A DNA stretch of 64,000 nucleotides. It comes from Neocallimastix lanati (nom. inval.) (lineage: Eukaryota; Neocallimastigomycota; Neocallimastigomycetes; Neocallimastigales; Neocallimastigaceae). Below, in pieces: positions 1-64,000 of the stretch; position 1 is the first letter of the stretch, and each line of letters begins with the position of its first letter. The DNA lies in NCBI GenBank assembly GCA_016946835.1, contig JACVTC010000020.1, forward strand, positions 912,501 through 976,500, written 5' to 3'. Under the pieces are notes generated by a model, which worked only from the letters and a program-made list of their open reading frames with translations, was not told where the DNA came from and did no database searches. Position numbers and translations under genes: made by a program.

Positions 1-537
1 AGGAAAGTTGTTTTTACTAACTATACTAAAGATTCATAATGTTTGTCTAATAAAGTCTTAAAAATTTCTGTGTTTTTAATGATAAAAATCTGATTGTGCA
101 TAGTAACGGCATATACTTAGAATCTAGAAAATTATACATGTATTACGGTAAGGTAAATGAAAGCATATGAAAAAATGATAACAAATGTTTCTCTAAAATA
201 TGTCTTTTACGATCATACTTGTAATATACAACGAGATGGGCCTTTTGGTCATAAAAGTTCAGGACAAGGTCTGGTAGCTTCACTGATTGTTCTAGTCAAT
301 AGTTGTATTAGTATTAATTTACTGTTGGTGTTCCCTCAAAAACAGTGAATATATGCATTTTGATTGGCAACATCTCATCAGTATAAATGGTGCAACAATA
401 AAGAATAACATTGTATTAGTATAAGGATATGTCATATCATTATAAATATTCATATTAAAACATTTGAAACTAATTATTTATTACAGTAGTTAACTTATTA
501 CTATCCAATAATAAATAAATATAGTATTCAAACTAAT

Positions 538-568
<31 letters not shown>

Positions 569-944
569 TTAACTTTATTTTTTAATATAGACCCGGTCAA
601 GATTTTATAAAAAAAATTAATAAGCCAATCATAAATATCTAAAATAAATTTTTTTTTTTTTTTTTTAAAAAAAGTGATTTTTAAAAATAAAAAAAAACTA
701 AAAAAAAAAAAAGAACAAAACAACTAAAATAGCAAAAAATAAAACAAATTAATAAATATATAAGATATATAAAGTTTTCAATATTAATAAAAAATAATGA
801 GATAAACATTAAACATTTATGAATTAAATAAATATTTAAATTTTTGAAAATTTATATTCTGTTTTTTGTTTTTTTTTTTTTTTTTAGATTCCTTAATATA
901 AACTTTACAAATCATTAATAAAACTATTATTATTAATTTATTTA

Positions 945-981
<37 letters not shown>

Positions 982-1490
982 TTATCTTATTTATTTTATT
1001 ATTATTATTATTATAATTATTATTTCTGTTCTTTAATACATCAAAGTTGTTAATTGAATACTATTAGTCTATAATATTAAAGTATAATAAAAATTTTAAT
1101 AAAACTTTTTTTATATATTTAAAAAATTTGATAGGTTGTAGTACCGATAAATTCTGTGCAATAATTTTAAACTAATTATATTAAAAAAAATTTTTTTTTT
1201 TTTTTAATATAATATTTAAAATTTAAAATTAGATTTTAATATATAAATATTTAATAATTATTCCTTATTTTTTGTTTTATTTTGTATTATTTTTTTTTTT
1301 TTTTTTTATAAATTCGAAATTTAAATTTATTATAGTAAATAATTTAAATTATTTATAAAAATGAATTAAAATTATAATAGATATATAGTAAACTTATTTG
1401 CTTACTTGCTTATTTAATAAAATAAAATTAATGTATTTTTAAACAAATAAATATAATAAAAAATAAAATTATATAAATTAAATTAAATTA

Positions 1491-1537
<47 letters not shown>
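1..1537. other. AT-rich intergenic lead-in
   Basis: No convincing gene. Bases 1-400 are of ordinary complexity with an open frame of 63 codons (157-348) that resembles nothing I recognise. From 540 on there are (TTTA)n at about 537-571, (ATT)n at 938-980, several poly(T) and poly(A) runs, and a run of about 40 A ending at the start codon of the ankyrin gene at 1538. Confidence 0.6.
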
Positions 1538-1541
<4 letters not shown>

Positions 1542-4486
1542 AAGAATTTTCAGAATTATACAACTATAGATTATTAAAATTAATTAGAAAAAATGAAATA
1601 GAACTTCTTAGAGACTATTTTTATCGTAAATTAGGTATTAATAAAATTATTAGCCCAATTATTAATGACCAACATCTTCTTCTACGTGCAATTAGTTACA
1701 AATGCATTAAAACCGTTATAGATTTTTTCATTTCACTAACTGCAAATTATAATTTTGAAACTACAGACGGTTGTACACCCCTTTTTTCAGCATTAGAATA
1801 TAATAATTTTTATGTTGCCACTGTTTTATTAAATAGAAAACTTGTAAATATCAATGATACTAATAGATTTGGTGAAAATGCTTTAATGTATCTCCATAGA
1901 AAAGGTAAAATTACAAAAAATAAAAAAATTTTAACATTTCTTTTGAGAAACGGAATTCATATCAATTATAAAAACTTGAAAAAGCAATCCTACTTAAGTT
2001 ATGTGGTCAAATCAAAAAACGAAGATTATATTCGTACAATTTTCGGTCATTATATGTTCGATACAAATTTCATTTTAAATCTTCTCGTTCTTTCCAAATA
2101 TAAAATTAAAGCAAGTACTACCGTTTTAAAAAAAATGATAGATAATGAATTCACTAAAGTTGAAATTTATGATGATTTATACTTCTTAGCCGTAGAATAC
2201 AATACAGCCCCTGTTATGAAAACTTTATTAGAATTTGATATTTATTTTAATGATAAAATTTGTAGTAATAAATTATTAATATTAGCATGTTTAGTTAAAA
2301 ACCTTAGTATTATTGATGCATTAGTTCAAAATGGTGTAGACATTAATAAACGCTCCAATTCATTTGAAGCTGACTCTTCTTTAATGAGTGCTTGTAAGGT
2401 AAAGGCTTATGGTCACTATATACCCCAAGTCAACGAACAAAATCGTGACGACTATATCTATGCAATAACAAAATATTTAGTAGATCATGGCGCAATTATC
2501 AATGAAACCAACAAATTTGGTTATACCCCTCTTATCTATGCCAGTAAATATAACAACTTTAAAGCCATGAAATATCTTATCGAGCATGGTGCCGATATTA
2601 ATGCCAAAAACAACTTTGAATATTCCTCATTAATTTATCTCTGTCAACATGGAAATCTGGAAGGAATAGAATATTTAATAAAACAAGGAGCAAACATAGA
2701 TGATAGAGAAAGAAGTGGAGATACCTCACTTATGATAGCCTGTAAAAATAAATTTGATGATATTGTAGAGTTCTTGGTTGAGAATCATGCAGATGTTAAT
2801 GCAAAAAACAGTTGGGGTCATACTCCATTAATGTATGCTTGTGAATCTGGTGATCTTTATGCCGTACAATATTTAATGAAACATGGTGCTCAAATTAATG
2901 ATAAAAATAATAAAGGGGATACCGCCATACTTTTAGCATGTAAGTCTAGTCATGTCAAAGTCATGGAATTCTTAGTGCTTAATGGTGCTGATATTCTTGT
3001 CATTGATCAGGAAGGAAAGTCATTAATTATGTATGCCTCGATGAAAAATGATATTCGTTACTTAAAAGTCATTTTTGAAGCCGATATGTATCAAAACCAA
3101 AAAGAATTGGAAGAATGTGAACTTACCAATACTCCTTATATTGTTAAAAATATTAATCACACCGATAAGTTGGGTTACACCGCTTTAATGCATGCAGTCA
3201 TTAATGGTAATAAAGAAGTAGTGAAATACCTTTTAGATCATGGAGCCGATATCACTATTAAAAACAAGAGAGGTCAAACCCCAGCCTTCTTTGCTATTAA
3301 TAGTAGTAATAAGGAAATTGTTAAACTCTTAATTCGTCGTGATACTGATCTCATAAACAATAAAAATGAACTCGGTGCCCAGCTACTTTTATTTGGTGTC
3401 AGAAAGGGAAATAAGGATATTGTGGAATTATTATTAGAATTAGGAGCCAACGTTGATCATAGAAATTGGAAAGGTGAAACAGCGCTCTTCCATGCAATTA
3501 AAATATGTGATGATGAAGTTGCCATACAGCTATTGAATAATGGGGCTAATGTTAATGCTCAAGATGCCAATGGTGATACTCCAGTGATGATTGCTGTCCG
3601 TCTAGATGTTTTTGAAAGTTGTTATATGACCAAGATTTTAATTGATCATGGAGCTGATATCTACATGCGTAATAACGATGGGGAGAGTCCATTGATGATG
3701 TCCCTTCGAAAACCAAAAACCATAGTATTGCGATTCTTAATTGAACACGGTGCCGATTTAAATCAAGAAAATTTCTTAGGTGAAACTCCATTAATGTATG
3801 CCATAAAAATTCAAAATTTTGAAGGTTTTGAAATTCTGGTGGAACGTGGAGCTGATATTAACTATAGAAATAGTCGAGGTAAAACCGTATTTATGTATAT
3901 TCTTGAAATGAAGCTATTGGAGTATTTAAAGATTGCCTTTTTAAAGATGTTAATTCGTCATGGAGTTGATGTGAATGCTCAAGATAATCATGGTAAAAGT
4001 GCACTTTTCTCTGCTATTCAAATGGACTCACCAAGTCTTGTTCAATTCCTATTGGAAACCGCTCATGTCGATGTTAATCAACCGGATCGTTTCTATCAAA
4101 CCCCTCTGATGCAAGCCTGTAAAGGTAAAAACCCTGAGATTATTAAGTTATTAATTGCCTATGGAGCTGAACTCAATAGTCAAGATCAAAATGGTAAGAC
4201 TTCCTTAATCTACCTTTGTGGAAATAAGCATTACTTTAACGATGCCGAAACCGTTAAATTTATTCTTGATAATGGTGCCGATCCTCGAATTCAGGATCAT
4301 GGAGGTAAATCTCCATTAATATGGGCTAGTCAAAACAAAAAGGATAAAGTAGTAGAAGTCTTAATTCAGAAGGGAGCAGAAGTTAATGCTCAAGATCAAT
4401 TTAATAAGACCGCCCTTTTCTATGCCAGTCGACGTCAGTATCATGAAATTGAAAAATTATTAAAAATTCATGGTGGAATACAATAA
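1538..4486 (+). CDS. Large ankyrin-repeat protein, 982 aa, single exon
   Basis: This protein is built almost entirely of ankyrin repeats of about 33 residues, a fold used for protein-protein contacts. The phasing is clear from about residue 90 to the end, with repeated TPLMYA-like helix starts and HGADIN-type turns (for example near residues 360, 425, 460, 590, 760 and 850). The first ~250 residues are more divergent repeats. I see no signal peptide, membrane segment, kinase, SOCS box or F-box, so the partner and role cannot be named. The ATG lies directly after a run of about 40 A and is the first in the frame. The stop is followed by a 35-A run and (AAT)n. The gene has no introns, unlike most neighbours. 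Ankyrin remnants elsewhere in the window (about 49.1 and 53.2 kb) suggest an expanded family that gains and loses copies. Confidence 0.93.
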
Positions 4487-4492
4487 ATTATC

Positions 4493-4562
<70 letters not shown>

Positions 4563-5431
4563 GATAGTAAAAAATAATACAAAAAAAAAAAAAATTCTAT
4601 TTTTTATTTTTTATTTTTAAGTTTTATTTTAATAATTTTTATATTATTTAATAAATAAAAATAGAGTATAATAGAATGAATTTTTTATATTTGAATTTTA
4701 ATAAAATAATAATTTATTATACAGTTTTTAGATATTAAAAGTATTTGATAAAAAATTTTTATTACATAAAAATATTTATATATAAAATTTCAATAAATTC
4801 TTTCTCTTGAGATGAAATTCTACATTTGAATAAATTTTACATAAAAGAATCATAGCAAATACAATTATATAAAAGTATATAAATTTAAAATAAAAAAAAA
4901 AAACTTTTTTACCCTAAATTTTACCTTTCATATTACTGATTTTAAACCTCTCATAGAAAGTTCAATTTTAAAAATAACTTTACAATTTACTATTATTCTT
5001 TATGAAAATAATTTTATAATTAATAATAAATTAACATAGATATAATCCTTTATTTATTTATAATTTCAGTTCATTATTTTTATAACAATTTTTCATTTTT
5101 TATTAATTCCCACCTTTAATATAAATTTAAGGATAAATAATAATATAACAATAATGAAAAAACTTTCATTTAAGCAAAAATAATAATAATAATAAATTTT
5201 TATTCACATCTTTCTAATTTTGAATTTCTTTAATTTTATTATATTTAAAAATTTTCAAATTAAATGTAATTTAAAATTACTAATTAATTACATAATGTTT
5301 TTTATTTTTTTACAACTATGATAAAATTTTATCATGGTAATTAATATTCAATAATTACATTTTATTTTTACCTACTAAATAAATTAATACTTTCAAATAA
5401 TTTATAGTTTTTTTCAATTCATTTATTTTTC
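4487..5431. other. AT-rich intergenic region upstream of the hairpin cluster
   Basis: No coding signal. It holds poly(A) 4498-4532, (AAT)n to about 4562, and a perfect 18-bp palindrome at 5318-5335 (ATGATAAAATTTTATCAT) about 100 bases before the first hairpin of the cluster. Whether the palindrome is a regulatory site is unknown. Confidence 0.5.
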
Positions 5432-5529
5432 AACACTGATAACTGCTACTATCGATATTCTAATAAAATAATTTTACTAAACTATAGCAATTATTTATTT
5501 AGAATATAAGATAGTGCATTATCAGAGTT
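5432..5529. ncRNA. miRNA-precursor-like hairpin, copy 1 of 4
   Basis: A 98-base imperfect hairpin. The 5' arm 5432-5462 contains CTGATAACTGCTACTATC and the 3' arm 5500-5529 contains GATAGTGCATTATCAG. From the base they pair as AAC/GTT, an A.A mismatch, 7 pairs, a bulged C, 3 pairs, a bulged T, 6 pairs, a small asymmetric internal loop, then TATTCTA/TAGAATA and a further AT-rich stem closed by a loop near 5476-5490. Arm sequence and bulges are repeated in copies 2-4 while the apical part varies. The strand cannot be decided from sequence because the reverse complement folds equally well. Confidence 0.6.
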
Positions 5530-5538
5530 TATATTTTT

Positions 5539-5636
5539 AACACTGATAACTGCTACTATCGATAATCTAATAAAATAATTTCACTTATTTAATGAAATTA
5601 CTTATTTAGATTATAAGATAGTGCATTATCAGAGTT
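5539..5636. ncRNA. miRNA-precursor-like hairpin, copy 2 of 4
   Basis: A 98-base hairpin starting 9 bases after copy 1, with identical arm cores (5' arm 5539-5569, 3' arm 5607-5636). Above the conserved duplex, TATTCTA/TAGAATA of copy 1 has become TAATCTA/TAGATTA, a compensated pair change that keeps the stem. The apical stem here closes with TTTCA/TGAAA, which copy 1 lacks, so structure is kept while sequence drifts. Confidence 0.6.
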
Positions 5637-5645
5637 TTTTTTTTG

Positions 5646-5741
5646 AACACTGATAACTGCTACTATCGATATTCTATTTCAGTAAATTCAAAAAATAGAA
5701 ATTTACTATTTTAGAATATTAGATAGTGCATTATCAGAGTT
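5646..5741. ncRNA. miRNA-precursor-like hairpin, copy 3 of 4
   Basis: A 96-base hairpin, again 9 bases after the previous copy. Arms 5646-5676 and 5712-5741 have the same invariant cores and bulge pattern. The apical region is quite different in sequence from copies 1 and 2 but still pairs (AGTAAATT with AATTTACT around a short loop), with one internal loop. Confidence 0.6.
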
Positions 5742-5781
5742 CATTTTTGATTTATTTTACTTTCAGATACTTTTTATCCAA

Positions 5782-5880
5782 AACACTGATAACTGCTACT
5801 ATCGATAATCAAAAGAAATTTTTCTTATTAAACTTTAATATCTAATTCTTTCGACTATAAGATAGTGCATTATCAGAGTT
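5782..5880. ncRNA. miRNA-precursor-like hairpin, copy 4 of 4
   Basis: A 99-base hairpin separated from copy 3 by 40 bases. The arms 5782-5810 and 5853-5880 keep the invariant cores and the bulges. The apical stem has diverged most, with A.C oppositions, but AAAGAA/TTCTTT-type pairing remains. Confidence 0.58.
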
Positions 5881-11295
<5,415 letters not shown>

Positions 11296-11910
11296 ATGAG
11301 TGAGGTAGTTGAAGGTATTTACAAGTTGAATTTTATACGAACCAATATATTATTAATTATTCATTTTATTTTATCTAATAAAATTATATATTAAATATAT
11401 TTCGTATTTTTATTTAATATGATGATTGATGATTAAATTACAAAAAAAAAAAAAAAAAAAAAAAAAGAAGTAGTAGTTGAAAATCAAGAAGTGGCAAATC
11501 CACCTTTGGATGAAAATCAGAAGGAACTCAACGAAAATGAAGGAAATGAAGGAAATGAAGGAAATGAAGAAAATGAAGAAAATAAAGAAAATAAAGAAAA
11601 TAAAGAAAATGAAGTAATAAAGGAAGAAAACGAAGTAAAAAAAGAAGAAAAAGACGAGGCTAATAAAGATGATAATAAAAATGATAATGATAATGAACCA
11701 GAAAATAAATTACAACAAAAATCAAAAACAGGAAGTGTTCATGGATCGAAGGAAAATAATTTAGATGAAAAAAGTAATTAAATATTATTATTTCGAAATT
11801 TTTTTTTCAAACTAATATAAAAAAATAAAAAATAGGAATGAAATTAATACTTTATTGAATAAATATTAATAATTAATAAATAATTTTTAAATTATTCATT
11901 TCATTCATCA

Positions 11911-12002
<92 letters not shown>

Positions 12003-12747
12003 ACATTTAAAATTATTTTAAGAATCTCTATGGAATATTGATCAATTTATTCAACAAGGAATTGAATTAAATGGAAATAACAAAAGTGAAAAAAATGATG
12101 ATGATAAAAACCAGAAAACAATAGATCTTGATGAATTTGAAACTACAACTGAAGAAATTGATTATGAAGCTATAGCATTTGCAGACCCAGACATGGATTT
12201 ATCAGAGGATGATGAATTATCCGGGGATATCGATGCATCAGGTTAATAAATTAATTATTTATAATTATATTTATTCCAATATTTTCTATTGAATAAAATA
12301 GTGGAAAAAAAAATCAATAATTGTTATAGGATAATAATATATATTTATTCTCATATATATATATATTTATATATTTTTTAATTATCCATATATATATTTA
12401 TAAAATTATATAACAGATGTTCCAACTTGTGAGCTCAATAAATTAGATGTATATAAAACTGCATGTAAAATCATTGATGTTATTCCAGTATCATATTATG
12501 CAGATAATATGGATAAAGATGAATTAATCATGCGTAATCATGGTTTGGGACCAAAAGGGGCTAAAGCAATCTCAGAATCATTGAATGTAATTAGTTTTAT
12601 ATATATATATATATATAAAAGATGATAAATATATAAATTAAAAGTATATTGAATAACAATAATAATATGTTATTATTATTATTCTTATTATACCGTTTTA
12701 AATTTTAAATATATAAATTAAATAAACTAATTTTATTCTTTTTTATT

Positions 12748-12795
<48 letters not shown>

Positions 12796-13551
12796 AAAAA
12801 ATTTATAGAAAACTCATATTCAAATTCTTGATTTATCAGGAAATTGGATTGGTAAAATTTAGTAAATAGATTTTAAAAAGAAAATTATATTTCAATAATT
12901 AATAGAATATATATTTATATTAAATTAAAATATATATATATATATATATATGAATATTATATCTTTTTTAAAGATGCTGGAGGAAAGTATTTAGCTCATA
13001 CTATTGCTGATAATTGTTTCCTAACTGAGTTAAATTTATCAAATAATCATCTTGGTAAATATATGAATTTTTAATTTAAAAGAAAAATAATTAAGAAAAA
13101 AAAAATTGTAAATATAAGTAAATTAAAAAAATCAAATAACTGTTCAATTATTATTTATATTATATTTAAAATAGGTAATAAGGGTGGTGAACCTATGGGT
13201 TATATGCTTGCTCAAAATACTACTTTGAGAATTTTAAATCTTAGTAGTAATGTATTCTTATAACTAAAATTAAAAAATATATGATATATATATATATATA
13301 TACACTAAAACAGTCATATAAAATTTTACTTATTCTTTTTTATAAAAAAATTTTTATAAAAAAAAAAAAAAGGAAATAATTTAACCAACACTGAAATAAA
13401 GACAATATCTGAAGGATTAAAAGAAAATAATATATTAGTGTGTAAGTATTAAGTATTACTATATATGTGTACATATCATATACATAATAATTTATTAATT
13501 ATATAAGTACTATAAATTAAATAATGCATTTATAAATTGTAATTATTATTA

Positions 13552-13625
<74 letters not shown>

Positions 13626-13629
13626 TAAA

Positions 13630-13705
<76 letters not shown>

Positions 13706-13725
13706 TAATAATAATAATAATAATA

Positions 13726-13760
<35 letters not shown>

Positions 13761-14958
13761 TTAATAAAAATAAATATGAAGCAATCGATTTAAGCTACAA
13801 TAAAATTGGTGATATTGGTGCTTTATATCTAGGAAAAGCATTAATGTCAAATGATAGTATTAAGGTGTTAAATATAGGTATAATGAAAGTTCAATCTATT
13901 TATATATATATATATATTTTTTTTTAAAAAAAAAAATTATATATTAATATAATACATTATATAAAGGATTGTATAATTTATTAATTATTAATTGTTATTA
14001 ATATTATATTTTTAAATTTAAGGATGGAATGAAATTAGAATGAAAGGTATTTCTGCCTTTTTCCAATGTATGAGATCAAATCAAGGAATTACTGATTTAA
14101 GTGTTAATGTAAGTAATTATCTATTTTTTTTTTTTTTTCAAAAAAAAAAAAAAAAAAAAAAGAAAGTATTAGATGAAAAATTAAATTGATAAGATTAAAA
14201 TTGTATATATTGATTTCTGATATATTTATTAAATGAAGAATAATGGTGCAGATGATATTGGAGGTACAGCTATTGTTCAATATATTGATAGTAATAGAGT
14301 TATCACAAGAATTAATCTAAAGTAAAACTTTCACATAATATATATATAAATTTAATATTATTTTTAATGGAATATAAATGAATTCCAAATAATGTGAATT
14401 TTAATTTAATAATTTATTTTATATTTATGTTACAAATAAAATGAATTCAATATATATATATATATATTAATGACTGATGATAATAAATTAAAAAAAAAAA
14501 AAAAAAAGATCATGCCGTCTTTCTGATAATATATGTTCTTCCTTGTTTAGAGCGCTGGAAACAAATAATAATATAGTTGAAATTATTCTTGATTCTAATT
14601 GTTTCACTGATGCCATTTACCAATCATTAAGTAATTTCTGTCAAAAAACAAGTACCCCCAGAACAATTCATCTTGAGGTTAATATTTATGAAATCAAATT
14701 AAATAGATACATATACATATACATATACATATTATATTATATTTATTATATTATAATATAATATAATATATAAATATAAGAGACGAATATTTAAATTATA
14801 TTGATAATTATATTTAACTAATTTATATATTTATTATTTTATTTTTAATAAATATTATGTATATATAAATTTTATAGGATATTAAATTCTCTGAGGATAT
14901 TAGTAAAAAAATTGAACAATTAAAGGAAGAAAAACCGGAATTCACATTTTATCTTTAA
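11296..14958 (+). CDS. LRRC74-like leucine-rich repeat protein, 13 exons, 497 aa
   Basis: Exons: 11296-11314, 11468-11773, 12023-12241, 12417-12586, 12809-12851, 12974-13054, 13175-13246, 13373-13441, 13782-13877, 14023-14108, 14239-14321, 14509-14677, 14878-14958. All joins use GT..AG and the frame stays open to TAA. The N-terminal 180 residues are acidic, Glu/Asn-rich and low in complexity. Then come a HGLGPKGAKAI segment typical of the LRRC74 family and ribonuclease-inhibitor-type LRRs, mostly one per exon (LDLSGNWIG, LNLSNNHLG, IDLSYNKIGD). The C-terminus is short and helical. LRRC74 and related LRR proteins are found in ciliated or flagellated organisms, which suits a zoosporic fungus, but the exact role is unknown. 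Exon 1 is the least certain join. Introns hold long (TAA)n arrays at about 11911-11998 and 13555-13760. Confidence 0.85.
13555..13762. repeat. (TAA)n array inside an intron
   Basis: About 200 bases of nearly pure TAA/AAT trinucleotide with a few AAAAT and TATAAT interruptions fill most of the intron between exons 8 and 9 of the LRR gene. A similar array lies at 11911-11998 in the intron after exon 2. Confidence 0.95.
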
Positions 14959-15426
14959 ATTTTTCTTTTTTAATTTAAACAAATATGAATTAAATTTATT
15001 AATATATATATATCATTATTATCATAATTTTTATTTAATCAATAGTGTATCATTATTTGTATATATACTAATTTATATTTAGAATCAACATTAAAAATGC
15101 TATAATAAAATAAAATAATTTTTTTTTTAAAAAAAAAAAAGTATTACAATTTTATATAAACATTTATACATTTTATATCTATCTTTCTTATTTTAATAAT
15201 ATTATATATTTATTTAGTTATTTTTATATAATACTTAAATTTTTCTTATTTTTAATAGTTTATATTTAAGTATATATGTTATTTCCATTAACGTTTTTCC
15301 ATATATTTTTATTTTATTTTATTTTATTTTATAAATATTTTGATTTCTATAATATATATATTATCTAAATACAAAAATAAGGGTTTATTAAACTAATAAA
15401 ATAAGAATTAAATAAAAATTATATAT

Positions 15427-15475
<49 letters not shown>

Positions 15476-15946
15476 CAATAATTTATAAATCATACTTTAA
15501 AAAATAGAAACAAGAAAAAATATATATATACAAAATAATAAAATTTCAAAGTTGAAATATATTATAATTTTTTATTATTATTATTATATAATATTTAATA
15601 TTGATATATATATCATTTATTTAATAATATTTAATTTTTATAAAAATAATTCTAATTCTAATTATATATTCATTAATTATTTCCTATAATACATCTTTTA
15701 GAATCATTTTATTTTATTTTATATATGCATTCTAATATTTACAAGTCAATATTATACTTTTATTTTATTTTTATGTTTTATGACATATATACTAATATAT
15801 ATAATAATAATAATTTACAATTATTTCTAAATTCATGATATATATATATTAGATTTAAAAAATTATTAAATAGAAAAAAAGAAAAAAGTAATAGTAATAT
15901 TATTAATATTATTATTTCGATAAAATAATTTGAATATATATATAAA
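14959..15946. other. Convergent intergenic region
   Basis: Lies between the 3' ends of the LRR gene (+) and the aldo/keto reductase gene (-). It is very AT-rich, with TA dinucleotide runs and poly(T), and should hold both polyadenylation sites. AATAAA-like words are too common here to pick one. Confidence 0.5.
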
Positions 15947-16948
15947 TTAATGTGCATTATCTGGAACGGTTGCAAGTTTAGCAATATCTCTGTTATTTCT
16001 GTCACCATAAATTTGTATGTTGTTAAGTTCCTTATTCAAAGCAGCATATTCTTCATCAGTGAGCTTAACATTAGCTGCACCAAGATTTTCTTTAATTCTT
16101 TCTTCTTTTCTCATTCCTGGAATTGGTACAATGAAATCTCCCTTTTTAAGTATCCAAGCTAAAGCAATTTGTGCCTTAGTACATTTTTTTTCTTGAGAGT
16201 ATTTTTCAATCAAATCTAATAATGGCTGATTAGCATCCATATTTTCTTTCTTAAATCTGGTAATCACCGTTCTTAAATCATTATTAGCAAAATTATCTTT
16301 TGAGGTATATTTACCACTTAAGAATCCATTACCCATTGGAGCAAAAGCTTCAAAACCAATACCTAATTCTTGACAAAGAGGAATAACATCCTTTTCCCAT
16401 TTTCTTTCCATCATAGAATATTCACTTTGAACAACAGAAACAGAAGTAATAGCATGAGCTTTTTTTAATTGTTCAGCAGTTGGAGATGATAAACCCCAAC
16501 AACGAATTTTGCCTTCTTTAATTAACAAACCCATGACTCTAGCAACTTCTTCAAGATGCTCTTCATCCATAGCATGTAAAATATAAATATCAATGTAGTC
16601 AGTTTGTAAACGTTTTAAGGAACCTTCTAAACATTTTCTAATTCCTTCTTCTGAAAGCTTTTCTTCTTCAATATATTCTAATCCAGGAATTTTTGTTGGC
16701 CAAAATTTATCAGAAATAATAATTTTATCTCTGGGTAAACCTTTTAAAGCTTTTCCAACAAATTCTTCATTTTTTAAATAGGAATACATTTCAGCAGTAT
16801 CAAATAAATTACATCCATTCTCAAAGGCATAATGAACTAAACGAATACCTTCTTCTTCACTTGGACCATCACCATAGGCGTGAGTAAAACCCATACAACC
16901 TAAACCAATAGCAGATACTTTAATATTACCAAAGTTTCTAGTTTCCAT
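15947..16948 (-). CDS. Aldo/keto reductase, 333 aa, single exon
   Basis: An NAD(P)H-dependent oxidoreductase of the aldo/keto reductase superfamily, which reduces aldehydes and ketones in a TIM barrel. The catalytic tetrad is visible: Asp50 and Tyr55 in NLFDTAEMY, Lys81 in ISDKFWP, His125 in YILHAMDEE. The C-terminal cofactor region IVPIPGMRKEERIKENL is present. Length is normal for the YajO/YakC-like class and no targeting sequence is visible, so a cytosolic enzyme is likely. The start is the first Met, just before the family's METRNFG opening. There are no introns, and the sequence reads like clostridial homologues, so acquisition from bacteria is plausible. The substrate cannot be told. 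Confidence 0.95.
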   Translation of the reverse strand: METRNFGNIKVSAIGLGCMGFTHAYGDGPSEEEGIRLVHYAFENGCNLFDTAEMYSYLKNEEFVGKALKGLPRDKIIISDKFWPTKIPGLEYIEEEKLSEEGIRKCLEGSLKRLQTDYIDIYILHAMDEEHLEEVARVMGLLIKEGKIRCWGLSSPTAEQLKKAHAITSVSVVQSEYSMMERKWEKDVIPLCQELGIGFEAFAPMGNGFLSGKYTSKDNFANNDLRTVITRFKKENMDANQPLLDLIEKYSQEKKCTKAQIALAWILKKGDFIVPIPGMRKEERIKENLGAANVKLTDEEYAALNKELNNIQIYGDRNNRDIAKLATVPDNAH

Positions 16949-19021
16949 TCTTGTAATTTTTTTTTTTTTATTTTATTCTTTTTATTTTATTCTTTTTATT
17001 TATTTATTTATTTATTTTTTTTATAAATATAATAAAACCTCTTAATTATATGTTATTTTATAAAAAAAAAAAATTGATATTTAATTTAGATTAAAAAAAA
17101 AAAAAGAAAAGAAAAAAAAAAGAAAAAAAAATTGCTGTATTTATAAGTAAAAAAATTTAATTAATTTAAAATAAATATATGAATAAAAAAAAAAAAAGAA
17201 AAGAAAAGAATTTATTAATAATCAACCTAAATTAAAACATCGGATATATAAATCCGCATTATGAGTAATATATATAATGTATATATAATGCATGTAATGT
17301 ATAAAAGCTGATATAAGTTGTATAATCATTAATTTAAAAGTATTCAATAAATAAAAAATTTTTAATTAAAAACTTTTTTCTTTCAATATTTTTTTTTCTT
17401 TAATTTAGAATAATTTAGTGTTATGTAACTCTTAATTAAAAAATATATAAATAAAGTTGACATAAAAATTAATCATAAATTCCAGACTCTTTGACAGTAT
17501 TTATATTAATATTTATATAAAATGTACAGAATATAATTATTTAAATTTATTTATTTATTTATTTATTAAATATACTTTATGGTGATAATAATTCATGAAA
17601 TTATTTATTCATTTATTTATTTATTAAATATATTTAAATGATGCTAATTTGTAAATAAGAAACTCATTATTAGAATAACATTATTATTATTTTACAAAAT
17701 ATGACAAAAATAAAAAAAAAAAAAAAAAAAATAGATATTTCTCTTTTAAGTGAATCCCACTAAATCAAAGAACATATCTTATATATTAAAAAAAATATTA
17801 AGGTTTATAAAAAATAAACATAATATAATAAATATTAAAAATTAAAAGTTCATCTATATTAATTTATATTAAAGCCACAACGATAAAGATTTTTTTTAAT
17901 ATTTTATACGTTAATATATTTTACATTAAATTAAATTATTATGCAATATATTCTGGTTTATTAGTATTTTTTAGAAAAGAAATAAACTATATTTAATAAT
18001 ATTTATTAAAAAAAAAAAAAAAAAAAAAATACTTGAAAATTAACCGTGTAATTTATTTTACTTCTCATCTTAGTAATAATAGGTACTAAATGAAAATGAT
18101 TCATTGAAAGGTATTCTAAGATATAATGAATGAAAAATGATACAATTTCTTTAAAATTTTTTAAAATTAATAACTTTGACAAATAAAATCGATAAAAAAC
18201 AATTGCAATAAAGCAATTATACTAAAAACATTCATTTCGAAATGTTCGGATTTATTACCATCACCTTTGGTATCAAGAGAATTAAGATGGTCTTCCTTTA
18301 ATTAACTCTTTAAAAGATGAATCATCAAGAATATAACAATAGGAACCAAAAAAAGATAAACATAAATATTTTTTTATTAAAAAATAAATAAATAAATACA
18401 TAAATAAATAAATATCTAAATAAATAAATAATTAAATATTAAACTGATAATAATAATAATATAATAATAATAATAATATTAATAATATAATAATAATATT
18501 AATATATAATAATAATATAATAATAATATTAATAATATAATAATAATAATAAGAGTCTTGTTTTATATTAATTCAATTATTTAATTTTAATTATTATTAT
18601 TATTATTATTATTACTTTACACATACAACAACAACAACAACAACAAAAAAAAAAAAAATTTTATAAATTTTTTTTTTTTTTTTTTTTTTAAGAAATAATA
18701 GTTTTATAATGCTATTAAATAAATAATTTTTATTTTCTTGAACAAATTTTTACTAATAAAAAATAAAATAAAATAAAATAAAATAAAATATTAATAATAA
18801 TATTAAAATAAAAAAAAAAAAAATATAAATATCATGCATTATTAGATTAAAATTTATAAATTAATGATATAAATAGATAAATATTATAAACCTTAATATG
18901 TCAATCTTTTTTCCTTATATATATATATATATTATTTTTAATATTAATTGATATTAATTGTATTATAAATCGTTAATGAACATTTATCTTATATTTTAAT
19001 ATTTAATTTTTTTTTTTTTAA

Positions 19022-19054
<33 letters not shown>

Positions 19055-19075
19055 GATAAATAAATAAAAATTAAA
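16949..19075. other. AT-rich intergenic region
   Basis: Upstream of the reductase gene and downstream of the KH-domain gene. It holds A-rich tracts with single G, (AATAATATT)n-like repeats at 18450-18555, (ATT)n at 18590-18615 and poly(T)/poly(A). A more complex patch at 18230-18350 shows a short coding-like reading on the minus strand, too short to call. Confidence 0.5.
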
Positions 19076-20498
19076 TTATTTTGTATCTGGTGATGATGGT
19101 TTATATGGTGTTGATGGTAAGGGTGGCTGAGCTGATGAATCATTTGATGTAGTTGGTGGCGGTGGTGGTGAAGTTGATGTAGGTAATGGTGGTGCTGAAG
19201 TAGGAAGTGGTGGTTGATAATAATAGTATGGATTATAATAATATGAATATTGACCTTGTGCACCAGCTGGTGCTTGATAATAAGATTGTGGATATGTTTG
19301 AGGTACTGGTGGAGTAGCTGTAGTGGTAGCAACCGTTTGGGTTTGTGTTGAACCAGTTGTAGCTGTTGGTAATGGTGGTGGTGGTGCTGCTTGGTAAGCG
19401 GAATCCGCACCTGTTTGAGGAGGTGGTGGTGGTGGATAGGTATAACCAGGATAGGAATATCCTGGAGCTTGATATGGGTTTGTCATATTTAAATTACGAT
19501 AGGTATTACCATATGGATTTTGATTATAAGTATTATAATGTGGTCTTGGATTATTTGGACGGTTTCCTTTATATTGTTTAAATTTCTCATATTCAGCTTT
19601 AACTGTTTTAATTAAATCATCAACTAATTGTTTTGCCTTTTCTAAACCTTCTTCAGTTACAGAACTTTTAATTAATGATTTAATATATATATATAATATA
19701 TATATATATAATATAATTAAAAATAATAAATAATTAATTAAGTAAGTAAGAAAATAATAGTTTGATGTTATCAATAATACCATAGATATTAAAATCCTAT
19801 AATGATTATGATTAATTGGATTATATTTTTTAAAAATTTATTTATTTACCTAATTTGGAAAAACATTGGTTCAAAGGCTTCCGTACCAGAAGTAGGTTCA
19901 ATAAAACCAGATCCTTTACCACGAAGTTGTAATCTTGCTCCTGTTTCACGATGAATATGTTTGACATTTGCTCCTTGAATACCAATTAATTTGAGTTTTG
20001 TATTGAATGAACGATCATCGATACCAATAAAAACTTTTGCTTGATGAAAACGCTATTTTCATTTATATTAATTTGATTAATATTTATCATTATTTTATTT
20101 GAAATTGATATTTAAATTATTGTTATTTATTGTTGATATTGTTTTTGTATTATTTATTATATATAAAATAATAGTAATAAAAATAATAAAACCAATTTTT
20201 AAGGATATATAGTTTCAATATTAAAAAAATTGATATTTAGATAATAGTTATAAATTAAAAAATGTAATAATAATTAAATTAATAATAATGAATATATTGC
20301 TTTATTATACTTTTGAAGTTTGTCCTGCTGGTTTATGATATGCACTTGTTGTAGTATCTGTATGAACAATAACTGGTGGGGCACTATCAATAATTTCTTG
20401 AATTTTTTCTAAAGCTTTATCTAGTATTTCTTGTGTTTCAGCTGCAACATGAAGATGAAGAGGCTTTATATTTTAATAATTATTAATAATTGCAAAAA

Positions 20499-20577
<79 letters not shown>

Positions 20578-21410
20578 TAAAAAATATATATAAAAAAAAT
20601 AATAATAAAAGAAATTTTAAAATATCCACAATATGATTTATGTAAACCATGAAATCAATTAATATTTATAATATTTATTTTATTCATTTCTTTTATTTAT
20701 TTTTAATAAATATTTACAGGGTCTTTTGGTGTTGCCATAGATTTATTTGGATAATATTTTCCTCTTGTAATGATTTCCGCTTTAGTTTCTTCTTGTAGTT
20801 TATCTAAAAATGAAGCTTTTGTTAACATATAACGATTTTTTACATCATTAATTTCGACATTTTTGAAAAATTTTCCTTTATTAGAACTTTTATCGTTTAA
20901 GTTATATGAGTCTGAATTTGAATTCACTATTACAGAAGTTGTCGTAGTAGTAGTTGTGGCTGTTGTTGTAGAAGTTAAATTATTATTTTTAATATTAATT
21001 CCTTTAGCTTGTAAATTTGCTGCAATCTTTGCCAATTCTTCATTAACTTGCTGTTGAATTGCTGTATTAATATTTATTTTATTTTATTTTATTTTATTTT
21101 TATCATTATTAATATTTTAATATCAAAAATTTAATTAAAAAAAAAAAAAAACTATTAATATATTATCTTATTATTACTGAATTTTAAATTTATATTAAAT
21201 ATTTAAAAAAATAAATTACAATTTGAGTCTTTGGATGTATCAGGTAATGAAGGAGATACTGATGAAGTATTTGAAGCAATAGGATTATTTGTAGTAGGTG
21301 TGGTTGAATTATTGCTTTTAATATTGATTCCTTTGGATTGTAAATTTGCTGCAATCTTCGACAATTCTTCATTAACTTGCTGTTGAATTGCTGTATTAAT
21401 ATTTATTAAG

Positions 21411-21443
<33 letters not shown>

Positions 21444-21900
21444 TTAATATCAAAAATTTAATAAAAATAATATTATTAATATATTATCTTAATTTATTAT
21501 TACATTTATATACTACATTTATTTTTTATTATCAAAAAATATTGATAATATCTTTTCTTTAACTTTGATTATATTAAAATTTAAATTTATACTAAATATA
21601 CAAAAAAAAAATATTAATTACAATTTGAACCCTTAGATGTATCATTCGGTACTGGAGATGTTAAATTTGAATTTGTGTTTTGAAGTTTAGCAGCAGCAAG
21701 TGCATCAGAAGGGTTTGGTGGTGTTGCTACTTCATATTCATTTGGACTTCCCTGGTCATCCCATTTTCTCTTACGACTACAATTTTAATATTAATAATAT
21801 GAATATTTTTTTATCATATAAAATTAGTGTTTATGCTATATATACATATATTATTGATATTTATATTGGTTATTTACATTTTATTATCAACTGTCACCAT
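19076..21900 (-). CDS. KHDC4-like: KHDC4-like KH-domain splicing-factor protein, 7 exons, 545 aa
   Basis: Exons in reading order: 21900-21878, 21776-21622, 21390-21220, 21061-20718, 20463-20311, 20052-19850, 19664-19076; all GT..AG, frame open throughout. The N-terminus carries RKRKWD (residues 9-14), a basic-Trp motif like the UHM-ligand motifs of SF1, SF3B1 and KHDC4. A first KH-like domain without GXXG spans exons 4-5 (NDVKNRYMLTK to the VIVHTD segment). A second KH with GIQGANVKHI and the RGKGSGF segment is in exon 6 and ends in exon 7 (EGLEKAKQLVDDLIKTV). The tail is Pro/Tyr/Gln-rich. Human KHDC4 has the same order and acts in pre-mRNA splicing; nuclear RNA binding is inferred. Exon 3 is a duplicate of the flanking exon ends: the IQQQVNEEL and KIAANLQ segments occur in both exons 3 and 4. 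Confidence 0.87.
21062..21621 (-). repeat. Tandem exon-plus-intron duplication inside the KH gene
   Basis: Exon 3 (21220-21390) repeats the end of exon 2 (DTSKGSN / DTSKDSN before GTAATT) and the beginning of exon 4 (IQQQVNEEL). The two flanking introns are also alike: on the plus strand both contain TTTTAATATCAAAAATTTAA and TTAATATATTATCTTA in the same order. This shows a segmental duplication that kept the splice phase, so the protein gained 57 residues without a frame change. Confidence 0.85.
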
Positions 21901-23919
21901 TTTAAAATAATGTATAATATTTTAATACTTTAAAATTCTATAATATTAAGATAAATAAAACAAAAGTGTAATATTTTAAAGATTTTATTTCAATTGAAAA
22001 TTTAAAATATTATTTGTTGATCTATATAATGAAATAAAATTTGATATCTTTTTTTTTTTTTTTTTATTTTTTTATTATTTTTTCTTTTTTTATATTTTAT
22101 TTTTTATTATTTTTTATTTTTTCTATTTTTTTTTTTATTTTTTTCGTCTTTTTTGAAAATTTTTTATTAACTAAAAAAAAGAAAAGTAACATTTATTATA
22201 AATTTATTATAAATATTTTATTTATAAATATATAAAATGTATTTTATTTATTGAAATATTGTTAGTTTTAATTTATTTATTTTAAATTAAAATATTTTAA
22301 AATTTAAATATTAAAAGTATTAATTTACTTTTCAGTATATAAAAAAAATAATAAAATTTAACCGAAAAATAAAATAAAATAATAATAATAATAATAATAA
22401 TAAAAAATATTGTTATATAATAACAATTATAATAATAAAAGCACTGAAAAACAAAAATTATATATATAACAAAATTATATTCATATACCCATTAAAAATT
22501 TCATTAAATCATTATATAATTCTTTTATGTAATTTTATAATTTTTATTTTACATTATTTTTTTTTTTTTTTTTTTGTAATACAATATATATTAATATTTA
22601 AATATTAAATATTATAATTTATATTTTTACATGATTTTTATTTTCTGTCTTTGAATTTATAATTAAATTAAAAGAAGAAAATGTCATTAATTTATATATA
22701 TTTATGTTTTTATGTTTTATTTTTATTTTTATTTTTATTTTTTTTTTTTTTTTTTCTTAATTAAAAAATTTAAATAAAAATTGAATTAATCTAATTACAT
22801 AACTGATATTAATAAATATTAAAATAAATTGATTAATGTACATAATATTGGTATTATTATTATTATTATTTAAAATAAAATAAAATAAAATAAAATAAAA
22901 AAACAATATTAATAATAAATAACTAATTAATGCCTATTATTTATTTTATTTTATTTTATTTTTTTATTTTAAAAATTAATATTATTATAAAATTCTAATA
23001 AATAAAACTTTACTATACTTTTAATTATACTATTATATTTATTATTATTATTATTATTATTTAATTTTAATTTTAATTTTATTTTATTCTATTTTATTTT
23101 ATTATATTATATTTTATTTTATTTTATCTTATTTTTTTATTTTATTTTATCTTATTTTTTTATTTTTATGTTTGAGTTTGAATATATATTTCTTTTATTT
23201 ATATATATATATATATATATTTTATGTTAATAAAATTGGTAATTATAATTATAAAGTATTTGAAATTTCTTCAAGTTTTAGATTTTAAATTTTACACCAA
23301 CAATAATGTATTTATTCAATTACTATTATATTGTCTTATTTTACTATTTATTTTAAAATTATTCAAGAGAATTAAATTATTAACATTAAAATATAAATTA
23401 TAAAAGATTCTTTACCAATTATTAATTATATCATTTCAATGTCGTATCTTTAAAATCAATGTTAAAATAAAATATAAAATTTTTATTTATAATATATAAT
23501 TTAATTATATTAAAAAATATTGATTTATTGATTTATTATTATATTATATTATTTATTTATTTATTATTATTAATTATATTATATTATATTATTTATTTAT
23601 TATTTATTATTATTTATTTATTTATTATTTATTATTTATTATTATTTATTATTATTTATTTATTTATTATTTATTATTTATTATTATTTATTATTAATTA
23701 AAATAAAGTTAAACATTATTTATTTTATTATGATTAATTTATTTTATAATGTAGTGATTTCATAAAACTTATGTAAAATGAGTATTTTACATAAATAATT
23801 GTATGTAATTGTAGCATGATATAAAATAAAGAACCTTATTTTATAATAAAAAAGTCTTTACTAATATATAGTATTTTTAGCAGTTTATTATGATAATCCT
23901 AAGCTAGTTTATAAAACAT
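21901..23919. other. AT-rich upstream region of the KH gene
   Basis: No gene seen. It holds poly(T)-rich DNA at 22050-22160, (AAT)n at 22380-22403, TTTTA-type repeats at 23080-23165, and ATTTATT/TTATTA mixed repeats at 23520-23700. The KH gene promoter must lie within the first few hundred bases, but no TATA element stands out. Confidence 0.5.
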
Positions 23920-24254
23920 CCACAATACAGGAGAGTTGCATATCCCCAAATTGCATTTCGCCAGGTTGCATTTCGCCAAGTGGAGTATTGATATAAATAA
24001 ATGAATAAATAAATAAATATTAATTCAAAAAAAATTTTTTAAAATTGTTTTTATTCGGGAGAGGTCCAAAACGCCAATTTTTTCACGTGATATATCAAAT
24101 TTTGAGGCTTTTTAAATTAATAGTTATATGATACTATTTTGTTGTATTATTAATTTGTATTTTTTTTCTTAAAATTTATTAAGTGAATAATTAAATAAAT
24201 TATAATGGTTAGATAAAAATAAATATTTTTTTACAAAAAAAAAAATAAAATAAA

Positions 24255-24990
24255 ATATTCAAACAATTAAAAGGTTTAATATTCAAACAATTAAAAGGTT
24301 TATTTTAAAAAAAAAAATATTAATAAAATACTTTAACAATTATATAGATTTATTTATTTAAAAAAAATATTAATACAATACTTTAACAATTATATAGATT
24401 TACTTATTTAAAAAATATTAATAAAATATTTAAACAACTATTAATAAAATACTTTAACAATTATATAGATTTATTTATTTAAAAAATATTAATAAAATAT
24501 TTAAACAACTATTAATAAAATACTTTAGCAATTATATAGATTTATTTATTTAAAAAAAATATTAATAAAATACTTTAACAATTATATAGATTTATTTATT
24601 TAAAAAAAATATTAATAAAATACTTTAACAATTATATAGATTTATTTATTTAAACAACTATTAATAAAATACTTTAGCAATTATATAGATTTATTTATTT
24701 AAAAAAAATATTAATAAAATACTTTAACAATTATATAGATTTATTTATTTAAACAACTATTAATAAAATACTTTAGCAATTATATAGATTTATTTATTTA
24801 AAAAAAATATTAATAAAATACTTTAACAATTATATAGATTTATTTATTTAAAAAATATTAATAAAATATTTAAACAACTATTAATAAAATACTTTAACAA
24901 TTATATAGATTTATTTATTTAAAAAAAATATTAATAAAATATTTAAACAATTATTAATAAAATTAATTATAAACATTAATAATAAAATAT
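24255..24990. repeat. Tandem array of ~47-bp AT-rich units inside the MULE
   Basis: A unit of the form AATAAAATACTTTAACAATT followed by ATATAGATTTATTTATTTAAA is repeated more than ten times, sometimes with an extra AAAATATTTAAACAACTATT segment, giving a higher-order pattern. It lies between the left TIR and the 3' end of the transposase gene. Confidence 0.9.
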
Positions 24991-25295
24991 AAAAATATAA
25001 AAATATATTATTGATATTAATAATAAAGTATAAAAATATAGGATTATTTATTTTAAAAAAAATATTAATAAAATATTTAAACAATTATTAATAAAATAAA
25101 TTATAATAATAAAATTATAGAATATTTATTTAAACTACATAAATTTTATCAAGTATATAAACATTTTAACTTTTTAATAATTATAAAATTTTAATTAATA
25201 AATTTAATTATAAGTTTTTGTATGAAAGAATTTTAATGATTTTTTCTTTTGGAAATTCCTCTGTCATTTCATAATTATTTATTATTAAATAATAT

Positions 25296-26717
25296 TTATA
25301 AAATATTATTTAAATTAGTTAAACATTCAAACCACAATTTAGTAAGATCACTTCTATCATATTTAATATTAATTAACTTGGCTTCTTTATTTTTGTATTT
25401 TTCAATTAAGATATTAATTTCATCAGTTTTTGTTTTTGTTTTTTTTTTCATTCTCCAAATTCCTTTTATTTTCATTTGGTAATCATAATATGATAAATGT
25501 TCCTGTTCTTTTAATTTATTTATTAATTCATAAAAATTTGGTTTCATTGGAAATAGTTTATTTAAAGAATTATTGAGTGATTCTGAAGCATTATTGGTTA
25601 TATGTTCAATATTATTATAATAATTCCAACTTTTCATATCGTAACCAATTAAATATGTTTCATAAAAATATTCTAAAAATTTTAAAAATTGACAAGAATT
25701 TTTTTCAATGGATTTAGTTTTAATTAATGAAAAAATATCCATTATGTATTCAGGGTTGATAAATGGTAAGTTTGAAATTCCTTTGTAATAATTAAATATT
25801 TTTTCATCATCGTTCACTTCATTACGGCACAATTCATTTTTTTTAATTTCTAATAAATTTTTATAATGCCAAATACAGTATTTAATATTTATATTAGGAA
25901 ATATTTTTTTAACTGCTTTGGATATGCCTTTTTCAAAATCGCAATGTACATTTTTTGGTTCAGTTATAATATTATTATTAGAATTTTGTTTTAATTTATT
26001 GAATAACATTTTATATGTTTTTTGCTTTTTATTTCTTAATATTGCATAAGAAGTAGTATAAAAACTATTCAATTCTTTAACGTAAGTTCTAGTAATAAAC
26101 ACTTGTTGACTAAATTTAGGTGCGATATAAAAAGTACCATCCACAAATATATCATTATTATATTTCTTAAATAATTTTGCTTGAAAAGGGGATTGAAAAA
26201 TTACTAAATCAGAATTTTTGAATATCATAAAATCTTCATTTCGTTCAGTTTTATAATATTCAGATTCATTAGGAATTTCATTAAAAGTTGTTACATTGGA
26301 TGGTAGTTTTTTATTAATACTTCTTAATATTAGAGTTTTAACTGAAATATATTCTGGACACGGATATATAAATCCCATTTCTTTAGAAATTTCATTATAT
26401 AGTCTTTTTCGTTTTATATCAAAAGGATTTGAATGTTTTTTAATTTCATCTTTAATTTTATGTTTCATTACAGATAGGGATACACTATATTCGTTTCCAG
26501 GATGATTATGTAAACTCTCATATTTTAAGATTTCTTTCTCATTATTTAAAATAATAAAAGATTTACATTTATTATTTTTTTTATATTCGGTACATTTATA
26601 AACTTTTGAATTATCTTTCCTTGAATGTGAAAAATTAAATTTATATTGTTTATTAATAATGATTTGTTCTTCTCCTTTATTAGACTCACTTATATAAATA
26701 GTTATGTTTTCTTCCAT
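25296..26717 (-). CDS. MULE transposase with FLYWCH zinc finger, 473 aa
   Basis: The N-terminal third has a FLYWCH-type zinc finger (about residues 25-75, with Cys42, Cys51, His70 and His72), expected to bind element DNA. The catalytic core follows with the MULE pattern: Asp193 in FVDGTF, Asp260 in CDFEKG, the CIWH motif at 281-284, and Glu379 in NNASESLNNS. This is the DDE catalytic set with the usual Cys-x2-His between the second and third acidic residues. The frame is intact in one exon, and codon use is as AT-rich as the surrounding DNA. Length is on the short side for MULEs but nothing essential looks missing. It is the only protein gene between the element's terminal repeats. Confidence 0.92.
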   Translation of the reverse strand: MEENITIYISESNKGEEQIIINKQYKFNFSHSRKDNSKVYKCTEYKKNNKCKSFIILNNEKEILKYESLHNHPGNEYSVSLSVMKHKIKDEIKKHSNPFDIKRKRLYNEISKEMGFIYPCPEYISVKTLILRSINKKLPSNVTTFNEIPNESEYYKTERNEDFMIFKNSDLVIFQSPFQAKLFKKYNNDIFVDGTFYIAPKFSQQVFITRTYVKELNSFYTTSYAILRNKKQKTYKMLFNKLKQNSNNNIITEPKNVHCDFEKGISKAVKKIFPNINIKYCIWHYKNLLEIKKNELCRNEVNDDEKIFNYYKGISNLPFINPEYIMDIFSLIKTKSIEKNSCQFLKFLEYFYETYLIGYDMKSWNYYNNIEHITNNASESLNNSLNKLFPMKPNFYELINKLKEQEHLSYYDYQMKIKGIWRMKKKTKTKTDEINILIEKYKNKEAKLINIKYDRSDLTKLWFECLTNLNNIL

Positions 26718-27129
26718 TTATAAATTTTAATATATAGTTTTTAATTATATCTTTTAAATTATTATATTAATTATCTAAATATTATTTTTTAATATTAATT
26801 CTGAACAATTAAATATTCAATTTTTTTTAAAAGATAAAAAGTATTTTAATTATTTCTTTTTCTTTTAATTTTTTTAAAAAAAAAACAGATACATAAAGTA
26901 TATATGAAAATATTTTAATTTTTATTATTTAAAAATAAATTATTTATTTAATATATATAAAAAAAATTTAATTATTTATTTATTCTAAATTAATATTAAT
27001 TATTTTTTTTAATATATACTAATAAAGAATTTATGAATTAATTAATTATTTTATTTATATTATAATCTAATTAAATTATTAACTTTTAAGTCTTTTTAAA
27101 ACAACAAATATATATAGCATTTTTTAGCA

Positions 27130-27500
27130 TATAAAGTAGAACTGGGCTTTCTACTGGTTGTTATGTGACGGACTTAATAATCATCTGGTATCTATTCTTT
27201 ATCTGATTTTCCCGATAGGGTTTGGAGAAAGGGTAAAGGGGTTATAATGGCACAATTTCAGGTAAGTATTAATTCCGCTCCTATCATTATTGGATTGCCA
27301 CGTATTTAATTTCTATATTTGATCACCCATGGCATCCTAGTGTAGTTGTATAGCCTATACTGTGAGGGTTACGAGTTCAATTTCTATAGGATAACACGGA
27401 TGTTATTTGGCAAGACATGTCTACTGGAGCTACCTCTGCTTAGGAATTTGGAGCGCCGACGTCGTACTGATATAGTATAAGATATATATACCAAAGTATA
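27130..27500 (+). mobile_element. tRNA-derived SINE-like island
   Basis: A stretch clearly richer in GC than its surroundings. Bases 27331-27393 read like a decayed tRNA: ATCCTA (27334-27339) can pair with TAGGAT (27387-27392), TAGTGTAGTTG (27338-27348) fits the pol III A box, and GAGTTCAATTTC (27373-27384) resembles a B box 25 bases further on. The ATCCTAGTGTAGTTG start and CTGTGA in the anticodon region recall eukaryotic tRNA-His. A GC-richer body continues to about 27475. Best reading: a tRNA-derived SINE or pol III unit nested in the MULE. The upstream part 27130-27320 (with a GTAGAA/TTCTAC hairpin at its start) is not understood. Confidence 0.5.
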
Positions 27501-27849
27501 TATGTTCTTTACAAGCCCATATATATAATATGGGATAGACATGTGAATTCATATGTGTAAAAAACCTATTTATATATCTCTACAAAACGGTTGCTGTAAT
27601 ATATAAATAGTAATTGAAATGCGAACAACAAATTTTAATTTTTGAAATTTCAATTTACAGCTATAATTTAAGTCTTATAAAAATATTATTTTGTAATTTT
27701 TATTATTATTTAATATTTTATTTATAAATCATATATAAAATAAAAGGTTTAATTCTATTATTAAGATGTTATAATAACAACTAAAGTTTTAGTTATAATA
27801 TAAAAAATTAATATTTTAAATAATATTAATTTAAATATAAATTTATAAA

Positions 27850-28060
27850 ATAAAATTTTTTAATAATAAAATATAAAAATATTATATTGATATTAATAAT
27901 AAAATATAAAAATATTATATTGATATTAATAATAAAATATAAAAATATAAAAATATAAAAATATAATATTAATAGAAAAATATAAAAATATAATATCAAT
28001 AATAAAATATAAAATATAAAAATATAATATAAATATTAATAATAAAATATAAAAAATAAG
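27850..28060. repeat. Tandem AT-rich repeats inside the MULE, right side
   Basis: Units of the form AATAATAAAATATAAAAATA with or without TTATATTGATATT are repeated several times. They are related in style but not in sequence to the left-side array. Confidence 0.85.
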
Positions 28061-28460
28061 GTTATAAAGAAAATAATTATTTATCATTTTCCTTATAACA
28101 TGATTGTCAAAAAAAAAAAAAATTATATAAAAATATTTTATTTTTTATTGACCTTTTTAATTTTTATTTATTTATTTATTTACTTATTTATTTATACATT
28201 TATTTCTTTTTTACTTAAAATTATATTAAATTTTATGGCGTAATAATATAAATTTTAAAAGCCACAAATAAATAGATGGCTTATTAAAATTTCAAAAAAA
28301 AAAAATTGGCGAAATGGACCACATTCTTTTTATTCGATATTAATAATATTTAATTTTATTTATTGATTTATTTATTTAATAATTTTCAATTTGGCGAAAT
28401 GCCACATTTTTTAATACGCCACATGCTTTCAAAAAAATTGGCGAAATGCCCCACAATACA

Positions 28461-28512
28461 ATTGCCTAAATAATATTTAATTACATCTAAATCTTAATAA
28501 ATTACATAATTT

Positions 28513-28580
<68 letters not shown>

Positions 28581-29413
28581 TTATTTATTATTTATTATTT
28601 ATTATTTATTATTTATTATTTATTATTTATTATTTATTATATTTAATATTTTTTAATAAAAATCTTTTAGTAATATTAATGATGATTAATAAAAATAATA
28701 AATAATAAAATTATATATATATAACCCTATATATAACCCTAAATTGATAATACAAAGATTCGAATAAAAATTTCATATATTTATATTTATATGGCCATTC
28801 AATATTCATAATATTTATGTTAATCAATAATATTATATTATAGATTGACATTTATATTAAATTTTAATATTCGTACTGTTTTAGTGTTATTATTAAAAAT
28901 ATAAATATATTCGTATTATTGAAAGAATTATTTTTATCATAATTCAAATTTTAAATACATGAATTATTAACTTTTTACCTAAAACTTAATACATTAAGAG
29001 ACTATATAAATAATAATAAAAATAGAATAAATTTACTATTCCAATAAATTTTTTAATATTTAAAAATGATTACTATTGGTTATTTAATAACTATATATAA
29101 ATTAAATAAAAATTTTTATTATATAAATTATATATAACTATTTATAATGAAATTTTAAGAATATTTAATATTTCAAAAAAAAAAAAAAAATTATAAATAT
29201 TAATGAAAATATATAAAGAATTTGAAATTGAATAAATAAATATATAAATAAAATTAAGGCACTATAAAATTAAAGCAAATTGATAATAAACTTATATAAT
29301 TTAATTTAAAACAAATAAATCGATAGTTAATTTTCTGAAAATAAATATCATATATTAAATAAATATATATATAATATATAATAATAATTATATAGTTTAT
29401 AAATATAAAATAA
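28461..29413. other. Intergenic region with (TTTA)n and TTATTTA repeats
   Basis: A (TTTA)n run at about 28515-28580 passes into a heptamer TTATTTA array to about 28640. After that the DNA is plain AT-rich sequence up to the acyltransferase start. No gene seen. Confidence 0.55.
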
Positions 29414-30676
29414 ATGAGTAATTCAGGTTATATGAAAATTAACACTGAAATTGATATTCAAGAATGTATAATTGAAAATAATATAAATGGTAATTCAAGT
29501 AATGATGAAAATGATATTACCCTAACAGATAATAGTATAACTATAAGGGATAGTCTTGATGATAATGAAGTAAGGTTAGAATCTATTATTAAACAGGAAC
29601 AAAAACCAAAAAGAGTTTATTGGGTAGATTGGCTTAGAGTTTTTGCTAGTATGTTAGTAGTTTATATTCATTGTTCCGGAATTGCATTAAAACCTAGGAA
29701 ACTTTTTTCATATAATTGGAATGTATTATTTTTCCATAATAGTATACCGAGACCGGCTGTTCCATTATTTTTAATGATTAGTGGAATATTTTTTTTAAAT
29801 CCAAAGAGAAAATTATCTTATAAAAAACTCTATAAAAAGAATGTAGTACGTTTAATAAAATGTTATGTAGTGTGGGTTTTATATTATAAAATTATAAATA
29901 CATATATAATCAATTATACCGGTCGTAAATATGTTTTTAATATGGATCTAGTGAAACAAGCATTGAAAAATATTATAACAATAAGAACTCATGAGCATTT
30001 ATGGTATTTAAGAACAGCATTATATCTTTATATTCTAACACCTCTTTTCAGAATAATTTCAGCTAGAAAAAAACTTGCTTGGATGATAACAATTTTCTTT
30101 ATCATATTTACACAATTTATACCAACTGTTTTTTATTATCCTTTAGACAAAAAAAATTCAGTACATCATATATTAGATATAACAGGAAACATTAGTTTTG
30201 GGGTATATTTCTTTATGGGTTATTTATTATATGATTATACATTCTCCAAAAGGATTTATGTATACCTTATTGAATTGATAGGATTTGCTAGTATATTTTT
30301 AACAATACATTTGAGATTTATGGCTTGTCACCGTAAGAATAAAGAGAATAATGATTTTGGTTCTACTGAATCCTTTAATGTCGCACTTTCAGCTTATGGT
30401 ATTTTTACATTTTTCCAATACACGGTTAATGATAGAATTGAACCATTAATGAAAAAAAGAAATATCAAAAAAGTTATAATGAAAATGTCTGAATGTTCAT
30501 TTGGTGTCTATTTAACTCATATGACAGTTTATCATTTCTTTTATCGTATAGGATTACATTCACAGACTTTTAATCCTGTATGGTGGGTAATTGTTTATTC
30601 AGCCTTAGTTTATGTATTTTCGTTTATTTTAACGTTCCTTTTAAGAAAAATACCATTCGTTAAATCAATTATATAA
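29414..30676 (+). CDS. Membrane acyltransferase (acyltransferase family 3), 420 aa
   Basis: An integral membrane protein of the acyltransferase-3 family, enzymes that move acetyl or other acyl groups onto sugars and other extracytoplasmic acceptors. After a soluble acidic N-tail of ~65 residues comes the family signature WVDWLRVFASMLVVYIHCSG with Asp72, Arg75 and His86, the likely catalytic centre. About ten hydrophobic segments follow, ending in VYVFSFILTFLL. WYLRTALYLYILTPL (about 197-211) is also typical. There is one exon. Closest in style to bacterial, mainly Firmicute, proteins, so bacterial origin is plausible; the N-tail looks like a local addition. The acceptor substrate is unknown. 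The start is the first Met of the frame; a later start at Met7 is possible. Confidence 0.92.
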   Translation: MSNSGYMKINTEIDIQECIIENNINGNSSNDENDITLTDNSITIRDSLDDNEVRLESIIKQEQKPKRVYWVDWLRVFASMLVVYIHCSGIALKPRKLFSYNWNVLFFHNSIPRPAVPLFLMISGIFFLNPKRKLSYKKLYKKNVVRLIKCYVVWVLYYKIINTYIINYTGRKYVFNMDLVKQALKNIITIRTHEHLWYLRTALYLYILTPLFRIISARKKLAWMITIFFIIFTQFIPTVFYYPLDKKNSVHHILDITGNISFGVYFFMGYLLYDYTFSKRIYVYLIELIGFASIFLTIHLRFMACHRKNKENNDFGSTESFNVALSAYGIFTFFQYTVNDRIEPLMKKRNIKKVIMKMSECSFGVYLTHMTVYHFFYRIGLHSQTFNPVWWVIVYSALVYVFSFILTFLLRKIPFVKSII

Positions 30677-31502
30677 TTTCATATATAATATTATTATTTT
30701 TTTTTAAAAAAAAAAAAAAAAAAAAAAGAATTATGCATAAAATCAAATATATAAATACATAATATAAACTATTTATAATTTATTTTATATGTGATATACA
30801 TTTTTTTTTTTTTTAAAAAAAAAAATAAAAATAAATTATAAATTATTTAAACTATCTATTTAATTTTTTAAATATATATATATATTATATATATTTAAAA
30901 TAGACGAATATCATAAAATAAAAACATATATATTATCAAATCAAGTTACTATCATAAATAAAATTATATTAAATAAAAAATCATAAATATTTATGTATAG
31001 TAAAATAATAATATGAGAATAAATAAATAAATATATAATATATAATATGTTTATTATTTATTATTAAAATAAACAAATAATAAATAATAAATAATAAATA
31101 ATTAAATAAATAAAAATAGATTAATCGATAAATAAAAGGACACTATTTAAGTTATAAATAAATTTTTGAAATTTTGTAATATTATGTTTAGTAAAATAAT
31201 AATAATACAAGAATAAATGAATATTAAAATAAATAAAGAATAAAAAATAAATAAAGAATAAAAAATAAATAAAAAATAAAAAATAAATAAAAAATAAAAA
31301 ATAAGTAAAGAATAAAAAATAAATAAAAAATAAAAAATAAATAAAAAATAAAAAATAAATAAAAAATAAAAAATAAATAAAAAATAAAAAATAAATAATG
31401 AATAAATAATGAATAAAAAATAAATAAAGAATAAAAAATAAGTAAAGAATAAAAAATAAGTAAAGAATAAAAAATAAATAAAGAATAAAAAATAAGTAAA
31501 GA

Positions 31503-31546
<44 letters not shown>

Positions 31547-31824
31547 AAATAAAAAAAAAAAATAAACTATAAAAATTATATTAAAATATTTTTAAAATTA
31601 CAAATAAAATATTAAAATTTTGGAATTTAATTATATATGAATATAAATTAACAATAAATTGGTTAAGCAATACATTGATTATTCATAAAACAAAGACATG
31701 CTACTAATTTATATAAATCTATAATTTTAAAATCATTAACAAGTTATTTTAAAATATGTTTTAATTTTTCTAATTATTATTTCTATAACAAATAATAGCT
31801 ACTAAAATAATACTGTAGGAACCT
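30677..31824. other. Repeat-rich intergenic region
   Basis: Homopolymer runs, then a long A-rich tandem array of AATAAATAAAAAATAAA type units at 31210-31550 ending in a 40-A run. No gene. Confidence 0.6.
31210..31550. repeat. A-rich tandem array
   Basis: Alternating AAATAAATAAA and AAAAATAAAAAATAA units with scattered G (AAAGAAT) repeated over about 340 bases. Confidence 0.92.
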
Positions 31825-31942
31825 GTAGAAGTTTCTCATATGATTTGGGATAGTATGAGATATTTACTACGCAGTATCTATACACCATGATCTTCTCTAT
31901 TAGTAGTTCATATTAGCAGCTATAGTTAAGAAGAACTACTAA
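31825..31942. ncRNA. Two adjacent hairpins, candidate structured RNA
   Basis: Hairpin 1 (31825-31870) pairs TCTCATA with TATGAGA, with an outer GTAG/CTAC pairing across an internal loop. Hairpin 2 (31900-31942) pairs TTAGTAGTTC perfectly with GAACTACTAA around a 23-base loop. The stretch is GC-richer than its surroundings and has no open frame. No known RNA family was recognised. Confidence 0.35.
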
Positions 31943-32042
31943 CATACACATGCCAATTATTGATTATTGAATAATCTTATTTTATCACTATTTAATATAT
32001 GTAATATAAATAATAATAAATAATAAATAAATAATAAATAAG

Positions 32043-32823
32043 GAAATAGTGCATTTTGAAACGTAGAGTATTTTCGTATGTGGCGTATTTTTTAATAATT
32101 AAATAAATAATAAATATTCTTTTTTATATATAATTTATTAATATTCAATTGTAAAAGTAATTTTTTTAAAAAAAATTTTTTTATAATTCTTTTTTAATAG
32201 AATATATTATTATTTCTTTTGAAATAATTATTTAATAATATTCAGTTGTAAAAATATATTATTATTTCTTTTAAGATAATAATGTATATTTAAACTCTTA
32301 TTTATATAAAAATATTAAAATTTTTAGTTAATTAAAAAATCTTTTTTAAGAATTATTTTAATTAATTGTAATTCGACAAATTACATTGATCATTTTCATT
32401 TGGTCTTTTTTTTTATCAGTTAGTCTTAATTTTTTTGGTTATTTGTATCTAATAATTTATTCCAATTAATGTGTGTATATAAAAGTAAAAAATATGTATA
32501 TTATTATTTTTATAAACATATGTATTTCTTTTTTTTTATTACATACTTAAATATATTTATTTTATTTTATTTTATTATATTTTTTTAATTACATATTTAA
32601 ATATATTCATTACAATTTTTATTTATTATTCAATTATTTTCAATTATATATTTAAATATGTTTTCTACATTTTTTTTATTTATTTAATTATATATTTAAT
32701 TTTTTAATTATTTATATTTTATTTATGATTGTATAGAAAATCTCCAAAATGTATGGCTTTATTTTAAAAATATTATAAGCCATATTTCGAAATGCACACT
32801 CCCCTGCGAAATGAACTACATTC
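32043..32823. mobile_element. Non-autonomous element related to the MULE ends
   Basis: The left end GAAATAGTGCATTTTGAAA and the reverse complement of the right end (GAATGTAGTTCATTTCGCAG) match well, and the right end ...GCGAAATGAACTACATTC resembles the MULE right terminus ...GCGAAATGGACCACATTC. Both flanks are AATAAATAATAAATA, which would suit a target duplication but is too low in complexity to prove it. The interior has no coding signal. Confidence 0.5.
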
Positions 32824-33136
32824 AATAAATAATAAATAATTGATAACTGCTTAATAATTATACCGTATATTTATTCATATTATTTTATATATTTATTTAT
32901 TATGTAATTTATTAAAATGTACTTGTAATTATGTTTTAGTTTATACGTTTATTTTATATTGTATAAATTTATGTTAACAATCATTTTAATTATTTTATGT
33001 AATTTTTATATAAATAACAAATGTATTCATGTGATATACGTTCTATAAAATATCATGAATGTAGTATCTACTTCTCTCCTCGTTAACCATAATATTTTCG
33101 TATTATAATATTAAATAAATAAACAACATATATCAG
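32824..33136. other. Short intergenic spacer
   Basis: AT-rich sequence between the MULE-related element and the Rer1 fragment. The family's N-terminal segment was looked for here and not found. Confidence 0.5.
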
Positions 33137-33600
33137 ATTAAGAGTCTAATAGTAACATATACTTTAGGTAATTATTTATTAAATGTTTATTCGGCTTTTT
33201 TATCCCCAAACTTTGATCCAGCATTAGAAATGGATGATGAAGAAGATGATGAGGATGAAGAAGGGTTAATTCTTCCAGTTCATGAGGATGATGAATTTAA
33301 ACTATTTGTTAGAAAACTTCCAAATTTTAAATTTTGGTAAAAACTATTATTTTTTTAAATTAATATTTTAATAATTTATATAATAAATTAAATATATATA
33401 TATATATATAATAATGATGATGATGATAATGATAATATGAATAATAATAATAAATAATAAATAATATTAAATAATAATAAATAATAAATATTTAATTTAG
33501 GCATACAGCAACTAGAGCTACTCTTTTAGAATTATTTTGTACCATCTTGGAATTTTCAGATATTTCTGTATTTTGGCCAATATGCTTTATGAAAAAATAA
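33137..33600 (+). pseudogene. RER1-like: Truncated Rer1 (Golgi-ER retrieval receptor) copy
   Basis: Two exon-like pieces, 33137-33336 and 33501-33600, join at GT..AG in a conserved place (FKFW^HTATRATLL). They encode the central-to-C-terminal part of Rer1: a YTLGNYLLN membrane segment, the loop FLSPNFDPALE, an acidic stretch, LPVHEDDEFKLFVRKLPNFKFW, and FWPICFM. Rer1 normally has about 190 residues and sorts membrane proteins back from the Golgi. Here the N-terminal PYTLHRW region and first helices are absent upstream, and the last transmembrane segment is cut short (FMKK, then stop). It is therefore a partial duplicate that kept its intron, not a processed copy. An unseen distant first exon cannot be wholly excluded. 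Confidence 0.75.
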
Positions 33601-34507
33601 AAATAAAAATAAAATAAAAAAATTAAAAAAACAAAATAATTTATTAAATATTAATTTCTAGAAAATAAAAAATAAATATATATATAACAATAGTATTGTA
33701 TACTAACTATAAATTTATTATTTATTTATTCATTCATTTTACATCTTATCTTGAAACATATTATTTTCATTAAGGAATAATTTTTGATAATAATAATTAT
33801 TAAAACTTTATAATTTTATTTAATGAACATTTTAAAATATAATCAAAATATAAAAAAAAAATTAAAATATTTTTATTGAAATTTTAAAATTATTATTATT
33901 ATTGGTTAATATTCGAAGGTTTTATAAAGCGATTGGATATTATTTAATTTTGAATTTTTTAAAATTTTGAAAATTTTTTTATTATATTAAGGACAACTAA
34001 GCAAAAACGTTCAAATTTACTCGTAAATATTCAGGTTATTTTAAAAAATTTTTTTTTCTTAAAATATTATTATTTAAAATTATTATTATTAACATTATTA
34101 TATTACTTTATTATTATTATTTTTTCAAAAAAAAAAATTAATTTATTTTTTTTTCCAAAAATTTATTATTTATTTATATTTTTATTTTTATTTTATTTTA
34201 TTTTTTTTTTCTTTTTTTTTAAAATTTTTATATAAAAGTATAAAGGTAACATTTCAAAATTTCATGTAAATTTAAATAACTATATGAAAATATATTCTTA
34301 TTTTTCCTCTATATTTTTTAGTTTTTAAATTTTATTTCTTTTGTATTACTACATATTTATGTTTTAAAAATATATATATAATAAATTATAAATTTTAAAT
34401 CATTTGAAATCTATTATATTTTTTAAATAAAAATGATTAATCGAAAGTAATTATTAATAAAATTTATTTAATACGATATATTTTATAAATATGATAGTAT
34501 TATTAAT
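33601..34507. other. Intergenic region upstream of the methyltransferase gene
   Basis: AT-rich with poly(T)/poly(A) runs. No coding signal. It should contain the promoter of the downstream gene, but no clear TATA element is distinguishable. Confidence 0.5.
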
Positions 34508-35373
34508 ATGACTGATACAACCACTGAAAAGATAGTCAATGATGAAAAGCAAGCTCAATTAAATCTTGAACTTGTTAAAGCTTGTGAAGAAGGAAATATC
34601 GAAAAAGTTAAAACTTTAATTGAAAATGGTGCTGACATTTTATATCAAGATGAAAAAGGTAAAACCTTACTTCATGTTGCTTGTGAAAATGGTCACAAAA
34701 ATGTTGTTGAATGCTTAATTAGAAATCATTTAGCTTGGTAAATATTATAACATATTATATTATAACAAAATTATAAATTTAGGATTAAACAATAATTATA
34801 AAAAATCAAAATTTTATTATTAAAGCATCAGTTTTATACAACAGAATTTATATTTATTGAAATATAAAACTTAAATAATAAGAAAATAAAGAAATATATT
34901 TCTCAAATTAATCAATACTAAATAAAAATAAAACAAATCCTTAATTATATAAAAAAAAAAAAATTTTTTTTTAAAGAATTTTGACACACTAAAAAATGAT
35001 TATTTTTATTAAAAAATTAAATTTATCAAATTTCAAGCAATTTTTTTAAAAATAAAACAAACTATCTTTGAGCTTATTTATCAATATAACTTGATATTTT
35101 TATTATTTCAAAATTTGATTCGTTTATTAAAAAAAACAAATCCAAAGCATTAATTAAAATTATAATCATGAAAATGTATTAATAATAGATATAAATTCAG
35201 TTGTTCAATTTTAAATTAAAAAAAAAAAAAATTTAAATTTCAAATTTCAAATTTCAAATTATTTAAACAAAAAAAAAATAAAATTAAAAATTAAAACAAG
35301 CTATATAAATAATTAGTTTTCAATATTCTTTTTTTTTTTTTAATTTTTATTATACATAAAATATTAACAAAAC

Positions 35374-35417
<44 letters not shown>

Positions 35418-36492
35418 TGTAAATTAAAATTTCTTCCAATGAAAATGAAGTATTTTTATTAAAATATTTAAACTATTTCAATGTTACACAAACCTAATTA
35501 AATGAAAAACTAATTAAATGAAAAAAATTAATTATTTATTTAATTAAATATATTTATTAATTTTTATTATTTTTTATTATAATAATTAATTAATTAGGAA
35601 TTCTGTTGATTTTGATGGTGTTAGTGCCGCTGAATATGCTAAAAAAGCAGGTCATGAAGATATTTACCAAGATTTGGTTGAAGAAGGTGTAAGAACTGAG
35701 GTTCTTCTTGCTTATTTAGTAAGTTTTTTTTTTAAAATAAAAAATAATAATAATTATGTTAATTAGAATTTTTTATTATAGATATCTTTAATTATAAAAA
35801 TAAAATTATTGTTATTTATTACTATAATTATTATTATTATTAATATATAAATGTTATTTAAAAACAAAAAATAAAAATAAAAATAAAAATAATAGGATAA
35901 TCGTGAAAAAAAACCAGAAGAAAGATTAGCTGCTTCTAATGCTGATTATTTACAACGTCCATTAAAGTATCAAGATGATAAACTTTTAGATTCCGAATTA
36001 AATGCTGTTATGATGGGTTGGGAAGCTCCAATTATGGAAAAAACTGCCAAAATACTTTGTCCAAAAGAAGGTCTTTCTGTTTTAAATATTGGTTTTGGTC
36101 TTGGTCTTATGGATGAAGCCTTACAAAAATATAAACCAGCTCACCATACTATTGTTGAAGCTCACCCAGATGGTACATATTATAAAATATATATATAAAG
36201 TTTAAATATAAATATTAAATATTATTATTAATAGTAATAGTAATATTTATTGTATTAATAATAATAATAATAATAGTCATAAGTTATTGTATAATAATCA
36301 TTAATATTAATAATGTTGATTGTAGTTGTTTAAAATAGCTATATAACTTTTAGAAGTAGTTATAGTAATAGTAGTTTTGATTATTATGATTATTATAAAA
36401 ATATAAATGAATTCATATTAGTATTTATTTTTATTTTAATTTATTTTAATATATATATATATATTTTTTATTCATATTATATATTAATATAA

Positions 36493-36530
<38 letters not shown>

Positions 36531-36959
36531 GTTAATATAGTTTATAAGCATATGTTAGAACTCGGTTGGGATAAGAGACCAGGTGTAAGAATTTTATTCG
36601 GTCGTTGGCAAGATGTTTTAGATCAAATAAAAGATCGTTTATATGATGGTATTTACTTTGATACTTTTGGTGAATATTATGATGATTTACATGAATTTAA
36701 TGATCATGTTCCAGATATGCTTAGAGATACTCCAGAAGCTACTTACTCTTTCTTTAATGGTTTAGGTGGTACTAATCCATTCTTCCATGATGTTTATTGT
36801 CGTGTTGCTAGTATTGATTTACGTAATTGTGGTCTTACTACTGAATATATTACTATGCCAATGACAGAACAAGACTCTGAAGTTATCTGGCAAGGTGTTA
36901 AGAGAAGATATTGGTCCTTACCAACTTATAATCTTCCAATTTGTCATTTTGAACTTTAA
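34508..36959 (+). CDS. RMT2: Rmt2-type protein arginine N5-methyltransferase, 4 exons, 348 aa
   Basis: Exons 34508-34737, 35598-35718, 35896-36172 and 36541-36959 join in frame at GT..AG sites. The N-terminal ~110 residues are ankyrin repeats (LVKACEEGNIEKVKTLIENGAD onwards, and SVDFDGVSAAEYA). The C-terminal part is a GAMT/Rmt2-like SAM methyltransferase: AVMMGWEAPIM, motif I VLNIGFGLGLMD, the acidic end of the next strand IVEAHPD, then IYFDTFGEYYDDLHEF and FSFFNG-type segments. This order is characteristic of fungal Rmt2, which methylates the delta nitrogen of an arginine in ribosomal protein uL11 (Rpl12). All core motifs appear intact, so function is likely. The first intron is long (860 bases) and filled with AT repeats. 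Confidence 0.94.
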
Positions 36960-37073
36960 AATACGTTAAAATCATAGCCTATTAATATATACATATAAGT
37001 AACTTTAAGAAAATAATATATATATTATATATAGTTTTTCTTATACTTTTCATTTTAATTTTTTTATTTTTTT

Positions 37074-37108
<35 letters not shown>

Positions 37109-38180
37109 TTGAATACAAATATTAAATTTTTTTTTATCATATTTTATCATATACAAAATTATCTCCTTTTTTTTTGTATTTTTAATACATATATATTTGT
37201 AAGAAATGATTAAAAAAATATTTTTTAATTTGTATTAAAATTATTATTATCGAATAGAATATAAATATATGTCAAAAATAAATAAAAATAAAAATAAAAA
37301 TAATACGCTTTATTTAAAAATATTATTAATTTGATTATATATTATTATATTAATGAAAAGCTGTTATTGTTGTTTTTCTGACAGATTATAACATGTTTTT
37401 GAATATTTATATTAAGTAAAAGTAATTTTAATCTTTTTTTTTTTTTTTAGCCATAAAAAATGATAATTTTAATATAATTCTGGGGAAATAAATTTTATTT
37501 ATAACTAGATATAATAATGAATATATTAATAGTTATTTGAGTAATAATGAAAGACTCAGTTCCAATATATTTAAATACAATTAATATACCAATTTTATTC
37601 ATTTCTTAATTAATAATTTAAATTATATATATAATATGTTTTTAAAATATATATATATTTTTGTAACTCATTAAAATTTTTTTAATATCCACTCTATCAT
37701 TAATCAAATTTATAATAGAGTTTATATATAAAAAAAAGTATTTACATATTTTAAAGGTAAATAAAATCAATAAAATCTAAAATGATAGATTTTTTTTAGA
37801 ATAAGATTAATATATTAAAAATATATATATATATATTTGTTTAGCATATTATTATCCATGAAATATTTTGATTATTTTATATTTATATTATATTTTAAGA
37901 AGAAATATTGAAAACTTTTTAATACATATAACATAATATATATTATTCTGAATATAAAAAAAAATAAAATAAAATAAAATAAAATAAATAAGCATACATT
38001 ATTATATTATATAATTTTTAAATAATTAAAAAAAGGAAATTATAAAAATTAATAGTAATACTATTTATTCTTATTTAATTTATATATATAAATATATAAA
38101 TTTACATTTAAATTATTTAATATTTTATAATTAATTAAAGCCAATGTAATATTCTTCATATATTTCAATTTAATCAAATA
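36960..38180. other. AT-rich intergenic region
   Basis: No gene. 37834-37864 (ATATTTGTTTAGCATATTAT and onward) recurs nearly unchanged at 54861-54891, a dispersed repeat of unknown nature. Confidence 0.5.
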
Positions 38181-39315
38181 AAATAACTTAGTCAATTCCA
38201 TGTCCTGGAATTGATTAGGGTTAGGACATGAAATTCTCGGATTTTGAAAAGCTCTTCGATACTGTATACCGATAAACAATGGAATTACAATGTTCAGAAT
38301 TCTTCTTCAATTAATACTCTTCTTATGAATCAACTGATCTAAGAGGATCTTTCAAAACGTCCCAATGACAATGATAGTTTGGATAATTTAACAAAGGAAA
38401 ATGAGGATATTTGACAAAAATATAAACGAGTAATGAAGAATGCCAAAGCCAACATTCTCTCAATAAAAATAATGAAATTAGCCAATAAATACGATGAAAT
38501 TAAACTTGATTCTAAGCAAGAAGTCATTGATGTATTCATAAATTTTATCCATTCAAAATACGAAGAATTCCATATGTCAAATATGAATAGTAGTGAAATA
38601 GTCATTACCGCCTTCCAAAATATTTCTTTAGATATTTATTCATATGAATGTTTTAGGATTTTTGGTCATAATAATTCGAGTGAATCTAGTAAAAATATAT
38701 ATTATGATGATATAAATTCCACCGAAAGAAAAGGGAAATTAAATTATCCTAAGTTACTATTCTCATGAAGACATCTTGTGAAATGAATTTAACTTGCTTG
38801 AAAATATAGAAATGTTCTTCTATCTTAGTAACTACTCTATAAAGAGACAAAACATATTGCTAAAAAATTTTAATGAGTGTTGACATTTAACCAAATATCG
38901 CAATAAGATTTCTTATAAATTGAGTTGTGTATACGTTGTAAGTTAAATATCCTGGTTGCTCTCTGCTGCTTCTCTTCTAAAATTTTTATGAACATTCAAC
39001 TGGGATCCTTCTGTTCGTAGTTACGTCTTGGATATTATCAAAGTCACCCTTCAAAGTAATAATTCTTCCATGATCTTCTTTATTCATTTTATGGGAGAAG
39101 TAGAACTCCTAAGTAATTGTATTAATATTATGGTGAAAGATTATATCAAATGTATTGATACTCCGGAACATATAAAGATGAAATATGGTAATATGTACAT
39201 TTTTGATGTTCATACAAACAATAGGCAGGACATTAGAATGAATTCCTCAAGTCCTACAAAATATATATCAAATGAATTGATAATAAAAATTATAAAATTA
39301 AATGTCAAAAATTAA
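38181..39315 (+). pseudogene. Decayed coding region, unrecognised family
   Basis: Over about 1.1 kb the sequence has coding-like composition: richer in GC, with few homopolymers. It is no longer one frame. The best-kept part (38433-38768) encodes a mixed helical segment with KYDEIKLDSKQEVIDVF, FIHSKYEEFHMSN and SSEIVITAFQNISLDIYSYE; a second open part is 39028-39315. I do not recognise the family. An imperfect hairpin at 38193-38213 (CAATTCC/GGAATTG) precedes it. Confidence 0.5.
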
Positions 39316-39609
39316 ATATTAATAAATTATAATAATAAATAATTAGAATATAGAGTATTTAATAAATATAATAATAAATAAATGTAATAATAAATAATAA
39401 ATAATATAAAAAAAAGAATAATAATTATTACTATTTAAAAAAGGAGAATTATTGCTAATTCAATATTATATAATTTTTGTTAAGCTAATATTATTTTTTT
39501 TTATCATTTTATAAATATTACATTAAGAAATATATAATAATATTAATCCAATTAATAACTAATATTTTTTTTATAAAAAATCTTTATTAATAAATAAATA
39601 TTTAAAATT

Positions 39610-39651
<42 letters not shown>

Positions 39652-39929
39652 AATCTATTAAAATTGAAAAATAAACTATTAAAGGATTAGAAATATAATA
39701 AAATAGTATATATTATATTATGTATTTAATAAAATTATTAATTAATAAAATAATATATATAATATATATTATACTTACAATTATAATAATTCTACTTTAT
39801 TATTAAAATTAAATTATAATTAGAGATAATAGCTATTAACTAAGATTGATTTATATATATTTAATATACCTAATTAATAATAATATTTTTATGGATAATT
39901 ACAATTATTGATATGATTTTTATTTATCT

Positions 39930-40190
39930 ACTATTTATTTATTTATTATTATTTATTTATTATTTATTATTTATTATTTATTATTTATTATTTATTATTT
40001 ATTATTTATTATTTATTATTTATTATTTATTATTTTATTATTTATTATTTATTATTTATTATTTATTATTTATTATTTATTATTTATTATTTATTATTAT
40101 TTATTATTATTTATTATTTATTATTTATTATTATTTATTATTTATTATTTATTATTTATTATTTATTATTATTTATTATATTAAATAGGA
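39930..40190. repeat. (TTTATTA)n minisatellite
   Basis: About 35 copies of a heptamer with occasional insertions of one or three bases. The same heptamer forms arrays at 62290-62450 and, shorter, near 28580-28640. Confidence 0.95.
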
Positions 40191-40806
40191 ATTTTTTACG
40201 AAATTAAAATTAAATTTACTCTTTTATTTATAAAATATTTTTATTTAATTTTCAAATTTAGGAATAAATATTATTGGTTAATAATAAATATATTAATAAA
40301 ATATTTTTACAAATTAAGTAAATAATGTTAGTTTTAATGGATAAATTATATTGTACATTTTTTATATTGAATAAATCCTTTAATTAAAAAAAAGTTGGAT
40401 GATATTATATTAATTAATGATAAATTTTTTTCACACATTTAACCACTTTCTTAACTTTTATTCTTCAAAATAAATATTAATAATTAGTTTATTTATTTAA
40501 CATATAAAATAAGATAATATTATTTTAATATATAATTATTTTTAAATATCCTCTATATTTATTATGGAAAGTGCTAAATAAAAAAGAAATAATAAAATAA
40601 ATAAATAAATAAATAATTTTTTAGTAATTTTGAGTAAATTTTAAGTAAATATGAAATAATATATATATATTTAGTTTATTTCAAATTGCTTTTAAGAATG
40701 TTTATATTATTAATGATTAAGTATGATTAGATTTTAACTGATTTTTTTTGGTTTTGTATTAAATCCATTATATATATATATATTTTTTAATCATTAATTT
40801 TGAATG

Positions 40807-40884
40807 AAAATATATTGTTTCTCCAAAATAAAATGTAAAAATTATAAACAAAATAATATGGCATTTTATTTTGGAATATATTTT
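40807..40884. repeat. Two-part perfect inverted repeat (78-base hairpin)
   Basis: CCAAAATAAAATG (40823-40835) is perfectly complementary to 40862-40874. Outside it AAAATATATT (40807-40816) pairs perfectly with 40875-40884, leaving a six-base bulge on one side and a 26-base loop. It lies about 720 bases upstream of the pyruvate formate-lyase start codon. It may be a small palindromic element or a structured transcript. Confidence 0.6.
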
Positions 40885-41386
40885 AATTTTGAATTAAAAT
40901 ATATTTATTTTTTATTATATAATCAATAAACATATCTTTTGATTATTTTCATTGATTTAAAGTAATGTTTTTCAGGTTAATTAATTTATTTCCTTTATTT
41001 ATATACATATCTTTTTTTTTTTTTTTTTTTTTTTAATTTTTGCTTATTTTTATTATAACGGAATATAAAAAATTAAAGTTTTTAATAAACACTTGTTATT
41101 TATCCTACAGTACAATTTTTATCAGTAGTAAAAAAAAATTTTTAAATGGGAAATATATATTTTATTTAAAGGATTTTTTTACGAAACTAATAAATATAAT
41201 ATAAAAAATTCTAAAAGTATTTAATTATTTTAATTATAATATATATATAATATATTATTATAACTATACATCTTTATATTATAATGAATTTTATTTTTTT
41301 AATAAAACTTAAATTTTTTTTAAAAAATTTTCGTGTAACCAATAATAATTAATAAAAATTTTAAAAATTTTAAAATTTGTTTAAAG

Positions 41387-41395
41387 TATATAAAG
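41387..41395 (+). promoter_or_regulatory. Probable TATA box of the pyruvate formate-lyase gene
   Basis: TATATAAAG, the best TATA match near this gene, lies about 30 bases before TTCATCATC, a likely transcription start area, which would give a 5' leader of about 185 bases. In such AT-rich DNA the call rests on position and on the expected high expression of the gene. Confidence 0.45.
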
Positions 41396-41607
41396 ACCAA
41401 AAAAAATTTATTTTTTTTTTATTCATCATCAAAATAAATAAATATATTTTAAAATATTAATTAAAATTAATAATTAAAAAAAGTAATTTTTAAAATCATA
41501 AAGAATTTATTTTTATTAATAATAATTCTTTATATATACCATTTTATAAATAATTCTTTTTCTATATAACATTTAATAATAAAATAGTTTATTAAAAAAA
41601 AATTAAA

Positions 41608-44037
41608 ATGGAAAGCTTAACTTTATGTGAAGTAAATAACGCTATTGCTAAATCAGTTTCAGTTAATGCTGTTGCTGCTACTAAGATTTCTGGTATTAGA
41701 ATCGGTAAATCTTCTCGTGGTTTCCATACCACTCCAATGACCACTAGTGGTCTTAAGACTTCTAAGAAGTCTTCCTTCCCATGTGTCCAAACTAAAACAT
41801 ATGCTACTCAAGCACCAAGTATCACTAAGGATGCTGCTGCCAAGAGCGAAATCGATGTTGAAGGTTGGATTAAGAAACATTACACACCATATGAAGGTGA
41901 TGGTTCTTTCCTTGCTGGTCCAACTGAAAAGACTAAAAAACTTTTTGCAAAGGCCGAAGAATACTTAGCCAAGGAACGTGCTAATGGTGGTTTATATGAT
42001 GTTGATCCACATACTCCATCTACTATTACTTCTCACAAACCAGGTTACCTTGATAAAGAAAATGAAGTTATCTTCGGTTATCAAACTGATGTTCCACTTA
42101 AGAGAGCTATTAAACCATTTGGTGGTGTTAACATGGTCAAGAATGCACTTAAGGCTGTTAATGTTCCAATGGATAAGGAAGTTGAACACATTTTCTCCGA
42201 CTACCGTAAGACTCATAATACAGCAGTCTTTGATATTTACTCAAAGGAAATGAGAGCCGGACGTTCTAATGCTATCATGACTGGTTTACCAGATGGTTAT
42301 GGTCGTGGTCGTATCATTGGTGATTACCGTCGTGTTGCTCTTTATGGTACTGACCGTCTTATTGCTCAAAAGGAAAAAGATAAGGCCGAACTTCAAAAGA
42401 AACAAATGGATGAACCAACCATGAAATTAATTGGAGAAGTTGCTGATCAAGTTAAAGCTCTTAAACAACTTACTCAAATGGCCAAATCATATGGTATTGA
42501 TATTTCTAAGCCAGCTAAGAATGCCAAAGAAGCTACTCAATTTGTTTACTTTGGTTATTTAGGTTCTATTAAGGAACAAGATGGAGCAGCCATGTCCCTT
42601 GGTCGTGTTGATGCCTTCCTCGATTGTTTCTTCGAAAATGATTTAAAGAATGGAGTTATCACTGAATCTGAAGCTCAAGAAATTATAGATAATCTTATCT
42701 TAAAGTTACGTTTCGCTCGTCATTTACGTACCCCAGAATATAATGATTTATTTGCTGGTGATCCAACTTGGGTAACTATGTCTCTTGGTGGTATGGGAAG
42801 TGATGGTCGTACTTTAGTCACAAAGACTTCCTTCCGTGTTCTTAATACTCTTTACAACTTAGGTCCAGCTCCAGAACCAAACATCACTGTCCTCTGGAAC
42901 AAAGCTCTTCCAAAGAATTTCAAAGATTTCGCCACCAAGGTTTCTATTGATACATCATCTATTCAATATGAATCTGATGCTCTTATGTCTGCAAGATTCG
43001 GAGATGATTATGGAATTGCTTGCTGTGTCTCAGCCATGAGAATTGGTAAAGATATGCAATTCTTTGGTGCTCGTTGTAATCTTGCTAAGCTTATGCTTTA
43101 TGTCCTTAATCATGGTAAGGATGAAAGAACTGGTAAACAAGTTGGACCAGATTTCGGACCAGTTCCAGAAGGACCAATTCCATTCGATTGGATGTGGGAA
43201 ACTTATGATAAGGCTATGGATTGGATTGCCAAGCTTTACGTTAATACCATGAATGTTATTCACTTTTGTCATGATCAATACTGTTATGAATCTCTTCAAA
43301 TGGCTCTCCATGATACCGATGTTCGTCGTCTTATGGCATTTGGTGTTGCAGGACTTTCAGTTGTTGCTGATTCTTTCTCAGCTATTAAATATGCCAAGGT
43401 TACACCAATTCGTGATCCAAAGACCGGTTTAACTGTTGACTTCAAAGTTGAAGGAGATTTCCCAAAATTCGGTAATGATGATGATCGTGTTGATTTCTTC
43501 GCTAAAACTGTTACTGATAAGCTTATTAACAAATTAAGAAAAACACCAACATACCGTGGTGCTACTCACACTCTTTCTATTCTTACTATTACTTCTAATG
43601 TTGTATATGGTAAGAAGACAGGATCTACTCCAGATGGTCGTAAAGCTGGTCAACCATTTGCACCAGGTTGTAATCCAATGCATGGTCGTGAATTCTCTGG
43701 TGCCGTTGCTTCTCTTTCCTCTGTCGCTAAAGTTAACTACGATTCTTGTATGGATGGTATTTCTAATACTTTCTCTATTGTTCCAAACACCATTGGTAAA
43801 ACTTTACAAGAACGTCAAGGTAATCTTTCAGGTTTATTAGATGGTTACTTCACCAAGGGAGCTCACCATCTTAATGTTAATGTTCTTAAACGTGAAACCT
43901 TAGAAGATGCTATGGCTCATCCAGAAAACTATCCAAACCTTACTATTCGTGTTTCAGGATATGCTGTCAACTTTGTTAAATTAACTCCAGCTCAACAAAA
44001 GGAAGTTATTGCTCGTACCTTCCATGAAAAAATGTAA
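41608..44037 (+). CDS. pfl: Pyruvate formate-lyase, 809 aa, with presequence-like N-terminus
   Basis: A glycyl-radical enzyme converting pyruvate and CoA to acetyl-CoA and formate. In anaerobic fungi it replaces pyruvate dehydrogenase in fermentation and is reported in hydrogenosomes and cytosol. The active-site pair is Cys472-Cys473 in [12 protein letters not shown]. The radical glycine is Gly784 in [10 protein letters not shown], 25 residues from the end as in bacterial enzymes. The first ~75 residues are extra relative to bacterial PFL: rich in Ser, Thr, Ala, Lys and Arg, almost free of acidic residues, ending near TYATQAP, so a hydrogenosomal targeting sequence is likely. Codon use is strongly biased (GGT, CTT, AAG, ATC, CGT), a sign of high expression. 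One exon, of bacterial ancestry. An activating enzyme is required but is not encoded in this window. Confidence 0.98.
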
Positions 44038-45324
44038 ATAAAATAACATTGAATAAAATAAAATAAAAGGCTTAAAAAGATTTATTCAGTTTAATGAATT
44101 TTTTTTTTATTTAAGCCTAGCCAACCCATATCAACTCAAATAAATTAGTAAATTTTTTTTATTAAAAAAAAAATATTTATATATAAAAATTATAACTATA
44201 AATAATAACATAGTAAATTTTAAAAACATAAATATATATATATACAAAAAAAAAAAAAAAAAAAAAAAAAAAAGCGAAAAATCTGTTTTTATTTTTTTTG
44301 AATATCAAATAAATAATTGGTATTATAAAATAATAATAATAAATCTATTATTTTTTTTTATTAAATAAACATTCTTATCTATATGTAAAGAAAAGAATTG
44401 TTTATGATTTTTAATAATACATGTATTTATAAAAAAAAAAAAAAAATTTCTAATAAAATTAAATAAAAGTAATAATATAAATATAAATAATGTAATAATA
44501 ATAATAATAATAAAAACAATCTAATATTGATCATAATTCTTTATTTGAATTTTAATAATGTGTTTTTTAATTAATAAATATTTTCGTTTGTTATTTGTTG
44601 AATATACTTATGTCAAATGTATTGTTCAAATAAAAAATATTATTCAATTAATTATTAATTTATATTTATTGATAAAAGTATTTTGTAAAATTATATATAC
44701 ATAAAAAGAAAGTATATAAAATGTATATATATGAAAATGTAAAAATATAATATTAAAAGGAAAAAATAAAATAAAAATTTTGAAAGAATATTGAAAAATA
44801 TCTCAACTATTTATACCTCATTAATAACATGCAATAAAAATATTATATAAATATTATATAGTAGAAGTCAATAAAATAATGAGAAAATGATATAAAATTT
44901 TTATGTAATAACAACAAAAACAACAATAATGTTTAAAATAATAAAAATAACAAAATTTAATTTTTTTTTTGTTAGTAAATAAATGATATTTATTCAAAAC
45001 AATTAAGATATATGACAAAATATAAGATGTCTTAAAAAAAAAAAAAAAAAAAAAAAAAGATAAAGAGAACTTATGAAGATATAATGAAAATTCTAAAGTA
45101 ATTATAGTTTAATGATTGGGTATAAATTCATTTTTATCAAAGATACTTAATAAAAAACAAATGAGTAAATAACAAAACAATATAGTATTTATTTTGAAAT
45201 AAAATTTATTAAATAATTGGTGTCGTTAGTTTTATAATATAATTTTGAAAAAATATAAATTAATGAATTTAAATTAAATAAATGTTTATTATTTATAAAA
45301 AAAAGTTATTTAAATATATTAATC

Positions 45325-45361
<37 letters not shown>

Positions 45362-45391
45362 CTTTTATTATTATTATTATTATTATTAATC

Positions 45392-45431
<40 letters not shown>

Positions 45432-45432
45432 C

Positions 45433-45469
<37 letters not shown>

Positions 45470-45470
45470 C

Positions 45471-45525
<55 letters not shown>

Positions 45526-45526
45526 C

Positions 45527-45578
<52 letters not shown>

Positions 45579-45579
45579 C

Positions 45580-45631
<52 letters not shown>

Positions 45632-45692
45632 CTTTTATTATTATTATTATTATTTTATAAAATTTATATAATTTTATTTTAAAATTTATTAT

Positions 45693-45751
<59 letters not shown>

Positions 45752-45799
45752 ATTTTGAATTTATTACTCTGAATTTATTTGTTTAATTTCAGTTATTTT
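44038..45799. other. Intergenic region downstream of pyruvate formate-lyase
   Basis: The first 60 bases are probably 3' UTR, with ATAAAAGGCTT at about 44064-44074. The rest is AT-rich with poly(A) runs, the interrupted (ATT)n minisatellite and a 50-T run at 45699-45747. Confidence 0.55.
45320..45655. repeat. Minisatellite of AATCTTTT separated by (ATT)n
   Basis: Eight occurrences of AATCTTTT are separated by blocks of about 7 to 16 ATT triplets, a higher-order repeat with variable block length. Confidence 0.93.
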
Positions 45800-47510
45800 T
45801 TTCAGTATTTTCTTCTTCAGCTATAGCACAATAATTAATTCTTCAGCAGAGCCAGTAGAGTGAATAAAGTTTCTAAGAAAAATAATTTGATGACAAGCAG
45901 AACCAACCTGAAAAAAGAAATGGAATTCAATATCAATGCATTTATGTAGTATATCAGATTGTTATTGAAGGCAAATATATATTAATTATTAGTTATTACT
46001 TTTTTAAATTAAATATGAATATGAATTTATATATAATTATATCTTATGTATACAGTTTGAAATAATATAAATGATTTTTATAGTTTGTCTTTAAACTAAT
46101 ATTTATAAATAACATTTTTAACTAAAAGATAAGAGTTTAAAATTTAAGCTAATAAGTTAAAAATTCACAATAACTAATAAAAAATAATAATAAATTATAT
46201 TGTTATTATTATAATATTACTATAAAAAAAGTAATTGAATATGATATAATTAATTCATATTATATTCAATTATGGTATGTATTCATTTTTATTTATTGTA
46301 TTTAATTATATATAGAATAATCCAAAATTTTAATTTTAATAATGAATTAATTTAAACATTTCTATTGAATTTAATATTTATTTATAATTTCCATATTGCT
46401 AAAGTTGAATTACAAAATATAATTATAGTAGAATCGGGAAAGAAGACTCTCTCAAAGGTAATTGAAAAACATTATTAATAAATTGTCTTTTTTTACCCGG
46501 CCGATCTTTATGATTTCATGTATTTCATTTCCACCAAGAAGGAGACACAGTGCGTAAAAATTAATACCACCATCAAAATCTTCCTCTTATTATTTAATAA
46601 TAATTAATAACAAATAACTCTTTAATAATAATTCAATAACAATTTAATATTAATACATTTTATACTTTTAATAATAATCCAATAATAATTTGATAAGATA
46701 GTTTAATGGTTAATATATTAAAATATATATATATATTATAAAAAATAAAAGAGATATTAAAAAAAAAATTGGTTGTACAATTAATATTCTATTTCAGTGT
46801 TCAAAGTATCATTAAGAAAATATATATATATATATATATATTAAAAAAGACATTAAAATTAAAAAAAGAATTGGTTGTTCAATTAATATTTTATTTCAGT
46901 ATTCAAAGCATCATTATAGTTATTTATAAAAAGAAAAATAATATAAAAATTTTCATTTTAACTTCGAAGTTTATTATATATGTTCAGAGTGACCCATTCT
47001 ACAAAATATTTTGAGGATATATTTAAAATAACTACTTTTTGATATAATGTCTCTGTACCACCGTATTATATATATTATATCTATCTAATATTTATTAACA
47101 ACTAATAAATTATTTAATCAATTTAGAAAATTTAATCACATTATTTACATCAAATACAAAACAAATTATTTTTTTTGTCTTAATTAGGAGTAAATTTATC
47201 TTTAACTTCATCAATAGAATCAGATGTAATATTTTAATTATTTTTTATTTAATAATTAATTAATTTTTTTTTCTCTATTTAAATATTTATTTTAAATAAA
47301 GTAATTATTCTTTTTATTTTAATTAATTAGTTATTAAATTACATTATTATTAAGATAAAAAAATTATATTAAACTACATTGCTTATTAAAAGCATCACAC
47401 CATCAAGTTTTGTTACAACATTGATTAATTCAACATGAATACCCATTTTTATTTTTCATGAGTTATCTTCATAAGCCATTTTAAAAAAAATCTAAGAATC
47501 TGAAAAAATA
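45800..47510 (-). pseudogene. Decayed multi-exon gene, unrecognised
   Basis: On the minus strand several coding-like segments appear in consistent order: a start MAYEDNS followed by KIKMGIHVELINVVTKLDGVM (47480-47395), SDSIDEVKDKFTPN (about 47220-47185), a piece with SSKYFVEWVTLNIY (about 47015), GGINFYALCLLLGGNEIHE (about 46575-46520), VFQLPLRESSFP (about 46465-46430) and VGSACHQIIFLRNFIHSTG (about 45910-45855). The last is preceded by a good TTTTTTCAG acceptor. The pieces do not make one intact frame, so the gene appears decayed. The family was not recognised. Confidence 0.45.
46769..46915. repeat. Short direct duplication
   Basis: 46769-46813 and 46870-46915 are near-identical (TTGGTTGTACAATTAATATT and onward, to AAAGYATCATTA), about 100 bases apart, inside the decayed gene. 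Confidence 0.8.
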
Positions 47511-47798
47511 TGACATAAAAGATTCATTATCAAATATATTTTCAATTATCTCTTTTAATATTTTTCAAATTCTTTTTTCAATGGTAGTTATTAGACATAA
47601 TAATAATAAAATTATAAAATAAAAATAAGAAAGATATATACAATATGTATTTAAAAATTATTTATTTTCATTTTTGTATTACATATTATAATAATCCTTG
47701 TTTTAATCATTATGTAAAAACTAAAGTATTTCCATAATAAAAAACCTATTTATTAAAATAAAATTAAGCAAAACAAGTTTTTTATTATTATTTATGTA

Positions 47799-47834
<36 letters not shown>

Positions 47835-48941
47835 TATTATTATTATTATTTATTATTATTATTATTTATTATTATTTATTATTATTTATTATTATTTATT
47901 ATTATTATTTATTATTATTATTATTATTTATTTAATTATTGTTATTATTAGATTAGTATTATTATTGTAATTATTTTATTAATTATTTTATTATTGTTGT
48001 TAATTCTTATTATTATCATTTATTATTGTTTATTAAAATGAAAAATTAATTTATGAAAAACTTTTTTAATCCTTTTTAGGTTTAATTAAATATCTTTTGA
48101 GTACAATTTGGAAAATAAAATGGATAAAATTTAATTAAAATATTAAATATAATCTTAAATACATTTAAATCGCAAATGAGGCATTTCTCAATATGACATT
48201 TTATTATAAATAATAATAAGTAAAAAATAAAATACTATTAATTATTTATTTTTTTATAATTGTATAATAATTGTGGCTTTAATTTAAAATGTAGACACGC
48301 CCACATTTTGAAATGAAATTACTCCTGTGGATCACATTCCTTTTAAATATTCATGTATTATGTATTAATATATTTTTTTGTTATTTTAAAAAAAATATAA
48401 AAAATATTAAAAAACATAAAAATTTTTTTTATAGAAAAAGATTATATATAATAATATATATATATAAAAAAAAAGGTATATACTATGTTTTGGACAAAGA
48501 GAAATATTTTAAAATTATTATGAAAATGGATATAATAATTCATAGGTAATTAATAGATATAGATGAAAATAGTCTTTTCTCAATTTTTATTTGGTTAAAG
48601 AGTAAATGTTACTAAAAAATTGAATTTAATGAGCAAGCTGTATCAACGAAAATTACTACAAACGAAATAACTCGAAAAAATAATATCGTTAAAAAATAAT
48701 TACATTATAAAAAATTATTTTAACAATTTAGGTAATTTTTATGCCTTCTTGAATAGAGAAGGAGGACAATATTATTATTCAATTCAAATATAAATTTTTA
48801 TAAATACATTTAAATTTCATATTACTTTATAAAAGAATTTTTTCAATACTTATCGACAAAACAAAGAAAAAAAAAATATTTAGAAAAATTTATTTTTTCA
48901 ATTCATATTAATGTAATTATTTTAAAATTAGCAATATTAAT

Positions 48942-48977
<36 letters not shown>

Positions 48978-49039
48978 CTTTTAATTGAAAAAATATTAAT
49001 AATTTTCAAGAGAAAAAAAGAATTGAAAATATAGAAAAT
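47511..49039. other. AT-rich region with a possible small MULE-like element
   Basis: (ATT)n/(TTATTATTTA)n repeats at 47800-47935. The segment 48170-48347 starts with GCAAATGAGGCATTT and ends with ATTTTGAAATGAAATTACTC and CACATTCC, which recalls the MULE-type termini at 28.3 and 32.8 kb, but the inverted repeat is weak. No gene seen. Confidence 0.4.
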
Positions 49040-49345
49040 TTTTTTAATCGAAGATGTTAAAGCCAATATAAGGGAAATAGTAATGATGGTATCCTTTTTG
49101 TATAAGCGATAAAGGATATGTAAATATTGTTGTAGTCAATAAAGGAAATACTAATGATGATATTCTTTTAGTATTAACTGTGAATAAAATGAAAATATTG
49201 TAAAATCTTTTATTGAAAAATAAGAAAATATCGATAAAGAAAATGAATATGGAACTACTCATTTACTAAAATGTTTGTATTGATGACAATAAAGCTATTT
49301 TTAAATTTTTAATTGAAGGCGATATAGACGTTAATGAAAAAAAAA
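49040..49345 (+). pseudogene. Ankyrin-repeat gene remnant
   Basis: Ankyrin-like pieces in changing frames: IDKENEYGTTHL (about 49214-49264) and KAIFKFLIEGDIDVNE (about 49290-49340), matching the repeat phase of the intact ankyrin gene at 1.5-4.5 kb. Several disruptions and no complete frame. It ends at a poly(T) run. Confidence 0.6.
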
Positions 49346-49356
49346 ATAAAGAAGAG

Positions 49357-49388
<32 letters not shown>

Positions 49389-50872
49389 GTAATTTTAAAT
49401 TTATAATATGTATTCAAGTTATTCAAGTACAAATTATTTTTTTCCTTGGATAAAAAGGAATAACAGCTACAAGATGAACATAAATTTATTTTCTTTTATT
49501 TTAATTATAAAAATATTTTATTTCATTTTATTAAATATTAAATATTTTATATTTAATATTTAATATTTCTAATATTTTATTTTATTATATTTTATTTTAA
49601 TTTCCTTTTAACATTTAATTATAAAAGAGTTTTTTTTTTTTTTGTTGTTGTTTGAAAAATTTTTTACTTTTTTAATTTTAATATTTGATATTTGATTATT
49701 ATTGGACAATTCACCAATCCATAATCAATATTACTACATTAAATATAATTTTAAATTGTGCTGGATCTATTTAAAAAATTTTTCTTTGTCATATAAAATG
49801 AACAGACCTGACATAAGTATTAAGATTTTTTTAATTAAAATAAGTGATTGATAATCATTCCCATATTAAATTTTATAATAAATAGAATTTTTTTTTTTTT
49901 TTTACACTTTTTTTATTATGATGTAAAATAGTATTTAAAATGTTTTATTTCATTTGATACATACAATTAACTATTATTCCTATTATTGATAATATAATAA
50001 TAATACGAATAAATCAATTTTATATATTAATAATATGATTTAACCTTTTTTATATAATAATAAATGAATTAGTTTTAACCCTATAATAAAAAAAGATGGA
50101 TATAGATAAATAATAAAAATAATAATACAAAAATAATATATTATATAAATTGCAGTAATGTATAAATTTTACTACATATTACAAAAACCAATAATAATTA
50201 AATCATTAGTAAGAATTTATTTTTCATAGAGTATTAATACATAAAAAATTTTGGAAATTTTGTATTATAACTAATAATTATTAATTTCAAAGGTTATTTT
50301 TATTAATACTATTAATTTTATGATACACCTCTTAATGAAAGTATACTCTCTTTTCTTCTCAAACTATTTTATTATTCTACATAAATATAATAGTATATTA
50401 TTAACTTTTTTTTATATTATTCTACATTAATGAATTAATAATAATATATTAATATGATAGATTATCTTTTTTTTTTTTTTAATAATGGATAATTAAACAG
50501 TTTTATCATTTTATCTTAATAATGTATATATTTTTTATATATATATATTATATTCTTTATTTATGTATATTACATCTTCTTATTTATATATATTAGATTA
50601 TATTTTAATATAATTTAAATTATATTTTCATTTTATTATGAATTAAAATTTTTTTGTTATATTTAAATTTTTTTTAATTTATGATAAACCTGTAAGGTTA
50701 CACGATCAATGAAAGTTGGCTTAACAAGTTTTTTTTTTTTTGTTTCATAATAACTATAAAAATAAGATAAAAGTGCTCAATGGACCATTTTTTTTTTTTT
50801 TATTCTCTATCGATAAAGAAAATATAAAATTATATAATAAGATAATTTAAGTAAAAAAAAAAAAAAAAAAAG
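49346..50872. other. AT-rich intergenic region
   Basis: No coding signal. It contains TTAAATATTAAATATT-type palindromic AT sequence at about 49525-49575 and many homopolymers. The last 20 bases before the next gene's ATG are an A run ending in G. Confidence 0.5.
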
Positions 50873-51798
50873 ATGGCTTTATGTAGTAAGTGTTGCTGCT
50901 GTTGTTGCTTATCAAAGAAAGCTTCAGCCAAAGTTTGTACTTGGCTTTACATTGTAAGTTTTTTTTTTTTTTTTTTTTTTTTTTATTATATTTATTGAGT
51001 GTAGATAATTGAAAAAATTCATATTAATAAAGAATCTCATAATATTAAATAATAGCTTTACATTGCCATAAATATTGGTTACAACTTTTTAAGAAATGGT
51101 TATCAAGATACTGTTACCATTATCTCTTCTATTCTTCAAGGTTTAATTATTTTCTCACTTATTGTTTTACTTATTGGTTTTAAAACTGTAAGTTTAGAAA
51201 AAAAATATTTATACATATTAATATAATATAAAATATTTGAACTTTTTTATTCTATAATAAAAATTTAAAAAGAAAAAAAAAAATATGTACATATATATAA
51301 TTAATATAAAATAATAATAAAAATAATTCATACAATAGCTTAACAGACCATGTTTAAAGCAATTTAAATGGATTTTTGGTGCCTATGTTATTGTACAATT
51401 AATTATGAATGTTGTTATTATTACTATATATTCTATTCTTTACAAAAATTCAACTAATAAAAGTGTTATTGAAGAATACAGAAAGAAATTGGAAATAATA
51501 AACTTAACTGATAATCAAATTATTAATACTATCAGAACTTTAGCAATTTCAGCTATTGTTGGTGTTTGTTTATTCATTATTCTTACTGTAAGTATTATTT
51601 CATTTATCTCTATATAATATAGTAATGAAATGAATAATATTTATTAATTATATACATGTATTATACATACTTTATCATTTTTTTTTAAAAAAATAATAGC
51701 TTACTTACTACTTCACCACCCGTAGTTATGTCAATGAACTTGTTGGTGAAATTTCTGAATTAAATGAAACTAGAAAACAAGAAAGTGGTGAAAAATAA
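50873..51798 (+). CDS. Four-transmembrane Cys-rich protein, 4 exons, 186 aa
   Basis: Exons 50873-50953, 51056-51187, 51339-51587 and 51700-51798; all introns are phase 0 with GTAAGT donors and AATAG acceptors, and exons 2-4 all start with CTT. The protein opens with MALCSKCCCCCCLSKK, a Cys cluster that could be palmitoylated. It has four hydrophobic segments: residues ~18-38, ~47-70, ~80-104 and ~137-160, with a polar helical loop of about 30 residues between the third and fourth (KSVIEEYRKKLEIINLTDNQ) and a short charged C-tail. The layout is tetraspan/MARVEL-like, but the tetraspanin CCG motif is absent, so I cannot name the family. The ATG follows a long A run. Role in the cell unknown; plasma membrane or vesicle membrane is likely. 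Confidence 0.85.
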
Positions 51799-52480
51799 AT
51801 GCCATACTTAAATAAATTCTAATTAAAAAAAAAATAAAGAAAAAAAATGAAAAATATTATTTGCTAAAATAATGAAAATGATAAGACTTTTCAAATAATT
51901 ATTATTTAAAGTACAAGACAAAAAAATTAAAAAAAAAAAAAAAAAAGACTTTTTCCTTTAATGGAAAGTAAAGTAAACTAATAGTAATATAAACTATAAA
52001 AAATACAATAATATAATAGTTGTTTATATTTATTGAATTAAAATTATTATTAAAAAATTTCATCAAATACATAACATAATATATTAATAAATTATTAATA
52101 ATGTAAAATAATATAATTATTTATTATCAATATTAATAAATTAAAAAAAAATTATTTATTAACATCAAAATAAGAGAATAATAATAATTGTGTTTTTATT
52201 ATTTATTTAATCTAATTGTATTTTTTATATATTTTATTTAATCTAATTGTATATTTATTAATAATTTAATCATTTTTCAAAGATATATAAGAGTATGGAA
52301 TTATTTTGAAATATGATTAATTTTTTTGAATGATTAGACATAAATGAAAGAATATTATAGTGAAGATTCTAGTTATGTTTTATTTAAAAATAAAATTTAC
52401 TTTTTTTTTTTTAAATATAAAATCTTTTTACTTTGTAACTTTTTTTTTTTTTTCATCCTAATTTTAATAATTGAAGAAAA
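51799..52480. other. Intergenic region downstream of the four-helix protein gene
   Basis: AT-rich with poly(A)/poly(T); 52200-52250 contains a short direct repeat of TTATTTAATCTAATTGTAT. No gene. Confidence 0.5.
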
Positions 52481-52586
52481 ATTGTAAATTAAGTTCCTCC
52501 TTAAATAATTTTCAATGGCAACTCTCTCTTTTCCTTTTTTGGTAAAGAATCTTCTTTAGATTTTGATATAATAACACTTTTTTTCA

Positions 52587-52643
<57 letters not shown>

Positions 52644-53063
52644 TTTAGCATTTAATATTTTCATAGATTTTTGATATAATCTACTACTACAAATGCTTCG
52701 GCTATTAGATTACATATTTGAAACTATTTATTATAATCCTCTAGTCATTAAAATTTAAAAACTTTTCGTTTGTCTGAATTTGGAACAATTGAAAATGAAA
52801 ACAAATAATTGTATTCTCTTTTGAAATTATTAATCAAACTAAATAACTTTTGGTGATGATATTTCATCATATCCTACAAAAAAGTATATTCATCTATTTA
52901 ATAAAGCACTGGAAGTGTATTCTTCTTCCTTGTTTAAAAAAAAAAAAAAAAAAAAAAAAGTATCCCACAACTTAATATATATATTTATATCACAAATATA
53001 GATTTAATCCCACAATTTTCTACTAATGATAATAATACGAATAAAAAGAATTAAGAAAACTAC

Positions 53064-53104
<41 letters not shown>

Positions 53105-54260
53105 AGTATAGTTTATGATAAAAGGCGAGTAGATTTTCGTCTAATAAATATTTATATTATCAGGTGCAAATAAAAAGTATCCAGTAATAACTGCAATAAC
53201 TAACCATCGATTTGAAATACTTAACTACTGGGAAAGGGTGATAAAAAATATTAGTTTGGAAATAATTCTTAATATTAGATATAATACAAGAAATGCAAGA
53301 TACAATTACAATTAGAAGTTGTAGTAAATTAAAATATAAAAATAAAATTAATTTGAATAATTATGGACGACAATATTAATATAGAAAATAAAAATAAAAA
53401 TAGAGAGAGGGTTATAAATATTATGAAAGAAAAAATAAATGACAAATAAAAATATGAAAGTCAATCAAAATGTGTATTAAAATGGCCAATGAGAATGAAA
53501 GAAAAAAGATGAGCATTAGAAAAGCAGTCTATTAAAATATTAAATTTCATAATATTGGTAATATGAATTGAATAGAAAAGTCTATTAATTAGATTTAAGT
53601 ATTGGAAACAGAAATACTGCAACTATGAAGAAATTAATACATAGTTTCAACTATTTAAAATAATAATGATAAATACATCAATAAAAATGTAAGTTTAAAA
53701 TAAGTTAGAGAATTTAACAAAACGGATACAATAAATTCAAATATTGAAGTTGAATTTCAAACCAATATTACTACCATGAAGAGTTGATTTTGGTATTATT
53801 TTTTAAACATAATTAAAAAAAAATCAAGAAATATTAGTAATTGAATTATTTTCTCTTATGAGTTATAAAGAATTAACAAAGAAGAAAGAAAAAACTTCTC
53901 TTAAGAAGCAAGAAGAATATATGTTAAATAATGAAGAAAGTATTTCTCCTTATTTTTTTGAATCTATGTTTTATTACAACGTTGAAGGTAATCAATATAA
54001 ATTTAAGAAAATATTTATATTTGGAATTAATGTTTGTTAAGAAAGAAATGAAAATAATTATAATGAAAAAGTTTTTTTAAATCCATAACGATCAATAAAA
54101 ATGAAAATATTGAATTAATATAAGGAACGGAGGAATTAATAAAAAACCTAAAACAATTTATCCAATAAATTTTATATTTCACTTGAAAATAGTAATATTG
54201 ATAAAGATAAAGTTATAATTATAGGAAAAAGAATAACTACAAGAAATTATCAATAATAAT
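52481..54260. pseudogene. Decayed ankyrin-like and coding-like DNA
   Basis: A patchwork of coding-like segments separated by poly(A) runs, on the plus strand where readable. 53163-53233 reads GANKKYPVITAITNHRFEILNYW, an ankyrin-repeat match. 53858-54040 is an open frame of 60 codons rich in Lys and Glu (KELTKKKEKTSLKKQEEY), probably a remnant. No intact gene. Confidence 0.45.
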
Positions 54261-55735
54261 AAAATTATTTATTATTAATTTTTAATTTATTATGATATTA
54301 AAAATATAAATTATACCATTAATATATATATGTAAATGTATAAATGTGTTAATTTTCATATTTTTCATTTTTAATTCTTTAACAATAATATAAAAAAAGA
54401 ATCAATAAATATTAATGAAATTTCAATTTTTTTTTTTTTTAAAAAAAATTATTTAAAACTAATATAAAACTAAAAAATCAATAAATATTAACAACATTAT
54501 TATTTAACTATGAATTTTTAATATTCATAAGAATTTTGAGATTATTTACAATATAACCAAATTATAAAAATAATAATTAATAAAAAAAAAATTATTCATT
54601 ATTACAATAATTTTTTTATTACTATTAAAAGTTTATAATGAAATAGAATTAACTTATATATAATAAAATTCTAATGAAAAATAATAAATTATTAAAGTTA
54701 ATTCTATTTAATTTATTATTTTTCATAGAATTTTAAAATTATATATAATATAAACAAATTATATAAATAATAATTAAAAAAAAAAAAAATGAATCCATAT
54801 ATTATAAATATAATATTGACATTTTAAGTGAACTTTTTTTTCTTCAGGAAAAGATTGATATATTTGTTAAGCATATTATTATCCAAGAAATCTTTTTATT
54901 CTAAAAAGTGAAAAAATTTCATAACTTAATATTTATATTTCATATATAATTATTTTTATATTTTATTTATGATAAATACTATTTTTGTATATTATAAAAG
55001 TAATATTTCAATTTTTACAATAAATCAATATATGAAAATTTTTTTGATTTATATTAAAAATAAATAAAATTAAAGAAATCGGAAATTTTTGAAAATAAAA
55101 TTTCAGAAATAATAAATAATAAATTTTAAAAATTCAAATGTTTTCTATTTTAACATTTATATATTTAAATAATGAATGGAATAAATTTTCATTTCTATAA
55201 AATTTTTATTTATAAAAATTAGCAATTCTCTTAAAATTTAAGTATATAAAATATTTTTATTAATACAAAAATAAAATAAATAAAAAATATATATATATAT
55301 AAAACATTTTCTATAATATATTTATTTTTTATTTTTTATTTTTTTTTTACTAATATTAATTCATTGCTAATTTTTTTAAATGCAACCAATGTTTAACCTT
55401 TAAGTATTTATAATTAGCTTTTCAGTTACACAACAAATACATAATTTATTAATTAGATAGAGTTCGTGTAACATTTAACTTTTTTTATTCTATAATATTG
55501 ACTAGTATGGAAGATAAACAGTTTAAATTTTTTTTTTATTCTATTTTTTTTTTTAAACGAAATAATAAAAAAAAAAAATAAATAATAAAATAGAATAAAA
55601 TATAAAGAATATAAAAAATATAAAGAAAAAAAAAAATAAAAAAATAAACTTAAAAACATAAAATACATAATAAAATATATTACTTTTATTTTTAATTGGT
55701 ATTTCTTTTATTATTTTTTTTATAATATAAAAGTA
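54261..55735. other. AT-rich region with inverted and direct duplications
   Basis: 54524-54580 and 54721-54778 are diverged direct copies (AATTTT, then ACAATATAACCAAATTATA-like). 54641-54655 / 54695-54709 and 54665-54690 / 54710-54734 are two interlocked inverted repeats. 54861-54891 repeats the segment at 37834-37864. No gene. Confidence 0.5.
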
Positions 55736-56388
55736 ATGGGATATTATTATGATAAGAAATTTAAATTTTCTTTTAAAGGAAAAGAAAAAGAAAAAGAATT
55801 ACCACAATATCATGAAAACTACTATTCCAGTAATATTAGTAACTGGGTCATAATAAAGCATTATCTCAGAAGATCCTATATATATATAATTTTTATTATA
55901 TTAATAATAATTATATGTTCATATGGTTATTTACCAAATAAAAGTAATGACAATTCTTTAAATGAAAAATTTATTCAAAAATTAGACAAAATTATTTATA
56001 ATTATTATAAAAATACAACAATTCCCGAAATTGAAGATGTAAGATATATTTAAAATTTTTATTAAATAAGAAGTAAAATAAATGATATATAATTATTAAA
56101 CTAATGAAAAAAAAAAATATATTTATTTAAAATTATTATTATTTTATAGCATTTAATTATTGTTGCTGGACACGCAATTAGTAAAACAGTAACAGAAATT
56201 CCAACAAAAATTAAAGATTGGAATATTAAACCTTTTCAAACAGAAGAAATAAACACATTTCTTACACATATTGCAACTGGAATTTTAATTGCTAAATATA
56301 ATAAAAACAGTTCAATAATTTTTTCAGGAGGTAAGAATAAAATAATAATAAAATAATAATAATAATAATAATAGATATATATTATGAT

Positions 56389-56422
<34 letters not shown>

Positions 56423-56755
56423 CCTAAATAGTTTAATAATTATAATAATTATATATATATAAAGGACAAACACAAAATATTGCTGGACCATTAACTGAAG
56501 GACAAACCTATTGGTATATTGCTAATTCAATGAATTGGTTAAATGAAAAAGGTATTCGTAAAAGAGCGACTACAGAAGAATTTGCTAAAGATTCATATGA
56601 AAATCTTTTATATAGTATATGTAGATATCATGAATTTACTGGTAAGTATGAATTTTTAACTTTAAAAAAAAAAAAAAAAAAAATGAAAAAATGAAAATAT
56701 GAACAAATAATAAAATAATATTATTATATTATATTATATTATATTATATAAAATC

Positions 56756-56806
<51 letters not shown>

Positions 56807-57249
56807 ATAAAATTTTATTTTAATGATATACTGTTAATTTATATATTTTAGGCAAATATCCAAAATTTATAACAATGGTCACATATCCATTTAAACATTA
56901 TCGATTCAATAATTTACATCGTGAAACACTCAAATATCCCGAAGACAAATTTCAATTTGTTGGAATTACTTATAATTTAGTAAACTCTCAAAATGCAACC
57001 TCAAAAATATTTCCAAATAAAATTACAGATATTCCAAAAGATGTACCAGAATTCGAATTAAAACATTCTATTACAAATTTCCAAAAAGATCCTCATGGAT
57101 GTAAGGGTATTTTAAAACAAAAGAGAATTGATAGAAATCCATTTAACCGATTTCCGTCATATACTACAAGTTGTCCAGAATTAAAAGAAATTATTAATTA
57201 TTGTATCGAAAATAAAATTTCTAACGAAATTCAATGGGAAAACCTTTAA
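55736..57249 (+). CDS. DUF218 (YdcF/SanA-like) membrane-anchored protein, 4 exons, 352 aa
   Basis: Exons 55736-56038, 56150-56330, 56465-56641 and 56852-57249 join in frame at GT..AG. A basic cytoplasmic N-tail (~46 residues) is followed by one very hydrophobic segment (about 47-65) that should anchor it in a membrane. The rest is a DUF218 domain: the first strand HLIIVAGHAI, the SGGQTQNIAGPLTEGQTY motif across the exon 2/3 join, TEEFAKDSYENLLYSICRYHEFTGKYP, and the C-terminal FKHYRFNNLHRETLKYP and FQFVGI segments. This matches the fungal and protist branch of DUF218. The bacterial relatives YdcF and SanA act in envelope functions, but the fungal role is unknown. The start is the first Met before the basic tail. 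Confidence 0.88.
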
Positions 57250-57405
57250 TTTATTAAATAAAAAATATATCATAATAATTATAATACTTTAAAACAAAAT
57301 TCAATGGGATAACCTTTAATTTATTAAATAAAATATTATATTCATAATAATATAATACTAATTTAAAAATAATAGAATTATTTATAAATATTTTGTAATA
57401 CTATC

Positions 57406-57436
<31 letters not shown>

Positions 57437-57856
57437 AGAATATATAAATATAGTAAAAATTATTTTGAAAAATTTTATAAAAAAAAAAAAAATAGTGTAC
57501 ATAATTTGTAATTAATGTATACAAAATAATTTATGTATTATATTTTGCTTAATGATTGGTTAAACAAAATTTTCAAACAATAGAAACCAAAAAAAAAAAC
57601 AAAAATTTAAAATCTCTCTCTCAAATTTTATTTGTAGTGTCAGTTGGTATGCGTTAAGAACTATTTTATTAATTTGTTTTATTTATTTAAATAAAAGTTA
57701 TAATTATTTCAAATAAATTTTATTAAAAAGAATTTTAAGAAAGAATGAATGATATAATAAAATGAATCAATTATTAATGTAAACCATTTTTTTTTTATTA
57801 CTCCATTTTCATGATGGATTAATAAACAAATTGTATAATAATATAGAAATAACAAA
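57250..57856. other. Spacer with duplicated gene 3' end, then uS10 upstream region
   Basis: 57293-57340 duplicates the last bases of the DUF218 gene and its 3' flank (AATTCAATGGGAWAACCTTT and onward). The rest is AT-rich. Near 57610-57655 is a more complex stretch with TCTCTCTC and TGTCAGTTGGTATGCG that may belong to the uS10 promoter. Confidence 0.55.
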
Positions 57857-58210
57857 ATGTCTTACCAACAAGATAAGAAGGGTGTTGAAGATGTCAAGAT
57901 TCACAGAATCAGAATCACTTTAACTTCCAGAAATGTTAAGTCTCTTGAAAAGGTTTGCTCTGACCTTATTACCCGTGCCAAGGAATCTCAACTTAAGGTT
58001 AAGGGTCCAGTCCGTCTCCCAACCAAGGTTCTTCGTATTACCACCAGAAAGACTCCATGTGGTGAAGGTTCTAAGACCTGGGATCGTTACGAAATGAGAA
58101 TTCACAAGAGACTCATCGATCTTCACTCCCCAAGTGAAATCGTTAAGAAGATCACTTCCATCTCCATTGAACCAGGAGTTGAAGTCGAAGTTACCATTGC
58201 TAACAACTAA
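57857..58210 (+). CDS. rps20: Small ribosomal subunit protein uS10 (Rps20), 117 aa
   Basis: A complete cytosolic 40S ribosomal protein of the uS10 family, located in the head of the small subunit. Landmarks: [60 protein letters not shown] and the end [11 protein letters not shown]. Length is normal for eukaryotic S20. Codon use is strongly biased to C-ending and AAG codons, as in pyruvate formate-lyase, consistent with very high expression. It is a single exon, with no intron seen within the coding part. AAATAAAGGCTT follows the stop and resembles the word after the PFL stop. Confidence 0.98.
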
Positions 58211-58556
58211 GTTAAATAAAGGCTTTGATAAAATAGCAAATAATAAAAATACAAATAAAATAGACACAAAAATATAAAAAAAAAAAAAAAGAAAAGTTAT
58301 GAGAAATTGTATTAAGTGTTTATTTAAATTTTTATTTATTTTATTTATTTTTTTTTTTATTATTGTTTCTTTTTAGTGGGTTAAATTAGTGTGAATATTT
58401 ATGAATGTTGTAATATAAAATGTTTTTATATAAGGTACAATAAATTTCATTTATTTTTATTTTATTTATTAGAAGTATGTATTTAAAAAATTACATTTAA
58501 AAAAAAAAAAAAAAAGTAAATTGATATATTATAAAATGTTTTATTAAATTTTTTAT
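58211..58556. other. Convergent spacer between uS10 and CFAP300
   Basis: A 3' region shared by two genes converging here; AT-rich, and the 3' processing sites of both must lie in it. Confidence 0.5.
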
Positions 58557-59338
58557 TTATTGGTAATATGAATCTGAGGCATGATACCAAATTGTTACGT
58601 ATCTATTTAATGGATCTATGGCTAAGTACATAAAATTTTGTGGATGTTCCATCGGGAAGAGTGGGGATATTGAAGAATCTAAATCGTTGATTTTATATAC
58701 CATTGAGAGGACATTTAATTTTTTCGTCTTATTATCCCTTGTAACTCTGTAGTTGAAAGAAAATAAAAATAATAAATAATAAATAATAAATAATAATATA
58801 TAATATATAATTAAATAATAGTAGATTATAGAATAAATAAGGAATATATTAATAATATACATTTATTAGGGAATAATTTTTTAAAAATTTTTTTTTTTTA
58901 AATTTTTAATTTTTAGTTAATTCAAAAAAAAAAAATGTAAATTTTAGTTATGATTTTTTTTTTTTTATATTATAAAAAAAAAAAAAAAAAAAAAAGTTCT
59001 ATTATAATCTATTAAATAATATAAATATAATTTTAAATATCTATTTTAAAAGGAAAAAAAAGTTTTAATTTTTTTTTTTTTACCTGACAAAATCTTTATA
59101 TAAAAGTTTACTTATTTCAAAATATTTTTGAATGTCATCTTCATATTGACAAATGTAACCGCCTAAACAAATAGATTTGAAAATATGGAATAGAAATTCT
59201 TTACGGTCTTCTTCTGTGAAAATATCATAGGTTTCAAATTCTGGCATTAATATACATTTACGGAGTTCATCCGACACTAAAAAGTGATCCGTATATTCGT
59301 CAAAACATTTAATGATAGATCCGTCAGAACGAATAACA

Positions 59339-59375
<37 letters not shown>

Positions 59376-59498
59376 CAAAAAAAATAATAATAATAACAAT
59401 AATAATAATAATAAATAAATAAACAAATAAATAAATAATAATATAAAAATAAATAAAAATATAAATATAAATAAAAATATAAATATAAATAAAATAAA

Positions 59499-59529
<31 letters not shown>

Positions 59530-60317
59530 TAAAATAAAAAAAATAAAACAAAATAAATTTATATATATTAAATTATTAATATTATACATTATTTAAATCA
59601 ATATAATAAAATAAAATTAAATTAAATTAAATTAAATAGCGTTTTAATAACTGTTTGTTTATATTTAATTATTTATTTATTTTTACAATTACCATTTTGT
59701 TCTAATTTATCAAAGAAATCCAAAGAAGTTACTGTTCTATTTAACTCTTCAAATTGAATATTTTTAACTTCACCAAGATGTCCCCATTGATCCATAGAAC
59801 TATATACCTTAAGTACTGAACGAACAACAGGATTATTAAAGAAATTTTGAAGAAAATCTTCTATTTGATAAGATTGAAAATATTCATCGTAAGAAAAACG
59901 TTCAACATAAGTATGACCTGCTAAACCCCTTTCATTAATTCATATATATTTTGTTTATTTAATATTAATATTTTTTATCTTTAGTTTTATTTTTATTTTT
60001 ATTAGCCTTTGTTTAAAATAATTTTAATTTAAAAATAAATTGTAAAAAAAAAAAAAAAAAAAATTATCTACATTTCATATTAAAAAAGAAAAAAAAATAT
60101 ATATAACTTTTTAAATTTTTATCATCAATTTTTATTATTGTTATTATTTTTACCATTTTTCAAAATATTCTTTAGTTTCTTTATTATTAAAACCTGGGAA
60201 TTTTGCGTTAGGAAGATAAGTAAAATTGAATTTTATTTTTTCTCCTTTATTCTTTAATGATTTTTCAATTTCAATCTTATTAGTTTCTTCTGTTGTTGGT
60301 TCTATTTCAGTAATCAT
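58557..60317 (-). CDS. CFAP300: CFAP300 (cilia and flagella associated protein 300), 4 exons, 281 aa
   Basis: Exons in reading order 60317-60154, 59928-59693, 59339-59084 and 58746-58557, all GT..AG and in frame. Family landmarks: KFPGFNNKETKEYFEKW, ERFSYDEYFQSYQIEDFLQNFF, GVIRSDGSIIKCFDEY, FLVSDELRKC, DREEF-like EEDRKEFLFHIFKSICLGG, CQYEDDIQKY, KLLYKDFVR and the C-terminal AIDPLNRYVTIWYHA. Human CFAP300 is 267 residues and is needed for assembly and transport of axonemal dynein arms. Its presence is expected only in organisms with motile flagella, which fits zoospores. The third exon is preceded by an uninterrupted run of 35 A before the AG, in place of a pyrimidine tract. Start: the only Met upstream in the first exon's frame. 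Confidence 0.9.
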
Positions 60318-60327
60318 TTTTTATTTT

Positions 60328-60361
<34 letters not shown>

Positions 60362-62119
60362 TTTTTTGTTTTCTTTGTTTAATTAATATTTCTTTAAAAA
60401 ATATACTTTATATAAAAAGTAGCCCTATTAATTGTTTTTATAAACTATTTAAATAATATATCTATTAAAAAAAAAAAAAAAAAAAGTTTTTAGCTAACTA
60501 AAAAAAAATATATTAAAATAAATAAAATAATAATAATAATTATTATTATAATAAAAATAAAAATAAATTAAAGTTTAATTAAAAAATATTTTTAAAGTTT
60601 TGTTTTACAGTGATTATAGTTTTTTTATTATTATTTTTTTTTAATTATTTTTTTTTTATTTAAAATATTTATTTATTTATTTATTTATTTATCTATTTAT
60701 TTATTCATAAAGTAAATTAATAAATTAAAAATTATCATATATGTAAATTTTAGATATTAATTGATATATTTTACTTCATATTAAAAAAAGGTTTTCTTTT
60801 ACTTACTTATTATATAACCATTTTTTTTAAGTCAAAGAAATATTCCTTTAATAATTATATATAAATATAAAAATTACATGTCTATATTTTTAAAATTCTT
60901 TTTCATTTTTTTTTTTTTACATCAGTTTTAATTTTGATTTCCTCTAAATTTTTTTTTCTATGTACATAAATTAAAATTAAAATACTTTATTATTTCTTCA
61001 TAATTTATATCACATGCTATTATTCTTATCTTCTATTATATGTAATATTTAAAATTATTAACTTATAAATAATAATATTTAAATATATTTTATAATAATA
61101 AAAAAAAAAATACAAATAATTAATAATGATACATAAAAGAATTTTATTAGTATTATAATTAATAATTAATAATCAAGTATTGAGCTAGATTTGGTTTTCT
61201 TCCATCAATAATAAGTTTATTTCCTATTGAATTAATTAGGTTATTCTATTTTAAATTTTTTCTTTATCACCTATAATTTTATGAACATATTATTTTTTTC
61301 TTAAATAGAAATTGATTTTCATTACTAATATTCATACATAACCATTTAGTTAAAAAAATATTAAAAATATTGTTTATAAGACATCTATTTTTATTTTTAT
61401 TTTTATCTATTTATTTATTTATTTATTTACATTATTAGTTATTTAAATAATTTTAGTAATTCTAGTAGTATTATAGTATATATTAAAATCTTTCATATAT
61501 AAATAATGAAGATTATGAATAACTTTACTAGCAATAATTTTAAATAAATCTGTTTTATAATTTTTTTTTAAAAAAAAATATTATTTACTTATATTTAGTA
61601 CATTTAAAATATATCATTTATATATATATATATATAATAGATTATTTAAAAATAACACAAATGAAAAGTTAATATGACATTACTAGTAATATTTTTATAA
61701 ATAAAATAATTATAAATAATAATATTTATATTTATTTAATTTCAATTTGCTATATATGGTCAATTGATCAAAACTACTTTTATTTTAATTAAAGAAAAAA
61801 AATTGACTTTTCTATTAAGTATAGACAGTATTTAATAATAATTGGTTGTTGATTTTCACAAAGGAAAAAAGTTTAAATATATAATTTATTTTTCCACTTT
61901 CTTGAATAAATTAAAATTTTAATAAATTAATTAAACATAAAAAAAATAAAAAATAAAAAATAAAAATGAAAAAAAAATAAAAAAATAAAAAAATAAAAAT
62001 AAAAAAAAAAAATAAAAAATAAAAAAAAATAAAAATAAAAAAAAAATAAAATGAAAAAAAAAAAATAAAATATAAAATATAATAAAAAATTAAAAATGAA
62101 ATGAAATGGATAATTTAGT

Positions 62120-62153
<34 letters not shown>

Positions 62154-62456
62154 TATTAATATATATAAATCAATTATAATATATTTATTGCTAAATAATT
62201 TTTATCTGTTTTATAATTTAATAATTTATTTATCTATTTATTTATTTATTTATATATGATTACTTATATATTTTATTATTTATTATTAATTAATACTCTT
62301 TATTATTTATTTATTATTATTTATTTATTATTTATTATTTATTATTTATTATTATTTATTATTTATTATTTATTATTTATTATTTATTATTTATTATTTA
62401 TTATTTATTATTTATTATTTATTATTTATTATTTATTATTATTCATTTATTCATTT

Positions 62457-62504
<48 letters not shown>

Positions 62505-63022
62505 TAAAATAAAATTTATTTCAACTCTAATTTCTAATTTATATTATTACTTAATAATCAACTAATAAAATTTTTTTGATCATATTATAGGAATATAAAA
62601 CCAATATTTAAAAAATAGGGAAAAAATTCTAATTGTTGAATGGTCGGTTTAAATCAAAACATAAACAATTTATTCAATACAATATACATGAAAAGGTTAA
62701 AATTCTTATCTATAAAATATATATAAAAAAAATCTTTTATTGATAACAATAAATTAAAATTTATTAATAATGAAAAAAAAAAAAAAAAAAAAAGATAATG
62801 ATAAATACTTTAAAAAAAATATTGATAATAAAAATTTATAAAAATATTATATGATAAAAAAAAACTGTAATAAAAATTGATAATAATAATTAACTATAAT
62901 AAATCCTTTTATTTAAAATAAAAACATATTTTTTTATTCTTCTATATTAAAATAATTATTATTTTAAATTTATAAAATATTATGTATGATTTATATATAA
63001 ATATTCATAAATAGAAAAATAG

Positions 63023-63055
<33 letters not shown>

Positions 63056-64000
63056 AAGAAAGAAAGAAAGAAATTATATTATTATAATTATTTCTTGGTT
63101 TACGTTTACCATAATAAAAGATTTTAATAAAAAAAAAAAAAAAAAAACTTCGTGTTAAATAAAAAAATTAAACATAAAAAAGTTTTTGATCATCTAAAAA
63201 TTAATGCATAATCTATTGACATAAAATATATATTGTAATATATTGTAATAAATGTTTTTAGGATAGAATAGAGTTTAATTTTTTTGGTGGTATAAAAAAT
63301 TTTTTTTTTTAATCTGTTAATTTCTACCTAATAAATTCAATTACATATGAATTTATAATACTATATATTAATATATTTATTAATAAATAATAATAATAAA
63401 TATAAAAAAATAAAATATAAATTATTATATATTCATTATAATAGAATTATTAATTATTATTAATTATTATATTAATTATATAATATCATATATTTATAAT
63501 TTATAATTATTGCTTATATTATTTAAAAGGTAATATATATTTAAAAACAGCCTTTTGTTAAAGTTATTAAGATAATTCTTCTAATTGTAGATTTCTTTTT
63601 TTTTTTTATATATATAGTATTAATAATAATACTCTTGGGCTATTATTCTATAAAGAAATTAAGAAATAAACTAAATAAATAAAGGAAATTTTTGAATATA
63701 GGCTATCTCTTAATAATAAATAACAATTATTTAATATCATAGTTGTTTTAATCTTTAATAATAACAATAATATTATTATAAGAAAAAGTATTGTTTTATT
63801 AATCTATCTAATCTTATTTATTAAAACTTTTTTTTTCTTTCTTTTTTATTTTTCTTTTTTAATAATTAATTTAAAATTCATATAAATAAGATTATTTAAT
63901 CATTTTCATTAATAAATTTAATAATATATTTTAAATTATATATTTAATAGCAACATATATTATAAAATAATATAAAATTCAGATTATTCAATGTGTAATA
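60318..64000. other. AT-rich region without a supportable gene
   Basis: It contains poly(T) 60330-60360, A-rich TAAAAA-type repeats 61936-62090, poly(A) 62120-62150, the heptamer array and a 50-A run at 63021-63053 followed by (AAAG)n. A short coding-like reading on the minus strand at about 61245-61168 (INSIGNKLIIDGRKPNLAQY) may be a gene remnant. Nothing intact to the end of the window. Confidence 0.55.
62290..62505. repeat. (TTTATTA)n then (TTTA)n array
   Basis: The same heptamer as at 39.9-40.2 kb, passing into a tetranucleotide run at 62460-62505. Confidence 0.95.

Follow-up and report, generated by a model that had tools for sequence, protein, structure and literature searches.

The window analyzed here, a 64,000-nucleotide stretch of a 1.74 Mb contig of the fungus Neocallimastix lanati (genome searched: 199 Mb in 762 contigs), contains genes for a pyruvate formate-lyase and for a 982-residue ankyrin protein that is 78% identical to a protein of Piromyces finnis, with two unnamed environmental proteins being closer still (79–81%). 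A MULE transposase with a FLYWCH zinc finger is encoded on the minus strand at 25296–26717, and a hairpin of nearly pure A/T (−29.2 kcal/mol, z −6.9) is found at 54641–54760. A cluster of four tandem hairpins (5427–5884) with a period of 107 bases lies in DNA of 11–20% GC, 0.95 kb past the 3′ end of the gene for the ankyrin protein. The surroundings had been described in an earlier note as featureless and AT-rich, and indeed the longest open reading frame between 4487 and about 11.4 kb is 76 residues long; the cluster is intergenic, save for a spurious 48-residue frame touching the fourth hairpin.

The four hairpins are 96–99 nt long and separated by spacers of 9, 9, and 40 nt, at the coordinates first described, and each runs AAC..GTT. 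They are given here as read on the minus strand. Hairpin 1 (5432–5529, 98 nt) has its 5p arm at 5505–5529, its 3p arm at 5432–5457, and its apical part at 5458–5504, and folds with −34.3 kcal/mol (z −7.3) vs. −31.4 kcal/mol on the plus strand. The corresponding positions in hairpin 2 (5539–5636, 98 nt) are 5612–5636, 5539–5564, and 5565–5611, with −38.7 vs. −31.5 kcal/mol (z −10.5 on the minus strand). Hairpin 3 (5646–5741, 96 nt; arms at 5717–5741 and 5646–5671, apical part at 5672–5716), which carries the single variable arm base, folds with −37.5 vs. −37.1 kcal/mol (z −8.4), and hairpin 4 (5782–5880, 99 nt; arms at 5856–5880 and 5782–5807, apical part at 5808–5855), where the difference between the strands is clearest, with −33.3 vs. 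−23.7 kcal/mol (z −5.8). All are single stems of about 40 pairs, interrupted in or beside the arm duplex by a mismatch, two bulges of one base each, and a small asymmetric loop; they thus show the defined hairpin and low-mismatch duplex without secondary stems that is asked of miRNA loci in PMC11014262 and PMC9757828.

The arms are strikingly uniform. The 26-nt 5′ arm of the plus strand, AACACTGATAACTGCTACTATCGATA, and 21 nt of its 3′ arm, AGATAGTGCATTATCAGAGTT, are identical in all four hairpins, as had been claimed, and when the 3′ arm is taken more widely, 24 of its 25 columns show no variation in the four-hairpin alignment. Each arm core has four exact occurrences, and in shuffled versions of the window the 5′ core had a mean of 0.00 matches with up to three mismatches and the 3′ core a mean of 0.29 (one shuffle got to four). 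The helical imperfections had also been described as shared throughout, which in plus-strand folds is true of the mismatch and the two bulges (4/4), but not of the asymmetric loop, which is found in three hairpins only, since hairpin 3 folds slightly differently. Conservation ends at the stem base, immediately outside of which the bases vary among the copies. It also fades towards the tips: 50 of 51 arm columns are invariant compared to 18 of 48 apical columns in this alignment of paralogues from one genome, with pairwise differences of 3/306 and 103/276, respectively, although a Fisher value for this contrast is flattering, because the arm boundaries were set with the alignment already seen. 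As the middles have diverged by 37% between near-identical flanks, recent tandem duplication alone is not a sufficient cause of the pattern.

The apical halves have nonetheless kept their ability to pair, and each pairs better with its own partner than with that of another hairpin. When tips were swapped between hairpins, the mean energy on the minus strand weakened from −25.7 kcal/mol for the native pairs to −16.1 kcal/mol for the chimeras, none of which (0/12) reached the worst native value; on the plus strand, the means were −20.9 and −14.7 kcal/mol, and 8/12 chimeras reached it. The native assignment of tips was the best of all 24 permutations on both strands. Shuffling the apical parts only gave folds as good as the native ones in 10, 0, 15, and 23 of 1000 cases for hairpins 1–4 on the minus strand, and in 3, 1, 15, and 259 on the plus strand; as the hairpins are paralogues, neither shuffles nor chimeras are independent replicates. 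The compensated change noted earlier, from TATTCTA/TAGAATA to TAATCTA/TAGATTA, is present, and the column covariation is weak with four rows: five pairs are changed on both sides, a number matched by 32/500 shuffles, the covariation score is matched by 44/500, and RNAalifold retains one pair changed on both sides. Template switching during replication is reported to create and maintain hairpin stems and to produce compensatory changes without selection on RNA (PMC8794818), and pairing by itself is therefore no proof of such selection.

All four hairpins are more stable than 200/200 dinucleotide shuffles on both strands, with z from −5.4 to −8.7 on the plus strand and from −5.8 to −10.5 on the minus strand. 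When the entire 64 kb was folded in 110-nt windows (step 10), the hairpins took the four lowest energies on the minus strand. The lowest plus-strand window lies within the gene for pyruvate formate-lyase, with hairpins 3, 2, and 1 second, fourth, and fifth in rank, and hairpin 4 is not among the best 25. A background scan covered 19 loci of the same genome, not counting those overlapping the cluster or each other (103,033 bases with overlaps included). Among its 9,836 window-strand entries, seven had energies of −33 kcal/mol or lower, three of them with a GC content above 0.25. The other four entries all represent a single C40 hairpin, which was counted on each strand in each of two loci that overlap. 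This hairpin (C40:37414–37534, or L020:9415–9535), which is unrelated to the cluster, reaches −47.5 kcal/mol on the minus strand (z −9.2), and a DNA search of the genome found no second copy of it; its arm has four further sites at up to three mismatches vs. one for the control. It may be a second precursor or, by resemblance, a mariner-like palindrome. Because an unrelated single-copy long hairpin of this kind exists, a stable hairpin alone says little, and what is outstanding about the present locus is the four-fold array with kept arms, not a single-copy long hairpin as such.

Of the two strands, the minus is the probable RNA strand, favored by us about threefold over the plus. It gives the better fold for all four hairpins, albeit by merely 0.4 kcal/mol for hairpin 3, and for the region 5400–5920 as a whole (−148.0 vs. 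−126.2 kcal/mol). Moreover, when an alignment scoring both alike was used, plus-strand A·C positions outnumbered G·T positions at all five gap costs tried, by 6 to 2 at one of them and by 8 to 2 at the others, an excess expected if G–U pairs are tolerated in a minus-strand RNA. This bias is suggestive only (one-sided 0.055, two-sided 0.11), and the plus strand also yields a workable 22/22-nt duplex.

Enzymes that could process such hairpins are predicted from the genome, where six RNase III domains are distributed over three loci with two apiece. The C161 protein finds its best matches among solved Dicers (Dicer homolog 1, followed by Dicer-like 3 and animal-type Dicers), with Drosha entries being far weaker, and by sequence it is clearly a predicted Dicer; it supplies the genome-encoded Dicer that is looked for when milRNAs are annotated. 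Two Dicer-like loci exist in addition, at L020:3414–6756 (C40) and L021:3112–9556 (C599). The C40 frame, about 2.7 kb from which the long C40 hairpin lies on the upstream side, has six homologues among 8000 candidates scored, one identical and two being named Piromyces proteins. The C599 protein has a Dicer-like 3 as its top match, and a long stretch of Ser/Asp-rich repeats lies in the frame upstream of the RNase III domains. A Pfam scan of nine frames (E ≤ 0.1) detected neither a helicase nor a PAZ domain, and the Dicer dimerization domain gave a sub-cut-off match only; upstream exons may lie outside the scan. For the phylum, the examination of four other genomes reported in PMC5796279 describes Dicer, Argonaute, and functional siRNA silencing, but no clear RdRP. 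Among the literature matches listed, we recognized no other paper dealing with RNA silencing in this group of fungi, which does not imply absence from print.

Taken together, we think it fairly likely that the cluster is a tandem set of four paralogous miRNA-like (milRNA) precursors, most likely on the minus strand and within one noncoding RNA. The earlier note had favored a miRNA-type reading without considering the minus strand, now the probable one. That reading is supported in that the basal arms rather than the loop are kept, the tips pair within their own hairpin, no second genomic copy was found, and proteins with paired RNase III domains are encoded, but not in that no near-perfect target was found. 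The conserved block of about 25 nt per arm at the stem base agrees with one 22–24-nt Dicer duplex bearing 2-nt 3′ ends, and tips that are free to vary agree with a precursor. By this model, the four hairpins would be transcribed from the minus strand, probably as a single noncoding transcript, and an RNase III/Dicer enzyme would cut each of them close to the stem base. A duplex of about 22–24 nt would thereby be released, with the 5p strand within AACUCUGAUAAUGCACUAUCUUAUA and the 3p strand within UAUCGAUAGUAGCAGUUAUCAGUGUU, and would be loaded into Argonaute for gene silencing. We infer all of these steps, i.e., transcription, dicing, loading, and target repression, from the features described above. 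Other identities were considered and rejected. No Rfam family matched at its gathering score, and of three weak chance-level matches (E 2.3–4.4), two were to one miRNA family. No tRNA was found at the cluster. A viral origin was dismissed with 12 weak matches in phage records (E 0.1–0.5) and none in viral contigs, and a prokaryotic one with the 16-nt 3′ core occurring in 106 prokaryote contig stretches (one match each in the best 80 of 106) vs. about 120 by chance (hand estimate). With no dispersed copies found in the genome either, and with the intergenic position, the hairpins show no sign of stemming from another structured RNA, a coding sequence, or a transposon, an origin that PMC11014262 and PMC9757828 require to be excluded.

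Targets were sought for both arms across the genome. Beyond the cluster itself, no match to the 22-nt 5′ arm was found at up to three mismatches (control: none), and the 20-nt 3′ arm has eight extra sites (control: three); relative to the longest local frame, four of the eight are sense and four antisense. Allowing one mismatch, the 16-nt 3′ core has three further sites vs. none in the control and about two by chance (hand estimate); one of them, on C257, is also among the eight. With no near-perfect target found in the genome for either arm, there is no support for plant-style targeting of host genes. The missing target for a silencing guide is one of the points in favor of a noncoding RNA in which the four repeated hairpins act as protein-binding modules of a scaffold, like the repeats of roX and Xist, instead of being Dicer substrates. 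Repeated hairpins with identical bulges would suit a binding platform, and the evidence for pairing at the RNA level is equally compatible with it. However, protein sites on RNA usually require a conserved loop or a short motif, whereas here both arms of about 25 nt are kept and the loops are free, and we consider this explanation unlikely.

A further possibility is that the array acts as DNA, an inverted repeat (e.g., DNA-binding sites) having been duplicated in tandem, with template switching, and not selection on RNA, keeping its stems paired. The arrangement of the units in tandem with their regular period and the reported ability of template switching to create and maintain stems (PMC8794818) both speak for this. 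On the other hand, template switching should mend the arm mismatch and the bulges, yet these are kept in 4/4 hairpins, and the plus-strand excess of A·C over G·T is what tolerated minus-strand G–U pairs would leave. A centromere or origin element would moreover be expected on many contigs, but a 107-nt DNA search of the genome, which skipped very common words, returned the four cluster copies only, and at up to two mismatches the 18-nt 5′ core has these four and one match more in the 199 Mb, vs. five for the reversed control. Finding no other copy argues against a dispersed palindrome, and a centromere or origin element is likewise unlikely; we regard the DNA-level explanation as distinctly improbable. 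These searches and that with the 22-nt 5′ arm led us to reject a dispersed transposable palindrome, for which the earlier note had expected many dispersed copies with target-site duplications.

It is more doubtful still that the locus is a source of hairpin siRNAs, in which the long hairpins would be cut at more than one position and release mixed products instead of a single defined mature RNA, a mobile element being a conceivable target. With some 40 pairs, the stems could give nearly two successive products, and in well-supported fungal hairpin loci the top RNA reportedly accounts for a smaller share of the reads than in plants and animals (PMC9757828). Against this, conservation is limited to the basal 25 nt or so, singling out one duplex, and no matching element is seen at up to three mismatches over the 5′ arm, with the 3′ arm having only its eight weak sites vs. 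three. The idea of a remnant of a mobile MITE-like element, suggested by the imperfect 26-nt terminal inverted repeats, a transposon trait, and by the MULE-type transposase 20 kb off, is largely refuted and hardly credible, as dispersed copies were not found in the genome, the array is head-to-tail, and reading of the flanks alone showed no target-site duplication.

To the earlier note, conserved miRNA clusters of this kind were unfamiliar in fungi, but as to kind the locus is not new, since hairpin RNAs (milRNAs) have been described in many of them (PMC9757828). Cordyceps militaris milR22 from the same source is alike in being an intergenic hairpin with conservation centered on the duplex region in a fungal host with Dicer. 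The fungal loci described there differ from the present one, which consists of four tandem paralogous precursors with near-identical arms, all predicted from sequence, and their inter-arm distance is usually under 20 nt in well-supported cases, compared to about 45–48 nt here. The main text of PMC9757828 makes no mention of Neocallimastig-, chytrid-, or Mucoromyc- names, and among the literature matches listed, none describes tandem hairpins with near-identical arms from Neocallimastigomycota. The miRNAs of Amoebozoa also come from hairpins with arms of about 22 nt and free tips (PMC11014262). Like these, and grouped within one short stretch as here, are the clustered miRNAs of animals, and the cluster differs from both groups in having no relatives in Rfam. 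Animal clusters are exemplified by miR-17~92, and the stems here, at about 40 pairs, are longer than those of typical animal pre-miRNAs. The double-hairpin elements of chytrid and Allomyces mitochondria, which are GC-rich and mobile, share conserved stems, variable loops, and basal fungal hosts with the cluster, which unlike them is a single locus on a 1.74 Mb contig with no second copy found.

A bolder version of the milRNA precursor model, which we put forward tentatively and hold to be rather doubtful, is that the cluster arose independently as an animal-like, polycistronic set of miRNAs in a phylum reported to be without RdRP. One guide would be produced from four tandem minus-strand precursors, cut by one of the two extra paired-RNase-III loci, and hairpins instead of RdRP products would be a main input to silencing. 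In an early-diverging phylum of this kind, such a visibly constrained tandem family would be a clean system for studying how often miRNAs arose, and would let one ask whether loss of RdRP favors miRNAs.
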